This document shows, one piece after another, positions 1 through 41,078 of a stretch of DNA of 41,078 nt. This DNA comes from a virus. Every line of letters starts with the position of its first letter. The first letter of the stretch is position 1. The DNA is taken from positions 1 to 41,078 of the IMG/VR virus record IMGVR_UViG_3300014497_000005; one strand, 5' to 3'. A program made the position numbers and the translations under genes. The notes under the pieces are model-generated. The model saw only the letters and a list, made by a program, of their open reading frames with translations, ran no database searches and was not told where the DNA came from.

Positions 1-123
1 CACCTGATCTTAGACCTGACTTTCCCTTTATCGTCAGTCTCCTCCTCGATCGTAAGCTGAACATCGCGTTCCTCATCGAGGGCACAACCTTGGGGCCCGT
101 TTGCCAAACTTTCGATTTCATCC
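1..123. repeat. Direct terminal repeat marking contig circularity
   Basis: The first 123 bases are identical to the last 123 bases (40956-41078). A gene reads in frame through the junction when the copies are merged (see the ssDNA-binding-like gene), so this is most simply the assembly overlap of a circular or circularly permuted genome of about 40,955 bp. A true short terminal repeat of the virion DNA is possible but less likely, because the repeat lies inside a coding region. Confidence 0.93.
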
Positions 124-344
124 GTGGCTAGTCCACAAGCAAGCAGGGCATCGATTGTAATTTCCCTTGGTGCTTTTTTTCCTTCCTGGCCTTGCTTTAA
201 ACTTCCAAACCACGTCATCTGCTGAGTCTTATGGTCAGAATCCTCAAATCGAAACTGAACCATGACCTGCGGATCACCATTCTTTGTGGTACCGATCCCG
301 TAATCAACAACTCGTCCAATGTACTTTCCTGGCTTCACACTCAT
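1..344 (-). CDS. ssDNA-binding-like phage protein, N-terminal part (gene crosses the contig junction)
   Basis: Starting at ATG 344, preceded by an AAGGGGG Shine-Dalgarno that overlaps the stop of the upstream ATPase gene (355-357), the frame stays open to base 1 and continues in the copy at 40778-41078. Merging the two (344 down to 124, then 41078 down to 40778) gives 174 codons, a 173-residue protein beginning MSVKPGKY. The first half looks like a beta-rich fold and the second half contains INIPGG followed by a basic, polar tail ending DDLPF. An acidic, Asp/Phe-ending tail is typical of single-stranded DNA-binding proteins, which use it to recruit partners. It lies between a RecA-fold ATPase and a lambda-type exonuclease, so a role in phage recombination or replication is the best inference. 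I do not recognise a specific Pfam family with certainty. Confidence 0.7.
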   Translation of the reverse strand, partial: MSVKPGKYIGRVVDYGIGTTKNGDPQVMVQFRFEDSDHKTQQMTWFGSLKQGQEGKKAPREITIDALLACGLATDEIESLANGPQGCALDEERDVQLTIEEETDDKGKVRSKIR

Positions 345-354
345 ATCTACCCCC

Positions 355-1254
355 TTAGTTTGAAAGTCTGCTTCGCAGACGGTTTTGGATCTTCTCTAGT
401 TTCGTTGAGTCCTGGCTAGCCTTCTCGACTGCCTCCATGACTCGGCTCTTGAGTTCAGGATCCTTCACCTGACTCAGAAGTTCTTCGATGTTCTTTTTGA
501 TCAATTCAGGATCTTCAGGTTGACCCGCTTCACACGATTTGACGAACTCATCAAAGGAGAGTGGGATCTGAAAGGGGAGCCCAAGACGGTTTTTTGCATC
601 AAAGGAAGGTCGACGCTCGGTGAATAAAACCCGGGCTCCGTCTCCGAAGGCGCGGGTTCTTCCCCCGTCCTTCTTGGTGAATACTTCATAGTTGGCAAAC
701 AGAACGGAATCTACAAACTCTCGAAACAATGCTCCAGCCTTCTCATTCAGCTTGAGTTGATATCGATCATAACCAGATTGGGTTTGAGGATCTTGAAACG
801 TCTTAACCTGACTATGGGCAATGAGAATGATATTCATCCCACGGGTTTCTTGTAGCCGGGAAAGCTTCCCGATCATCTCAAGCCAAACCTTGTTAGCTGC
901 TACGTAACCCTTACCGTATCCTCCACCCACCTCTTCGATGTTGGACTTTCCGGCATCGTTGCATACCTGATCCCAGACCAGCGGTTCAATCCAATCCAAT
1001 GAATCAATGACCAGAGTTTGATACTCGTGTTCGGCTGAGTTCAGTTCCTCAATCGCGTGCATTACTTGTTTGAAATTCGTCGGGCTAGGAAACCTAGCTA
1101 CGTCTAGGCTTGCTGTTCCCTTCTCAGGACCTAAGAAAATCGCATTCGGGGCATCAGCACCGAAGGTACTCTTTCCGACCCCATCCGGGCCATATACTAA
1201 CGTTAAGATCGGCTTTTTAAGTCGGCCGCGTTTGACTTGTGATAACAGGTTCAT
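355..1254 (-). CDS. Sak4-like RecA-fold ATPase (phage recombination)
   Basis: A 299-residue P-loop ATPase. Walker A is GPDGVGKST at residues 22-30 and Walker B is TLVIDS with Asp84; a following IILIAHSQ segment fits the sensor strand of RecA-fold proteins. Phage proteins of this type (AAA_24/Sak4 class) assist single-strand annealing or strand exchange. Position next to an ssDNA-binding-like gene and an exonuclease supports a recombination module. The frame is open upstream to an ATG at 1350, but ATG 1254 is chosen because GGGGGGAG sits just before it and the upstream extension has no ribosome site and an unconserved-looking sequence. The C-terminal third is charged and helical. The stop overlaps the ribosome site of the next gene, suggesting coupling. 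Confidence 0.8.
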   Translation of the reverse strand: MNLLSQVKRGRLKKPILTLVYGPDGVGKSTFGADAPNAIFLGPEKGTASLDVARFPSPTNFKQVMHAIEELNSAEHEYQTLVIDSLDWIEPLVWDQVCNDAGKSNIEEVGGGYGKGYVAANKVWLEMIGKLSRLQETRGMNIILIAHSQVKTFQDPQTQSGYDRYQLKLNEKAGALFREFVDSVLFANYEVFTKKDGGRTRAFGDGARVLFTERRPSFDAKNRLGLPFQIPLSFDEFVKSCEAGQPEDPELIKKNIEELLSQVKDPELKSRVMEAVEKASQDSTKLEKIQNRLRSRLSN

Positions 1255-1375
1255 ACTCCCCCCGTTTCCTTTCTTCTTTCTAGAACAATCCAAAAACCCC
1301 ATCTTTTGGACGCTTGTGTACACTCCCAGCTTGACTAGGTGCGTACTCATTAGTTAGTCTTCCGTGAGAAAATAT

Positions 1376-1573
1376 TTATTTAGTTCTCTGTTCCTCTGGG
1401 TTCAGAAAACGTTTGAGGCCCAAAGTTCGTTCAATCCTTAACCGGATTTTTGGACGAATTTTTCCGCCTCGTTCTAGTTTGACGAGAGTACCTATCGAGC
1501 ACTCAGACTTAACCGCGACTTCTGCGGTAGTCATTCCTAGCTCTTCTCGCCTGGCTTTTAGCCGTTCGTCTTT
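1376..1573 (-). CDS. Small Cro-like helix-turn-helix protein
   Basis: A 65-residue basic protein from ATG 1573 (MKDERLKARR...). A helix-turn-helix of the XRE/Cro type spans roughly residues 5-45: TTAEVAVKSECS forms the first helix and turn, and GTLVKLERG the recognition helix. It is transcribed divergently from the HTH repressor at 1667, the usual layout of a lysogeny switch, so it probably acts as the Cro-like antagonist. There is no Shine-Dalgarno before ATG 1573. Upstream in-frame starts exist at 1612 (TTG) and about 1585 (GTG), also without good ribosome sites. A possible promoter would place transcription start almost at the ATG (leaderless). Confidence 0.7.
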   Translation of the reverse strand, partial: KDERLKARREELGMTTAEVAVKSECSIGTLVKLERGGKIRPKIRLRIERTLGLKRFLNPEEQRTK

Positions 1574-1666
1574 CATATGCTGCACTATGCACGATTTGTG
1601 GTCAAAATGCAACGTTAAAATAGCTATAAATTGGTGTCATTCTAGTCATGCATTGGGAGGTCTGAA
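1574..1666. promoter_or_regulatory. Divergent promoter/operator region of the lysogeny switch
   Basis: This 93-bp gap separates the divergent cro-like and repressor genes. On the minus strand TTGCAT (about 1609-1604), a 17-bp spacer and CATAGT (about 1586-1581) form a weak promoter ending 7 bp before the cro-like ATG. On the plus strand an AT-rich TAGCTATAAAT lies around 1621 upstream of the repressor. Short TGCA motifs recur (for example TGCACTATGCA), but no long palindrome stands out. GGGAGG at 1655-1660 is a strong ribosome site that fixes the GTG start of the repressor. Confidence 0.45.
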
Positions 1667-2071
1667 GTGTCAATAAAAAAGAACTTCAGCAAAAATCTTG
1701 AAAAAATACTGCAAAATCGCAAATTTGATTATGGCGAATTCGCGAAGCGCCTGAATATCAATCGAAACACTTTATATAACTATCGAAAAGGCGAAAGAAT
1801 CGACTTGGATGTCCTCGAAACAATTGCAAAAGCTTTAGAAGTCTCCCCTTTAAACCTTCTATATCCAGGCGAACTTCCTAACCCCATTCGCATAGAACCG
1901 ACTCCTCTTGAAGCTCTTAAAATTATCGAAAAAGCTCTCAAAGAAAAAACCATACTTCCCTCCGACATCGAAGAAAATATTTCGAAGCTAAACCCGGATG
2001 AGCTGAACGCCTTTTGGAGATACTTAAGGTCTACTTTGGATAGCGTCCTTAAATCTCATGAGGACAAATAA
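1667..2071 (+). CDS. HTH (XRE-family) repressor, CI-like
   Basis: A 134-residue protein starting at GTG 1667 with GGGAGG six bases upstream. An N-terminal XRE helix-turn-helix covers about residues 10-65: FAKRLNIN is helix two, NTLYNYRKGER the recognition helix, and the domain closes with LETIAKALEVSPLNLLYP. The remaining 70 residues are helical and probably mediate oligomerisation. There is no LexA-like Ser/Lys peptidase domain, so if this is the prophage repressor it is not of the self-cleaving lambda CI type. Its divergent orientation to the cro-like gene and the run of plus-strand accessory genes downstream fit a master lysogeny repressor. Confidence 0.75.
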   Translation: MSIKKNFSKNLEKILQNRKFDYGEFAKRLNINRNTLYNYRKGERIDLDVLETIAKALEVSPLNLLYPGELPNPIRIEPTPLEALKIIEKALKEKTILPSDIEENISKLNPDELNAFWRYLRSTLDSVLKSHEDK

Positions 2072-2251
2072 GGTTCTTTTGGAAGAGACTCAATTAGTAG
2101 GGATAGTTTCATCCCCAATGAATTGTGGAGCTCCAATAAGTAGGCAAGCTCCTTTTTGACTCTTGTCATCCGTTGTTTGCTCCAGTGTTTTTTCCTCTTA
2201 CTCGTAGGAACAATCCCCCTCAGTTTTTTCATTCGACCGTTTCAACCATAA

Positions 2252-2343
2252 TGAAGCGTTCGCTTCAACCTAAGACTAGGATAAGAAATTTTAGTCAAAG
2301 TTAAGAAATCTTAACTTGACGAGGTGTCGTCTAAGAAATCTTA
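2252..2343. promoter_or_regulatory. Operator-like palindrome cluster upstream of the 2385 gene
   Basis: The 313-bp gap 2072-2384 holds no gene I can support but has strong dyads. TAAGAAATCTTA occurs exactly at 2302-2313 and 2332-2343, and with one change (TAAGAAATTTTA) at 2282-2293. The centres are 20 and 30 bp apart, i.e. on one face of the helix. The middle copy extends to an 18-bp palindrome with arms AGTTAAGA/TCTTAACT. A further palindrome, TGAAGCG-TT-CGCTTCA, lies at 2252-2267. TTGACG at 2316-2321 lies 17 bp from TCTTAA at 2339, a weak promoter overlapped by the third copy. A phage repressor operator array is inferred. Confidence 0.6.
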
Positions 2344-2384
2344 AGGTGACAAGAAGCGCATGACGCAGTAGGTTCCTTTGCATC

Positions 2385-2576
2385 ATGGAAACACCTAAAG
2401 ACGAAGAATTATTTGAGAAATCTTGGGATCCCACTAAACCGTTGGAGTTTGAGTCTGATCTAGTAAAAGATTTTTGGAAACGTTTTGAGGAGTACCAAAA
2501 AAATCTCAAGGACCAAGAAGAAGAACAAGTTTCGTCTAAAGAAGAATCGAAAAAAAAGTACATCCTTCATTGGTAA
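2385..2576 (+). CDS. Small acidic/charged hypothetical protein
   Basis: A 63-residue protein (METPKDEELF...) with an acidic first half, a central amphipathic helix (VKDFWKRFEEYQKNLKDQEEEQ) and a Lys-rich tail. No family is recognised. The ribosome site is poor (AGGT about 15 bases upstream), but the gene lies just downstream of the three operator-like palindromes, which would make sense as its control region. The opposite strand is also open here (2291-2563) but encodes a low-complexity Phe/Ser-rich sequence with no start signal, so the plus-strand gene is preferred. Short repressor antagonists or anti-repressors can look like this, but nothing specific supports that. Confidence 0.45.
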   Translation: METPKDEELFEKSWDPTKPLEFESDLVKDFWKRFEEYQKNLKDQEEEQVSSKEESKKKYILHW

Positions 2577-2659
2577 AAAAGGAATCAATTTCTTTTTCTT
2601 GACCAACATCTATTGTCCCGTGTAGTGCTTCCATCAAGGCAAAAGGAGTAAACATAAAA

Positions 2660-3259
2660 ATGAAGAAGTTGTTAGTATTAGTATGCAGTCTGGTTTCCCT
2701 GACTGCGTTTGCAGGGCAATCCCTGGTTAAAGGGGAACCACTAATTAAAGGGGTTGATCTACACGGATCAAATCTTTCTACCGAACAAAAGAAAATCGCA
2801 AAGGAGCTGAAAGAGGAACTCGAAGCGATTCAAAAGTTGGATCATTCCTCAAAGGAATACAGGGAGCGATTGAATGGTTGGATCGATTGGGCAAATTTTA
2901 AAAGAAAAATCATTCTTCAAAAATGCGGCTTAGACCCTGAAAAGTTTTATAACGGTCTTTCAAAAGAAGATCTCGAACATCACAAGCGGCTTTGGAAATC
3001 ACGAGGCATCACAATGCGGATCGATGACGAAAAGGTCTGCATTAATGCGATGGCTCTAGGTTGTCCAACTGACAAAACCCTGGAGGTTTACAGCAAGGAA
3101 GTAGCAGACTGTGGTGATGATGGGTTATGTAAAGCTCAAGCCCAACTCTCCCTGGGTATCTCAAATACAGCTTGCGCTATTGCCGAATGGGGAAGCGTCC
3201 ACATAGAACAGACTACAAACATTACTAATAATTCATGCGACTGCGGTTGCGGCAAATAA
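2660..3259 (+). CDS. Secreted cysteine-rich protein (probable moron)
   Basis: A 199-residue protein with a clear signal peptide: basic MKK, hydrophobic LLVLVCSLVSLTAF, and a probable AFAG cleavage site near residue 19. The mature part has a helical, charged middle (residues 40-120) and a C-terminal region with many cysteines: C128, C135, C151, C157, C172 and a CDCGCGK terminus. Spaced cysteines in an exported protein suggest disulfides or metal binding in the periplasm or outside the cell. AAAGGAG lies about 11 bases before the ATG. It is followed by an intrinsic terminator and is flanked by its own regulatory gaps, as for lysogenic-conversion genes. No family recognised; the exact role is unknown. 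Confidence 0.7.
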   Translation: MKKLLVLVCSLVSLTAFAGQSLVKGEPLIKGVDLHGSNLSTEQKKIAKELKEELEAIQKLDHSSKEYRERLNGWIDWANFKRKIILQKCGLDPEKFYNGLSKEDLEHHKRLWKSRGITMRIDDEKVCINAMALGCPTDKTLEVYSKEVADCGDDGLCKAQAQLSLGISNTACAIAEWGSVHIEQTTNITNNSCDCGCGK

Positions 3260-3286
3260 CTAGAAGTTAATATCTATATTCGAAGG

Positions 3287-3317
3287 GCCAGGGCGTCGGG
3301 GCTCTGGCTTTTTTTTT
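3287..3317 (+). terminator. Intrinsic terminator after the secreted Cys-rich gene
   Basis: GCCAGGGC (3287-3294) pairs with GCTCTGGC (3301-3308) through one G-U wobble, with a 6-base loop, and is followed directly by nine T residues (3309-3317). Confidence 0.88.
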
Positions 3318-3372
3318 GAAATACCTCTGGAAACCGAACTGACAAAACTGCCAAAACCCCCCTGCGTCATTC

Positions 3373-3408
3373 GGTGAAATTTCACCCAAGGGTCGGTGAA
3401 AAATCACC
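3373..3408. promoter_or_regulatory. Paired operator-like palindromes
   Basis: GGTGAAATTTCACC (3373-3386) is a perfect 14-bp palindrome. GGTGAAAAATCACC (3395-3408) has identical GGTGA/TCACC arms. Both are preceded by TC, and their centres are 22 bp apart (two helical turns). They lie 15-50 bp upstream of a sigma70-like promoter for the ribbon-helix-helix gene, so autoregulation by that protein is the obvious hypothesis. Confidence 0.65.
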
Positions 3409-3422
3409 AGTAAGAGTTTCTC

Positions 3423-3452
3423 TTGACTATGCATGTCATTTTGCAGTAGTAT
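3423..3452 (+). promoter_or_regulatory. Sigma70-like promoter for the RHH/2-TM operon
   Basis: TTGACT at 3423-3428 and TAGTAT at 3447-3452 are separated by 18 bp. The first gene starts about 30 bp downstream behind the ribosome site GAGGAGGGA. Confidence 0.55.
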
Positions 3453-3483
3453 ATTCAATGAGTCTAGAATGAGGAGGGAATAA

Positions 3484-3696
3484 ATGACGGACAAGAATAC
3501 AGTTGAGGTGTCTGTTCTGTTTCCCCGGGAAATGCTTGAAACGCTAAAACGTATTGCAATCGAACGTCATGAATCTGTGAGCGACGTGCTGAAGCGCGCG
3601 GTCTCCAATGAGGCGTTTTTTCATGAAGTTCGACAGAATAATGAAAAAGTCCTAATTGAGAAGAATGGAAAGTTTTCGGAAGTTATTTTTAAATGA
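3484..3696 (+). CDS. Ribbon-helix-helix (CopG/Arc-type) DNA-binding protein
   Basis: A 70-residue protein. The strand VEVSVLFPREML, the helix LKRIAIERHE, the turn and the second helix SVSDVLKRAVSNEAFF form a ribbon-helix-helix fold over residues 7-48. The C-terminal tail (KVLIEKNGKFSEVIFK) looks like a short beta-hairpin. A GAGGAGGGA ribosome site precedes ATG 3484. The last codons overlap the start of the next gene (ATGA), so the two are translationally coupled. RHH dimers bind short dyads, and two GGTGA-TCACC dyads lie just upstream, consistent with self-repression. RHH genes coupled to a small second gene are often antitoxins, but the partner here is a membrane protein. Confidence 0.75.
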   Translation: MTDKNTVEVSVLFPREMLETLKRIAIERHESVSDVLKRAVSNEAFFHEVRQNNEKVLIEKNGKFSEVIFK

Positions 3697-3959
3697 CAGA
3701 GTCCCTAAATCTCACAAACATTCCAAATAGAACGCCGGAAATCAAACCATTCGATTCTTCTGAAGCGCGAGAAAATGTTCGTGGATGGCTTGCCAAAGCA
3801 CTGTTTTATTTACTCCTTCTAATCATTATCGGTTCTTTAATTTCCGTTGCCTGCTGTCATAGCCTGGAGATGAGAGAATGGCTTACTATTGTTTTTGGAC
3901 CATTGATCACACTTCTTGGAACCGTTACAGGATTCTATTACGGAAAATCCCAGGATTAG
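3693..3959 (+). CDS. Small two-TM membrane protein, partner of the RHH protein
   Basis: An 88-residue protein with a 32-residue polar N-terminus, a first membrane segment (LFYLLLLIIIGSLISVAC, about residues 37-55) and a second (WLTIVFGPLITLLGTVTGFYYG, about 63-84), ending KSQD. A Gly-rich FGPLxTLxGxVxGFYYG second helix recurs, to my recollection, in small bacterial membrane proteins of uncertain role. The start overlaps the RHH gene by four bases. Possible roles are a membrane toxin, a superinfection-exclusion protein, or a holin-like effector. The two-gene unit has its own promoter and terminator, as expected of a prophage-expressed cassette. Confidence 0.65.
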   Translation: MTESLNLTNIPNRTPEIKPFDSSEARENVRGWLAKALFYLLLLIIIGSLISVACCHSLEMREWLTIVFGPLITLLGTVTGFYYGKSQD

Positions 3960-3992
3960 ATTTCGCCTTGCCTTTCCCCTCATAAAATTAGA

Positions 3993-4030
3993 CCATTTAG
4001 CCATGAGAGCCATGGTGGTTCTCTAAATGG
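3993..4030 (+). other. Imperfect long hairpin (possible structured RNA element)
   Basis: CCATTTAG (3993-4000) pairs perfectly with CTAAATGG (4023-4030). Inside it AGAGCC (4006-4011) pairs with GGTTCT (4017-4022) around the loop ATGGT, leaving a 5-base one-sided bulge. No T-run follows, so it is not an intrinsic terminator. It lies between the 2-TM gene and the terminator at 4070. The function is unknown. Confidence 0.4.
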
Positions 4031-4069
4031 GGGAACAGCCTTCCTTCCAACTATTTTGAGAAAAAGCTG

Positions 4070-4102
4070 AAAGGCCCCTGTCACAAGGGGCTTTTTCTTT
4101 TT
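4070..4102 (+). terminator. Intrinsic terminator abutting the next start codon
   Basis: GCCCC (4074-4078) pairs with GGGGC (4087-4091), extended by a G-T wobble and A-T pairs, followed by TTTTTCTTTTT (4092-4102). ATG of the next gene follows immediately. The 3' arm (AAGGGG) is the only Shine-Dalgarno-like sequence for that gene, so the hairpin could also hide its ribosome site. Confidence 0.82.
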
Positions 4103-4513
4103 ATGCAAATTGAGACGATTGTTACACACGCAATCACTGCAGTCCTCTCAACGGTCAGCTCCGTTGTCATCTGCTTTCTGACGCTCAGGAACAAGGCTTC
4201 GATGTCTCAAGCCGAAGCGAAGAATGTTGATCGCGTGACTCTTAGTAACGAAATGCACACTGAGATTCGCTCCTTGAAAGATGAAATAAATAAGAAGGGG
4301 CGCGACATGCAAGCCGAAATCGATTCATGGAGGGAGAAATATAACATCATGTTCATAAAATGCGGCATGCTCGAACTCAAAATGAACGCGATGGAAACTC
4401 AACTCAATTTTCTCAAGGATCAGGCTCCCGAAGCACAAACCCGAATCTTTGATAATATTCTTACGGAGCATTATGAACGACCAAAAGAGACCGACCGCAC
4501 TAGTCTTAGATGA
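4103..4513 (+). CDS. Single-TM protein with coiled-coil domain
   Basis: A 136-residue protein. Residues 5-28 (TIVTHAITAVLSTVSSVVICFLTL) form one membrane helix, followed by about 75 residues with heptad-like spacing (IRSLKDEINKKGRDMQAEIDSWREKYNIM... LELKMNAMETQLNFLKDQ) and a polar tail. The layout (short N-terminus, TM helix, long coiled coil) resembles inner-membrane spanins, but also many sensor-like or scaffold proteins. It overlaps the receiver-domain gene by 41 bases, which suggests joint expression and perhaps interaction. The start follows a terminator directly and lacks a free ribosome site; an in-frame ATG at 4202 would remove the TM segment. Confidence 0.55.
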   Translation: MQIETIVTHAITAVLSTVSSVVICFLTLRNKASMSQAEAKNVDRVTLSNEMHTEIRSLKDEINKKGRDMQAEIDSWREKYNIMFIKCGMLELKMNAMETQLNFLKDQAPEAQTRIFDNILTEHYERPKETDRTSLR

Positions 4514-4865
4514 CTTCGAAGAAGATCGGTACTTGCTAAAGAGGATTTTAGGAGGGCTTTCCATTAACGTCATTGAAGCATCTGATGTTTACGAAGCCCT
4601 TCAAGCGTCAAAAACACTCGTTCCTCATCAAGATGTGTTCTTTATGGATGTGTTGATCAGTCCTAATGAGACAGGACTTTCCATCCTAGCTGGCAAAGAA
4701 ACGAAGTTTAAATGGCTCAAGGACATCAATATCATCGTCGTCTCAGGCTTGGGGGACATGGCCACCATCATGAAAGCTATGGGGCTCGGTGCGGATGGTT
4801 ACGTGATTAAACCTTACTCTGAGGGCCTGATCAAAAAGAAGCTGATTGAGATTGGGGTTTTGTGA
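4473..4865 (+). CDS. Stand-alone response-regulator receiver domain (CheY-like)
   Basis: A 130-residue protein that is a complete receiver domain with no output domain. The expected residues are present: acidic pair D13-D14 (LVLDDFEED), phospho-acceptor D59 at the end of the third strand (FFMDVL), S91 (VVSG) and K113 with the cis-proline (IKPY). ATG 4473 is preferred because CGGAGC precedes it; the frame is open to 4449 without a better site. It overlaps the TM/coiled-coil gene. Receiver domains are rare in phages. It could take phosphate from a host histidine kinase, acting as a sink or diverting signalling, or could work with the membrane protein encoded just upstream. No kinase is encoded in the genome. 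Confidence 0.85.
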   Translation: MNDQKRPTALVLDDFEEDRYLLKRILGGLSINVIEASDVYEALQASKTLVPHQDVFFMDVLISPNETGLSILAGKETKFKWLKDINIIVVSGLGDMATIMKAMGLGADGYVIKPYSEGLIKKKLIEIGVL

Positions 4866-4866
4866 A

Positions 4867-5126
4867 CTACTAATATTAGTAGATGTTAGTAAAATCTATA
4901 GTATTTGAAGTGGAGGCCATGCGCTACTCTGGCTAGGCAAGACGTTTGCAGGCTTCTTCAGTGCCCCGCTACCATCATCGAGGGGTTTACTTGCCATCGT
5001 TCCCCATGATTGCGTGTCTCCAGTGGCTTGGTCCGACACGATAGGACTTGTCGGTCGTAATTATTTTAAAGTCCCTGCAAAACCACAGCTTTTTCCACGC
5101 CGCTCCACTTCGTAATTTAGTCTACA
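4867..5126. other. Intergenic region with a 16-bp perfect palindrome
   Basis: This 260-bp gap separates the plus-strand accessory genes from the minus-strand lysis-region genes. CTACTAATATTAGTAG (4867-4882) is a perfect palindrome right after the receiver gene, with no T-run, so it looks like an operator rather than a terminator. CCGACA (5033-5038 region) and TGTCGG about 11 bp later form a weaker hairpin. I see no gene, tRNA or clear terminator for the incoming minus-strand transcription. Confidence 0.45.
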
Positions 5127-5396
5127 CTAGTTGTTAGGATTTTTCTTTTGCTGAGAACACCATTCAAGAAGAGTCCTCGTATCTGAATCTGAGAAGCACA
5201 CGTAGTTTGCTGAATCCTCAAACTTTAAGAAGAAGCCCTTTTGATTCGAATCAGAGCACTGAAAACCACCTGACGGTGGATCCGACACACAAGTGCTTAC
5301 CTTGGGCCCATTCCCCTTACAGTTAATTAGGAAGACGAGAAATGAGAGCGTTAATATTATGAGCGGCCTTTTGCCGCTCTTCAGTAGTTTTTGCAT
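5127..5396 (-). CDS. Small lipoprotein overlapping the upstream gene (possible outer-membrane spanin)
   Basis: An 89-residue protein from ATG 5396: basic start MQKLLKSGKRP, hydrophobic IILTLSFLVFLI, then NC as a lipobox (LINC, Cys near residue 26). The mature part has five further cysteines (C35, C47, C67, C79 and one near) and a polar tail. Its first 74 bases overlap the previous gene in another frame. A lipoprotein gene nested into the 3' end of a neighbour downstream of an endolysin recalls Rz/Rz1, but the overlapped partner has no TM helix, so a spanin role is only a possibility. An in-frame TTG at 5423 is the alternative start; neither has a good ribosome site. Confidence 0.55.
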   Translation of the reverse strand: MQKLLKSGKRPLIILTLSFLVFLINCKGNGPKVSTCVSDPPSGGFQCSDSNQKGFFLKFEDSANYVCFSDSDTRTLLEWCSQQKKNPNN

Positions 5397-5526
5397 GATT
5401 GAGTTTTGTGAAAGCTTCTCCAAGTTCGAGCAAGTAGGCTTTGGGATCGCCTCTGCTCACTTCTTGGAGCCATTTAACAAGTTCCGGGATGAGCGGCAAA
5501 AGAGCTGTAAAGACCTCGGGTATCAT
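5323..5526 (-). CDS. Small hypothetical protein in the lysis region
   Basis: A 67-residue protein from ATG 5526 (MIPEVFTALL...), or TTG 5532 which overlaps the previous stop. It has a hydrophobic amphipathic N-terminal helix (VFTALLPLIPELVKWLQEV), the acidic segment LLELGEAFTKLNH, and a polar helix ERQKAAHNINALISRL. It contains no proper membrane segment. Its 3' end overlaps the lipoprotein gene. Tight packing with the endolysin suggests a lysis-related or virion-accessory gene, but no family is recognised. Confidence 0.5.
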   Translation of the reverse strand: MIPEVFTALLPLIPELVKWLQEVSRGDPKAYLLELGEAFTKLNHAKTTEERQKAAHNINALISRLPN

Positions 5527-5528
5527 AA

Positions 5529-5810
5529 TCAACTCGTGAGTGAATCAATGACTTCCCAAGTTCCAAGATTGATTCCTTTAGCAAATGCTATTTTGTCTTC
5601 ACCAATTTCCCCAGACAACAAAGGAATCTGAGAAAGGATAACGGGGAGATCCTTTGCAGCTTCAGCAATGATCACAGGCAAATCCTCTCCCGGCTGAAAA
5701 CCATGTCCTGTTTTTGCCGCTTCCTTTACCGCCTTGGCCAAGTGAGCGACTGCTTGCATGATCAGATACCCGGATTGTTCAACCGAAACCGTCACATTTA
5801 TTTTCGTCAT
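5529..5810 (-). CDS. Hypothetical protein downstream of the endolysin
   Basis: A 93-residue protein (MTKINVTVSVEQSGYLIMQAV...). It is predicted alpha/beta with Ala-rich helices (AVAHLAKAVKEAAKTG; VIIAEAAKDLPVILSQIPLL) and no signal peptide or membrane helix. It is packed end to end with the next gene (stop/start overlap at 5529-5532). No recognised family. There is no good Shine-Dalgarno before ATG 5810. Whether it is a lysis regulator or a structural accessory protein cannot be told from sequence. Confidence 0.55.
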   Translation of the reverse strand: MTKINVTVSVEQSGYLIMQAVAHLAKAVKEAAKTGHGFQPGEDLPVIIAEAAKDLPVILSQIPLLSGEIGEDKIAFAKGINLGTWEVIDSLTS

Positions 5811-5846
5811 ATTTAAACGGTAGAGCTTCCATTGCTTAAGTCAAAC

Positions 5847-6290
5847 TTAGGGAATCTGATAGCCAGAGAATCGGTGGTAGTAGTCTGAGAACTTAGTCCC
5901 GTTCGCATCTTCCATATCGATGCCTTGAACAAAATAAGAAAATAATCCGGTCGTGCTTAGAAGGTGGCAACCTGCTATTGCACCCGATAAGTCAATAAAA
6001 CGATCGCCAATCGTTTTGGGGATTTTCTTTTTTAACATCTGAACGTGTTTGTCGAAGCAACGATCCTGAATCCTAGGGCATGAAAGAAAGATGTCTTTCG
6101 ACAAGGGGAAGTTAAACTCAAATGCGCTGTGAGAGGATCCAGGCGCCCTTCGTGACGTAACTCCAAGGTCGCAAAGGCGGGCCATCCCGAATTGAAATTT
6201 ACCGAGGTATCCGAACTTGTTTACGCATTGATAGTTTCCGGAAGACTCCACCATCCCGATCGCATCCTTAAACTCTGCATAGGTTTTCAT
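5847..6290 (-). CDS. Endolysin, SLT/lysozyme-like peptidoglycan hydrolase
   Basis: A 147-residue protein from ATG 6290. The N-terminus AIGMVESSGNYQ...GYLGKFQFGMARL matches the ESSGxY...GxYQF signature of soluble lytic transglycosylase-like muramidases, with Glu15 as the likely catalytic acid. The middle has paired cysteines (SCPRIQDRC) and the C-terminal half is helical (AIAGCHLLSTTGLF). There is no signal peptide, so it would need a holin to reach the wall. The frame is open to a TTG at 6332 that would overlap the upstream gene; the ATG is preferred although its ribosome site is weak. It cleaves the glycan strand of peptidoglycan at the end of infection. Confidence 0.75.
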   Translation of the reverse strand: MKTYAEFKDAIGMVESSGNYQCVNKFGYLGKFQFGMARLCDLGVTSRRAPGSSHSAFEFNFPLSKDIFLSCPRIQDRCFDKHVQMLKKKIPKTIGDRFIDLSGAIAGCHLLSTTGLFSYFVQGIDMEDANGTKFSDYYHRFSGYQIP

Positions 6291-6310
6291 CTCAAGGACA
6301 ACGGTATCCT

Positions 6311-6523
6311 TTAGAATGACTTTTTCAACCAATCGGACAGGGCTTCGGTTACGCAGTCTTTCATTCGCAACTTGTTTGATTTAACTCTGTTTATGAACCG
6401 GTTAAGTACTTCAGTTTCAATTTCGAAGGTTTTCTTCGTGTAACGAAAATGGTTGAGATCTACTTGAATCCCGGATTCCCTAAGAACTTCTATGGCTTCC
6501 TGAACTGTGATCTTCTTCCCCAT
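6311..6523 (-). CDS. Small basic hypothetical protein
   Basis: A 70-residue protein (MGKKITVQEAIEVL...), with AAGAGG six bases before ATG. It is alpha-helical and basic, with the pattern TVQEAIEVLRESGIQVDLNHFRYTKKTF, reminiscent of a small DNA-binding or regulatory protein, and ends DWLKKSF. It is the first gene of the endolysin cluster, transcribed divergently from the lipoprotein at 6615, and shares a 91-bp promoter region with it. No family assignment is possible. Confidence 0.55.
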   Translation of the reverse strand: MGKKITVQEAIEVLRESGIQVDLNHFRYTKKTFEIETEVLNRFINRVKSNKLRMKDCVTEALSDWLKKSF

Positions 6524-6559
6524 ATGCCTCTTATCGGACTGTAGTACACTTTTCTATAC

Positions 6560-6588
6560 TTGACTTATACACTATACTATAGTACACT
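6560..6588 (+). promoter_or_regulatory. Promoter and dyads between divergent genes
   Basis: TTGACT (6560-6565), a 17-bp spacer and TACACT (6583-6588) form a plus-strand promoter for the lipoprotein gene at 6615. The spacer holds the palindrome ACTATA-C-TATAGT (6571-6583), and AGTACACT is repeated at 6543-6550 and 6581-6588. This makes regulated, possibly divergent, transcription likely. Confidence 0.6.
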
Positions 6589-6614
6589 GTATTTAGATAC
6601 AAGAGGTGGGTTTT

Positions 6615-7199
6615 ATGAAAAGGAATTTTGTTTTAGGTCTTTCTCTTCTACTCCTAACCGCATGTGATGTTGTCGTATCCGGTCCTATTACTCTCACTCA
6701 ACCCTCGACGACAAGCGATATTACAACTCCGGCATTTCCATCTGCAACCGCGATTAACAACACTGTGGATCCTTCCCCGGCACCTTCCTTAGATCCAACG
6801 AAACCGGTAACGTGCATTCATAAAGGTAGGGCTACCCATAACCCGGCTTGGTTAATGTTGTATCAATTTAAATATCTACCCCAAAAGGACGGAACCTATT
6901 TAATTTCCGCAGGTGTAACCGAAGAGAATGCTACCTTTCGCGGAGGTTCAGCGGCAGTGAACACCCCAAGTTATATTGGAGTCTCCGATTATTTTCGGTA
7001 TTGGCTTTATAATCCAAATGGGTTTTCAAACTATCAAGCAACTTCTTATTTTTTCCAGTATTCAACCAATAGCATTTCCATCCGATATGGACTCACCTAC
7101 GAAGAATCAACTCCCGTGTTTGAATTTGATTTAGCAAAAGATTGCAAACAAGCAGACCTCGAATTTAAACCAGATTCAACGGTTCGCACCAACCCCTAA
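6615..7199 (+). CDS. Lipoprotein (probable moron)
   Basis: A 194-residue protein from ATG 6615, with AAGAGGTGGG just upstream (an in-frame GTG at 6606 lies inside that site). The signal peptide MKRNFVLGLSLLLLTAC ends in the lipobox LTAC; Cys17 would be lipidated. The next residue is Asp, which in E. coli keeps lipoproteins in the inner membrane. A Ser/Thr/Pro-rich linker (residues 25-60) leads to a beta-rich domain with many Tyr and Phe. The gene has its own promoter and runs against the tail-gene operon, overlapping its last gene by four bases. A surface or periplasmic lysogenic-conversion role such as superinfection exclusion is plausible but unproven. Confidence 0.72.
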   Translation: MKRNFVLGLSLLLLTACDVVVSGPITLTQPSTTSDITTPAFPSATAINNTVDPSPAPSLDPTKPVTCIHKGRATHNPAWLMLYQFKYLPQKDGTYLISAGVTEENATFRGGSAAVNTPSYIGVSDYFRYWLYNPNGFSNYQATSYFFQYSTNSISIRYGLTYEESTPVFEFDLAKDCKQADLEFKPDSTVRTNP

Positions 7200-7687
7200 A
7201 ATTCACGAACAAATAATTTCGCATGAGATATAGTAGTATTACTAAATGCATGAATAGTATAGGTATAGGTTCCAGCAGCAACGATATCGACTGTACTAAT
7301 TGAAGAAACAGGAGCGTTAGCGCCCGATTGAGCGGCTACTATCGTTGTGCTTCCTCTTTTAATTAATACGAATGATGTAGTAGATGAGCTGTAGGTAATA
7401 TACGAGTACGTTGAACTTCCATCAGTTGTTCCGTCATCGATCATCCCAATATACACAGGCCGACCAGAAGTGGTTATGGTTACAGATAAATTTGTGACCG
7501 GCTGATATCCGGGCCCAGGTCCAACAAATAACCCACAACTAGAACTAAGACCATAGTTGAGTGCCGTATTATCTAATAGGTAATTAACCGACCCAGCAAT
7601 TGTTTGAACTAACGATTCACTAACCGCGCTTCTAAATACACATGCTTCCGCTTGAATATACGATTTCACTGATGCTTGGTTGCTCAT
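7196..7687 (-). CDS. Virion tail-associated protein (last tail gene)
   Basis: A 163-residue Ser/Thr-rich, beta-predicted protein (MSNQASVKSYIQAE...), with AAGGAG upstream of the ATG. The composition (strings such as STYSYITYSSSTTSF) and its position as the last gene of the tail operon suggest a small tail-tip or receptor-binding component. Its stop overlaps the stop of the convergent lipoprotein gene, with no terminator between them. No specific family recognised. Confidence 0.6.
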   Translation of the reverse strand: MSNQASVKSYIQAEACVFRSAVSESLVQTIAGSVNYLLDNTALNYGLSSSCGLFVGPGPGYQPVTNLSVTITTSGRPVYIGMIDDGTTDGSSTYSYITYSSSTTSFVLIKRGSTTIVAAQSGANAPVSSISTVDIVAAGTYTYTIHAFSNTTISHAKLFVREF

Positions 7688-7705
7688 TATCCAATCTCCT
7701 TATAA

Positions 7706-10210
7706 CTAAACCCAGCGGTACCCTTGGCCCTTATCTGCAAACCCCACGAGATCAACCTTGTGCCCGCTGGATGGCGTAAATCCCAACGAGGAGGATACCG
7801 TTACGGTAGTACCCACCACTGACCTCACAGTCACCTCACCGGATGTTGTTGCTCCTGTGTAACTCGTGTCATGGACTTTGATAAAGTTTCCCACCTGAAC
7901 CTTGGCCGCATCCCCGGATGAAACGGTGAATTGAGTATTAGAAATTCCCCCCGTCACCGTCAAGGTTGGACTTAAAAAAGCATGTGCTGATTTGGAATTT
8001 GCTTCAAAAACGGCATTGGTACTTGTCGAATAATTAGCAAGATCCACGATATAACCACTTGCGGGTGTAAATCCGAGACCTGTGACGTTCAGCTTGTATT
8101 TGTTTGAGGAATCGAAACCAACAAGCACACACTCCCCTTGAACAGTGTAATTTGCGGAATGAACTAGTAACCGATTTCCTATATAACTTTGCCACTTCAA
8201 GAACTCTTGCTGAGGGTAAACTGAATTGAAAGAATCCTTGATGACAATCTGAGTGGATGTGGACCCGACATCAAGTAAACTACTCGGGGCGATAGATCCG
8301 AAGCGATCAGTAGGAAGAAACCCAGTTCCCGTCATCAAGGTAAGCTTGCCCGACCCCTGTTTGATATCGAGCGCTCTTCCGATCACAGTAAAGGTTTGTG
8401 TTCCTAGACCTCTCGTTCCCGTTGTCCAGTTTGGAATCTGAAGGGATCCATCATCACTGAGAATAACTGCGTCGCCACCTTCTACTTGGGAGGCAATTCC
8501 ATAGGTTGTTTCAACTTCGATCTGTAGTGCGCAATTTTTGTATAGGTTGAGGAGCTGTGCGCTTCTGAGACTAACCAAAGTATTAGCCGATAGGGGGCTA
8601 GTCTTAAGGCCCCTCGAAGGTATGGTAAGAAGGCCAGTAAGCTTCACATTCGTGATCGATGTAGAGTCTACAATGTTTTGAATCGTCTGGAAAACCTGAG
8701 CATCTGAATAGTCGTACTGAAACTGGATGACGTTAAAGAATTTTCTTTTATTTGTTGATCGGTAAGGTTTGATTGCTCCTGGATTCAAGATGTTGGTTTT
8801 ATCTAATGTGAGAATCGGGACTCCTCCAAAGGGAGGTTTTGTATAAGCAACTGAGGATCTTCCTTGCCTTGTAACTGCATAGGCTCCGATTGGAAAGTAG
8901 ATCTCTTGTTCAATAAAATTCTTCCCGTTCTCCTGTCCTGTAATTAAGAATTGAAACGCATTATAAGCTTGGCTAAGGAAATTGTTTTTCAAATAAAGAT
9001 GTTGGGTAACGTCCACATCTTGCGGCGTCATCTTCAAACCGCAGAGAACCGGGTAGGAATCGTACTGAGACCGAAACGAGAGGGTACTCGTGGTTGATGC
9101 CTGCGTTGTAAAACTTCCGGTGGTTAGGATTGCCCGGTTGCTTTGGCTAAAAGCATCGATAAAACCCGTGATCGTCCCTACTTTTGTATTGTTGACGTCC
9201 CCTGAGACCGTGACGGTATCCCCGATGACTAAGCCATAGTCTCGAACCGCATCGACATTTTGAGGGAGTAAAACAGCGCCCGAAAAATACCCAACAGAGG
9301 CATCTAAGAGATTATTGAAAGATAAACACGCTACGCCTGAAACCCATGGACCATTCCAACCCGAAAGCATCAACTTGAGCGCCATGCTCATGGCATCGTC
9401 TTGAATTTGAATACAGAAACTTACACTAGCTCCTGAATTGTGACTTGCTGCTGTAGTACCGCGAGCTCCTCGAGTAACGGTTCCTCCTGGACCAATGGCG
9501 GTAGGAGAGATTGAGCCAGAGGTATACGAAATGTATTCGTTATCAATCAATAGGTACGTTGTGATTGCGGAATCAGAGCCGCCGCCTGTATTGGTGATGG
9601 GCGTGTATCCAAGATAGGAGGTGATCGGAATCGTTGTGGTGGAGTTATTAATTCCCGCCGTAAGAGTCGTAGTCTGACTCTGAAAGATCGTCTGGTTCTT
9701 CTTTAGGCCAGGATCTGAAACTTGAAAGAGGTAAACCCCACCCACATAGGTAATGTCAGAGATGTACCCTCGAAATATCTGGATGTAATCATCCGGGTAC
9801 GAGGTGTTTAGGTGTCCTAAATAAACGTTCACATTGCGGCCCAAAATCTCGGGAACTACCAAGCCTGGGCTGACAAGGTTGGTAAAATAAGAATCCTTAT
9901 CAATCATCCCAATCGTGAAAGTCGTGATCGAAGCTTTCCCTTGTTCCGGCTCGATCTTTTGTTGAATCACCATCGAGCTTTGGTCAAGCGCTAGGTAGTC
10001 TTTGATTCCGGTGGAGAACCTCCTGAGATTCGTTCCGTAAGTCAGTCCGGCCATGCCGTAGGTAAGCCCTGGGTCCCCGTATCTGATCACCGTATTCAGG
10101 GAAGTTTGATTTGAAAAAATATCCGTAATCCCCGCAATGGTAACCACAACAACAATATTTTTATTGTTCGCTTGGTTCCACAAACTATAGTTGGTTGGGA
10201 TGATCGCCAC
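7706..10210 (-). CDS. Large tail tip / hub-like structural protein
   Basis: An 834-residue, beta-rich protein and the largest virion gene. Residues about 1-175 (…IQIFRGYISDITYVGGVYLFQVSDPG) resemble tail hub domains that attach the tail end to fibres. Residues about 190-270 contain a module common in tail proteins: IDNEYISYTSG...VTRGARGTTAASHNSGASV. The C-terminal 180 residues have two related beta modules, each ending in LGFTPxSGxxVDL. Position after the tape measure and between fibre genes supports a tail-tip location and a role in host contact. It abuts the previous gene without a gap. Confidence 0.7.
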   Translation of the reverse strand: MAIIPTNYSLWNQANNKNIVVVVTIAGITDIFSNQTSLNTVIRYGDPGLTYGMAGLTYGTNLRRFSTGIKDYLALDQSSMVIQQKIEPEQGKASITTFTIGMIDKDSYFTNLVSPGLVVPEILGRNVNVYLGHLNTSYPDDYIQIFRGYISDITYVGGVYLFQVSDPGLKKNQTIFQSQTTTLTAGINNSTTTIPITSYLGYTPITNTGGGSDSAITTYLLIDNEYISYTSGSISPTAIGPGGTVTRGARGTTAASHNSGASVSFCIQIQDDAMSMALKLMLSGWNGPWVSGVACLSFNNLLDASVGYFSGAVLLPQNVDAVRDYGLVIGDTVTVSGDVNNTKVGTITGFIDAFSQSNRAILTTGSFTTQASTTSTLSFRSQYDSYPVLCGLKMTPQDVDVTQHLYLKNNFLSQAYNAFQFLITGQENGKNFIEQEIYFPIGAYAVTRQGRSSVAYTKPPFGGVPILTLDKTNILNPGAIKPYRSTNKRKFFNVIQFQYDYSDAQVFQTIQNIVDSTSITNVKLTGLLTIPSRGLKTSPLSANTLVSLRSAQLLNLYKNCALQIEVETTYGIASQVEGGDAVILSDDGSLQIPNWTTGTRGLGTQTFTVIGRALDIKQGSGKLTLMTGTGFLPTDRFGSIAPSSLLDVGSTSTQIVIKDSFNSVYPQQEFLKWQSYIGNRLLVHSANYTVQGECVLVGFDSSNKYKLNVTGLGFTPASGYIVDLANYSTSTNAVFEANSKSAHAFLSPTLTVTGGISNTQFTVSSGDAAKVQVGNFIKVHDTSYTGATTSGEVTVRSVVGTTVTVSSSLGFTPSSGHKVDLVGFADKGQGYRWV

Positions 10211-11506
10211 TTATCCCCCTATTCTGAAAAGGCTAAAAGACGAGTAATTCCCTTGACCATTCAGAGCAACGTTGGAATTTAGGGTAATTGACACCGTATC
10301 ACCTACAGCGCAATCGATTACAGTTGGAAGTGATACGCCTGGTTGGGCTCCAACTGTACCAGTCCCCCATACCGTTTGCTGAGGTGTTAAATTATCAACC
10401 CCGTTTTGTTTTACATTCAAACCGTAATATTGACCGGTACCTAAAGTCTGACCCCCGTTAATTCCATAAGTGGCCATGACCACCCATTTTCCGGCTTTCG
10501 GAATCGTAGCAACCCCGGTTGCGGCGTTATACATGTTGACCGGATCGAATCTGACAGTACCATTTACCAGCGTTACATTACCGTTAACCGTGGCAGTAGA
10601 CGCACCAGTCGCTTTAAATCCTAAAAGAGAATTCAAATTTTCAAACGGTTGAAGAGAAACTTCAGTTGGAGAACCCCATGAGCTACTCGTATTAGTCGCT
10701 TTAAACCGCCCAATGAGTCGCACCGGTTTGCCGGTCAAAGCCGATGCTTGATAAATGACCTGGTTGCTATTTGCAGTCGTGCTACTGCTTTGAACCGAAC
10801 CTTCATCGTAAGGAATTATAGCGGCACCGAGTGTAACCGTCCCTGCATTATCAAACGCATAGATATAAACATAAACTGCGGTTCCACTCGCAGCGCCTAA
10901 AGTTGAAGCACCCGCCAAGCTCAAGGATAAAGCCGCGGTCACGGATCTAAGGACATAATCCCCGCTTGCACTTGTTGAATCTCTGAATGCAATTAAAACA
11001 GCGCCACTTCCCGACGAAGGATCCGTTGAACCATCATTTTGTTTCAAAGCGATGGTCATGGTTCCACTGCTTGCCGTTACCGATAATCCCAAATTGATCA
11101 GTGCGTTTGATTTAACCGTGCCGACCGTCGGACTAGAAGCACTTGGAAATACCCCGGCATCCCAAGTTCCATTTGTAGTTCCAATGCTGACGACTTGGAA
11201 GTCCTTTTGAGAAGCGGCGGCAACCGTAGTGCAAATGGTACCGTCTTGATAGTTCACCGTGATTATCCCAGTAGATCGATTCAAGATCTTGAATAGCCGG
11301 CCCACTGCCAGAGAAGTAGCATCAGGAAGTTTTACCGTTTGAGTAAGGACTCCCGTGAATTGCTGGGAAGTCGAACTTGTCGAAGTTAGGACAGTTGTCC
11401 CTCCCGACGTCACAGTTGTGGTTAACCCGGCTGTAATATATTCTTGGCCCAACCATGCAGCGTTACTTGCAGATTGATTCACCGGCTGCCCATTTACAAT
11501 CGACAT
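10211..11506 (-). CDS. Tail fibre protein with C1q-like C-terminal domain
   Basis: A 431-residue protein. An N-terminal Ser/Thr-rich stretch (1-120) includes VGRLFKILNRSTGIITVNYQDG, typical of a fibre shaft/attachment module. A beta-rich middle domain (130-300) follows. The last 135 residues look like a C1q/TNF-like trimer-forming domain: YNAATGVATIPKAGKWVVMA, then CAVGDTVSITLN and a terminal FSLFRIGG. Such domains often form the receptor-binding tip of fibres. GGAGGAG precedes the ATG. It lies between the predicted Dit-like and hub-like genes. Confidence 0.75.
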   Translation of the reverse strand: MSIVNGQPVNQSASNAAWLGQEYITAGLTTTVTSGGTTVLTSTSSTSQQFTGVLTQTVKLPDATSLAVGRLFKILNRSTGIITVNYQDGTICTTVAAASQKDFQVVSIGTTNGTWDAGVFPSASSPTVGTVKSNALINLGLSVTASSGTMTIALKQNDGSTDPSSGSGAVLIAFRDSTSASGDYVLRSVTAALSLSLAGASTLGAASGTAVYVYIYAFDNAGTVTLGAAIIPYDEGSVQSSSTTANSNQVIYQASALTGKPVRLIGRFKATNTSSSWGSPTEVSLQPFENLNSLLGFKATGASTATVNGNVTLVNGTVRFDPVNMYNAATGVATIPKAGKWVVMATYGINGGQTLGTGQYYGLNVKQNGVDNLTPQQTVWGTGTVGAQPGVSLPTVIDCAVGDTVSITLNSNVALNGQGNYSSFSLFRIGG

Positions 11507-11522
11507 AAGTCTACTCCTCCTC

Positions 11523-12290
11523 TCAAGAGGTCGGTCTCGTTCTCAACACCAAAAGACCCGTATCGTAATAAAAAGGAAATTCAGGGAGCATTTCCTTTAA
11601 CTGAAACCCTAACCCGTTTCCGTCATAAGATGTTCTCTCAATCCATCCCTCATAGAACGTCGAAGGAGTCCCATAGTTTGGAGTGAATTCAATTAAGCGT
11701 CCCTGAGAAATCCAACTCAGAAGGGGACTCCAAGAATTCGTTGCTTCAGTGAGAGAAATATATTTGAACTGGAATTGAGAGAAATATTGAGTTGAATAAA
11801 TCACCGTTTCTCTATTGCCAGAGGACGACATGTTCACTTTGCCATTCACCTTAACCAACTGAGAAGTGTCTTGAAAATTGTAACCAATCAATGAAGGCTG
11901 GAAAGCTGTTCCCGTCGTTGTGGATCCCGTGTAAGTGGTAGCGCCTGTATAATCAGAAGCATTGAAACCAATCAGTGATGCGCAACTATAGGCCGCGTTT
12001 GTGCCGGAGCTAAACAGAAGAGAAAGATAGGCTCCCGACGTGGAAATCGTAATCCTATTTTGAAGGTTTCCTCCGATAGCTCGATTAGCGGTAACGGTAT
12101 AAGTATTGGTTGTGTCAATGCTTCCCAAGGCCGTTGCAATGCTACTCATCAAAAGAGTCAACGAGTAATATCCTACCGGGAGTGTTGCGGTTAAAGTGGA
12201 TCCTCCTCCACTGATCTTAAAATCAATATATCGGTTGGCCGTTGTGACGGTATATCCATAGAGGAATAGGCTTTGTTGAGTCAGAGCCAT
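11523..12290 (-). CDS. Tail protein downstream of the tape measure (Dit-like position)
   Basis: A 255-residue protein (MALTQQSLFLYGYTV...), rich in Tyr, Ser, Thr and beta strands, ending in a segment with many aromatics (LKEMLPEFPFYYDTG). It starts immediately after the tape measure, the place where siphoviruses encode the distal tail protein. A strand-rich N-terminal part (residues 20-110) resembles a virion assembly module of the kind YIDFKISGG...LPVGYYSLTLL. I cannot assign a family by motif; the role is inferred from position. Confidence 0.6.
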   Translation of the reverse strand: MALTQQSLFLYGYTVTTANRYIDFKISGGGSTLTATLPVGYYSLTLLMSSIATALGSIDTTNTYTVTANRAIGGNLQNRITISTSGAYLSLLFSSGTNAAYSCASLIGFNASDYTGATTYTGSTTTGTAFQPSLIGYNFQDTSQLVKVNGKVNMSSSGNRETVIYSTQYFSQFQFKYISLTEATNSWSPLLSWISQGRLIEFTPNYGTPSTFYEGWIERTSYDGNGLGFQLKEMLPEFPFYYDTGLLVLRTRPTS

Positions 12291-14303
12291 TTAGGTTCCT
12301 CCAATCGTGCTAATCGTGTATTGAGTCGCATCTTGATTTTGCCTAATCAGATCAACAAGAGCCATCTTGGTTTGCTCGGTTTCAAAATAGCTTCCTTGCA
12401 CGTTGATGACCACGGATTGCTTCTGTTGATTTTGTTGATAGTCAGAAAGTGTCGGTGGTTGATCAGTTCGAGTGCCATAGTTTGTGGTCTCGTAGGGTGT
12501 ATTGCTTCCTCCGGAAGCGGTAGAAGGCATCGTCGTTGCCGAAGATTGAGATTGCGAGCGAAGAAAACCGGCTAAGGCGATAAGTCCCGCACCTGCAGCT
12601 GCGGCTGCGAAGTTTCCTTCGAATGCTTGAGCCATCATGACTTCGCCTTCTGCCTGGGCAATATCGGCGATGGCTCCAAACATAAACCCTCTCATCGCCT
12701 CCGCTGCGTCTTTACTTCCAGCCCCGACGTCTAATAAAGCTTGAGTAGAGTGTGTCTTGTATGCATCAAAAACCCGTTGTCCCAACTTTCCAAAGTCATT
12801 TAATTCTAGTTTGCTTTTCTCAGCACCCGCTTTAAACGCCCTCTGTATACCATCTGAGGCGGAGGTTGCATGTTTAACGTATTGATCAAGAGCCTGTTCT
12901 CTAAACTTTTCAATCTCAGCTTCGTCTTGAATGAGCTTGTGCTTTTTAAGCTCACTTAGGGCTTCAATCTTCTGATTTGCCTGTTGTTCTGTGATTCCCT
13001 GTCCTGTCGCAGCTTGTGCCCTGATTTGCGCAATTTGTGCGTCGATTGCTGCGACTTCTTGAAGTCTTCTCTTGTTGTAGAGTTCATCCGCCTGTGCGAC
13101 GGATTGCATCTGTTTGATTTCTTGATTGGTGATTTCGGATTGGATCCTTAGAATCTCTTGGGCAAACTTTGCTTTTTGCTCCCTCTGTTTGTCTAAATCG
13201 ATCTGGGAAGCTTTTGAGACCTCGGAAGAAGAACCTCCTCCAGGTTCTCCCTTTTCGGCGTTCTTCTTAACCTCTTCAATCTTGCTGAGTTCCGCTTCGT
13301 ACTCTTTCAGCTGCTGGGTAATTCCTTGAATCCTTGCTTCTGTATCTCCTGGAGCAAAATCCAATCCGTGGAGCTTCTTTTGTTCAAGATCAATGAGCTC
13401 GCCCTTAAGCTGCATGACCTTGTCTCTGAGATTTTCAGCGTGAACCTTGGCTTGCTCAGCGCCTTCTCCGAAATGATCAATGAACCAAGACTTCAAGTCC
13501 CTTGCCATGGCTCCCAAGCCACTCAATTCAGAGCGAACTAAGGGGCCTGCAATCTTATCAAAGGCTAGGGTTGCAACCTCTCCCACCTCGTGGAGGGTTA
13601 CTTTTAGCATCGTCCAGAGATTTTGATTTTCCCGGATGTTGGGATTGATCCCGTTAAATGCCGTCTTCCCTGTTTCTAAGACCGCATTCAGGACCGCTTG
13701 TTGCCTACCCGCAAGCGTTAGTTGGTCGACAGTTGATCCGATGCTCTTTGCGTGATCCTCGTAAGCCTTCTTTTGATCAATGATAATATTCAGGTGTCTC
13801 AGTTGCCTTGTATTTCCTGTGGCAACGGCCTGATTTATGGTTTCAAAAGTTTCTAGGAAATCCTTCCCCGATAATGCGGCGGCCTTCCGGGCTACTTCCA
13901 AAAGTTCCGGAAGTTGTTTTACCCCCGTCTGAAGCTGCACCATCGCTTTATTTGCAGCTTGCATGAGATCGGTTTCATCGGCCCAGCCAGCAGATGCTTG
14001 GGCAAGGCCTTCTCTTAAAGTCTCCGAGTAAACGCCAGCACTTTCGGAGAGCTTTTCAAACTGGGCTTCAATTGCTTTGATATTTTCGGCATCAAAGACG
14101 AGATCCATGGTTTCTTTGATGCCGAAAAGGGCGGTGCCTAAGATGCCAATCACACCGCCAACTTTTAAAATCCCCTCAGTTAAAGCTGTGAGGCTCTCCA
14201 CTTCGCCGAGAGAGTTGATTGACTCCTTTGCCTTAAGAGCGACCTCGATGAACTCATGGGCATCTAGATCGAGTTTAAACGAGGTATTGCTATCATCAGC
14301 CAT
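12291..14303 (-). CDS. Tail tape measure protein
   Basis: A 670-residue protein from ATG 14303 (MADDSNTSFKL). It has an N-terminal helical region with a hydrophobic stretch (VGGVIGILGTALFGI, about residues 48-62), long coiled-coil segments (residues 310-480 with many Lys/Glu/Gln), and Ala/Gly-rich hydrophobic helices near the end (AAAAGAGLIALAGFL). This is the usual make-up of a tape measure, which sets tail length and is ejected with DNA. At about 0.15 nm per residue it predicts a tail near 100 nm. ATG 14303 overlaps the upstream stop by eight bases and has GAGGAGGG upstream; the longer frame to 14339 is not supported. It follows a frameshift chaperone pair. Confidence 0.9.
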   Translation of the reverse strand: MADDSNTSFKLDLDAHEFIEVALKAKESINSLGEVESLTALTEGILKVGGVIGILGTALFGIKETMDLVFDAENIKAIEAQFEKLSESAGVYSETLREGLAQASAGWADETDLMQAANKAMVQLQTGVKQLPELLEVARKAAALSGKDFLETFETINQAVATGNTRQLRHLNIIIDQKKAYEDHAKSIGSTVDQLTLAGRQQAVLNAVLETGKTAFNGINPNIRENQNLWTMLKVTLHEVGEVATLAFDKIAGPLVRSELSGLGAMARDLKSWFIDHFGEGAEQAKVHAENLRDKVMQLKGELIDLEQKKLHGLDFAPGDTEARIQGITQQLKEYEAELSKIEEVKKNAEKGEPGGGSSSEVSKASQIDLDKQREQKAKFAQEILRIQSEITNQEIKQMQSVAQADELYNKRRLQEVAAIDAQIAQIRAQAATGQGITEQQANQKIEALSELKKHKLIQDEAEIEKFREQALDQYVKHATSASDGIQRAFKAGAEKSKLELNDFGKLGQRVFDAYKTHSTQALLDVGAGSKDAAEAMRGFMFGAIADIAQAEGEVMMAQAFEGNFAAAAAGAGLIALAGFLRSQSQSSATTMPSTASGGSNTPYETTNYGTRTDQPPTLSDYQQNQQKQSVVINVQGSYFETEQTKMALVDLIRQNQDATQYTISTIGGT

Positions 14304-14709
14304 AGCCCATTGCCCTCCTCTTTGTCGCAAAGAGTTCAAGCATCAAAGGACCTGCCTGATCTGGTGGAGTAATTCGACTGGATAGGCTTGGAACCTGTGG
14401 ATCCAACTCCCTTTCAAATGATCGGGTGTATCGTTCCTGAACTGTTTTATGCCACTCAGCCCCACCTATGGGGATTGCGTGGATATCACAGAGTTCCGCC
14501 ATTTCAATATTTCGCATCCGCCTAGCAGTTTTCAGCATCAAAAAGAACTGGGTGGCTAGCATCGATAGAACATAAGAGAGAGTCCACCCGAAGAATCGGC
14601 ACACCTCAGCTAGCATAGGAGCGACCTCAGTTCGGTAGTGTTCTATGCTCCCCGATTCGGAAGGTTTTTTTTTTCGTAGTCCTGAGTCTGCGTCTGCCCC
14701 TTGATACAA
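14296..14709 (-). CDS. Tail assembly chaperone T-part, made by -1 frameshift
   Basis: This frame overlaps the end of the preceding G-like gene by 67 bases and lies in the -1 frame relative to it. It has no convincing start signal of its own (upstream codons MYQGADADSGLRKKK lie inside the G-like gene). A -1 slip on the ten-A run at 14674-14665 would fuse it to the G-like product, giving a protein of about 248 residues. The T-part has two hydrophobic helices (VCRFFGWTLSYVLSMLATQFFLML), a polar loop and a basic tail. Position directly before the tape measure is exactly that of lambda GT, which coats the tape measure during tail assembly. Confidence 0.75.
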   Translation of the reverse strand: MYQGADADSGLRKKKPSESGSIEHYRTEVAPMLAEVCRFFGWTLSYVLSMLATQFFLMLKTARRMRNIEMAELCDIHAIPIGGAEWHKTVQERYTRSFERELDPQVPSLSSRITPPDQAGPLMLELFATKRRAMGYG

Positions 14710-15041
14710 TCTAGGATGTATTGAAGCAACGCTCCCCTTTGAGGAATGGTCATTGTTTCTACATCCTTCGATGAAATCGTGTCACAGACGGAAGAAAAGA
14801 CATCCGTGTATGCGTTCACGAACATTTCTTGGGTCAGTGTACTTGGGTCACGAAGCTGATCCAGTTTTGCAATGTTTTGAGTCACCTTGAAAAAGGTCTC
14901 AACAGTGATGGGTTTGATCACATGAACCTTCCCTGCCCACTTAAACGTTTGTGGCTCAGAAACCAATGCATCAAGATCAACGATGACCTTCGATGGATCT
15001 AGTTTCTGTTGTCTTGCAGGCTTCATCGTGAAAACTCCCAC
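14643..15041 (-). CDS. Tail assembly chaperone, G-like
   Basis: A 132-residue protein starting at GTG 15041 with GAAGGGA upstream. ATG 15026 (MKPARQQK) behind GGGAG is the alternative. It is helical and acidic in the middle (TFFKVTQNIAKLDQLRDPSTLTQEMF) and ends in YEKKNLPNRGA. Near its end the coding strand reads GAA AAA AAA AAC, a run of ten A. This is the abundant unfused partner of the G/GT pair expected between the tail tube and tape measure genes in siphoviruses and keeps the tape measure soluble. Confidence 0.78.
   Translation of the reverse strand: MGVFTMKPARQQKLDPSKVIVDLDALVSEPQTFKWAGKVHVIKPITVETFFKVTQNIAKLDQLRDPSTLTQEMFVNAYTDVFSSVCDTISSKDVETMTIPQRGALLQYILDCIKGQTQTQDYEKKNLPNRGA
14665..14674 (-). 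promoter_or_regulatory. -1 programmed frameshift slippery site (A10)
   Basis: On the minus strand, ten consecutive A residues include A AAA AAA read in the zero frame of the G-like gene. A -1 slip joins the G frame to the T frame, bypassing the TAG at 14645-14643. Both tRNAs re-pair perfectly, as in dnaX. Confidence 0.75.
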
Positions 15042-15059
15042 GTGCGTCCCTTCTTTTTC

Positions 15060-15905
15060 TTAGGCATAGTTTGAAGCCGTTGTTGCGATCGTGAATTGAT
15101 CACCAAAAACAAACTGGGTGGCTCCTTGGTTAATCGTGAAATTAATCGGTCCCGAGGTGAAATTAACCGTGCTCAGATTCGCTGCAGCAATATGGACCTC
15201 ACCTAAGGGCCCGCTGAGACTTCCGGAAACATAGAAATCATTTCCGGTTGAAGCGCCCACACACTTGACTGTGATTGTTTCGGTCCTAGTAATTCCGTTT
15301 GCGACGGTGACAGCCGTCACGGTTCCGCTTCCGGTTCCTGTGAAGCTTGGAGCAGCCGCAGACGCTGCAACAAGTCCAGTGGAGGGATCTCCTAAGAATA
15401 GAAACTGAGGGGGACTTGTTGAGGTATCAGGAAGGATATTCCATTTCACCTTAAGACCCATCTGTTTGCTAGATCCATAGGTGAAATCCGAAACTGCTTC
15501 TGCGACTGCTTTATAAAATTTGAGATCTTGTGATTTATCCGAAGATGCCTGCGAAAGAGGGTGAAGAATTAAGGTTTGAGCTTTTGAACTGTCACTCTCA
15601 CCGATCTTTGAATAGAGATACCCTGCCGTGCTGCTCCCTACGATCGCCATATGAGGAAACGCAGCCGCCCAATTTGCTTTGTTAGCAATTTCGGCAAGCT
15701 CTGTTTCAACGCTGATTTCAATCCCGGACACCCGTCGATCAAGAACAGTGTCTCCGTATTGATCTGCTTTGATAGGTGCTTTCTTGTATTGGATATGGAC
15801 TTTTACTTCACCAAGGGTTCCACCCAAGTCCACGCCATTAAAGAGCACCTGACACGGAGTTAGGTTCATATTACTCGGGGTTACTGTAGCCGTAGTCAGT
15901 GGCAT
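15060..15905 (-). CDS. Major tail tube protein with extra C-terminal domain
   Basis: A 281-residue protein. The first 190 residues form the tube-protein-like part: LFNGVDLGGTLGEVKVHIQYKKAP, then ISVETELAEI. The last 85 residues are a separate beta domain starting after a Ala/Ser linker: TVKCVGASTGNDFYVSG...GPINFTINQGATQFVFGDQFTI. Similar domains are appended to tail and head-decoration proteins of many phages and are thought to be displayed on the virion surface. GAGGAGG lies about 10 bases before ATG 15905. It is the last gene before the chaperone pair. Absence of a sheath gene next to it indicates a non-contractile tail. Confidence 0.8.
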   Translation of the reverse strand: MPLTTATVTPSNMNLTPCQVLFNGVDLGGTLGEVKVHIQYKKAPIKADQYGDTVLDRRVSGIEISVETELAEIANKANWAAAFPHMAIVGSSTAGYLYSKIGESDSSKAQTLILHPLSQASSDKSQDLKFYKAVAEAVSDFTYGSSKQMGLKVKWNILPDTSTSPPQFLFLGDPSTGLVAASAAAPSFTGTGSGTVTAVTVANGITRTETITVKCVGASTGNDFYVSGSLSGPLGEVHIAAANLSTVNFTSGPINFTINQGATQFVFGDQFTIATTASNYA

Positions 15906-15925
15906 GGGCTCAAGCCTCCTCTTTT

Positions 15926-16447
15926 TTAATAAGCTTCATAATGTTCTACTTCACACGTTAAGACGACTTCTTGTTTAAACGCAGATTCCGTTTTTCCCTC
16001 TTTTGCAGAGGAATACATGGGCGAAAACTCAGCACTATCTACCCTCACAATCAATTTGACCGCATTGTCTGCAGAAGTCAAAGTCAGGCGCTCAAGTAGT
16101 CCGTGGAGGGCTGCTTGATACCGCCAGGCTTTGATCATGAGGTATTCTTTCATTCGATCTTCAATAACGACACTCACATTAATTTTATCTTTCGAATGAA
16201 CAAAATTCGCCCCCGCATCCGGACTATAAAAATCCATGCGCTCGCAAATAATGAATACCGCAGGCAGGCGATATCCCTTTGCTCCCGGATAAATAAAATA
16301 GCTTTGAGAAGGTGGAGGTTCTGTGGTGACCCTGGGATCATTTCGTTCGGTCCTGATCTGAGAAAGGGCAGAGGCAATATTCGCCTTAATGTAATCCCTG
16401 ATCATGTAAACCGCGCTTTCTGCAAGTTTACGATGAGTGAAGGTCAT
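15926..16447 (-). CDS. Tail terminator-like / tail completion protein
   Basis: A 173-residue alpha/beta protein (MTFTHRKLAESAVYMIRDYIKANIASAL...). The N-terminal helix, central strands (LPAVFIICERMDF; INVSVVIED) and helix EYLMIKAWRYQAALHGLLERL suit the fold of tail terminator or minor tail proteins that cap the tail tube. It sits between the Mu gpG-like neck gene and the tail tube gene, where the terminator is usually encoded. Assignment is by position and secondary-structure pattern, not by a diagnostic motif. Confidence 0.6.
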   Translation of the reverse strand: MTFTHRKLAESAVYMIRDYIKANIASALSQIRTERNDPRVTTEPPPSQSYFIYPGAKGYRLPAVFIICERMDFYSPDAGANFVHSKDKINVSVVIEDRMKEYLMIKAWRYQAALHGLLERLTLTSADNAVKLIVRVDSAEFSPMYSSAKEGKTESAFKQEVVLTCEVEHYEAY

Positions 16448-16452
16448 CTCCG

Positions 16453-16917
16453 TTAAGCCCCTCTGATGATATAACGCACGAGGCGCTCTTTCATCTCACG
16501 AGTCGTAGTATCCCCAAATACCATCGTCGGTCTAGCAGCTGAAGCGTACTCGGCGTAAGGGATGTAACTTGTGTTTAAACTAATCGTAAGCGACCGATCG
16601 GTTGCAAGAACTTGGCTTCCGGCTAGGTCCTCACCCACGGCACTTTTGGCAAGCTTCCCAGTGGCAACCATTGTGACCTTCCCTTGACCTGGGTAATCTG
16701 CAAATTTCTTCAATTTAATTTTGGCATACCCGGCAGTCAGGGGATCCCATTTTTCCTCTTCTGATGAATTCTCAGTGTCCCACCTCTTTTTTTGAGCATT
16801 GTAATATTGGGGGAGGGTCACTCTCATAAAGAAAGCTCGAATTGATTTTGCTCGGGTAAGCTTCCCGTTCAAATTCTGTTCGATGCCGGATGAAACTTTT
16901 CTAAACGATGCACCCAT
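16453..16917 (-). CDS. Neck/tail completion protein (Mu gpG / HK97 gp10-like)
   Basis: A 154-residue protein from ATG 16917 (MGASFRKVSSG), with GAGAGGGTG upstream; the frame is open to 17067 but that stretch overlaps the upstream gene and has no ribosome site. The pattern GKLAKSAVG...ISLNTSYIPYAEYASAARPTMVFGDTTTREM matches virion morphogenesis proteins, where a small rigid PYA-x-Y segment is followed by a Pro/Arg-Pro and a terminal helix. These proteins take part in joining heads to tails. Confidence 0.68.
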   Translation of the reverse strand: MGASFRKVSSGIEQNLNGKLTRAKSIRAFFMRVTLPQYYNAQKKRWDTENSSEEEKWDPLTAGYAKIKLKKFADYPGQGKVTMVATGKLAKSAVGEDLAGSQVLATDRSLTISLNTSYIPYAEYASAARPTMVFGDTTTREMKERLVRYIIRGA

Positions 16918-16921
16918 ATTT

Positions 16922-17590
16922 TCACCCTCTCGGTGGGATGTCCCGAATCCGACCCAAGGCAAAGCCATAGAGCGGCGCTTTTGCTTGTCCTTGCCTCGTG
17001 TAGTAGTCATTTCGATGTTCGATTGCCATGTCCTTGAACTGTTTCGACATCGATTGAAAGCTATCAATCATCTTGATGTTATCGTCTGGGGAATCCTCAA
17101 GAAGGTAAGTCTGATTGGTTCGCATGGACCATCTGAGGTAAAGCTTTTCATAAGCTTCACCGGCGCTGTATCTGAGACACGCAGGAATAAGCCCATCCGG
17201 AAGGTTGATATAAGTCGTGCTATATCCCAACCAAAGCGAGGCATTCTGAAGGAATGAATCCAAATCAGAATCTAAAAACCACCGATAGTAATAAGAAGCT
17301 TGTAGGATGTCGCCATCGACGGGTGCTGATACTAACGTGAACTCCCCTTCTTGAGGGTTGTCTGAGGCAATCGCATTAGTCGCTAACTGAACATTGTTCT
17401 TGTAGACACCTTGAGCTTGCGTGTCTTTGGTGAAATCCGTTACCCGTTTATCCTCGAAAGTTTTGAAGGTAAGGTTGGTTCCGTTTAGATCCCCGAATAC
17501 TTTCTTCCGATAAGCGTACTTATCCGTTGAATTATCACTGAGTAAGTTCCTCAGTGATGTGATTGCCATTGCGTTTGACGTCCACGGCAT
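16922..17590 (-). CDS. Head-tail connector/adaptor-like protein
   Basis: A 222-residue protein beginning MPWTSNAMAITSLRNLLSD, with AGAGGAGC before ATG 17590. It has a beta-rich N-terminal half (residues 28-100) followed by an alpha-helical second half: SDLDSFLQNASLWLGY...IPACLRYSAGEAYEKLYLRWSM. Head-completion proteins often combine such parts. It overlaps the preceding gene by 40 bases and lies between capsid and neck genes, so a role in attaching the tail is likely. No diagnostic motif. Confidence 0.58.
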   Translation of the reverse strand: MPWTSNAMAITSLRNLLSDNSTDKYAYRKKVFGDLNGTNLTFKTFEDKRVTDFTKDTQAQGVYKNNVQLATNAIASDNPQEGEFTLVSAPVDGDILQASYYYRWFLDSDLDSFLQNASLWLGYSTTYINLPDGLIPACLRYSAGEAYEKLYLRWSMRTNQTYLLEDSPDDNIKMIDSFQSMSKQFKDMAIEHRNDYYTRQGQAKAPLYGFALGRIRDIPPRG

Positions 17591-18009
17591 TTCGTCAGCT
17601 CCTCTTGATCTTTAAACTCATCCACATTGGGCTCTAAGACCACGTAGCAATAGCCCTGTTTTTCAAGATAAGGGCGCTTCCTTTCGCACGTTTTGATGTC
17701 CTCGGGTAAAAGGGGTTCATCAATGAGAAGAGGGCCTCCTTGGGCGTTTGGATAGTATTTCTCAACCGTTCTTAACCAGGGTTCATCCGGAAAAGCCGTC
17801 TCCGATCCTTGCCACTTCCAATTCATGACGCAGTAGTTGTCGCGAGCCAATCGCTCGGCTCTGCTTTTCAAAAGCTTCAAATGTTCAACACGTTCCAGAC
17901 GTCTTTCGTGTTTTACTTCCTGAGTTTTTGTTCCCGCCATAAAATCAGATACCCTCGGATGGGTTCTTCGAATCACTTTGGCCGCGATCTGCTGGTTCTT
18001 CATCTTCAA
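17551..18009 (-). CDS. Hypothetical protein between capsid and connector genes
   Basis: A 152-residue protein from TTG 18009 (AGGAG seven bases upstream) or ATG 18003. The N-terminus is strongly basic and helical (MKNQQIAAKVIRRTHPRV... KHERRLERVEHLKLLKSRAERLARD). The C-terminus carries several aromatic and Cys residues (NYCVMNWKWQ; CYVVLEPNVDEF). Not recognised. Its place in the head operon suggests a minor virion or assembly protein. A hairpin at 18030-18060 lies just upstream. Confidence 0.55.
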   Translation of the reverse strand: MKMKNQQIAAKVIRRTHPRVSDFMAGTKTQEVKHERRLERVEHLKLLKSRAERLARDNYCVMNWKWQGSETAFPDEPWLRTVEKYYPNAQGGPLLIDEPLLPEDIKTCERKRPYLEKQGYCYVVLEPNVDEFKDQEELTKCRGRQTQWQSHH

Positions 18010-18029
18010 ATAAATCTCCTAAAAGGTAC

Positions 18030-18060
18030 ACCCGGTCAGGTAGTTGAAGCCCGACCGGGT
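18030..18060 (-). other. Perfect hairpin after the major capsid gene
   Basis: ACCCGGTC (18030-18037) pairs fully with GACCGGGT (18053-18060). On the minus strand it lies 20 bp after the capsid stop and is followed by CCTTTTAG, only a short T-run. It may partly terminate or protect the 3' end of the capsid message, raising capsid levels over downstream genes. Confidence 0.55.
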
Positions 18061-18081
18061 CCCGGCACAACAATTTACGAA

Positions 18082-19323
18082 TTAGACGCTTCCGTCGTTC
18101 CCCTGCCAGCAGAAACGAGGATCAATCCAATCCGCATTTCCTCGAGTGCGACCCTTGAACCGGATCACATCCCGATCAAAGCTTTGACCGGAGTTCGCAG
18201 CTTCCTGGGTAACTTCGGCAGCCGATCGCATCTGAACGATAAAGAAGGGCTTCGAGGTATCCATCAAGTACCAAGCATGGGAATCGCCGTTCATGGTCCC
18301 GTCATTCTTGGCAATGAACCGGCTCATGCACTGATTCTTCAAACCTTGACCGGCTTGTGATTTCAGTGGGTTATTTGCAAACGCTCCGCCTGTGGTCCCA
18401 GCTGATTGAGCCCCTGCAGGATAGTACTGCGAGTTAAGCAGGATCGAGATATCAAAGTCATAGCTCGGCCCATAAACAATCGTGTCAACGGAGACGCCCA
18501 TCTTCAGACCCAGCAAGTTCTTCTGCTGGTTCATTGCGATGATTCCGTTTTGGATGTTTGCCACGCTTGGAACTCCGTATGCTGCAGGCTTATTGAAACC
18601 TCCTCCCACGAAAGGAGCCGCCGCAGCAGCGAACGGATAATTCGACTCATTGGATGGCTTCGTTTCAGAGGTAGGAATCGTGAGATCGGCATATTGTGTC
18701 CCCGAAACGGAAGCAAGTTTCCCGTAAGCATAACACTCATAGACTAATGCTAAATACTGTCCAATCCATGAGGTTTGACCGGCCATTTGATTGGTCTGAT
18801 CATCCATCAACAGTTCTTCTTCAACCGCAAACATTTCTCCAAACTTGCGATTAGCCAGTTTGATGTCTAACCCTGCAGCTCGAACTTCGGGATATTTTTC
18901 CTGACGACCTACTTCGCGAGGAAACCCAATTCCATGCAAAGGGGCATAGAGTTCGGTGTCCTTCTTGCTTTGGACAACCTGAGCCCATTTCGTGTAGGTC
19001 ACCGGCACGCTTTGAAACGCGTTGTTCACGTTTGTTTGTACACCAGCACGCAACAACTGAGCCCAAGCAGAAGCGGAATCTGCTTCTCTGAGTTCAGTTT
19101 TCTCTCTGACTTTCTTGAAAGAGAAATTGCGCTCTAAACAAGGGAACTTTCCGCCCTCAACGAAATTCTTTCGATCATAGAGATCGATCTGATGTCGACG
19201 CAGGAAACTTTCACGAAACCCCTTGAGATCGGGATTTCTCCAAATTGATTTTTCAATGACCTTCAGGTTTTCTTCTTCCGAGTTTCGGAACGCTGGAAGA
19301 GTAATCGCTTTTTCATCGCTCAT
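18082..19323 (-). CDS. Major capsid protein (HK97-fold, inferred)
   Basis: A 413-residue protein. After a charged, helical N-terminal arm (1-90), the central part shows the sequence style of HK97-fold capsid proteins: VTYTKWAQVV...GFPREVGRQEKYPEVRAAGLDIKLANRKFGEMFAVEEELLMDDQ, followed by a long Ala/Gly-rich loop domain and a C-terminal segment (SKPFFIVQMRSAAEVTQEA...RFKGRTRGNADWIDPRFCWQG). Such a SxPFxV...R..G...W endings fit Mu-like capsids. Position after the protease-scaffold and decoration genes and before the connectors agrees. Confidence 0.82.
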   Translation of the reverse strand: MSDEKAITLPAFRNSEEENLKVIEKSIWRNPDLKGFRESFLRRHQIDLYDRKNFVEGGKFPCLERNFSFKKVREKTELREADSASAWAQLLRAGVQTNVNNAFQSVPVTYTKWAQVVQSKKDTELYAPLHGIGFPREVGRQEKYPEVRAAGLDIKLANRKFGEMFAVEEELLMDDQTNQMAGQTSWIGQYLALVYECYAYGKLASVSGTQYADLTIPTSETKPSNESNYPFAAAAAPFVGGGFNKPAAYGVPSVANIQNGIIAMNQQKNLLGLKMGVSVDTIVYGPSYDFDISILLNSQYYPAGAQSAGTTGGAFANNPLKSQAGQGLKNQCMSRFIAKNDGTMNGDSHAWYLMDTSKPFFIVQMRSAAEVTQEAANSGQSFDRDVIRFKGRTRGNADWIDPRFCWQGNDGSV

Positions 19324-19350
19324 AAAAATGCTCCAATCTTGAATAAAATT

Positions 19351-19863
19351 TTAGATCGATAGGGTGCCAGCTTGATACGCACAGCCAACTAGGACCAAGC
19401 CCTTCTGACCAGCTGCTGCTGACGCTACGGCAGGACCTTGATAGATCCCTGTAGCAACTCGCGCCCCGGTATTACTTGAAGAGCTCACCGTCTGTGCATC
19501 GACTGATCCAATCGCATAGACGACGGCACCGGGTTGAAAAGCGTCCCCAGTATTTAACGTCAACTCTGCAATGACCCCATGAACCGGCCCTGGAATATCC
19601 CCAATCGCTTGGGCGGCATCAACTGCCGTTCCTTGATAAGGAGACACCAGCTTGCCATTGGAAACTGACACGGGAGCAACCCCCAAGTACGTGGCGTTAT
19701 TTCCATCCGCAGCCACGGGCTTGATCGTGTGGGTAGAAGTATCTAAATACAGCTGATCCCCCTGGTTAAAGGTAGTCGACGAGCTGATCACATTGAGCGC
19801 ACTTTCGAAGACGCTCTTTCCAGCGACATTTCGTTTAATATTGTTATAGGCAGTTGTTGCCAT
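19351..19863 (-). CDS. Head decoration-like protein
   Basis: A 170-residue protein rich in Ala, Gly, Ser and Val. SSSTTFNQGDQLYLDTSTHTIKPVAA...ATYLGVAPVSV...AVVYAIGSVDAQTV resembles DUF2190-type or similar capsid decoration/fibre proteins with repeated beta barrels. It lies immediately before the capsid gene in transcription order, where decoration or stabilisation proteins are commonly encoded. Confidence 0.65.
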   Translation of the reverse strand: MATTAYNNIKRNVAGKSVFESALNVISSSTTFNQGDQLYLDTSTHTIKPVAADGNNATYLGVAPVSVSNGKLVSPYQGTAVDAAQAIGDIPGPVHGVIAELTLNTGDAFQPGAVVYAIGSVDAQTVSSSSNTGARVATGIYQGPAVASAAAGQKGLVLVGCAYQAGTLSI

Positions 19864-19890
19864 GGTTTAAATCCCCCTGAAAATAAATTG

Positions 19891-21447
19891 TTAATCGATT
19901 ACACAATCAGAATAAGACCCAGCACCTTCAGTGCTAATGGTCGGCTCTGACTTCTCAAGTGCGAAGGTAAAATCTGTTAGGCCGTCCGACTCACCTCGGG
20001 CCTGATAACCTTCGCTGAAAATTTTGAATAAAGAATCAACATCAGTTTTGGACTTCGCGCTGACAACCGATTCTTTGAAAACTTTAGTAACTGATCGAGG
20101 AAGCTTGCTCTTTGCACAAGTACTTTCAATGTACTCATCGATGCTCTTCTTTTTGTTTGCTTCTTCCACCTTAGCAAGCCTCCCCTTGAGCCTTAGATTT
20201 TCGCCGAGTAGTCTTGCCACAAGTTGAGAATCGTGAGCTGAACCCTGTGAACTTTCTTTTTTAGCTTTTGAAGCATCGTCATCGTCTTTTGCTTCTGCTT
20301 CGGCAGCTTCTTTTTCTTTTTGCTGCTTCATATACTTAACGGCGGCACAAGCTGTTTTGACGGCTTCGTCTTCATTCATTCCATCTTTTTTCATCATGCC
20401 GAAAGCTTCTTCAGCTTGTTTCATATCGTCATCAGATGATTCATCGCCTAGTTGCTTTTTGAGCTTCTTTTTGATCAAAGCTTTGTCGTCATCCTCTGCA
20501 CCATCATCACCATCAGCGTCGCCATCATCTGCTTTCGAGGCGCCATCTTCTTTTTCATCCGCTTCTTTCTTATCTTTTGCTTCGGTGGATTCTTCAGACT
20601 CTTCTGATTCCTTGAGTTTCTTTTCTTCTGCTTCGATCTTCTTCTTCATAACTTGTTTCTCCATTTCAAGCATTTGTAGAATTTTTCCACCTGCCCCAGC
20701 TTCTGTTACAAGATCGCAAGAAACCGCCTCGGTGAATTGCCTAACAGCTCTTACTTCATCAGCTCCTTGAGAGCTTGCCATTGATAGTTTTGCTTGCGCA
20801 GCTTCAGGAATCTCATTTTGAGATAGGAACTCATCGAGTTCAAATGTGACGGCGTCGCCGCTTGCGTTTATTGAGAGACCAATAAAATCCTGATTTGGGA
20901 ACTTGGCCGAGTATTCAAGCGCATGCACAAACTGATCACGTGCCCAATCAAAAGAAGCACCATTGACCAACACAAGGTCTCCAACAAGAAGAGACTGACC
21001 TTGAATGCCTTCTTCGACATGACAATTTTCAAAGTGTCCTAGAACATCTCTAACCGAACGTTCGGGCCTCGTTTGTTCTTCAAGTGCATCCGGATGGTCA
21101 GCATAAACCTTTTTTCCTTCAAACACAGGAGGAGCTGATTGAATCGCCTCTTTCGTGTAGTAGAAGCAATCCTTCAAATTTCCTAAGCCCTCTTGGATCA
21201 AAACAACCTTGAAGCGGTTCTTATCCTTAGGTTTGAATCCATCGGCTGACGTAGTTTCTAAAAACCGAAAGCCCCCACAGAATGAATCCGAAATGCGCAC
21301 AGATTCTTTCTTGTTAGAGGCCTTCGGCTTCCTAACCGAGGTCGACGGAGGTAAAACACCTTTTCGCAACAGAGGAGCACTACTGCTGCTTGAACCTGCT
21401 TCACTTTCGTCCTTTGGCTTTTGCTTTTTCTGTTTATCCTTAGCCAT
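19891..21447 (-). CDS. Prohead protease-scaffold fusion protein
   Basis: A 518-residue protein from ATG 21447 (MAKDKQKKQKPK). A basic N-terminus leads to a protease-like domain (about residues 50-250): VVLIQEGLGNLKDCFYYTKEAIQSAPPVFEGKKVYADHP, then SVRDVLGHFENCHVEE and FIGLSINASGD, a pattern seen in Mu gpI-like head maturation proteases. This is followed by an extremely acidic, low-complexity region (260-400) and a helical coiled-coil C-terminus, the scaffold. In-frame fusion of protease and scaffold is typical of Mu-type heads; after assembly it digests itself and the scaffold. The TTG at 21486 is less likely than ATG 21447, which overlaps the upstream stop by eight bases. Confidence 0.78.
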   Translation of the reverse strand: MAKDKQKKQKPKDESEAGSSSSSAPLLRKGVLPPSTSVRKPKASNKKESVRISDSFCGGFRFLETTSADGFKPKDKNRFKVVLIQEGLGNLKDCFYYTKEAIQSAPPVFEGKKVYADHPDALEEQTRPERSVRDVLGHFENCHVEEGIQGQSLLVGDLVLVNGASFDWARDQFVHALEYSAKFPNQDFIGLSINASGDAVTFELDEFLSQNEIPEAAQAKLSMASSQGADEVRAVRQFTEAVSCDLVTEAGAGGKILQMLEMEKQVMKKKIEAEEKKLKESEESEESTEAKDKKEADEKEDGASKADDGDADGDDGAEDDDKALIKKKLKKQLGDESSDDDMKQAEEAFGMMKKDGMNEDEAVKTACAAVKYMKQQKEKEAAEAEAKDDDDASKAKKESSQGSAHDSQLVARLLGENLRLKGRLAKVEEANKKKSIDEYIESTCAKSKLPRSVTKVFKESVVSAKSKTDVDSLFKIFSEGYQARGESDGLTDFTFALEKSEPTISTEGAGSYSDCVID

Positions 21448-21850
21448 GCCAACTTTCTCTCTTCGAGCGTTCTTTGTCGGGAACAAACTTCACAATCACA
21501 TCGTACTTTCCTGCACCACACTGAATCAGTTCCGGCTTGTAATCTAACTGCTTAAGTGGAATTCCTTGTGAGCTAGCAACGCGTTCAACTTCTTCTAGTG
21601 TCTTGCACCGGTAGCCTTCGATCTCGTAAATGTGCTTCTTAATATCTCTCCTTAAAATCGTACTGCCCCTATCGGCAAAGGCAAGTTTGTCATCTTCACG
21701 CCCTAAATATTTCTCGCGATTCCGTTTGAACTCCTCAAAGGTTGGAGCCCCAAACTTGTTCGGATTCTCTAAGACGTCGTCTAGGGTTGTATCGGGAGTC
21801 CAGCTCATTCCAAAGTTACTCCAATGCGAAGATTGGCTATTGACCATCAT
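21440..21850 (-). CDS. Hypothetical protein between portal and protease genes
   Basis: A 136-residue protein (MMVNSQSSHWSNF...). It has an acidic first part (LDDVLENPNKFGAPTFEEFKRNREKYL) and an alpha/beta second part (HIYEIEGYRCKTLEEVERVASSQG...YDVIVKFVPDKERS). It overlaps the portal gene by four bases (ATGA) and the protease gene by eight. Not recognised. Operon position suggests a head-assembly accessory protein. Confidence 0.6.
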   Translation of the reverse strand: MMVNSQSSHWSNFGMSWTPDTTLDDVLENPNKFGAPTFEEFKRNREKYLGREDDKLAFADRGSTILRRDIKKHIYEIEGYRCKTLEEVERVASSQGIPLKQLDYKPELIQCGAGKYDVIVKFVPDKERSKRESWHG

Positions 21851-23625
21851 CCCCCTCCTTCGCCTCGGTCTTGTTTTTTGATGTCTCGTCTGTCTTGACT
21901 TGTGACCGCTGACGTTGCTTGGGGGGCTTCTTCAGAGGATGTTCCATCTCCTCCAGGCGTAGTAAGCGGCGCAGATAGGCTTGGATCTGTTTCAGTTTCC
22001 TGGTCAATCTTGATTCGTTCGTTTTCATATTCATAATCGGTGAACCCCAGTTCTTTCGCTGCAACCGTTGCAGCCCGTTCACGGGATATCCAGCCCGAGA
22101 GCTGGGCAAGATTAAGATCTTTGAGTTTCTGTGATCGATCTTGGGTAATAATTTCTGGGAAAGTGACTTCAATCTCGGCATCAAGATCGAGCTTCTTGAA
22201 AAGCCTTTTAGCCATTCGCTTCATGACCTGTTCTAAGATGAACTGGAAATGCTCAAACATCTTAGCAACAGGTTCAGTCGCAACGATTGCTGACCCGCGG
22301 GTTTGACCTCCCGATAAATGAGTTCCGAAATAGGACACCGGAACCCCGGAGCCTGCAGCGATCATGGACATGCACCACTCAAACGAAGGGGACCCACGCC
22401 CAGCGGGGGCTTGATTAGCTAGGTACTCTCTTTTAATTTTATCGGTATGAACGAATTCGGATCCAGCCGGCGGGATGGTTCCCGCGCTCATTTGATCGCT
22501 GATGTATTGATCAATATCCCTTTGGGCTCCTTCGATTGTAGTGTCGATACTCCAAGCGGCGTTCTTTTGATCCGAAATAATAGAATAGTTAACCGAGTCC
22601 CTTAGGCGTTTGAGATAACCTAAGATCGGATAAAGAATAGTGCGCCCTCGTTTCTCATTTGAGACGCAATTGACTTTGAAGTGTAACATTTCAGACGCTA
22701 GGATCTGATTCACAATGAACTTTGAGGTCGGAACAGGATCTCCCCCGTCGGTTCCTGAATAGATTTGAAACTGGGTTGGATAAATCTGCTGGTAATACAA
22801 CACCCGGGTAATGTCTTCCGGGTAGGTTACAATTTCCCAAACAGTTGATGGATCAACCAAGCGAAACCTAGGCAATATGCCTGCCGGTGCCTTTTGGGTA
22901 CTGGTAACGTCGTACTGGATCTTGGTTTGGTTGTTGGGAAGCTCCCAAAGCATGATCTCGCCATAGGTGCAAAGTTCAATGATGGCGAAGTTCATCAAGG
23001 AATAAAGATCGTTTACCTCTTCAAATGCCCTCCATACCGAAAGGGCCTCGTCCTTATCCTTGCCTGCCGTGTCTGCTCTCCAACCGCGACCTAATGTGAA
23101 ATCTCGAATAACGTTGATGATTCTTTTTGCTAGTGGGTCATGGTGAAAGGCATGAAACCCCAGCGCGTGCATACGCAGATAGTCATAATAGGGTAGATTC
23201 TTATTAAAAGGGCCACCGAGCAGAGGGACGTAATCATCACCGATCAAACCCGAGTTAACTGAAAAATCATCGTCAGTTGCGAATGAATCTGAGAATGATT
23301 CTCGAATCGCCTGAATGTGATTCGTCTTTTTGGGTCCCTTCAGTGCTTCGACAATGGCCGTTTTATTCAAAAATCGACGCTTTATCCCCTTGTCAAAGAG
23401 GTGAAGAAATCCACCTTCGATTGAAACCTTATCGTTCTTTTCCGCAAAGTGAATCAGCTCGGCTAAGGTATGTGCCTCGTCCAGACAGGTTGCAGATTTA
23501 AATTTGAGAGGTTCAGTTTCATGATTGTTGTCTTTAAACGTCCATGAATTAAGAACCGTCTTTGCGTAGGCCTGTTTGTGTTCTTCCCTAGCTTGTTCGT
23601 TGTCGATTGCGAAAAGATCTTTCAT
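21847..23625 (-). CDS. Portal protein
   Basis: A 592-residue protein. The core carries sequence features of phage portals of the Mu gp29/SPP1 kind: ALGFHAFHHDPLAKRIINVIRDFTLGRGW, a wing region around FRLVDPSTVWEIVTYPEDITRVLYYQQIYPTQ, the stem/crown region with SEMLHFKVNCVSNEKRGRTILYPILGYLKRLRD and SGVPVSYFGTHLSGGQTRGSAI, and a polar, Thr/Glu/Pro-rich C-terminal tail. It forms the dodecameric DNA channel at one capsid vertex. It is followed by coupled overlapping head genes and preceded by the MuF gene with no gap. Confidence 0.88.
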   Translation of the reverse strand: MKDLFAIDNEQAREEHKQAYAKTVLNSWTFKDNNHETEPLKFKSATCLDEAHTLAELIHFAEKNDKVSIEGGFLHLFDKGIKRRFLNKTAIVEALKGPKKTNHIQAIRESFSDSFATDDDFSVNSGLIGDDYVPLLGGPFNKNLPYYDYLRMHALGFHAFHHDPLAKRIINVIRDFTLGRGWRADTAGKDKDEALSVWRAFEEVNDLYSLMNFAIIELCTYGEIMLWELPNNQTKIQYDVTSTQKAPAGILPRFRLVDPSTVWEIVTYPEDITRVLYYQQIYPTQFQIYSGTDGGDPVPTSKFIVNQILASEMLHFKVNCVSNEKRGRTILYPILGYLKRLRDSVNYSIISDQKNAAWSIDTTIEGAQRDIDQYISDQMSAGTIPPAGSEFVHTDKIKREYLANQAPAGRGSPSFEWCMSMIAAGSGVPVSYFGTHLSGGQTRGSAIVATEPVAKMFEHFQFILEQVMKRMAKRLFKKLDLDAEIEVTFPEIITQDRSQKLKDLNLAQLSGWISRERAATVAAKELGFTDYEYENERIKIDQETETDPSLSAPLTTPGGDGTSSEEAPQATSAVTSQDRRDIKKQDRGEGGG

Positions 23626-24735
23626 TTATGCAGCTAGCCTTTCATTCATCCAATCTTCAAAGCTCCCCTGGTACACGGGAACCGCGTCGGGCATATCCAT
23701 CGTCATCGGAGCTGGAATACATCTACAGTTAATGTGAGCGGGCGGAACAATTGCTTCACAGGCGTCCGAATCGAGGTCTCCATTCTCTAATGCTGACTCA
23801 ATTTCTGAACTACTCAAGCCGTTGCGAGGAGCACAGCAATCGTCGCAAGTGTTCTTGTCTAAGATCGCAATCCAGGCAAAGTCCTCAATTCCATTCGTGT
23901 TGGCAGCATCGACTTGCCCATCCCTTACCCGATAGACAAAATCCTGGGTGATCTCTTGTTCGATCTCCCAGTCATAGAAGCGCACGTTGTCTTCGATTTG
24001 ATAATCCTGCATGGTGCGCCCAAAGGTTGGAAAGGGGATCTCATCGGCCAGATAATCATGAACGACTTGATTCCAAGCTTCCTCATCGAGGTAGCCCGTG
24101 GTCCCAAAGTTTCCGATCGTGAATCTGGATTTTTCATCTGCTTCGGCGTGCTTTAAAACTTTCTTCGGTCTTATGGCTTTCGATGCTTTAGGAAAGATCT
24201 TATCGATTCGATCTAGCATCTCAGGAAGTGCTTCTTCCTGAACCATTGATAGGTGAAAGCCATCGAGTAACCTTCCTTTAAGCCTGGCCAATTGCCATTC
24301 TATGCGCGAGTGCATCTGACCGCCCCTCGGCGAAGGGTGCGATAGAATTTTATCCACCTTTGTTCCCGTCAAAACATGTTTTTGGGATTTCCCCAAGGCC
24401 CGACCCATCGCCTCACTCTCAGCTAAATTAGCCAGGGTGAAGGTCGTTTTTCTGATGTTAAGAACAAGGCTATAGAGTTCCGAAGCAGAGCTATGAAGCA
24501 AAGCATCTAAACGGGTTTCAAAAATATGGAGTCTGTTTGCATTTAACCCTTGGGGAATGATCACGAGATCTGAAGCAATCCTCTTTACATCTTGCTTGAT
24601 CATCTGAAGGCACTTCCCAGAAGCGATCAAATACTTTTGAAGGATCCCCTCCAACGCAAGATCACGATCTCGCGTAAAGATGCGGTATCTGGGCGAGTCC
24701 ATGAATGAAACGGGCTTCTGTTTCATGAACCTCAT
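23626..24735 (-). CDS. MuF-like minor head protein
   Basis: A 369-residue, mainly helical protein with the C-terminal signature of Mu gpF/SPP1 gp7 proteins: IAILDKNTCDDCCAPRNG near residue 290 and PPAHINCRCIPAPMT near 340, i.e. two pairs of cysteines ending in a CRC motif, which resemble a zinc-binding fold. These proteins sit inside or near the portal and can be ejected with DNA. ATG 24735 or ATG 24726 (with GAGG closer by) can start it. It lies just upstream of the portal in transcription order. Confidence 0.85.
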   Translation of the reverse strand: MRFMKQKPVSFMDSPRYRIFTRDRDLALEGILQKYLIASGKCLQMIKQDVKRIASDLVIIPQGLNANRLHIFETRLDALLHSSASELYSLVLNIRKTTFTLANLAESEAMGRALGKSQKHVLTGTKVDKILSHPSPRGGQMHSRIEWQLARLKGRLLDGFHLSMVQEEALPEMLDRIDKIFPKASKAIRPKKVLKHAEADEKSRFTIGNFGTTGYLDEEAWNQVVHDYLADEIPFPTFGRTMQDYQIEDNVRFYDWEIEQEITQDFVYRVRDGQVDAANTNGIEDFAWIAILDKNTCDDCCAPRNGLSSSEIESALENGDLDSDACEAIVPPAHINCRCIPAPMTMDMPDAVPVYQGSFEDWMNERLAA

Positions 24736-24751
24736 TCAACATGAAGAATTT

Positions 24752-24799
24752 TGTTAACAAAAGGTTAACATTGACTATAGAAGCCTAATTTTCAATGAT
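24752..24799 (+). promoter_or_regulatory. TGTTAAC palindrome plus promoter for the 24806 gene
   Basis: TGTTAAC-AAAAG-GTTAACA (24752-24770) is a perfect 19-bp dyad. It directly abuts TTGACT (24771-24776), which is 17 bp from AATGAT (24794-24799). Transcription would start about at 24806, the A of the ATG, implying a leaderless message. A near-copy of this dyad occurs at 34705-34724. Confidence 0.6.
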
Positions 24800-24805
24800 T
24801 CCCCA

Positions 24806-25060
24806 ATGAGTCCACAAGATGACAGAAGAGTCTACGAAATCGCAATTGAAATGCCGGTGGATATTCCAAGAAGAAGCTTACTAGATCAAAGAAGGTATCC
24901 ACTTTTTGCGTTGCGTGTTCCTGTCGAAACTCACGAGAAACGGTTGAGGCTTGAATCGCTCGGCGTGGATATACCGAATCTCGTTAAACCGTTACTTGAT
25001 CAAATTTTCGATGAAGCATTAAAACAACTTGAAGAAGGAACAGAATCAAAGGTAAGTTAG
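24806..25060 (+). CDS. Small plus-strand gene inside the minus-strand late region
   Basis: An 84-residue protein (MSPQDDRRVYEIAIEMP...) with a beta-rich, basic first half and an acidic C-terminal helix (LVKPLLDQIFDEALKQLEEG). It has no Shine-Dalgarno; the promoter just upstream would give a leaderless mRNA. It is framed by an operator-like dyad and its own intrinsic terminator (25090-25122), so it is a complete, independently regulated transcription unit within the head region. This is the layout of a prophage-expressed moron. No family recognised; the short strand-rich part could be a RHH-like or nuclease-fold fragment, but that is speculative. Confidence 0.6.
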   Translation: MSPQDDRRVYEIAIEMPVDIPRRSLLDQRRYPLFALRVPVETHEKRLRLESLGVDIPNLVKPLLDQIFDEALKQLEEGTESKVS

Positions 25061-25089
25061 CAAGTAACTTTCCATGTTGAATGACGGTT

Positions 25090-25122
25090 AAAGGTGATTC
25101 CCGACCATGAATCACCTTTTTT
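25090..25122 (+). terminator. Intrinsic terminator, probably bidirectional
   Basis: AAAGGTGATTC (25090-25100) pairs perfectly with GAATCACCTTT (25109-25119); TTTTTT follows on the plus strand. It ends the 24806 gene. On the minus strand the T-run is shorter (TTT), so minus-strand transcription from the 25127 gene may be partly stopped too. Confidence 0.88.
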
Positions 25123-25126
25123 CATT

Positions 25127-25591
25127 TCAGTCCATCCCTAAGATTGTCGTAACGATATTCGTAGCACTTCCCAACGTCACAGCCGTGCAACGAGTGCGGT
25201 AATAGAGCACAGGAGAATTCGATGTTGTCGATTTCAACACCCCATCCCCGTCTGTATTGGAGTGAGTCAAAAGGGTTGTAAAGTTTACATTGTTCAGCGA
25301 ACCCTCAAGCACAACCGTCCATGAGGTAGCTGCAGCACCTGTTCCCTTAACCACCATCGAAAAACTCTTCACAGGGGCACTGGAGGCGTTTACGGTTGTT
25401 CCTGTGGCTGTTCCGGTATACGTATCAGATCTACTCTGACTGGCTCCTTGTGTCGGTAGCGGGTTTGCTGGTGAAAGATCAGTTGCACTTCCGTTAGCAC
25501 CGTACATCAATTTCACCTTAGGAATCAGAACCCCATTGATTTCATCGGATGCAACGGGGGCCCCGTATGCGTGAGACATTTGATTTGCCAT
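25127..25591 (-). CDS. Probable virion-associated beta-sandwich protein
   Basis: A 154-residue protein. MSHAYGAPVASDEINGVLIPKVKLMYGANGSATDLSPANPLPT is an extended N-terminal part. The C-terminal 100 residues form a beta-rich domain (SFSMVVKGTGAAATSWTVVLEGSLNNVNFTTLLT...YYRTRCTAVTL) resembling small carbohydrate-binding-like modules found in phage structural proteins. AGAGGAAAT is located about 11 bases upstream of the ATG. It lies between head and accessory genes, so a head fibre or decoration role is possible. Confidence 0.58.
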   Translation of the reverse strand: MANQMSHAYGAPVASDEINGVLIPKVKLMYGANGSATDLSPANPLPTQGASQSRSDTYTGTATGTTVNASSAPVKSFSMVVKGTGAAATSWTVVLEGSLNNVNFTTLLTHSNTDGDGVLKSTTSNSPVLYYRTRCTAVTLGSATNIVTTILGMD

Positions 25592-25613
25592 GTTTAATAT
25601 TTCCTCTTCGCTT

Positions 25614-25736
25614 TTATAAGTGTCTTATTGTCCACTGAAACACCCGCAGTGCAATTGCTATTTCGATCCCTGCAAGTACGGGGAAGGCCGCCAAAAGGAG
25701 AAGTGAACTTAAGAATCCCTCTAAGAAAGCTTTCAT
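25614..25736 (-). CDS. 40-residue single-TM protein coupled to the TIM-barrel gene
   Basis: ATG at 25736-25734 overlaps the TGA of the preceding gene (ATGA), and GAGGG lies nine bases upstream inside that gene. The product begins MKAFLEGFLSSLLLLAAFPV, continues LAGIEIAIALRVF and ends QWTIRHL: one or two short hydrophobic segments with a basic C-terminus. Overlap plus ribosome site make it a credible gene in spite of its size. A small holin or antiholin is one possibility; no other holin is obvious near the endolysin. Confidence 0.6.
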   Translation of the reverse strand: MKAFLEGFLSSLLLLAAFPVLAGIEIAIALRVFQWTIRHL

Positions 25737-26503
25737 TTGATTGCCCTCAAGAATCCATACTCGTAATATTGGTAACCGGAAAATCCAGGTAACGCAGCTT
25801 CACATTGAGTAAACGTGTGGGTTTTCAAGTAGTCGCCCATGAATATTTCATCCCCGGCTGAGAAGCCTACCCCTTCCGCGCTGAAGATGGGTCGGATATC
25901 AACATTGGGGTTTCCGGCTCGAAGAGCTGTGACTCGCGAAAGAATGTAACCTGAAGCAAGACTTGGATCTTTCACATAGGCATGAACCAGAATTCGATCC
26001 GCATGGTTTGCTAAAATCGAAGCCGCAGCATTGATTGCCATGCCTGGAATCAGATTCAACCAACCAATATAACAGGACGCAACAAGCTTAGACACTCTGA
26101 TAGCGTCCAAGAGTGCTAGTGCGCTATTGAATACGGCGGTGTTTCCATTGCCCGCGTTCCAAAATTCTAGCTCCGTGACCACACCGTCGAAATGATTCTG
26201 ATGGCTAGCGTTATAACGCTTAATGAGATCTACATCATTTAGCGTCGATGCAATCGCGTTAACTTCCACGACTCCGTTTGCTTTTAGTTGCTTAATCAGG
26301 TTCGAAAGCCTGCTTGATAAACTTTGAGAGGGTAGGATTTTTCCAAGATCATAAATTGAAACAGAATTGAAACCATACTGAAATACGTAACCAATGAACT
26401 GGGCTTCTTTGGTAGCGTTTCCCAAAATCCCCTTTGCAATGTTAGGAAGTGTAAAACTTCCAATCTTATCGGTTAAGATACTAACGTAGAGTCCACGGAT
26501 CAT
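25733..26503 (-). CDS. Predicted TIM-barrel protein (glycoside-hydrolase-like)
   Basis: A 256-residue protein without signal peptide, with AAGAGGATG nine bases before ATG. Eight strand-like segments occur in order: RGLYVS, FNSVSIYD, VVEVNAIAS, FDGVVTELEF, VASCYIGWL, RILVHAYV, VDIRPIFSAE, GYQYYEYGF, each followed by a helix. That is the (beta/alpha)8 barrel periodicity. Acidic residues at the ends of strands 4 (TELE) and 7 (SAE) are where clan GH-A enzymes place their acid/base and nucleophile. A polysaccharide-degrading or carbohydrate-binding role is inferred, not proven. The gene is followed by the 40-residue TM gene. Confidence 0.5.
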   Translation of the reverse strand: MIRGLYVSILTDKIGSFTLPNIAKGILGNATKEAQFIGYVFQYGFNSVSIYDLGKILPSQSLSSRLSNLIKQLKANGVVEVNAIASTLNDVDLIKRYNASHQNHFDGVVTELEFWNAGNGNTAVFNSALALLDAIRVSKLVASCYIGWLNLIPGMAINAAASILANHADRILVHAYVKDPSLASGYILSRVTALRAGNPNVDIRPIFSAEGVGFSAGDEIFMGDYLKTHTFTQCEAALPGFSGYQYYEYGFLRAIK

Positions 26504-26554
26504 AGGTGTTCATCCTCTTAACCTATTATCCCTCAACAGCTGCAGATGACCAAT

Positions 26555-27115
26555 TCAGGGTTCTCGTTTTTCCTTAGCCAGCTTGTCGTCGGCTTCTAGG
26601 GCTTCCATGGCGAGTTCTACAGCTCTAGCCCCAATAAATTGGGCGCCAGCGCTTTTACTTACATAATATTTTGATATCCGAGTTAGCGTTTCCCTCAGCT
26701 TCTCAATGCGTTCGAGGAGTTTATGAATTTCTAACCCAACTTTTGCACATCCTTCTGCCATTCCGTCGCGTTCTTTTCGAACTACTTCAAACAACATTGT
26801 TTTATGATTGTTTGCTTCTTTTAACTTTTCATTCTCAGCCTTGAGCTGTCCTATTTCTAAATGTACATCTCCCAGTTGTACCCGGGCTTGATCGCGTTCT
26901 TTTTTAAACTCTTCGCACGCCTCATGGAGAAGCTGGTAAGCGCTGTTTTTGTCATTCATTGCGCTTTTTAATAGGTCGCGTTCACCTTTAAGAGCTTCGA
27001 TTTCTTGAAATAAATAAGTGCACGACGCTTCAAATAACTTCTGGTCCTTGAGCTTGTCATTCTCGGCTGCTAAGTGTCGAATTTGCGCTTCCTGTTTAGG
27101 TGTTAGTCTTTTCAT
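26555..27115 (-). CDS. Coiled-coil protein of a repeated small-gene family
   Basis: A 186-residue protein, almost all charged helix: MKRLTPKQEAQIRHLAAENDKLKD, then FQEIEALKGERDLLKSAMNDKN, heptads through residue 150, and a helical C-terminus AVELAMEALEADDKLAKEK. The N-terminus (LTPxxE-x-IRHLA) and the EIEAL motif are shared with the genes at 27136 and 27848, and more weakly with 28117. No catalytic motif. It is the longest member of the paralogous array and is last in the run. Function unknown. Confidence 0.6.
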   Translation of the reverse strand: MKRLTPKQEAQIRHLAAENDKLKDQKLFEASCTYLFQEIEALKGERDLLKSAMNDKNSAYQLLHEACEEFKKERDQARVQLGDVHLEIGQLKAENEKLKEANNHKTMLFEVVRKERDGMAEGCAKVGLEIHKLLERIEKLRETLTRISKYYVSKSAGAQFIGARAVELAMEALEADDKLAKEKREP

Positions 27116-27135
27116 CAGCGATCCTGGTCATATTA

Positions 27136-27408
27136 TTAAAATTGATCATTTCTTAGGTCATCACTCCTAATTGTGAATTGGGCTATTTTATTCATAAGTA
27201 CTTTATTCTCAGATTTGAGTTGGTCGCGTTCTTTCAACAAGTCGACAGTATCGCGCAGTGAATTTCCGTAATCATCTCTAAGCGCGTCGATTTCTGCAAG
27301 CAGTTCATCAATTTCACCAATAGCGCCACCACAGTGAGAACATCCAAATGATCGTTTTTGTGCCAAATGCCTAATATACATTTCTCGCTCAGGTGTTAGT
27401 CTGGTCAT
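27136..27408 (-). CDS. Small coiled-coil family member with CxxC
   Basis: A 90-residue protein: MTRLTPEREMYIRHLAQ, then FGCSHCGGAIGEIDELLAEIDALRDDYG and a leucine/lysine-rich helix. It shares the LTPERE start and the (L)xEIDAL motif with neighbouring genes. The added CSHC pair could contribute to metal binding if dimeric. ATG overlaps the TGA of the 27405 gene. Function unknown. Confidence 0.6.
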   Translation of the reverse strand: MTRLTPEREMYIRHLAQKRSFGCSHCGGAIGEIDELLAEIDALRDDYGNSLRDTVDLLKERDQLKSENKVLMNKIAQFTIRSDDLRNDQF

Positions 27409-27851
27409 TTAAAAATATGCGCCCGTACAGCGCAATCCTTGGCTTCGAGAAGTTTTCTTAGTGCCGTAGTTCTTTCAGGATTTTTCGGTAACATTTTGCA
27501 AAGCTCGTGGGCCAGGTCGTGAAATGGCTTGCTGAAGTCTTGCAGGTGTAAGGGCAGGTGATTGTATTCGAAAAACTGTAGTAGGTATTCTTTTTCTTCC
27601 ATAGGCTGATCAATCTCTTTCTTGGTACAAAAAAAATATTGCATCAATAAATCATTTGGACATCCGAATGCTCTTAATTCATCAAAAGTATAGTGGTCTC
27701 TAGTTTCGTTGTGTTTCTCCGGTCGAATCATGTCTTTAATCGCATCCCAATTTGCCTTAATCGCCTCTTTGTGACAGACCCCCAACGCAGTTGGATTGCG
27801 GCAATAGGAGCAATCACATTTCGTTTCAATTGGATCTCCGCTGTTGGTCAT
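27405..27851 (-). CDS. Protein with Cys cluster and conserved C-terminal helical domain (Acb2/Tad1-like?)
   Basis: A 148-residue protein. The N-terminus carries CDCSYCRNPTALGVC, possibly zinc-binding. The C-terminal 55 residues (FFEYNHLPLHLQDFSKPFHDLAHELCKMLPKNPERTTALRKLLEAKDCAVRA) strongly recall a domain found in many unrelated phages. Its pattern, an aromatic-Y/H-P start, helix, LP-x-x-x-E, then an A/L-rich helix ending in A-x-R-A, resembles the helical hairpin of the Acb2/Tad1 cyclic-nucleotide sponges used against CBASS and Thoeris. I cannot confirm this without a profile search. ATG and TGA overlap its neighbours at both ends. Confidence 0.6.
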   Translation of the reverse strand: MTNSGDPIETKCDCSYCRNPTALGVCHKEAIKANWDAIKDMIRPEKHNETRDHYTFDELRAFGCPNDLLMQYFFCTKKEIDQPMEEKEYLLQFFEYNHLPLHLQDFSKPFHDLAHELCKMLPKNPERTTALRKLLEAKDCAVRAHIFK

Positions 27852-28120
27852 TTGTCGTTATTTCTCATTTTTTGCGACACGTTTCCTTCATCTGTCGTTT
27901 GCGACAACCTTTCCACCTGTTCCCTGAGAATCTTAATCACGCGCTTTTGACTCTCATAGTTATGCATATAGTATTTAAGCTCTACTCGAAGGGCGTCGAT
28001 TTCTGAAAGAAGTAACTCACAGTCAGAAGCCATTGCAGACGGGAACTTGGCATACGGGTCACTAATTATTCGAAGGTATTTCCGAATCTCCGCTTCCCGT
28101 TCTGGAGTTAACCTCGTCAC
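27848..28120 (-). CDS. Small coiled-coil family member
   Basis: A 90-residue protein starting at GTG 28120: MTRLTPEREAEIRKYLR, then MASDCELLLSEIDALRVELKYYMHNYESQKRVIKILREQVERLSQ. The N-terminal block and EIDAL motif are shared with the 27136 gene. The GTG start overlaps the TGA of the upstream gene (GTGA), and GGAGGAAAA before it is formed by codons PPEEK of that gene. Function unknown. Confidence 0.6.
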   Translation of the reverse strand: MTRLTPEREAEIRKYLRIISDPYAKFPSAMASDCELLLSEIDALRVELKYYMHNYESQKRVIKILREQVERLSQTTDEGNVSQKMRNNDK

Positions 28121-28383
28121 TTTTCCTCCGGTGGAAGTTGGAGCCTTCTAAAAAGATAATTAGCAAAATTTCTAATATTTCCAGCGACAAAAGTTTTGTG
28201 GATATCCTGAGGGTCTTCAAACGGAAGAGTTCGGATAAACCATTCAACTGAATCTTGACTTAAGTCCGATTCAATTCTTCCCACTTGACCTTCAAGACGC
28301 TCAATTTCAAGAATTAAAGCATTGACTCCATCTTTAATATTTTCTGCCCATACTTTATCTAATTTAGTGGTCATTTTTTTCAC
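28117..28383 (-). CDS. Small helical protein of the array
   Basis: An 88-residue protein from GTG 28383 (or ATG 28374): MTTKLDKVWAENIKDGVNALILEIERLEGQVGRIESDLSQDSVEWF... The ILEIERLEGQV segment is related to the EIDAL motif of the neighbours. The C-terminal part IHKTFVAGNIRNFANYLFRRLQLPPEEK is more hydrophobic. The terminal PPEEK codons supply the ribosome site for the next gene. Upstream it overlaps the 55-residue TM gene by 20 bases. Function unknown. Confidence 0.55.
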   Translation of the reverse strand: MKKMTTKLDKVWAENIKDGVNALILEIERLEGQVGRIESDLSQDSVEWFIRTLPFEDPQDIHKTFVAGNIRNFANYLFRRLQLPPEEK

Positions 28384-28531
28384 TTCCCCTCACAATATCT
28401 TCGAGTCGGTTTATTTTTTTAAATAGGATTTTGGTTGATTCATTATGCAGCTTGTGCAGTTTATTGGAGTAGAACATCCAACACGCAATAAGAACATCAA
28501 TTGTGATCAAACCCCAAACGACGATGGTCAC
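28364..28531 (-). CDS. 55-residue single-TM protein with helical tail
   Basis: GTG at 28531 overlaps the TGA of the 28528 gene, and GGAGGAGAA lies directly upstream. The product starts MTIVVWGLITIDVLIACWMF (one membrane helix, residues 3-22), followed by a basic helical tail YSNKLHKLHNESTKIL, FKKINRLEDIVRGSEKNDH. It fills an otherwise empty gap in the array and has the same junction structure as its neighbours, so it is very likely a gene. Function unknown; a membrane-anchored regulator or lysis factor could look like this. Confidence 0.6.
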   Translation of the reverse strand: MTIVVWGLITIDVLIACWMFYSNKLHKLHNESTKILFKKINRLEDIVRGSEKNDH

Positions 28532-28872
28532 TTCTCCTCCGGAATAGCTTCGAGTTCGTCGGCTAAATCACCGTATTTGCGTTCCCAGGTGTCGCGTTCT
28601 GCACGTCTAAGTTGTTCACACGCCATCTTCAACCGCCTAGCCAGCTCCGGGACGTCCTCGCGGGCATGGGCGATGAATTCGGCGTCTTCTTCAGAACAAC
28701 CAAAATTCGTTCTCGTCGGTACTCTATATAAACGATTCTTTGTTATAACCGGATCATTCAAATGAGGGTGTGCAGCGACACCGTAAGTTGGGAGATCTGA
28801 AACTAAAAACCATGGCCCTTCCGTAGCCTTCTCCGCTCTCTCTAAACATTCATCTGCGTAGGTTTTTTTCAC
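28528..28872 (-). CDS. Conserved phage protein of the ADFIAHAREDVP type
   Basis: A 114-residue protein starting at GTG 28872, overlapping the previous stop. It begins CLERAEKATEGPWFLVSD and contains DAEFIAHAREDVPELARRLKMACEQLRRAE. This combination, a short helix with A-T-x-G-P-W and later a DAxFIAxARxDVPxLL motif, is found in accessory proteins of many phages but its role is unknown. The C-terminus continues as a charged helix ending AIPEEK, whose codons form the ribosome site of the next gene. Confidence 0.7.
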   Translation of the reverse strand: MKKTYADECLERAEKATEGPWFLVSDLPTYGVAAHPHLNDPVITKNRLYRVPTRTNFGCSEEDAEFIAHAREDVPELARRLKMACEQLRRAERDTWERKYGDLADELEAIPEEK

Positions 28873-29078
28873 TTCTCCTCCGGTATGGTTTTGCTAAGTA
28901 CAATTTCAAAATCACAGGTCGATAACTGAAATAAATGCCATGCTTCATTTAACTCATTTAAGGCACTTTTCCAGTCAACTTTTATATTTTTGCGACTGCT
29001 ATTTTTAACTGCCCAAGCCCAAAATGTCCAGATACCGAAAGTATCAAATGACCAATTTATAAATTTATTTAAATACAA
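28869..29078 (-). CDS. Small aromatic-rich hypothetical protein, start uncertain
   Basis: The frame extends to 29108, but the region before 29078 overlaps the upstream mini-gene and includes its ribosome site. TTG 29078 is the first plausible start after GGAGGAG; the spacing is long, so the start may be non-standard. From there the product is YLNKFINWSFDTFGIWTFWAWAVKN, a Trp/Phe-rich, possibly membrane-associated segment, then KNIKVDWKSALNELNEAWHLFQLSTCDFEIV and a TIPEEK ending. It shares the PEEK-encoded junction with its neighbours. Function unknown. Confidence 0.45.
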   Translation of the reverse strand: MYLNKFINWSFDTFGIWTFWAWAVKNSSRKNIKVDWKSALNELNEAWHLFQLSTCDFEIVLSKTIPEEK

Positions 29079-29088
29079 AATATATCTC

Positions 29089-29166
29089 TCACTTCTCCTC
29101 CAATCCAAGTTCGACCAGAATCATTTTTGTTATTTCAATGCTTTTTTTAGGAAGATCAGCGTTCAT
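29089..29166 (-). CDS. 25-residue mini-gene between terminase and array
   Basis: ATG 29166 lies eight bases after GGAGGTG, which is itself formed by the last codons of the large terminase gene. The product MNADLPKKSIEITKMILVEL ends GLEEK, the same EEK-coded ribosome site seen at the other junctions (GGAGGAGAAGTGA). Because the ribosome site is excellent at both ends it may be translated, but so short a peptide could equally be a coupling leader. Confidence 0.45.
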   Translation of the reverse strand: MNADLPKKSIEITKMILVELGLEEK

Positions 29167-29174
29167 TTCCCTCT

Positions 29175-30551
29175 TCACCTCCGAATGACTCTCATCCTTC
29201 CCACCCCGTGCGAGATGTCCTCTTCTAATCGAATAAGCGCCATTGTCATGGCATCGACTTGATCATCGTGTGAGCCGTTTGGAAAACTCACAACCTCTTC
29301 AACTAGATCGTTCACCCAAGGAGCAATGCTAGGGTGTGGGTAGTAAACGTTTCCTGCTTCATACTGGGGAGCAACAGCGTTTGCACGCGAAACTTTATCC
29401 CCTTGCGGCTCCCACAAGACAATCCCTGATAGTTCTTTTTTCAAGAGATCTTCTATTGCAGGACCGTTTGCTTTGTTTTCGATTAGCTTGAGTGTGGCTG
29501 CAGGCCATTTCGCAGATAAACTTTTCAATGCTTGAATCGTTTCTGTGATCCCCATCCGATCGCGGATCTGATCAAGGTGGTATTTCTCGGAACCTCTTCT
29601 TCCCCAAGTTTGAAGGACCACGAAATCAGAATCGGCTTTCTTTGTAAACGTCGCATCTAAAGTGATGATCGTCCGTTCAAACCCTGATGCGTGCATGTAG
29701 AATTTCAACCACTGACGTTTGATGATGTTTCCCTCTTCCAGTGTCGGGCGTTGCTGGTAGAGGGAATTAAACATCTTTGAACCAACAGCAAGTTTGATCT
29801 TGTGGAGGTCTTCTGCTTTGTATCTCTCAGGGCACAAGGCTTCTCCTATTTTGCGCTCTAAGGGGTCTCCTTCTTCAGCAAGAGCGGGAAGCCTTATCTC
29901 CTCCCAAGGGTCCTCGTGCTCGCTCAATAGATAGCCCGCCAAATCGTTTTGATGCCACCTAGTCATTAACAAGATGATCGAAGCGTTCGGTTCTGCTCTC
30001 GTGTAAAGAGTCGAATTAAACCAATCAATCGTCTTGCGCTGATAGACATCCGATACGGCTTGCTCCCAGTTTTTGACCGGATCATCGATGATTAGGAGGT
30101 TTCCACCGCGTCCTGTGATGGGCCCCCCAATCCCAGCTGTAACCATCCCGCCACCTTCAGGTGTGTTCCATCGATTCGCAGCTTTTGAATCCTCAGTCAG
30201 TTTGATCTGAAGCTTGTCTGAATTCTCAGTAATTAGGTTTCTTACTTGCCTACCCCATTGAGACGCAAAATCCGCTTCATAGGATGACAAGATAATATTA
30301 TCAGCTGGAGCAAGCGTGAGATCCCAAACGGGAAGCCACTTCGATATGAGCCAGCTCTTTCCGTGTCTTGGTGGAATCGAAATCACAAGCCTAGCGTTTC
30401 CACGTGAAATGCTTTGAGCCAGTTTGCGCCCTAACATTTGAATATGCTTGTAGCGTTTGAACCGACCTTTCGAGAGATCTTCAGCTAGCCTATCAGGTGT
30501 GAGAGTGTGTAGCGTTCTAACAACGCCATCAACGCTTGCCAGCGATTTCAT
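29175..30551 (-). CDS. Terminase large subunit
   Basis: A 458-residue packaging motor. ATPase domain: Walker A-like IPPRHGKS at residues 59-66, Walker B LLIIDD at 152-157, and the coupling motif LMTRWHQNDL at 195-204. Nuclease domain: TLDATF with Asp299, then D307/D309 and the C-terminal SHDDQVDAM with Asp429, Asp430 and Asp433, the acidic cluster that binds metal for DNA cutting. Length and motif order are normal for the family. It packages DNA through the portal at the head vertex. Its 5' end overlaps the small subunit gene. Confidence 0.93.
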   Translation of the reverse strand: MKSLASVDGVVRTLHTLTPDRLAEDLSKGRFKRYKHIQMLGRKLAQSISRGNARLVISIPPRHGKSWLISKWLPVWDLTLAPADNIILSSYEADFASQWGRQVRNLITENSDKLQIKLTEDSKAANRWNTPEGGGMVTAGIGGPITGRGGNLLIIDDPVKNWEQAVSDVYQRKTIDWFNSTLYTRAEPNASIILLMTRWHQNDLAGYLLSEHEDPWEEIRLPALAEEGDPLERKIGEALCPERYKAEDLHKIKLAVGSKMFNSLYQQRPTLEEGNIIKRQWLKFYMHASGFERTIITLDATFTKKADSDFVVLQTWGRRGSEKYHLDQIRDRMGITETIQALKSLSAKWPAATLKLIENKANGPAIEDLLKKELSGIVLWEPQGDKVSRANAVAPQYEAGNVYYPHPSIAPWVNDLVEEVVSFPNGSHDDQVDAMTMALIRLEEDISHGVGRMRVIRR

Positions 30552-31002
30552 CCATTCGATCCGCTAGTTTTTCAAGAAGAGAAAATGATTCAGGATTCGC
30601 GATCAACTCTCTTGTGATTTTAGATGACACGTTTAAATCAGCTTTGACGTCATGCGTTTGAGCTGATTTTTGTTGAATCTTATCGCTCCACTTAAATAGA
30701 TTCTTTGTGAGCCAAACGTAGAAACCTAGGTTCACTTTCACCGGGCGACCCTGAGCATCGCGGGCTTTATTCAACATGGCGGCCACACCAAGATCGATCC
30801 ACCAGGCCTTGCAGTCTCCTTTCCCTTTTTTTACGGCGGAACCGAATTCAGAATATTTCTTGATCCATCGATTGATTGTTTGTCGTTGAACACCAAAGTC
30901 ACGAGCGATTTGTGTTTTGTGCTTCCCCTGAGCCGACAGACGAATAAATTCTTCTGGGTGAAAGTTTTTATTGTATGTGGGTTTTTTTCCAACCTTAGCC
31001 AT
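30529..31002 (-). CDS. Terminase small subunit
   Basis: A 157-residue protein. Residues 15-55 form a helix-turn-helix: EFIRLSAQGKHKTQIARDFGVQRQTINRWIKKY. The remainder is helical and suits an oligomerisation region, with KNLFKWSDKIQQKSAQ typical of this family. It recognises the packaging site and recruits the large subunit, whose gene it overlaps by 23 bases. AAGG lies close before the ATG. Confidence 0.82.
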   Translation of the reverse strand: MAKVGKKPTYNKNFHPEEFIRLSAQGKHKTQIARDFGVQRQTINRWIKKYSEFGSAVKKGKGDCKAWWIDLGVAAMLNKARDAQGRPVKVNLGFYVWLTKNLFKWSDKIQQKSAQTHDVKADLNVSSKITRELIANPESFSLLEKLADRMDEIAGKR

Positions 31003-31014
31003 AACCTTGTTCCG

Positions 31015-31146
31015 TTATTCTTCGCACTCGATTAGGACTCTTCCCTCTTTTGATGTTCCAATGATCTCACAATCCGTATAGACGGGATTAGTAGCGCAAG
31101 AGATCAACAGAGCTCCTCCCATTGTGATGATTAGAAATTTACTCAT
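31015..31146 (-). CDS. 43-residue lipoprotein
   Basis: ATG 31146 follows AAAAGGAG by seven bases. The product begins MSKFLIITMGGALLISCATN: a signal peptide ending in the lipobox LISC (Cys16), followed by 28 residues with two further cysteines (VYTDCEIIG, VLIECEE). It starts within the end of the 31139 gene. Very small lipoproteins are typical of outer-membrane spanins or of surface exclusion factors; no spanin partner is apparent next to it. Confidence 0.65.
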   Translation of the reverse strand: MSKFLIITMGGALLISCATNPVYTDCEIIGTSKEGRVLIECEE

Positions 31147-31318
31147 CTACTTTCTCCTTTTGTTTCTTCGCAGCATCCAATGAATCCATCATCCCAGAAG
31201 CTGTTACCTGCTGGATGAACCCGCGATTTTCTAGAATCTGAATGAGCGCACGCATGGTCGTTGTTAAGGTTTCAATCTGAGCCACGATCTTATTTAAGTT
31301 TGGTTTCCTTTGAGTCAT
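31139..31318 (-). CDS. 59-residue hypothetical helical protein
   Basis: ATG 31318 overlaps the TGA of the methyltransferase gene. The product (MTQRKPNLNKIVAQIETLTT, then TMRALIQILENRGFIQQV) is a single amphipathic, possibly coiled-coil protein with a Lys-rich end (DAAKKQKEKVDE). Its stop overlaps the ribosome site and start of the lipoprotein gene. Function unknown; the location before the terminase small subunit gene hints at a packaging-related or modification-related role. Confidence 0.55.
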   Translation of the reverse strand: MTQRKPNLNKIVAQIETLTTTMRALIQILENRGFIQQVTASGMMDSLDAAKKQKEKVDE

Positions 31319-32652
31319 CCTTCCATCCTCGCGTTTGCAATAGCCACATAGTCAGCTTCTTTTTCTATTCCGATGAATCTGAATCCCAGTTTTTTAGCAG
31401 CAACACCTGTTGATCCGCTTCCAGCGAATGGATCTAAGACTAGTCCACCAGGAGGAGTGATCAGACGGATGAGGTATTGCATGAGTTTGGTACTTTTGAC
31501 CGTTGGATGGACGTTGCCTTCACCTTTGTCAGATCGGGAAGCTTTAGCCACATAAAAGAAGCGGGAGGCTCCGCCTGAGTCTCCGTAATTCATTAAAGCT
31601 TTGGATCTATCAGGGCTTCCAGTAGCGATATGGCCTGTCGTTTTTCTTGGAGTGCCACCTATAGTGACTTTGCCTAACCCTTGTTTGATCCCACTCTGCT
31701 CATCCAGCATTGCGACGCTACAGCCAGGGGTGCACTCCCAAGCTGCTACGGTTTCCGTGCCGTCTCCGTTACCGTGAGATAGCTCATGACTGCCGATACC
31801 AAACATAGATTTATCAGGAGTTGTATTCCCGGAGCACTTACCGCTTCCATTCAGCTTCACCTTCTTAGTCCCCACCTCCACGCAATCGGGATTGTGGGAT
31901 AGGACTAGGTTGGCGGGGAAGCGGCCTTGGGGATGGGATTCAGCGCTACGCTCAATGTCCATTCCCCCGCCATGTATTTTACTTCCGCCTGTTCTTTCAT
32001 AAGAATATTTATCGGTAGTCCCAATGCGACTTTGATCAATATTCAACCCACCCACACCCCACTTCAGCACATTCGCGGCAACGGTCTTCTCGCTCAGCGG
32101 CTTGCGGATTAACCACCAGAATTCCGCGCTCGGCTTAAGCGCAGTTCCCCAGCCTTGCCATTGTTTGGCTTCGGGGGTTGCTGCTCCTCTTTTAAATTCC
32201 GGTCGCATCGGTGTTGGCCAGCTGGCATCATGGTCTAACTGTCGTTCCCTATAAGCTGGATTTTTCCCAATAATTTCCCCTTCCACTCCTGCCGCCTTAT
32301 CAATCGCCTTGCTGATATCCAGTGACTTAGGAAACCCACTCCCAAACAAATGTGTGACGACATCCCTTATCTCAAACCCAGCCTCCTCACAAGCCGTCGC
32401 AGTCCAGTGAGACGTGCGAGGAATTGCCCATACCAACCCATGAGCACCGGGCTTCAACACGCGTAAACACTCCCTCATGACTTCACTCATCCAGGAGATC
32501 CATTGCTTAGATCCGCCCTTGTCTGAGTCCCAGGATTTATTCATAAACGAAATTCCAGCTGGCGGATCCGTGATCAAGGAATCAACCGAATCAGATTCCA
32601 TCTCTCGAAGCTGTTCTAGACAGTCTGCGTGGAGGATTAAAGACGTGCTCAT
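31315..32652 (-). CDS. DNA methyltransferase (amino-MTase) with DPPA motif
   Basis: A 445-residue enzyme. The catalytic motif IV is TDPPAGISF near residue 28, with Ala in place of the usual Tyr/Trp/Phe. The SAM-binding motif I is DPFAGSGSTGVAA near residue 405, so the order is the beta type (IV before I). Between them lies a long target-recognition region with HLFGSGFPKSLDISKAIDKAAG and several His/Cys. Phages use such enzymes to protect DNA from host restriction or to mark packaging or regulation sites. No cognate restriction nuclease is present. It abuts the ParB-methylase gene. Confidence 0.82.
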   Translation of the reverse strand: MSTSLILHADCLEQLREMESDSVDSLITDPPAGISFMNKSWDSDKGGSKQWISWMSEVMRECLRVLKPGAHGLVWAIPRTSHWTATACEEAGFEIRDVVTHLFGSGFPKSLDISKAIDKAAGVEGEIIGKNPAYRERQLDHDASWPTPMRPEFKRGAATPEAKQWQGWGTALKPSAEFWWLIRKPLSEKTVAANVLKWGVGGLNIDQSRIGTTDKYSYERTGGSKIHGGGMDIERSAESHPQGRFPANLVLSHNPDCVEVGTKKVKLNGSGKCSGNTTPDKSMFGIGSHELSHGNGDGTETVAAWECTPGCSVAMLDEQSGIKQGLGKVTIGGTPRKTTGHIATGSPDRSKALMNYGDSGGASRFFYVAKASRSDKGEGNVHPTVKSTKLMQYLIRLITPPGGLVLDPFAGSGSTGVAAKKLGFRFIGIEKEADYVAIANARMEG

Positions 32653-33819
32653 TTATCCGCTCGCCTCCTGCTCACCCCGCGTATTCACGCCGTCCCTGGC
32701 CGCGGGATTTAAGAGCTGCGCTTTCTTACCTGTGAACTTCTCCCACCTGGCTATTATGACATCTACGTAGTGCGGATCTATCTCCATCATGAAACATCTG
32801 CGGTTGGTTTTTTCGCAGGCGATGAGAGTGGAGCCTGAGCCGCCGAAAGGTTCAAACAAAAGAGCCCTTGGCGGTGCCCATGACTCAATGACATCCTCAA
32901 CTAAACCTAAAAGCTTAGGGCAAGGGTGATCTCCAACGTCTGATTGCTGCTTTACTGCGTATTCAAATAGGTCTGTATTCCTTTTTTGATTAACTCCATA
33001 ACAAAGGAGAATTTCAAAAACGTTTAGATGTGCAATTGAAGCAGGACTCATCGCGTTTTTCTTCACCCAACAAGCCATCTTAAAATCGGCAAAACTAAAC
33101 CATAGACCAACGTTGTTGTTTCCAGGTGTCAGCACTATTGGACAATTCATAGTAGAGAGCGTCTGCCAAATTTCACGCATGAAATCAGCGTACTTTTCTC
33201 CACCTTTATCCTGATGTGAGCTATATTTAAATCCAACACCATACGGCGGATCAGTAAACACCATGTCCGCCTTCTCGCCATTCATCAGAAGTTCAACATC
33301 AGTGATAGAAGTAGAATCCCCACACATAAGGCGATGATTACCCAAAACATATAAATCTCCGGGCCTCGATATCGATTCCACGGAAACATTTGGAACCTCA
33401 TCCTCATCACATTGCGCCTCAAACTTCTCGGCAGGCTCTAGTACAAAATCCTCAATGCCCAACAGGTCAATGTCCAAATCAGGGCCAAGGTTAGCAATAT
33501 CGGAATTAATCCCAGAAAGATCCAACTCAGCCCAAGCGCCAATAGCGTTATCTGAAACACCGAACATGTACTCGGATTCATCGGATTCGAAATCTTGGTA
33601 AATGACTGGTACATCTTTCATCCCTAGTTTTTTGGCGGCTAATAACCTGCCGTGCCCGGCGGCAATATAACCGGATTGATTTGAAACAATAATTGGCACT
33701 CGAAAACCTTGAAATTCAATCAATCTGCAAAGCCTATCTATTTGCTCTTGACCGTGGTGGTTACGATTGCGGGGGTTGTTTTTTAGTTTATTTACATTAA
33801 CCCAAACGATGTCTTTCAA
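32653..33819 (-). CDS. ParB-like domain fused to a DNA methyltransferase
   Basis: A 388-residue protein in two parts. Residues 1-120 form a ParB/Srx-like domain with NPRNRNHHGQEQIDRLCRLIEFQGF and GHGRLLAAKKLG (residues 55-66). Residues 150-380 form an amino-methyltransferase with motif IV TDPPYGVGF (189-197) and motif I FEPFGGSGSTLIA (322-334). This fusion is well known in phages. Methylation of adenine or cytosine may block host restriction; the ParB-like part may be a CTP- or DNA-binding module. It overlaps the HNH gene by 23 bases. Confidence 0.87.
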   Translation of the reverse strand: MKDIVWVNVNKLKNNPRNRNHHGQEQIDRLCRLIEFQGFRVPIIVSNQSGYIAAGHGRLLAAKKLGMKDVPVIYQDFESDESEYMFGVSDNAIGAWAELDLSGINSDIANLGPDLDIDLLGIEDFVLEPAEKFEAQCDEDEVPNVSVESISRPGDLYVLGNHRLMCGDSTSITDVELLMNGEKADMVFTDPPYGVGFKYSSHQDKGGEKYADFMREIWQTLSTMNCPIVLTPGNNNVGLWFSFADFKMACWVKKNAMSPASIAHLNVFEILLCYGVNQKRNTDLFEYAVKQQSDVGDHPCPKLLGLVEDVIESWAPPRALLFEPFGGSGSTLIACEKTNRRCFMMEIDPHYVDVIIARWEKFTGKKAQLLNPAARDGVNTRGEQEASG

Positions 33820-34324
33820 GGTGTCTCCTCACAGTGTTAAGCGATAGTTCTAAAATTTCTCCAATTTGTTGTTGAGTAAATCCAGATTTCCACAATCGAA
33901 TCATTATCCTGACGTCTTTTTCTGAAGCTTTTGCATTCGGAGAATTGAATCCTGAAATTCCAAACTTAACCCCAAGCTCATCTCTCGCATGAATTATGTT
34001 CTCACGCTGAGTAACCCATTCTAAGTTTGAAACTCGGTTATCCCTTTTGACGCCATTTTTATGATTCACTTTCGGCTTATTATTTGGATTGGGAATCCAT
34101 GCCTCAGCAATAATTCTATGAGCTAAATAACTAGACCGCTTAACTGATAATTCTAAGTACCCATCTTTTCTGTTTCTTAAACTAAAGCACTTTCTGGGTT
34201 TCCCTGTTTTCGCGCTATATATTTCGCCCTCACGATGACACCATACTCCTAAACTTGGGTGCTTTTTGAAGTCTGGATTAAATTTAAATTCCTCTTCTTT
34301 TATGTAATTCACTATCCGGTTCAT
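33797..34324 (-). CDS. HNH homing-type endonuclease
   Basis: A 175-residue protein from ATG 34324 with AGAGGAAA upstream. After an NUMOD4-like N-terminal region (SLGVWCHREGEIYSAKTGKPRKC), the HNH domain contains AHRIIAEAWIPNPNNKPKVNHKNGVKRDNRVSNLEWVT, with the His, Asn-His-Lys-Asn and Asn residues of the metal-binding core. The C-terminus holds a helix-turn-helix (TQQQIGEILELSLNTVRRHLERH), likely the DNA-recognition part. Free-standing HNH enzymes in phages are often mobile or help packaging. Confidence 0.85.
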   Translation of the reverse strand: MNRIVNYIKEEEFKFNPDFKKHPSLGVWCHREGEIYSAKTGKPRKCFSLRNRKDGYLELSVKRSSYLAHRIIAEAWIPNPNNKPKVNHKNGVKRDNRVSNLEWVTQRENIIHARDELGVKFGISGFNSPNAKASEKDVRIMIRLWKSGFTQQQIGEILELSLNTVRRHLERHRLG

Positions 34325-34457
34325 TGATGTTTTCCTCTGGATGTTTCTCTTCGATAATCTGCTTGTCTGAGTTATTCGCTTCACGGTCCGATGTCCCGAT
34401 AATCGCGACGACTATGAAGAACAGGAATATAATTAGTAACCAAAGATCTGCACTCAT
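34284..34457 (-). CDS. 57-residue single-TM protein
   Basis: From ATG 34457 the product is MSADLWLLIIFLFFIVVAII (one strong membrane helix, residues 5-21), followed by a polar acidic tail (GTSDREANNSDKQIIEE). It fills the gap between the HNH and zinc-ribbon genes and overlaps the HNH start by 41 bases, its last codons giving the AGAGGAAA ribosome site of the HNH gene. The ribosome site of this gene itself is weak. Function unknown. Confidence 0.5.
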   Translation of the reverse strand: MSADLWLLIIFLFFIVVAIIGTSDREANNSDKQIIEEKHPEENINEPDSELHKRRGI

Positions 34458-34472
34458 ATATATTTATTCAAA

Positions 34473-34679
34473 TCAAAATGTTCCTATCTCAGCCTCTTCA
34501 GATGTGTCGTACGTAGCAAATCGTTTCTTGCACGTGTTACACAGTCTTATAAATGGACCTCTTGCTAGAAATTGTTCATCGCAACAGAGACAGAGCCTCA
34601 ACTTGACTCGAACCTTCCGACCTCGACTCTTGAGTGGACGTTTCCGCTTCTCCTTGTGTCGGGTCTTCTTCCTAGCCAC
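34473..34679 (-). CDS. Basic zinc-ribbon-like protein
   Basis: A 68-residue protein with a highly basic N-terminus (MARKKTRHKEKRKRPLKSRGRK) and a four-Cys core CLCCDEQFLARGPFIRLCNTC, which resembles a zinc ribbon found in small phage proteins (Cx2C...RxCx2C). A nucleic-acid-binding role is likely. It is the first gene of the methyltransferase block downstream of the TGTTAAC dyad at 34705. Confidence 0.65.
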   Translation of the reverse strand: MARKKTRHKEKRKRPLKSRGRKVRVKLRLCLCCDEQFLARGPFIRLCNTCKKRFATYDTSEEAEIGTF

Positions 34680-34704
34680 ACGAAAAATTGAATCACAAGG
34701 TTTC

Positions 34705-34724
34705 TGTTAACAAAATTGTAAACA
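34705..34724. promoter_or_regulatory. Second copy of the TGTTAAC operator-like dyad
   Basis: TGTTAACAAAATTGTAAACA is nearly the same as the perfect dyad at 24752-24770 (shared TGTTAACAAAA and AACA, one mismatch in the right arm, one extra central base). It lies 26 bp upstream of the zinc-ribbon gene on the minus strand, in an AT-rich stretch (TATTTTAAAT alongside) where a promoter could lie, though I see no convincing -35/-10 pair. Confidence 0.5.
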
Positions 34725-34744
34725 ATATTTTAAATGGCATACTT

Positions 34745-34834
34745 TCAAGGAGCCGTGCTTCCGAGATAGAAACCGATACAGAAACCAGCAAGGAGAAGTA
34801 ACAAAATAACCGCCCAACGTTCACTTGTGTTCAT
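34745..34834 (-). CDS. 29-residue single-TM protein
   Basis: ATG 34834 is seven bases after GGAGAAA. The product is MNTSERWAVILLLLLAGFCI then GFYLGSTAP: a single membrane helix. It is the only credible gene in the gap 34680-34926. A 30-codon frame at 34821-34913 starting with GTG overlaps its start and is less convincing. Function unknown. Confidence 0.5.
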   Translation of the reverse strand: MNTSERWAVILLLLLAGFCIGFYLGSTAP

Positions 34835-34926
34835 TTGAGTTTTCTCCATTTCGATATGCCCGAATTTTCAATTCTACGGTACCGCCATTGAATGATCGCT
34901 TCTTACTATTCACTCTACTAGTTCAA

Positions 34927-35325
34927 TTAAACCTTGCCGTCTTGCTTTTGAAAATTCGGTATATCCTGGCGCGGCCCAGGAATGATTGTTTCAATGAGTC
35001 GCATTTTCCATTCGTAACCTGCCCAAATTTCTAAACGTCCAGGGCCGTAGAATTTCCACAACTTTTTGATTAATCGCCACCTCTGATCCTCGAAGCCCTT
35101 GTATTCAATCCACAAGGGCTCATTACGCTTGATGTCCCAACATTTGAAATCCGTTTTGTGCGTAATCCCTGCCGTCAACTTCGTTGTGACCTGGCATTCA
35201 AGATCCCAGATAGCTCCCTCTTTCTCCATATGCTTCAACATCTCGTAGCAATCTCTTTCGCCTTTAGAGTGGAAGGATCGCCCATCGCTGGAGCGAGACC
35301 TGACAGCGTTGTATTTGTTTCTCAT
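34927..35325 (-). CDS. DUF1064-like nuclease-fold protein
   Basis: A 132-residue protein beginning RNKYNAVRSRSSDGRSFHSKGERDCYEMLKHMEKEGAIWDLECQVTT, followed by TDFKCWDIKRNEPLWIEYKGF. The KYNA...DGxxFHSKxE...L...G.I.DLExQ pattern is that of the phage DUF1064 family, with an E...TDF...IEYKG arrangement like restriction-endonuclease-fold nucleases (Holliday-junction resolvase-like). It lies at the end of the replication operon and may resolve replication or recombination intermediates before packaging. Confidence 0.75.
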   Translation of the reverse strand: MRNKYNAVRSRSSDGRSFHSKGERDCYEMLKHMEKEGAIWDLECQVTTKLTAGITHKTDFKCWDIKRNEPLWIEYKGFEDQRWRLIKKLWKFYGPGRLEIWAGYEWKMRLIETIIPGPRQDIPNFQKQDGKV

Positions 35326-35615
35326 GCGTTTAGATAAGCCTCGATCATTTTGACCCTTTGTCGGTCATTAAGCGATGGCTCAGTTATTAACGCTTCTACA
35401 ACTAAACGAGATACCGATGGAGTAGCTGTTCCATTAATTCGGTTTTTTCGAGTGTAGTAAAAATTGGCTGCCGAAGAGAGTTTCCAGGGCTTCCCTCGGG
35501 CTGTTAGAAGTCCTTGAGAATTAAGATATTTCGCAATGTCCTCAAGGGTTTTACCATTCATCTTGATAAAAATATCGATCACTGCTTGTTCATGTTCTTT
35601 AGAATATTTGATCAT
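35322..35615 (-). CDS. Small DNA-binding-like protein
   Basis: A 97-residue protein from ATG 35615, with GAGGAG upstream inside the previous gene. KTLEDIAKYLNSQGLLTARGKPWKLSSAANFYYTRKNR resembles the helix-turn-helix and recombinase-type segment that separates a regular codon-like motif from a basic tail in serine-recombinase-associated proteins. No catalytic residues are visible. It overlaps both neighbours slightly. A role in replication or recombination regulation is inferred from the operon. Confidence 0.55.
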   Translation of the reverse strand: MIKYSKEHEQAVIDIFIKMNGKTLEDIAKYLNSQGLLTARGKPWKLSSAANFYYTRKNRINGTATPSVSRLVVEALITEPSLNDRQRVKMIEAYLNA

Positions 35616-36019
35616 TTCATCTCTCCTCTGCACTGACCACAAATTAAAACGACATTCAGATCATCTCCTTCGACTGGGACGATTCTGAGATCTTTTGCCC
35701 GCTTCTCACACTTCACGCAGGTTTTGTGTTTCCTGCTGTAATACTGATTAATCTTGCTCTCTCCCATGTGAAAGCCATCTGCGGCATCAAGCTGGGCGGG
35801 TTGAATTCCTAACTGCTTAAACTGCTCAATCAGAGAGAGGCATTGGTTTGCAAATCTCTGAATCCCAAGCTCAAGGAGACTTGAATCTTTGAGAAGAAGA
35901 ATTTTTTCCATGTCATCATGGGCCTTTTGCCATGGGTCAGGATTCTGGGCGGAGTAGTGAGCCACTGTCCCAGGTACATATGCCTTTTTGATTTGTTCTA
36001 GGGCTTCTGAGAATTTCAT
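35612..36019 (-). CDS. Hypothetical protein with C-terminal zinc ribbon
   Basis: A 135-residue protein, helical in the first 90 residues and ending in CVKCEKRAKDLRIVPVEGDDLNVVLICGQC, a likely four-Cys zinc site (Cx2C...Cx2C). It is coupled end to end with the helicase gene (shared base at 36019). The layout recalls small replication or transcription accessory proteins of phages. Not recognised specifically. Confidence 0.58.
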   Translation of the reverse strand: MKFSEALEQIKKAYVPGTVAHYSAQNPDPWQKAHDDMEKILLLKDSSLLELGIQRFANQCLSLIEQFKQLGIQPAQLDAADGFHMGESKINQYYSRKHKTCVKCEKRAKDLRIVPVEGDDLNVVLICGQCRGEMK

Positions 36020-36858
36020 TATCGCATCTCCAGGTAGCGGCCTTGCATGAATCCAAACCAGATAGGTTTGCCGACGTAGGTACCGCGCTTCCTAATTTTC
36101 CGAAACACAAGCTCACGATCCGTGGATTGGTACCTGCCCGATTCGATATCTTTGCTCTTAGGACGATTGAACAGGCAGACGTTGGCCGCTTCTTGGACAG
36201 CAGTGGAGCTGCCTTTGATGTCAAACTCACTCTCAACCCTGCCGTCCAAGGTCTTCCTAGGATGAACGACTAGGATGATATGCATCGGAAGCTTCTTAGC
36301 CAGGATCACAAACTCATGAATCGCGTTATCCATCTCGGCCTTCTCAAGCTGGGAGGAGACCACTTTGAGAAAGAAATTGAGATTATCCAAGATCGCAACC
36401 TTGCAGCCATACTCCTGCCACATGTATTTCAGGGTGTTGATCATCTCTTCGATCTCAACGCGGTTGTCATGGGTGGAGATCAAGATTGTTTTCTCAAATA
36501 GAGACTGGTTCTTTTCAGTTAGTTTTTTGATCTCATGATCAGCGAAGGAGTCGCCGGTGTTGAGATCCCTTTTCTCCAAAGCGGAGACCACCCGGACCAC
36601 GAAATCCACGTTCCCAGTTTCGACCGGGGCAACGAAGTGGTTTACGTCCATCCCTGCCAGCTGGGCCGAGAGATTTGCCAAAAACTGGGTCTTACCGGCA
36701 CCTGTCGGAGCGCAGAGCAGGGTTAACTCGTTAGGTCTTAGTCCTCCCACGAATTCAGTAAATCTAGGCCACCAAGGGAGAGGTACCCCTCTCGGAGGAG
36801 TGATTAGGTCCTTCGTCGCCATAGGCCATACTTCGGCGATAGTTCGGAAATTCAGCAT
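36019..36858 (-). CDS. DnaB-like replicative helicase / RecA-fold ATPase
   Basis: A 279-residue protein corresponding to the C-terminal motor domain only of DnaB-type helicases. Walker A is APTGAGKT (residues 50-57) preceded by the FVGGLRPNELTLLC strand typical of DnaB; Walker B is VAILDNLNFF with Asp158; then IILVVHP (194-200) and IKGSSTAVQEAANVCLFNRP follow, as in the DnaB sensor region. Lacking the N-terminal domain, it may act as a stand-alone hexameric helicase or need the host enzyme. It overlaps the initiator gene and is placed with it like lambda O-P or DnaC/helicase pairs. Confidence 0.8.
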   Translation of the reverse strand: MLNFRTIAEVWPMATKDLITPPRGVPLPWWPRFTEFVGGLRPNELTLLCAPTGAGKTQFLANLSAQLAGMDVNHFVAPVETGNVDFVVRVVSALEKRDLNTGDSFADHEIKKLTEKNQSLFEKTILISTHDNRVEIEEMINTLKYMWQEYGCKVAILDNLNFFLKVVSSQLEKAEMDNAIHEFVILAKKLPMHIILVVHPRKTLDGRVESEFDIKGSSTAVQEAANVCLFNRPKSKDIESGRYQSTDRELVFRKIRKRGTYVGKPIWFGFMQGRYLEMR

Positions 36859-37622
36859 AGGACCTCCCCCTCTACCTCGTGGAATTGACGCACCCTGGGT
36901 TGGTTCTGGGCTCCAAGATTGACGAAGGTCTCGAAGATGTCCGACTTGAAGAGTCTGAGGATACTGACGTGCTTGCTAGGATCGTAGGTAGGAGATCCTT
37001 CCTCGTATCTGGCACCGAGGAGGGCTAGCTTAGTCTTCTCGCATCCATTCCGGATGATGAGACTGGCTATGCTTGATTCGTCGAATCTAGGGTCTTTCTG
37101 GATTTTGTGGTGAGAGAGAGTTTTTCCCCATTCCTCGATGCATTGCTTTATTTCTTCTGGTAAGATCCTCGGAGTCTCTCTCTCTTCTTTTTTCTTATAT
37201 TCTTCTTTCTTATATTCTTTACTAAAGTGCAGTTCGTGTGCAGCTTGCGTGCAGTTTTCGTGCAGTTCGCGTTCAGTGTTTTCGTCTTGAGCCTGGTAAA
37301 CGCCCCACTGTAGCACCGAGACGAGCGTTCCCCGTGTGCAGCTTTCGACAGAAATTCGTCCGGTCTCTTCCAGGTACTTTAACCACCGTTTTATTGTGTT
37401 CTTTGAGCACCCCCACTTGTTCGCAAGCTCCCCTAAACCCATGACGACGGTGCCCGGTAGGATCTCTCTTTGCTTACCTTTCCAGAGAATCTTAGTCGGC
37501 TTCCATATGGCTGACAGGAGGAGCCAATTCCAAATCCCCCATAACCAAACGTTGTCTGGCAGGTCTTCGTCCAGGGAATCTCTCCATGCTTTGACCCAGC
37601 CTTTTGTAAATCTCTTTGTCAC
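36852..37622 (-). CDS. Replication initiator (winged-helix) carrying the origin
   Basis: A 256-residue protein from GTG 37622 (GGGGGATAAG upstream). Residues 50-125 form a winged helix: LPGTVVMGLGELANKWGCSKNTIKRWLKYLEETGRISVES, as in phage O-type/DnaD-like initiators. A highly charged linker (residues 117-150) is encoded by DNA that contains the 11-bp iterons and the AT-rich repeats. The C-terminal part (PEEIKQCIEEWGKTL...) is helical and resembles the domain that binds the helicase. The pair with the RecA-fold helicase defines the replication module. Confidence 0.8.
   Translation of the reverse strand: MTKRFTKGWVKAWRDSLDEDLPDNVWLWGIWNWLLLSAIWKPTKILWKGKQREILPGTVVMGLGELANKWGCSKNTIKRWLKYLEETGRISVESCTRGTLVSVLQWGVYQAQDENTERELHENCTQAAHELHFSKEYKKEEYKKKEERETPRILPEEIKQCIEEWGKTLSHHKIQKDPRFDESSIASLIIRNGCEKTKLALLGARYEEGSPTYDPSKHVSILRLFKSDIFETFVNLGAQNQPRVRQFHEVEGEVLC
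37191..37281. other. Predicted replication origin: five 11-bp iterons and two AT-rich 15-bp repeats
   Basis: GTGCAG starts at 37227, 37238, 37249 and 37260, and the variant GTTCAG at 37271: five units with an exact 11-bp period, i.e. one face of the helix. Next to them TTTCTTATATTCTT occurs at 37191-37204 and 37206-37219, AT-rich tandem repeats like those opened first at lambda or oriC origins. The iterons lie inside the initiator gene, as in lambda O. Confidence 0.75.
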
Positions 37623-37671
37623 TGATTCTTATCCCCCAATCTTCGAATTAGCCCGACCCTCTGAGAGAGTG

Positions 37672-37698
37672 GTCCTGACCGTAGCGATCGATCAGGAC
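37672..37698. promoter_or_regulatory. Hairpin/dyad in the leader of the replication operon
   Basis: GTCCTGA (37672-37678) and TCAGGAC (37692-37698) form a 7-bp dyad about 50 bp upstream of the initiator GTG start. No T-run follows on either strand. It may be an operator controlling the replication operon. TTGACC further upstream on the minus strand (about 37716-37711) has no good -10 partner. Confidence 0.4.
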
Positions 37699-37796
37699 TT
37701 AGCTTAGATTGAGGGTCAATTTTAGCTATTGAGTGAGTGTGGAGAAGGCAAATTGATTTTGCAAATTTGGGCCGGGAAAATGGATATTCTTGATAT

Positions 37797-38139
37797 TGAG
37801 TTTGATTGATTAATGCCTAGTTTTAGATGCGAAGTGTAATTTTCGACTAATGTTGACTTTATGTTGACTTTTTAAATGAAGATTTCAAAAACACGCGAAA
37901 ACACGAGCTTTTTTTCGCCCTTAGCACGACTCAAAATCGTGTATCCTTACGGGTGTCCGAGTTCGACTCTCGGAGGAGCCACCATTAAAAACCTCAAAAA
38001 AACCCTGAAAAATCGCATAAAATCAAAGGCTTAGCCTAATGCAGGCAGTCGAAATAAATATTTTCAAACTGGGTTCTGTACGCTGAGTTTGATTGATTTT
38101 GATCATTTTTTGCCAAAATTGTTGACTTGGATGTTGACT
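37797..38139. other. attP: Predicted attP: tRNA-Leu 3' half flanked by paired arm sites
   Basis: Bases 37925-37984 match the 3' part of a tRNA-Leu: anticodon stem CACGA/TCGTG with loop CTCAAAA (anticodon CAA at 37932-37934), a class II variable arm, T stem CCGAG/CTCGG with loop TTCGACT, acceptor strand AGGAGCC, A and CCA. There is no 5' half, so it is a core shared with a host gene. TGTTGACT repeats flank it on both sides: 37851-37858 and 37862-37869, then 38120-38127 and 38132-38139, plus TGAGTTTGATTGATT at 37797-37811 and 38084-38098. The integrase gene follows directly. Confidence 0.85.
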
Positions 38140-38160
38140 CGATAACGCAATTTTTCTAAT

Positions 38161-38197
38161 AAAAAACCCGCTTCTGGGAGGCTCCAAAAGCGGGTTT
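38161..38197 (-). terminator. Intrinsic terminator of the integrase gene
   Basis: AAACCCGCTT (38164-38173) pairs perfectly with AAGCGGGTTT (38188-38197). On the minus strand the stem is followed by T residues (complement of 38161-38166), 30 bp after the integrase stop. Confidence 0.88.
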
Positions 38198-38227
38198 ATT
38201 GATTAGTCAGATATTGAAGGATTCGTT

Positions 38228-39346
38228 TTAATCGACTGTTTGAATCAATTTTAGATGGGACCTTTTCTTAGTCAAACCAACTAGAGTTCCGATGTTGTCC
38301 AATCGTTCGGGAACTTCGTGATCATAGATGCGAGTGGTCGCATCGTCGCTATGATTGTAGAGTTCGCGCAGGTCGCTTCTATGGGCACCTGCTTCTTTCC
38401 ATAATCCCGACGTCGTGTGCCTCAATCCATGAGGAGTAAGGAGCGGGAAGTTATGCTTGGCACAAAGGGCCTTTAGAGCCTTCTGGATGGTATGGTACGA
38501 TGCCATCTCACCTGGTTGCTGACACCGTTGGACTACCCAGTCCGTTGGCCTCGCTAAGGGTGATAGCTTCCTTTGCAAGTACTCAGCAAGGTCAGAAGCA
38601 ATCGGAATAGGGGTTTCAGCTCGTTTATTTTTGACGGGAGAGATCTTCTTTCCTTTACGATTCCACTGTCTACGCAAAGTTAACTTCCTAGTTACCAAAT
38701 CAAGATCTCCATGTTGCAACCCAATCAACTCGCAGACTCGAAGGCCGGTACCAACCATGATCCAAATGGAGGGTCCCAACCAATGATCAGAAACTGTTTC
38801 TAAAAACTGGCGAGCTAAATCTGGCCCAAGATACGTTGGAACCTTCTTTTGTACAGTAGGTTTGAATTTCTTTATCACTGGATTGAAATCTCTAACTTCA
38901 GAGATATCGACTGCATATTCAAAAATCGAGTGAAGCAGAATATAGATATGCCGAACCATTCCTGGAGCCAAGCCTTTTACTTCCCTGAGTTCCGCAAGAA
39001 GTTTAGCAATATCCCTTTTTTGAATTTCCACCAAGACTGCTTTGCCAAGATAGGGTTCAATATGGTTCTTGAACATTCTATCCTGTTCTGAACGCCAGCC
39101 CTCATTTACCTTTGGTCGGCCCTGAATTTTCCAGGTTTGGTGGTAATACTCTGACAGAGTTACCCCTCGAAATTCAGTTTGAATCGCTGTTTGCCCCTTT
39201 GCCTTTTGAGCGAGCAAAGATCCTTCATAAACTTTTGCATCTTCTTTTCTGCTGAATTGCTTTGACGGATACCATCCGCCTTGTGGATCTCGTACTTGAA
39301 CAATATAAGCAAACCCGGACTTTAACTTTCTTCTAGTAACAGCCAT
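38228..39346 (-). CDS. int: Tyrosine recombinase (integrase)
   Basis: A 372-residue enzyme. An N-terminal AP2/arm-binding-like part (residues 1-60) and the SAM-like core-binding domain (60-165) precede the catalytic domain with R203 (GTGLRVCEL), K239-K241 region, H306 and R309 (HGLRH), H332 (NHS, usually GHS) and nucleophile Tyr341 (TTRIYDH). All key residues are present. It would catalyse integration at a host tRNA-Leu gene through the attP located just downstream, and excision with the HTH protein at 39387. GAGGG lies eight bases before ATG 39346. Confidence 0.95.
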   Translation of the reverse strand: MAVTRRKLKSGFAYIVQVRDPQGGWYPSKQFSRKEDAKVYEGSLLAQKAKGQTAIQTEFRGVTLSEYYHQTWKIQGRPKVNEGWRSEQDRMFKNHIEPYLGKAVLVEIQKRDIAKLLAELREVKGLAPGMVRHIYILLHSIFEYAVDISEVRDFNPVIKKFKPTVQKKVPTYLGPDLARQFLETVSDHWLGPSIWIMVGTGLRVCELIGLQHGDLDLVTRKLTLRRQWNRKGKKISPVKNKRAETPIPIASDLAEYLQRKLSPLARPTDWVVQRCQQPGEMASYHTIQKALKALCAKHNFPLLTPHGLRHTTSGLWKEAGAHRSDLRELYNHSDDATTRIYDHEVPERLDNIGTLVGLTKKRSHLKLIQTVD

Positions 39347-39386
39347 CTAAAAAACCCTCAAATTTCATTACTACTGAATCCGTTCG

Positions 39387-39620
39387 CTAAACGGTTCTTT
39401 CATTACTCCACTGCTCTAAGTCCTTAATCAAAAACATCGGTTTCCTGCCGTGATATCTGACTGGGAAATTCATTGACTTTTGCTTATGAATCCATGAATA
39501 CACAGTGGATTTTTTCACCTTGAGAAACAAAGCTGCTTCATCAGTATTCAGATAAGGACTCACCACATGTAATTCAATCTTTTTCTTCTTTCCCTTTGCC
39601 TTCTTCTTTTCTTCTGTCAT
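39387..39620 (-). CDS. xis: Excisionase-like winged-helix protein
   Basis: A 77-residue basic protein from ATG 39620, with GGGGGAG directly upstream. After a Lys-rich N-terminus (residues 1-16), an HTH_17/Xis-like domain reads VVSPYLNTDEAALFLKVKKSTVYSWIHKQKSMNFPVRYHGRKPMFLIKDLEQW, i.e. helix, recognition helix, wing with RKPMFL and C-terminal helix. Such proteins bend attachment-site DNA and direct excision. The position directly upstream of integrase agrees, though it could also act as a regulator. Confidence 0.75.
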   Translation of the reverse strand: MTEEKKKAKGKKKKIELHVVSPYLNTDEAALFLKVKKSTVYSWIHKQKSMNFPVRYHGRKPMFLIKDLEQWSNERTV

Positions 39621-39651
39621 CACTCCCCCTCGATGTTGTTTTTATTATTCG

Positions 39652-39729
39652 CTACTGAAACATGATCTTCATCCACCACACGAAACAGATCATCCCAACA
39701 CATATGACGGTTGCTTCAGGCCAGCTCAA
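39652..39729 (-). CDS. 25-residue single-TM mini-gene
   Basis: TTG 39729 overlaps the TGA of the upstream Cys-rich gene; GGAAGAG lies about five bases before it. The product is MSWPEATVICVGMICFVWWM followed by KIMFQ, one membrane helix. Very short TM proteins with an MSWxEAxVI start are, to my recollection, frequent in phages, which supports it. Function unknown. Confidence 0.4.
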   Translation of the reverse strand: MSWPEATVICVGMICFVWWMKIMFQ

Positions 39730-39911
39730 TTGTTCTCTTCCTTAAAACTATTGCTGTTTCTCTCTTCTTCTCTTCTACGACACCCTCGACACATTCGAGG
39801 TTCTTCACAATCCCTCCAACAGGGCACCGACGACGCATCCATGCAGTCGGTGCAGAGGCAGTAGGATTGTTCATTTAGTTTCTTTCGACTAAAGATGCTA
39901 ATGACGTTCAT
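39726..39911 (-). CDS. Small Cys-rich (zinc-binding) protein
   Basis: A 61-residue protein: MNVISIFSRKKLNEQSYCLCTDCMDASSVPCWRDCEEPRMCRGCRRREEE. Nine cysteines in about 35 residues form two CxxC-type clusters, probably zinc-binding. It overlaps the exonuclease stop by one base and lies in the early recombination operon. Possibly a small regulator or host-takeover factor; no family assigned. Confidence 0.6.
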   Translation of the reverse strand: MNVISIFSRKKLNEQSYCLCTDCMDASSVPCWRDCEEPRMCRGCRRREEERNSNSFKEENN

Positions 39912-40765
39912 TACTCAACCGCTTCTTTGATCCTGACATCAAGATAGGTCGAAGCTTTCTTTCGGTAAGGTTCTAGATCCAACCCCTTCAACACTGGAAT
40001 CTTAGAATAGTCGATTGATCCCTTCCTGGTGATCGGCATTACCTGAACGCCATTGCATCGAATCCGAGCACCATTTGCTGCGGTTGCAATCTGTTTTTTG
40101 ACTGCCTGGAAGGCCTCCTCAATGGTAGCCAGTTGAGAATAAAGTAACCGGTATCGTCCGCATAATGCTTCAAACGTAGGATCCTTAATTGTTTTGAAGT
40201 CACGTGGACCCAACTCAGGAGGCGTGTCCTTCTGGATCAGCTCCCAGAAAGCGAACTCCTCCTTCATCAGTTTCTCTTGGAACTCAGAATCAGGAGTAAC
40301 GGGAACAATGACACCCTTCTCACCATCAAAGGAAAAGTAGTCCACCTGCTTAGCTCCAGTTACCAAGAGCTGGTGTTGAAGCTGAGCCATGTACACTTCA
40401 GGAACTTGGCCTTCCATGGCTGTTTGATGGTCTTCTTTTCCCGGACATTTGATCTCAAGGATCCGTCCTGCTTCCGCGTTGTATCCATCCAAAGAGGCCC
40501 TCAAGAATGAATGTTCAGGATGAATTACAAGAGTGGGTTTCATATCGAGATCACAGAGGAGCTCGTAATGAGCCCGCGCCTTGGGTTCTAACCGATTACC
40601 TCGCTCCATTGCCCAGTTGGTAACCTGTTCTGGAGCCCTTCCCGTTTTCAGTTCCCAAAGCTGATAGCGGGTCATCCACTTGGACAACCCAAGTATTGCG
40701 GGAGCATCGGAGCTTCCGATTCCCTGCTTTCTCCATTCCAACCAATTATTTGATCCTTGTTCCAT
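39911..40765 (-). CDS. YqaJ/lambda-Exo-type exonuclease
   Basis: A 284-residue nuclease of the lambda exonuclease-like family. IGSSDAPAILGLSKW (residues 16-30) is the conserved N-terminal helix segment; ERGNRLEP (54-61) follows; the metal-binding residues are Asp93 (ASLDGY), Glu104 and Lys106 (LEIKCPG). It should resect double-stranded DNA ends 5' to 3' and work with the ssDNA-binding-like and Sak4-like proteins encoded next to it. The coding order is exonuclease, then further small genes, integrase. It can start at ATG 40765. Confidence 0.88.
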   Translation of the reverse strand: MEQGSNNWLEWRKQGIGSSDAPAILGLSKWMTRYQLWELKTGRAPEQVTNWAMERGNRLEPKARAHYELLCDLDMKPTLVIHPEHSFLRASLDGYNAEAGRILEIKCPGKEDHQTAMEGQVPEVYMAQLQHQLLVTGAKQVDYFSFDGEKGVIVPVTPDSEFQEKLMKEEFAFWELIQKDTPPELGPRDFKTIKDPTFEALCGRYRLLYSQLATIEEAFQAVKKQIATAANGARIRCNGVQVMPITRKGSIDYSKIPVLKGLDLEPYRKKASTYLDVRIKEAVE

Positions 40766-40777
40766 ACTTCCCCCTAA

Positions 40778-41078
40778 TTAAAACGGTAAATCATCATGAG
40801 GTGCAGTATCAGTTGGTGGTTTATGTGTGTTCGTGATTCCTGTTTGTTGACGTCTGAACTTGACATCACCTTTGAGATTTAATGCTCCTAACTTAATCCG
40901 AGCATCCTGAAACGATAGTTTATCGCGGAAAGCAGCGCCTCCAGGAATGTTGATCCACCTGATCTTAGACCTGACTTTCCCTTTATCGTCAGTCTCCTCC
41001 TCGATCGTAAGCTGAACATCGCGTTCCTCATCGAGGGCACAACCTTGGGGCCCGTTTGCCAAACTTTCGATTTCATCC
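40778..41078 (-). CDS. ssDNA-binding-like protein, C-terminal part (wraps to 1-344)
   Basis: This is the second piece of the gene described at 1-344; bases 40956-41078 duplicate 1-123. It encodes the part from ANGPQGCALDEERDVQLTIEEE through WINIPGGAAFRDKLSFQDARI to the terminal DDLPF, stop at 40778-40780. The frame agrees exactly with the 1-344 segment once the repeat is merged, confirming circularity. AAGGGGGTAGAT before ATG 344 is the true start signal. Confidence 0.8.
   Translation of the reverse strand, partial: DEIESLANGPQGCALDEERDVQLTIEEETDDKGKVRSKIRWINIPGGAAFRDKLSFQDARIKLGALNLKGDVKFRRQQTGITNTHKPPTDTAPHDDLPF

Follow-up and report, generated by a model that had tools for sequence, protein, structure and literature searches.

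The locus considered here raises the question of whether a short tandem repeat lying inside a protein-coding gene of a virus is a replication origin, that is, whether the same DNA encodes part of a protein and carries the site that this protein reads. The window, by which we mean the whole stretch of 41,078 nucleotides that was analysed, is a 41-kb virus record in which genes for an integrase, an excisionase-like protein, RecE-like and Sak4-like recombination proteins, a repressor, a terminase and head proteins were recognised, and the virus is a temperate phage. The first-pass annotation, made from the letters alone, had described iterons and an AT-rich box embedded in an initiator gene. This is still the best reading, with relatives of the gene keeping an array at the same place, and the array is very probably a phage replication origin situated within the gene of its own initiator and read by the encoded protein (Table 1).

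Table 1. Positions of the candidate origin, its initiator gene and the adjoining helicase gene in the window.
Feature	Position	Strand	Basis or remark
Initiator/DnaD-like helicase loader gene, 256 aa, GTG start	36852..37622	minus	PHROG profile matches
Winged-helix domain, residues 7-114, presumed iteron reader	37281..37604	minus	Family profile match, AlphaFold2
Helix-turn-helix (HTH): alpha2, residues 63-70; recognition helix alpha3, residues 74-86	37365..37436	minus	DSSP on model
Sixth exact CTGCAC	37336..37341	minus	Inside winged-helix coding region
Iteron array, five contiguous 11-bp units: ACTGAACGCGA ACTGCACGAAA ACTGCACGCAA GCTGCACACGA ACTGCACTTTA	37277 down to 37223	minus	
AT-rich DNA unwinding element candidate, two 15-bp repeats	37187..37226	minus	Low duplex stability
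AAGAATATAAGAA, AAGAAT motif copy 1	37207..37219	minus	Codon frame Glu-Tyr, not Lys-Asn
AAGAATATAAGAA, AAGAAT motif copy 2	37192..37204	minus	Codon frame Glu-Tyr, not Lys-Asn
RecA-fold/DnaB_C-type replicative helicase gene, 279 aa	36019..36858	minus	Pfam DnaB_C E 1.6e-15; phrog_239 primase/helicase 8.3e-36

The protein encoded by the initiator gene matches the PHROG profiles phrog_2514 (DnaD-like helicase loader, E 1.7e-26), phrog_7498 (2.8e-13) and phrog_186 (2.7e-10), the first of these matches covering residues 7-152 and including the N-terminal winged helix. In the AlphaFold2 model, the order of helices and strands is that of a winged helix, with pLDDT values above 90 for about residues 21-110, and confidence is low for residues 111-151, the stretch encoded by the iterons and the AT-rich repeats. 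The protein is better named an initiator/helicase loader of the DnaD-like PHROG family. Residues 152-256 gave no Pfam match, including none to a helicase-loading domain of the DnaD/DnaB_2 type; DnaB_2 was found in 7 of 50 family members examined and is therefore not a constant feature of the family. There was also no Pfam match, up to E 1, to the Rep_3 and RepA_N domains of plasmid-type Rep iteron origins. A PDB sequence search with the initiator returned nothing, and Foldseek returned generic winged-helix regulators only (MarR/ArsR type), none of them at E <= 0.001. The next gene, which overlaps the end of the initiator gene, encodes a DnaB_C-type protein that is presumed to be the helicase recruited to the candidate origin.

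The five units of the array follow the minus-strand consensus RCTGMACGMRA and span nt 346-400 of the initiator gene. Four of them share an identical CTGCAC core, with CTGAAC in the first unit in minus-strand order, so that the plus strand carries exact GTGCAG at 37227, 37238, 37249 and 37260, and the unit at 37271 reads GTTCAG, with one mismatch and a spacing of exactly 11 bp. Of the five GTGCAG units with an exact 11-bp period originally claimed, the spacing and four exact copies stand, and the fifth is degenerate. A further GTGCAG, at 37336, lies 76 bp off the array, does not keep the 11-bp register and may be a chance occurrence. An Rfam search gave no match.

Markov simulation of the entire window, run 40 times, gave chains of at most three identical hexamers spaced at 11 bp, as against four observed. 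When the gene was recoded synonymously 3000 times, the lag-11 match never exceeded 31, below the observed 33/44; a chain of four hexamers appeared in 2 of 20000 local recodings of this type, and codon permutation within the gene gave p = 0.005 for the periodicity, which is the floor of 200 permutations. Because no synonymous recoding attains the observed 11-bp periodicity, selection acts on the DNA of the array itself, beyond the peptide.

Adjoining the iterons are two copies of a 15-bp AT-rich repeat (37191-37205 and 37206-37220), which had been reported as two tandem repeats of 14/15 bp; they are present where they had been placed, with the length now corrected to 15 bp in both. The 40 bp that hold them (37187-37226) form the third least stable segment of this length in the window and the least stable within ORFs taken as genes. 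For the window's gene taken alone, the two AAGAAT copies within these repeats are not significant (P 0.14). The position of the origin cannot be read from GC skew, because nearly all genes point one way: the cumulative skew falls monotonically across the window and is dominated by the coding strand, and the skew at third codon positions stays close to zero over most of the genome. A single DnaA box match occurs in the 41 kb, 10 kb away, which is fewer than expected by chance, and a DnaA-type origin is thus not indicated.

Close relatives of the initiator were found in neither viral nor genome collections, and the comparison of its conservation rests on distant relatives with about 20-30% protein identity. 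The initiators of the terminase relatives are not clearly related to that of the window, and nine distant members, once aligned, yielded no usable search pattern. In nine annotated phage relatives, an array stands directly behind the winged helix, with a period of 11 or 12 bp in nearly all and an A-rich tract thereafter, and the array sequences differ among them. Scans of the viral and genome collections with winged-helix alignments fetched several hundred loci and, since protein patterns of the winged helix alone were used, without bias towards arrays. In a first non-redundant set, significant out-of-frame periodicity was observed in 30 of 64 genes versus 3 of 106 neighbouring control genes; 29 of the 30 had a period of 11, which occurred in no control, and 29 had the array directly behind the winged helix. 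An enlarged set of 162 non-redundant relatives from several phyla contained 93 significant out-of-frame arrays (p <= 0.05); the period is 11 in 92 of these, and all 93 lie within -20 to +90 nt of the end of the winged helix. Most of the remaining members have a period of 12, which accounts in part for the approximately 43% of members that lack a significant out-of-frame array.

Furthermore, the mean lag spectrum peaks at 11, 12, 22 and 24 only behind the winged helix and is flat both in the winged helix and in the C-terminal part. Periods of 10 and 13 are essentially absent from the family, and the dominance of 11 and 12 suggests that adjacent copies of the protein are set a constant step apart. 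On the winged-helix tree, the two period classes are clustered, yet at least five changes between them fall on well-supported branches. A lack of conservation of the repeats in relatives at synonymous positions had been named in the first-pass annotation as grounds for refuting the proposal, and the outcome is in its favour: the relatives keep an 11-/12-bp array at the same place, far in excess of the demands of their proteins, with a different iteron sequence. The lambda-like intragenic arrangement is the rule in this family and is not exceptional.

The AT-rich tract behind the iterons is likewise marked across the family by a DNA motif, AAGAAT(G), which mostly falls on Lys-Asn codons and occurs in other frames too. 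In the family tract, AAGAAT is present in 318 copies, in comparison with 96 under a null of synonymous permutation (maximum 115), and Lys-Asn is spelled AAGAAT in 272 of 330 cases there versus 28 of 194 elsewhere. Copies outside the Lys-Asn frame, to which both copies in the window belong, are also in excess in the family tract (46 versus 22.7, maximum 31).

Which part of the protein reads the iterons was addressed through covariation, using partial Mantel tests, from which shared ancestry is not fully removed. The partial correlation between iteron similarity and HTH-block similarity, corrected for the rest of the domain, is 0.23 for the 11-bp class (n=81) and 0.39 for the 12-bp class (n=34), and the HTH block ranks above the others whether all pairs, close pairs or far pairs are taken. 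A sliding-window scan of the first set placed the peak on the HTH in both period classes, and window scanning gave a permutation P of 0.003 in each class. In held-out 12-bp loci the peak fell again on the HTH (n=18, P 0.047), and in held-out 11-bp loci (n=57) it fell at GTVVMGLGELAN (r 0.25), in a segment that precedes and overlaps the first HTH helix, with about 0.07 for the recognition helix. Taken as a pattern in sequences, this makes a good but not conclusive case that the winged helix binds the array.

The array might owe its existence to the protein, in that a repeated linker peptide could act as a flexible or charged spacer with the DNA periodicity as a by-product; the peptide ELHENCTQAAH... 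does recur every 11 residues, in a region that the model gives as a linker of low confidence. Such a repeat would need a period of 33 bp and not 11, however, the period is destroyed by synonymous recoding, and relatives with unrelated peptides (TTNGQQINNKS, QVSIDCPSSVHQVST, TTEQQLNT) still keep 11 bp. As 11 is not divisible by three, the reading frame changes from each unit to the next (LH, NCT, AAH); a selected protein repeat therefore cannot explain the array, and we consider this account very improbable. Slippage, which would have left a young and functionless tandem duplication, is a known source of tandem repeats, and GTGCAG arrays of 11 bp occur elsewhere, but the units differ from one another outside a preserved CTGMAC core, and both position and period are common to distant relatives, so that a functionless duplication is scarcely credible.

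A winged helix and iterons would also provide the binding logic for an operator (autoregulation), for a partition or incompatibility site or for a replication-brake site, and iterons serve control in other iteron systems. That the array is a site of this kind and not a start site is nevertheless unlikely, as about 345 nt of the gene precede the array, which is not at a promoter, and as it is coupled in the family to an AT-rich AAGAAT tract that a simple operator does not need; in the window, moreover, a helicase gene lies downstream.

If the array is indeed an origin within its initiator's gene, copies of the 256-aa protein would bind the five iterons through their winged helices, one per unit, and, 11 bp being about one turn, the bound copies would lie nearly on one face of the helix. 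This row of proteins would strain the adjoining AT-rich repeats and cause them to melt, and the C-terminal part of the initiator would then deliver the product of the adjoining helicase gene to the single strand. We infer the steps of binding, melting, helicase loading and origin firing from this anatomy and from the cases of lambda, Stx phages, TP901-1 and Tuc2009. The linker between the two halves of the protein is of low complexity, and for this reason the gene can hold DNA signals there, the peptide ELHENCTQAAHELH-KEYKKEEYKKKE being largely dictated by the iteron and AT-rich signals.

The arrangement is already known in kind from lambda O, TP901-1 and Tuc2009. In lambda and Stx phages, the repeats inside initiator gene O are a proven origin (PMC7466680), and direct repeats inside the initiator genes of TP901-1 and Tuc2009 have been shown to be the origin (PMC8965321). 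The mapped lambda iterons likewise lie behind the DNA-binding half and begin at almost the same point of the gene (nt 349-433 of O versus 346-400 here; PMC7466680) and are likewise followed by an AT-rich element and then by a replication gene, which in lambda encodes the helicase loader P and here the helicase. In contrast, lambda has four iterons of 18 bp at a spacing of 20-24 bp, whereas those of the window are 11 bp long and contiguous; the iteron sequence had correctly been described as different from that of lambda, and the difference extends to the length and spacing of the units. Homology between the DNA-binding half and lambda O was rejected (a probability of 0.2 in hhalign, an E value of 8 in BLASTP and a negative score with the family profile), and the impression of a genome unrelated to lambda holds for this half, for which the family profile has no match to lambda O. 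Weak matches of the initiator to other O-like PHROGs were observed (391 at 0.001 and 345 at 0.02). Lambda O and phrog_2514 do match in the C-terminal part of the latter, an indication that these halves are exchanged around an origin of constant position.

The lactococcal replisome organizers TP901-1 ORF13 and Tuc2009 Rep are likewise encoded by DnaD-like helicase loader genes with internal repeats, but their N-terminal domains do not match the profile of the window's family, their strongest repeat period is 15 bp, and AAGAAT is absent from the repeat region. Loaders of phrog_2514 in Shewanella phage 3/49, Staphylococcus phage SAP33 and Lactobacillus phage Lc-Nu have the same winged helix with an 11-/12-bp array right behind it, and differ in iteron sequence and in their C-terminal halves (DnaB_2, Phg_2220_C and others). 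For Francisella phage KIRK, iterons in an AT-rich part of the replication gene ORF43, which encodes a Phg_2220_C protein, have been described as a putative origin (PMC7924643); this origin is a prediction, and is likened to that of the window by its description. Among the relatives retrieved here, L017, L024, L179 and others share the winged helix and differ in their C-terminal halves; the two parts appear to be joined at the iteron linker, and replication modules may be exchanged by recombination at the origin.

Contigs with other GTGCAG arrays of 11 bp were considered as support and set aside, as the array in most of them is of another kind and does not lie within an initiator gene of the window's family. 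In a different phage group (L002, L005, L007, L009, L010, L012 and L014), apparently intergenic 11-bp arrays of 4-5 copies of ACTGCACCACA are followed by about 30-40 bp of AT-rich DNA and then by inverted copies, GTGGTGCAGTGGTGCAG, an arrangement suggestive of a further iteron origin whose core is similar; in L010 the array adjoins an ORF of 1024 aa, possibly a primase gene. In L004, a replication-protein gene has four CTGCAC at 11 bp (604-643), coding AQTLHSSCTPSA and followed by a G/A-rich tract. This protein may be DUF4373-like, and the locus looks like the same design in a different protein family.

Elsewhere in the window, between the integrase gene (38228-39346) and the initiator, a core resembling a tRNA 3' end (GTCCGAGTTCGACTCTCGGAGGAGCCACCA, 37950-37985) is accompanied by TGTTGACTT/GTTGACT repeats at 37851, 37862, 38120 and 38133. 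This is a probable attP, in which the GTTGACT repeats on both sides of the core are likely integrase arm sites; a full tRNA was not found, and there was no Rfam match. Just behind the integrase gene, a strong terminator-like hairpin on the minus strand (38164-38197; 14-bp stem, T tail) separates this gene from the attP candidate and the initiator. A fusion of a ParB-N domain with an N6/N4 DNA methyltransferase is encoded at 32653-33819 (minus strand) and is followed by a second methyltransferase ORF (31315-32652), the matching parts of which are split over the protein. The Sak4-like gene at the left end (355-1350) and the RecE-like gene at the right end (39911-41062) point in the same direction, as would the parts of a single recombination operon interrupted by the ends of the contig; the genome is probably circularly permuted, and a search for terminal repeats of 10-59 bp found none.

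Considered over the family as a whole, the DnaD-like winged-helix initiators of phages from several bacterial phyla may share a single origin cassette that is independent of reading frame, with iterons of 11/12 bp, AAGAAT(G) as a second sequence-specific element of the unwinding region in any frame that the gene permits, and co-evolution of iteron and HTH, a generalization that we hold tentatively, with doubt slightly outweighing belief. The literature searched, the coverage of which is incomplete, contained no description of an 11/12-bp rule over several phyla, of a frame-free AAGAAT element or of HTH-iteron covariation. Such a cassette, with iterons locked to exactly 11 or 12 bp, would imply a head-to-tail row of initiators with a fixed step, and would allow origins to be predicted from the protein, and vice versa. 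Mapped phage origins are rare, and the rule of an 11-/12-bp array behind the winged helix of a DnaD-like loader, followed by an AAGAAT tract, would point to origins in hundreds of uncultured phages. As the iterons would change together with their reader, specificity and its evolution become directly testable, in what is a clear case from nature of the same DNA acting at once as protein code and replication signal.

Follow-up and report, generated by a model that had tools for sequence, protein, structure and literature searches.

The 41,078-bp phage record analysed here (IMG/VR IMGVR_UViG_3300014497_000005; 'the window' in what follows is this whole stretch) is best understood, with a probability of about 0.93, as a temperate tailed phage with its attP complete, which most likely has a Bdellovibrionota host and integrates at tRNA-Leu(CAA) by the scheme proposed below. 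An initial annotation had already predicted a full attP with core and arm-type sites, and that prediction is supported by features that can be read from the sequence directly: a tRNA half, its match to host genes at 60 of 61 bases, a set of phased repeats and a layout that is kept in relatives. Which protein binds which repeat, where exactly the crossover lies and which species is the host are points that we infer.

Anatomy of the attachment site

The site and its flanking genes comprise the following features.

36852-37622, - strand: DnaD-like helicase loader, on the other side of attP (phrog_2514, E 1.7e-26)
37797-37811, + strand: 15-bp direct repeat TGAGTTTGATTGATT, copy 1, in the P arm and outside the arm pair; putative site for an accessory protein (RDF/Xis)
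37851-37858, + strand: predicted arm-type site P1, TGTTGACT
37862-37869, + strand: predicted arm-type site P2, TGTTGACT, 11 bp from P1; an 11-bp pair is likewise found in the phage record L182 (see below)
37924-37984, + strand: 61-nt 3' half of tRNA-Leu(CAA), the predicted common core shared with host attB; one mismatch in 61 against genomes G001 and G003
37930-37936, + strand: predicted strand-exchange (overlap) region, the loop CTCAAAA with inverted core-type sites CACGA/TCGTG, placed by comparison with relatives
38084-38098, + strand: TGAGTTTGATTGATT, copy 2, in the P' arm between core and arm pair
38120-38127, + strand: predicted arm-type site P'1, TGTTGACT
38132-38139, + strand: predicted arm-type site P'2, TGTTGACT, 12 bp from P'1; a 12-bp pair is likewise found in L182
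38161-38200, - strand: inverted repeat and T-run, from its sequence the probable integrase terminator
38228-39346, - strand: tyrosine integrase, 372 aa (PF00589, E 2e-17; PF14659; phrog_1)
39387-39623, - strand: HTH_17 (excisionase-like) protein, 78 aa, candidate Xis/RDF (PF12728, E 5e-9, above the cut-off)

The tRNA segment runs from the anticodon stem through the CCA end (37982-37984), and its loop is framed by the stem halves CACGA (37925-37929) and TCGTG (37937-37941). It had first been described as a 60-bp 3' half, without a 5' half, between the replication and integrase genes. Its length is in fact 61 nt, whilst its position and its character stand: ARAGORN calls no tRNA gene anywhere in the 41-kb window, so no 5' half is present, and the half lies between the loader and integrase genes.

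The 8-mer TGTTGACT occurs exactly four times in the 41 kb, always on the + strand, and its reverse complement has no copy there. The arrangement is TGTTGACT-N3-TGTTGACT to the left of the tRNA half and TGTTGACT-N4-TGTTGACT to its right, which gives the pairs 11-12 bp apart on each side that had been noticed at the outset. From the left pair to the anticodon loop is 60 bp, from the loop to the other pair 183 bp, and from the last copy to the end of the integrase gene 88 bp. The 15-bp repeat is present in exactly two copies, each lying 5' of the TGTTGACT pair on the + strand. Its initial description as lying further out than the pairs is correct for the left copy only, since the right copy is inside the pair.

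The number of TGTTGACT copies is in itself only mildly unusual (1.41 expected in 41 kb; four of 100 shuffles reach four). The arrangement of these copies is not due to chance: in none of 100 shuffles of the whole window did any 8-mer occur four times within 300 bp, and none of 1000 shuffles of the two arms put a 10-13-bp-spaced pair of one and the same 8-mer into each arm. A direct repeat of at least 15 bp arose in two of 2000 shuffles of the 504-bp region, and in one of 1000 when it had to fall between the arms.

The two ends of the window, positions 1-123 and 40956-41078, are an exact 123-bp direct repeat, which indicates that the record is circular or terminally redundant. The site is thus uncut, and is an attP rather than an attL, an attR or the end of a prophage.

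In alignment the integrase has the invariant residues R203, K231, H306, R309, H332 and Y341, which we take to be the catalytic R, K, HxxR, H and Y of the enzyme. The HTH_17 gene adjoins the integrase gene and lies behind it as seen from attP; the protein also has a match to TIGR01764, below the cut-off. Between the core and the P' arm, positions 38021-38033 are the sole + strand match in the window to the IHF consensus, with two more matches on the - strand; this is weakly suggestive of an IHF site. Rfam gives sub-threshold matches only, around the terminator. Further along the genome, two adjoining N6/N4 DNA methylase genes (31315-33819, - strand), the second with a ParB N-terminal domain, are themselves adjoined by an HNH endonuclease gene (33797-34384).

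Related integrases and their attachment sites

A second phage record, L182 (IMGVR_UViG_3300045974_000145), was picked by the similarity of its integrase, not by its repeats. Its integrase, the most similar one found, is 39-40% identical to that of the window (39% over residues 1-369 in an alignment-based scan). The initial annotation had expected the repeat motif to recur in relatives with a similar integrase, and L182 bears this out: it has TGTTAACT at 2077/2088 (11 bp) and 2335/2347 (12 bp), spacings identical to those of the window, and exactly four copies in its 31.9 kb. Between these pairs is the 3' half of a tRNA-Leu(GAG), starting at tRNA position 28. The loop is 61 bp from one pair and 171 bp from the other, against 60 and 183 bp in the window, and L182 has a 15-bp repeat too, TTGCAGTTGTTCTTA, whose copies lie at -123 and +102 relative to the half; the corresponding values in the window are -127 and +100. 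The two phages are therefore alike in their 11/12-bp arm pairs, in an HTH_17-like gene (45% identity over 51 aa), in a loader-like gene beyond attP and in a 15-bp repeat in both arms. They differ in the target tRNA, in the arm motif and in the letters of the 15-bp repeat, which occupies matching places in both arms with unrelated sequences. When viral_contigs was scanned for this geometry of four sites, L182 was the sole match, the window itself possibly having been left out. In L182 the second repeat, as TTGCAGTTGTT, is seen twice in each arm, spaced at 20 bp in one arm and at 10 bp in the other (oriented 2008, 2028, 2303, 2313).

Genome searches with the integrase and the tRNA covered one phylum, which we call the Bdellovibrionota after the record titles of the loci matched by the tRNA pattern (see below), and beyond it the integrase was compared with the phage collection. 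Matches at E 1e-20 or better were found in 16 of 368 phylum genomes (18 loci listed, best 38% identity); the best among 50,697 phage records was 27%. As a single query against viral_contigs, the integrase gave three stretches that fit the pattern, none of them a relative. In a tree of 19 integrases, from which four of the 18 Bdellovibrionota loci were omitted as incomplete or broken (L091, L118, L122, L123), the window joins the Bdellovibrionota rows (92/92) on a long branch and without resolution inside them, which lends weak support to the grouping. A 15.3-kb fragment with a related helicase (L082, 58%) has no integrase match.

ARAGORN finds an intact tRNA gene in 11 of the 18 loci (Ser six, Leu two, Arg two, Gly one). 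The related integrases are thus found at other tRNA genes as well as at tRNA-Leu, an outcome that the initial annotation had named as counting against its reading. Such changes of target are to be expected at 29-38% integrase identity and do not touch the reading of this attP. The search that it had suggested, for a tRNA-Leu(CAA) gene with a related integrase, has one success: at G344:C45 an intact tRNA-Leu(CAA) gene and the gene of an integrase with about 34% identity stand tail to tail, just as in the window. The 3' end of the tRNA is 67 bp from the integrase stop codon, and the integrase end has a pair of TTTGGGAACAT copies spaced by 11 bp. Of 28 phylum loci at which ARAGORN found tRNA-Leu(CAA), several of them with short flanks, this one alone has a related integrase beside it. 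Two decayed or compound loci were also seen. At L114 (G355:C95), an integrase frame without the C-terminal tyrosine region in the alignment marks a decayed element at tRNA-Leu(GAG). At L087 (G004:C84), an integrase lies 3' of a single tRNA-Ser(CGA), and towards the 5' side of that tRNA is what seems to be the C-terminal end of another integrase, which has a 12-bp-spaced repeat of its own.

Where the far end of an element could be recognised, it carries a duplicate of part of the tRNA gene. In G332 and G351 this is a 58-bp duplicate of the 3' half from position 33, the first base of the loop; in G244 the 3' duplicate begins at position 31, and in G355 a broken duplicate begins at position 33. 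In G278 the duplicate is instead the 5' part of the tRNA, positions 1-42, and G201 has a similar 1-42 stretch. Such 5'-half duplications beside related integrases (L164, 8391-8432; L168, 14334-14375) represent the rarer 5'-fragment mode. The other regions of relatives that were examined gave no duplicate, and the elements with both ends known are thus a minority.

The paired repeats recur with other letters. G332 (GGCGGAA) and G355 (GGGAACA) each have one motif that is paired at 11 bp on each side, a result reached by none of 1000 shuffles in either case, whilst G351 and G244 failed the exact both-sides test (equalled by 110 and 907, respectively, of 1000 shuffles). Near the integrase stop codon, a pair of at least 7-mers at 10-13 bp is found in 12 of the 18 relatives, compared with 12.5% of 3,948 background segments, and in six no 7-mer pair is found there; three of the 12 (L114, L087, L116) have their best-scoring pair elsewhere than in the expected P' position, and two of the 18 relatives (L109, L122) have short segments. 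Thus, in more distant relatives the paired layout is kept and the motifs differ, and the rule of the family appears from these sequences to be the paired spacing rather than the letters.

The host tRNA gene

A strict tRNA pattern had no match in genome_contigs, because the phage half has one altered T-loop base. A looser pattern, run over the same 84,980 species, found four loci, each in a record with Oligoflexia or Bdellovibrionales in its title. At three of them the tRNA-Leu(CAA) gene is intact. Within the phylum, 36 of 368 genomes match the half at E 1e-8 or better, and two of these, G001 and G003, have intact tRNA-Leu(CAA) genes that equal the phage half at 60 of 61 bases. In viral_contigs, neither the exact nor the looser pattern of the tRNA 3' end had a match, and against phages and plasmids the half gave short partial matches only.

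The fourth locus, L086 (5654-5704, - strand, in G004:C90, a Bdellovibrionales MAG), is a 3' half that lacks its 5' counterpart; after it comes a pair of TTTGGGAAAC copies spaced by about 12 bp. From its sequence it seems to be the end of another element, which would have used the same tRNA-Leu(CAA) gene.

The prediction that insertion would restore the host gene holds in silico, where a hybrid of the 5' part of the G001 gene (L083) and the phage half is read by ARAGORN as tRNA-Leu(caa).

The tRNA core and the TerL relatives, which are 51-62% identical within the phylum, about as close as the best in viral_contigs (51%), make a Bdellovibrionota bacterium the most likely host, probably a relative of Bdellovibrio, whose members are predatory. 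Searches with the portal protein (none of 368 phylum genomes, an uninformative empty result) and with the major head protein (none of eight) gave no host. No prophage of this phage was found in the phylum genomes searched, and the nearest integrases found anywhere are 33-40% identical.

Proposed recombination scheme and its alternatives

By analogy with lambda-type integrases, the enzyme would bridge the arm pairs and the core, its N-terminal domain binding the TGTTGACT pairs and its catalytic part the inverted CACGA/TCGTG core. Strand exchange would take place across CTCAAAA, the anticodon loop of the tRNA-Leu(CAA) gene in the host, so that the gene would be restored from the host 5' half and the phage 3' half, with the P' arm and int coming after it. 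The host's own 3' half would be displaced to the opposite end of the prophage, behind the P arm. Excision is probably directed by the adjacent HTH_17 protein, perhaps through the 15-bp repeats. RDF sites are described as direct repeats one helix turn apart (PMC7498355). The 15-bp repeats of the window and of L182, fixed in place but variable in letters, and with additional copies in L182 at distances of 20 and 10 bp, fit an excisionase or a similar accessory protein.

The attP may be real and these two roles swapped, with the 15-bp repeats as integrase arm sites and the TGTTGACT pairs bound by the excisionase. Both classes of repeat lie in both arms, here and in L182, and a spacing of one helix turn (PMC7498355) would also suit pairs at 11-12 bp. 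This arrangement is nevertheless rather unlikely. Pairs near the integrase stop codon are found in most of the relatives, and once the pair motif is masked no shared repeat of at least 10 bp is left in G332, G351 or G355. Between the two phages whose integrases are similar, the pair motif also hardly changes (TGTTGACT and TGTTAACT), whereas their 15-bp repeats are unrelated. Finally, paired direct-repeat arm sites on both sides are described for the cluster J mycobacteriophages (PMC3706429). Binding of the pairs by the integrase is thus the preferred assignment.

The position of the crossover is not readable from this attP alone, because identity spans the whole 3' half. Exchange further 3', in the T-loop or at the junction of T and acceptor stems, would agree with the many such islands counted by Islander (PMC4383910), but is improbable here. 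The duplications of relatives begin at positions 28-33 (28 in L182) or end at 42, and exchange in or next to the anticodon loop (33-42) alone fits both types; CACGA-CTCAAAA-TCGTG is moreover an inverted repeat centred on the loop. The duplications of relatives thus support a crossover in the anticodon loop.

A phage tRNA gene, captured or decayed and with no part in integration, is a very improbable source of the half. Phages often carry tRNA genes, and none is intact here; however, this half starts at the anticodon stem, has 60 of 61 host bases and stands by an integrase between matched repeat pairs, and L182 has the same layout with another leucine tRNA. Least probable of all, to the point of being negligible, is tRNA-dependent lysogeny, in which integration breaks the tRNA gene and the phage supplies a replacement: a tyrosine integrase at a host tRNA gene is a feature of both modes, but that mode is described as having a core some 10 bp long, together with an isotype-matched tRNA on the phage (PMC10865867), whilst the window has a core of about 61 bp and no phage tRNA gene.

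The proposed site has close parallels. In cluster J mycobacteriophages (Omega, BAKA and others), attP lies 3' of a tyrosine integrase gene, a 44-bp common core overlaps a tRNA-Leu gene and begins, on the left, in the anticodon loop, direct-repeat pairs of arm-type sites flank it on each side, and a helix-turn-helix gene upstream of int is the candidate RDF (PMC3706429). The likeness is one of attP layout. The host phylum is different, as is the arm motif (TGCATAC... rather than TGTTGACT), and the parts of that account used here mention no second, 15-bp class of repeat (PMC3706429). Among 3919 islands, Islander counted 2083 centred on the anticodon, 3760 with a 3' fragment and 159 with a 5' fragment (PMC4383910), and both fragment types occur among the relatives found here. 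These islands share with the window an element-borne 3' tDNA fragment, a tyrosine integrase and a regenerated gene; they are integrated, whereas the window has a free attP in a phage genome (PMC4383910). Given the cluster J plan and the anticodon-centred islands, this kind of site is already known. Attachment sites at tRNA genes are indeed well known, and the present one is an unusually clear example; it adds the phylum of the host, the motif, a tight geometry found also in L182 and the second class of repeat. The titles and abstract openings of the papers found on Bdellovibrio prophages and temperate phages name no mapped tRNA attP in Bdellovibrionota, which is no proof of absence, and the Bdellovibrio phages reported in one account (phi1422 and two others) are described there as lytic or of unknown lifestyle (PMC3391216).

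The window thus provides a well-anatomised attP for a phage whose tRNA core ties it to Bdellovibrionota. The int-attP cassette, provided that the integrase is functional, could serve as an integration vector for laboratory strains with a matching tRNA-Leu(CAA). The role of the second repeat class is made directly testable by the present attP. We suggest tentatively, with more doubt than confidence, that phages of Bdellovibrionota may have in common a fixed attP geometry in which each arm has two layers of sites: integrase pairs conserved in sequence and spacing, and 15-bp repeats that keep their place in both arms whilst their letters change between phages, presumably along with the excisionase. 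If this is true, directionality would be controlled on both arms through a swappable class of sites.
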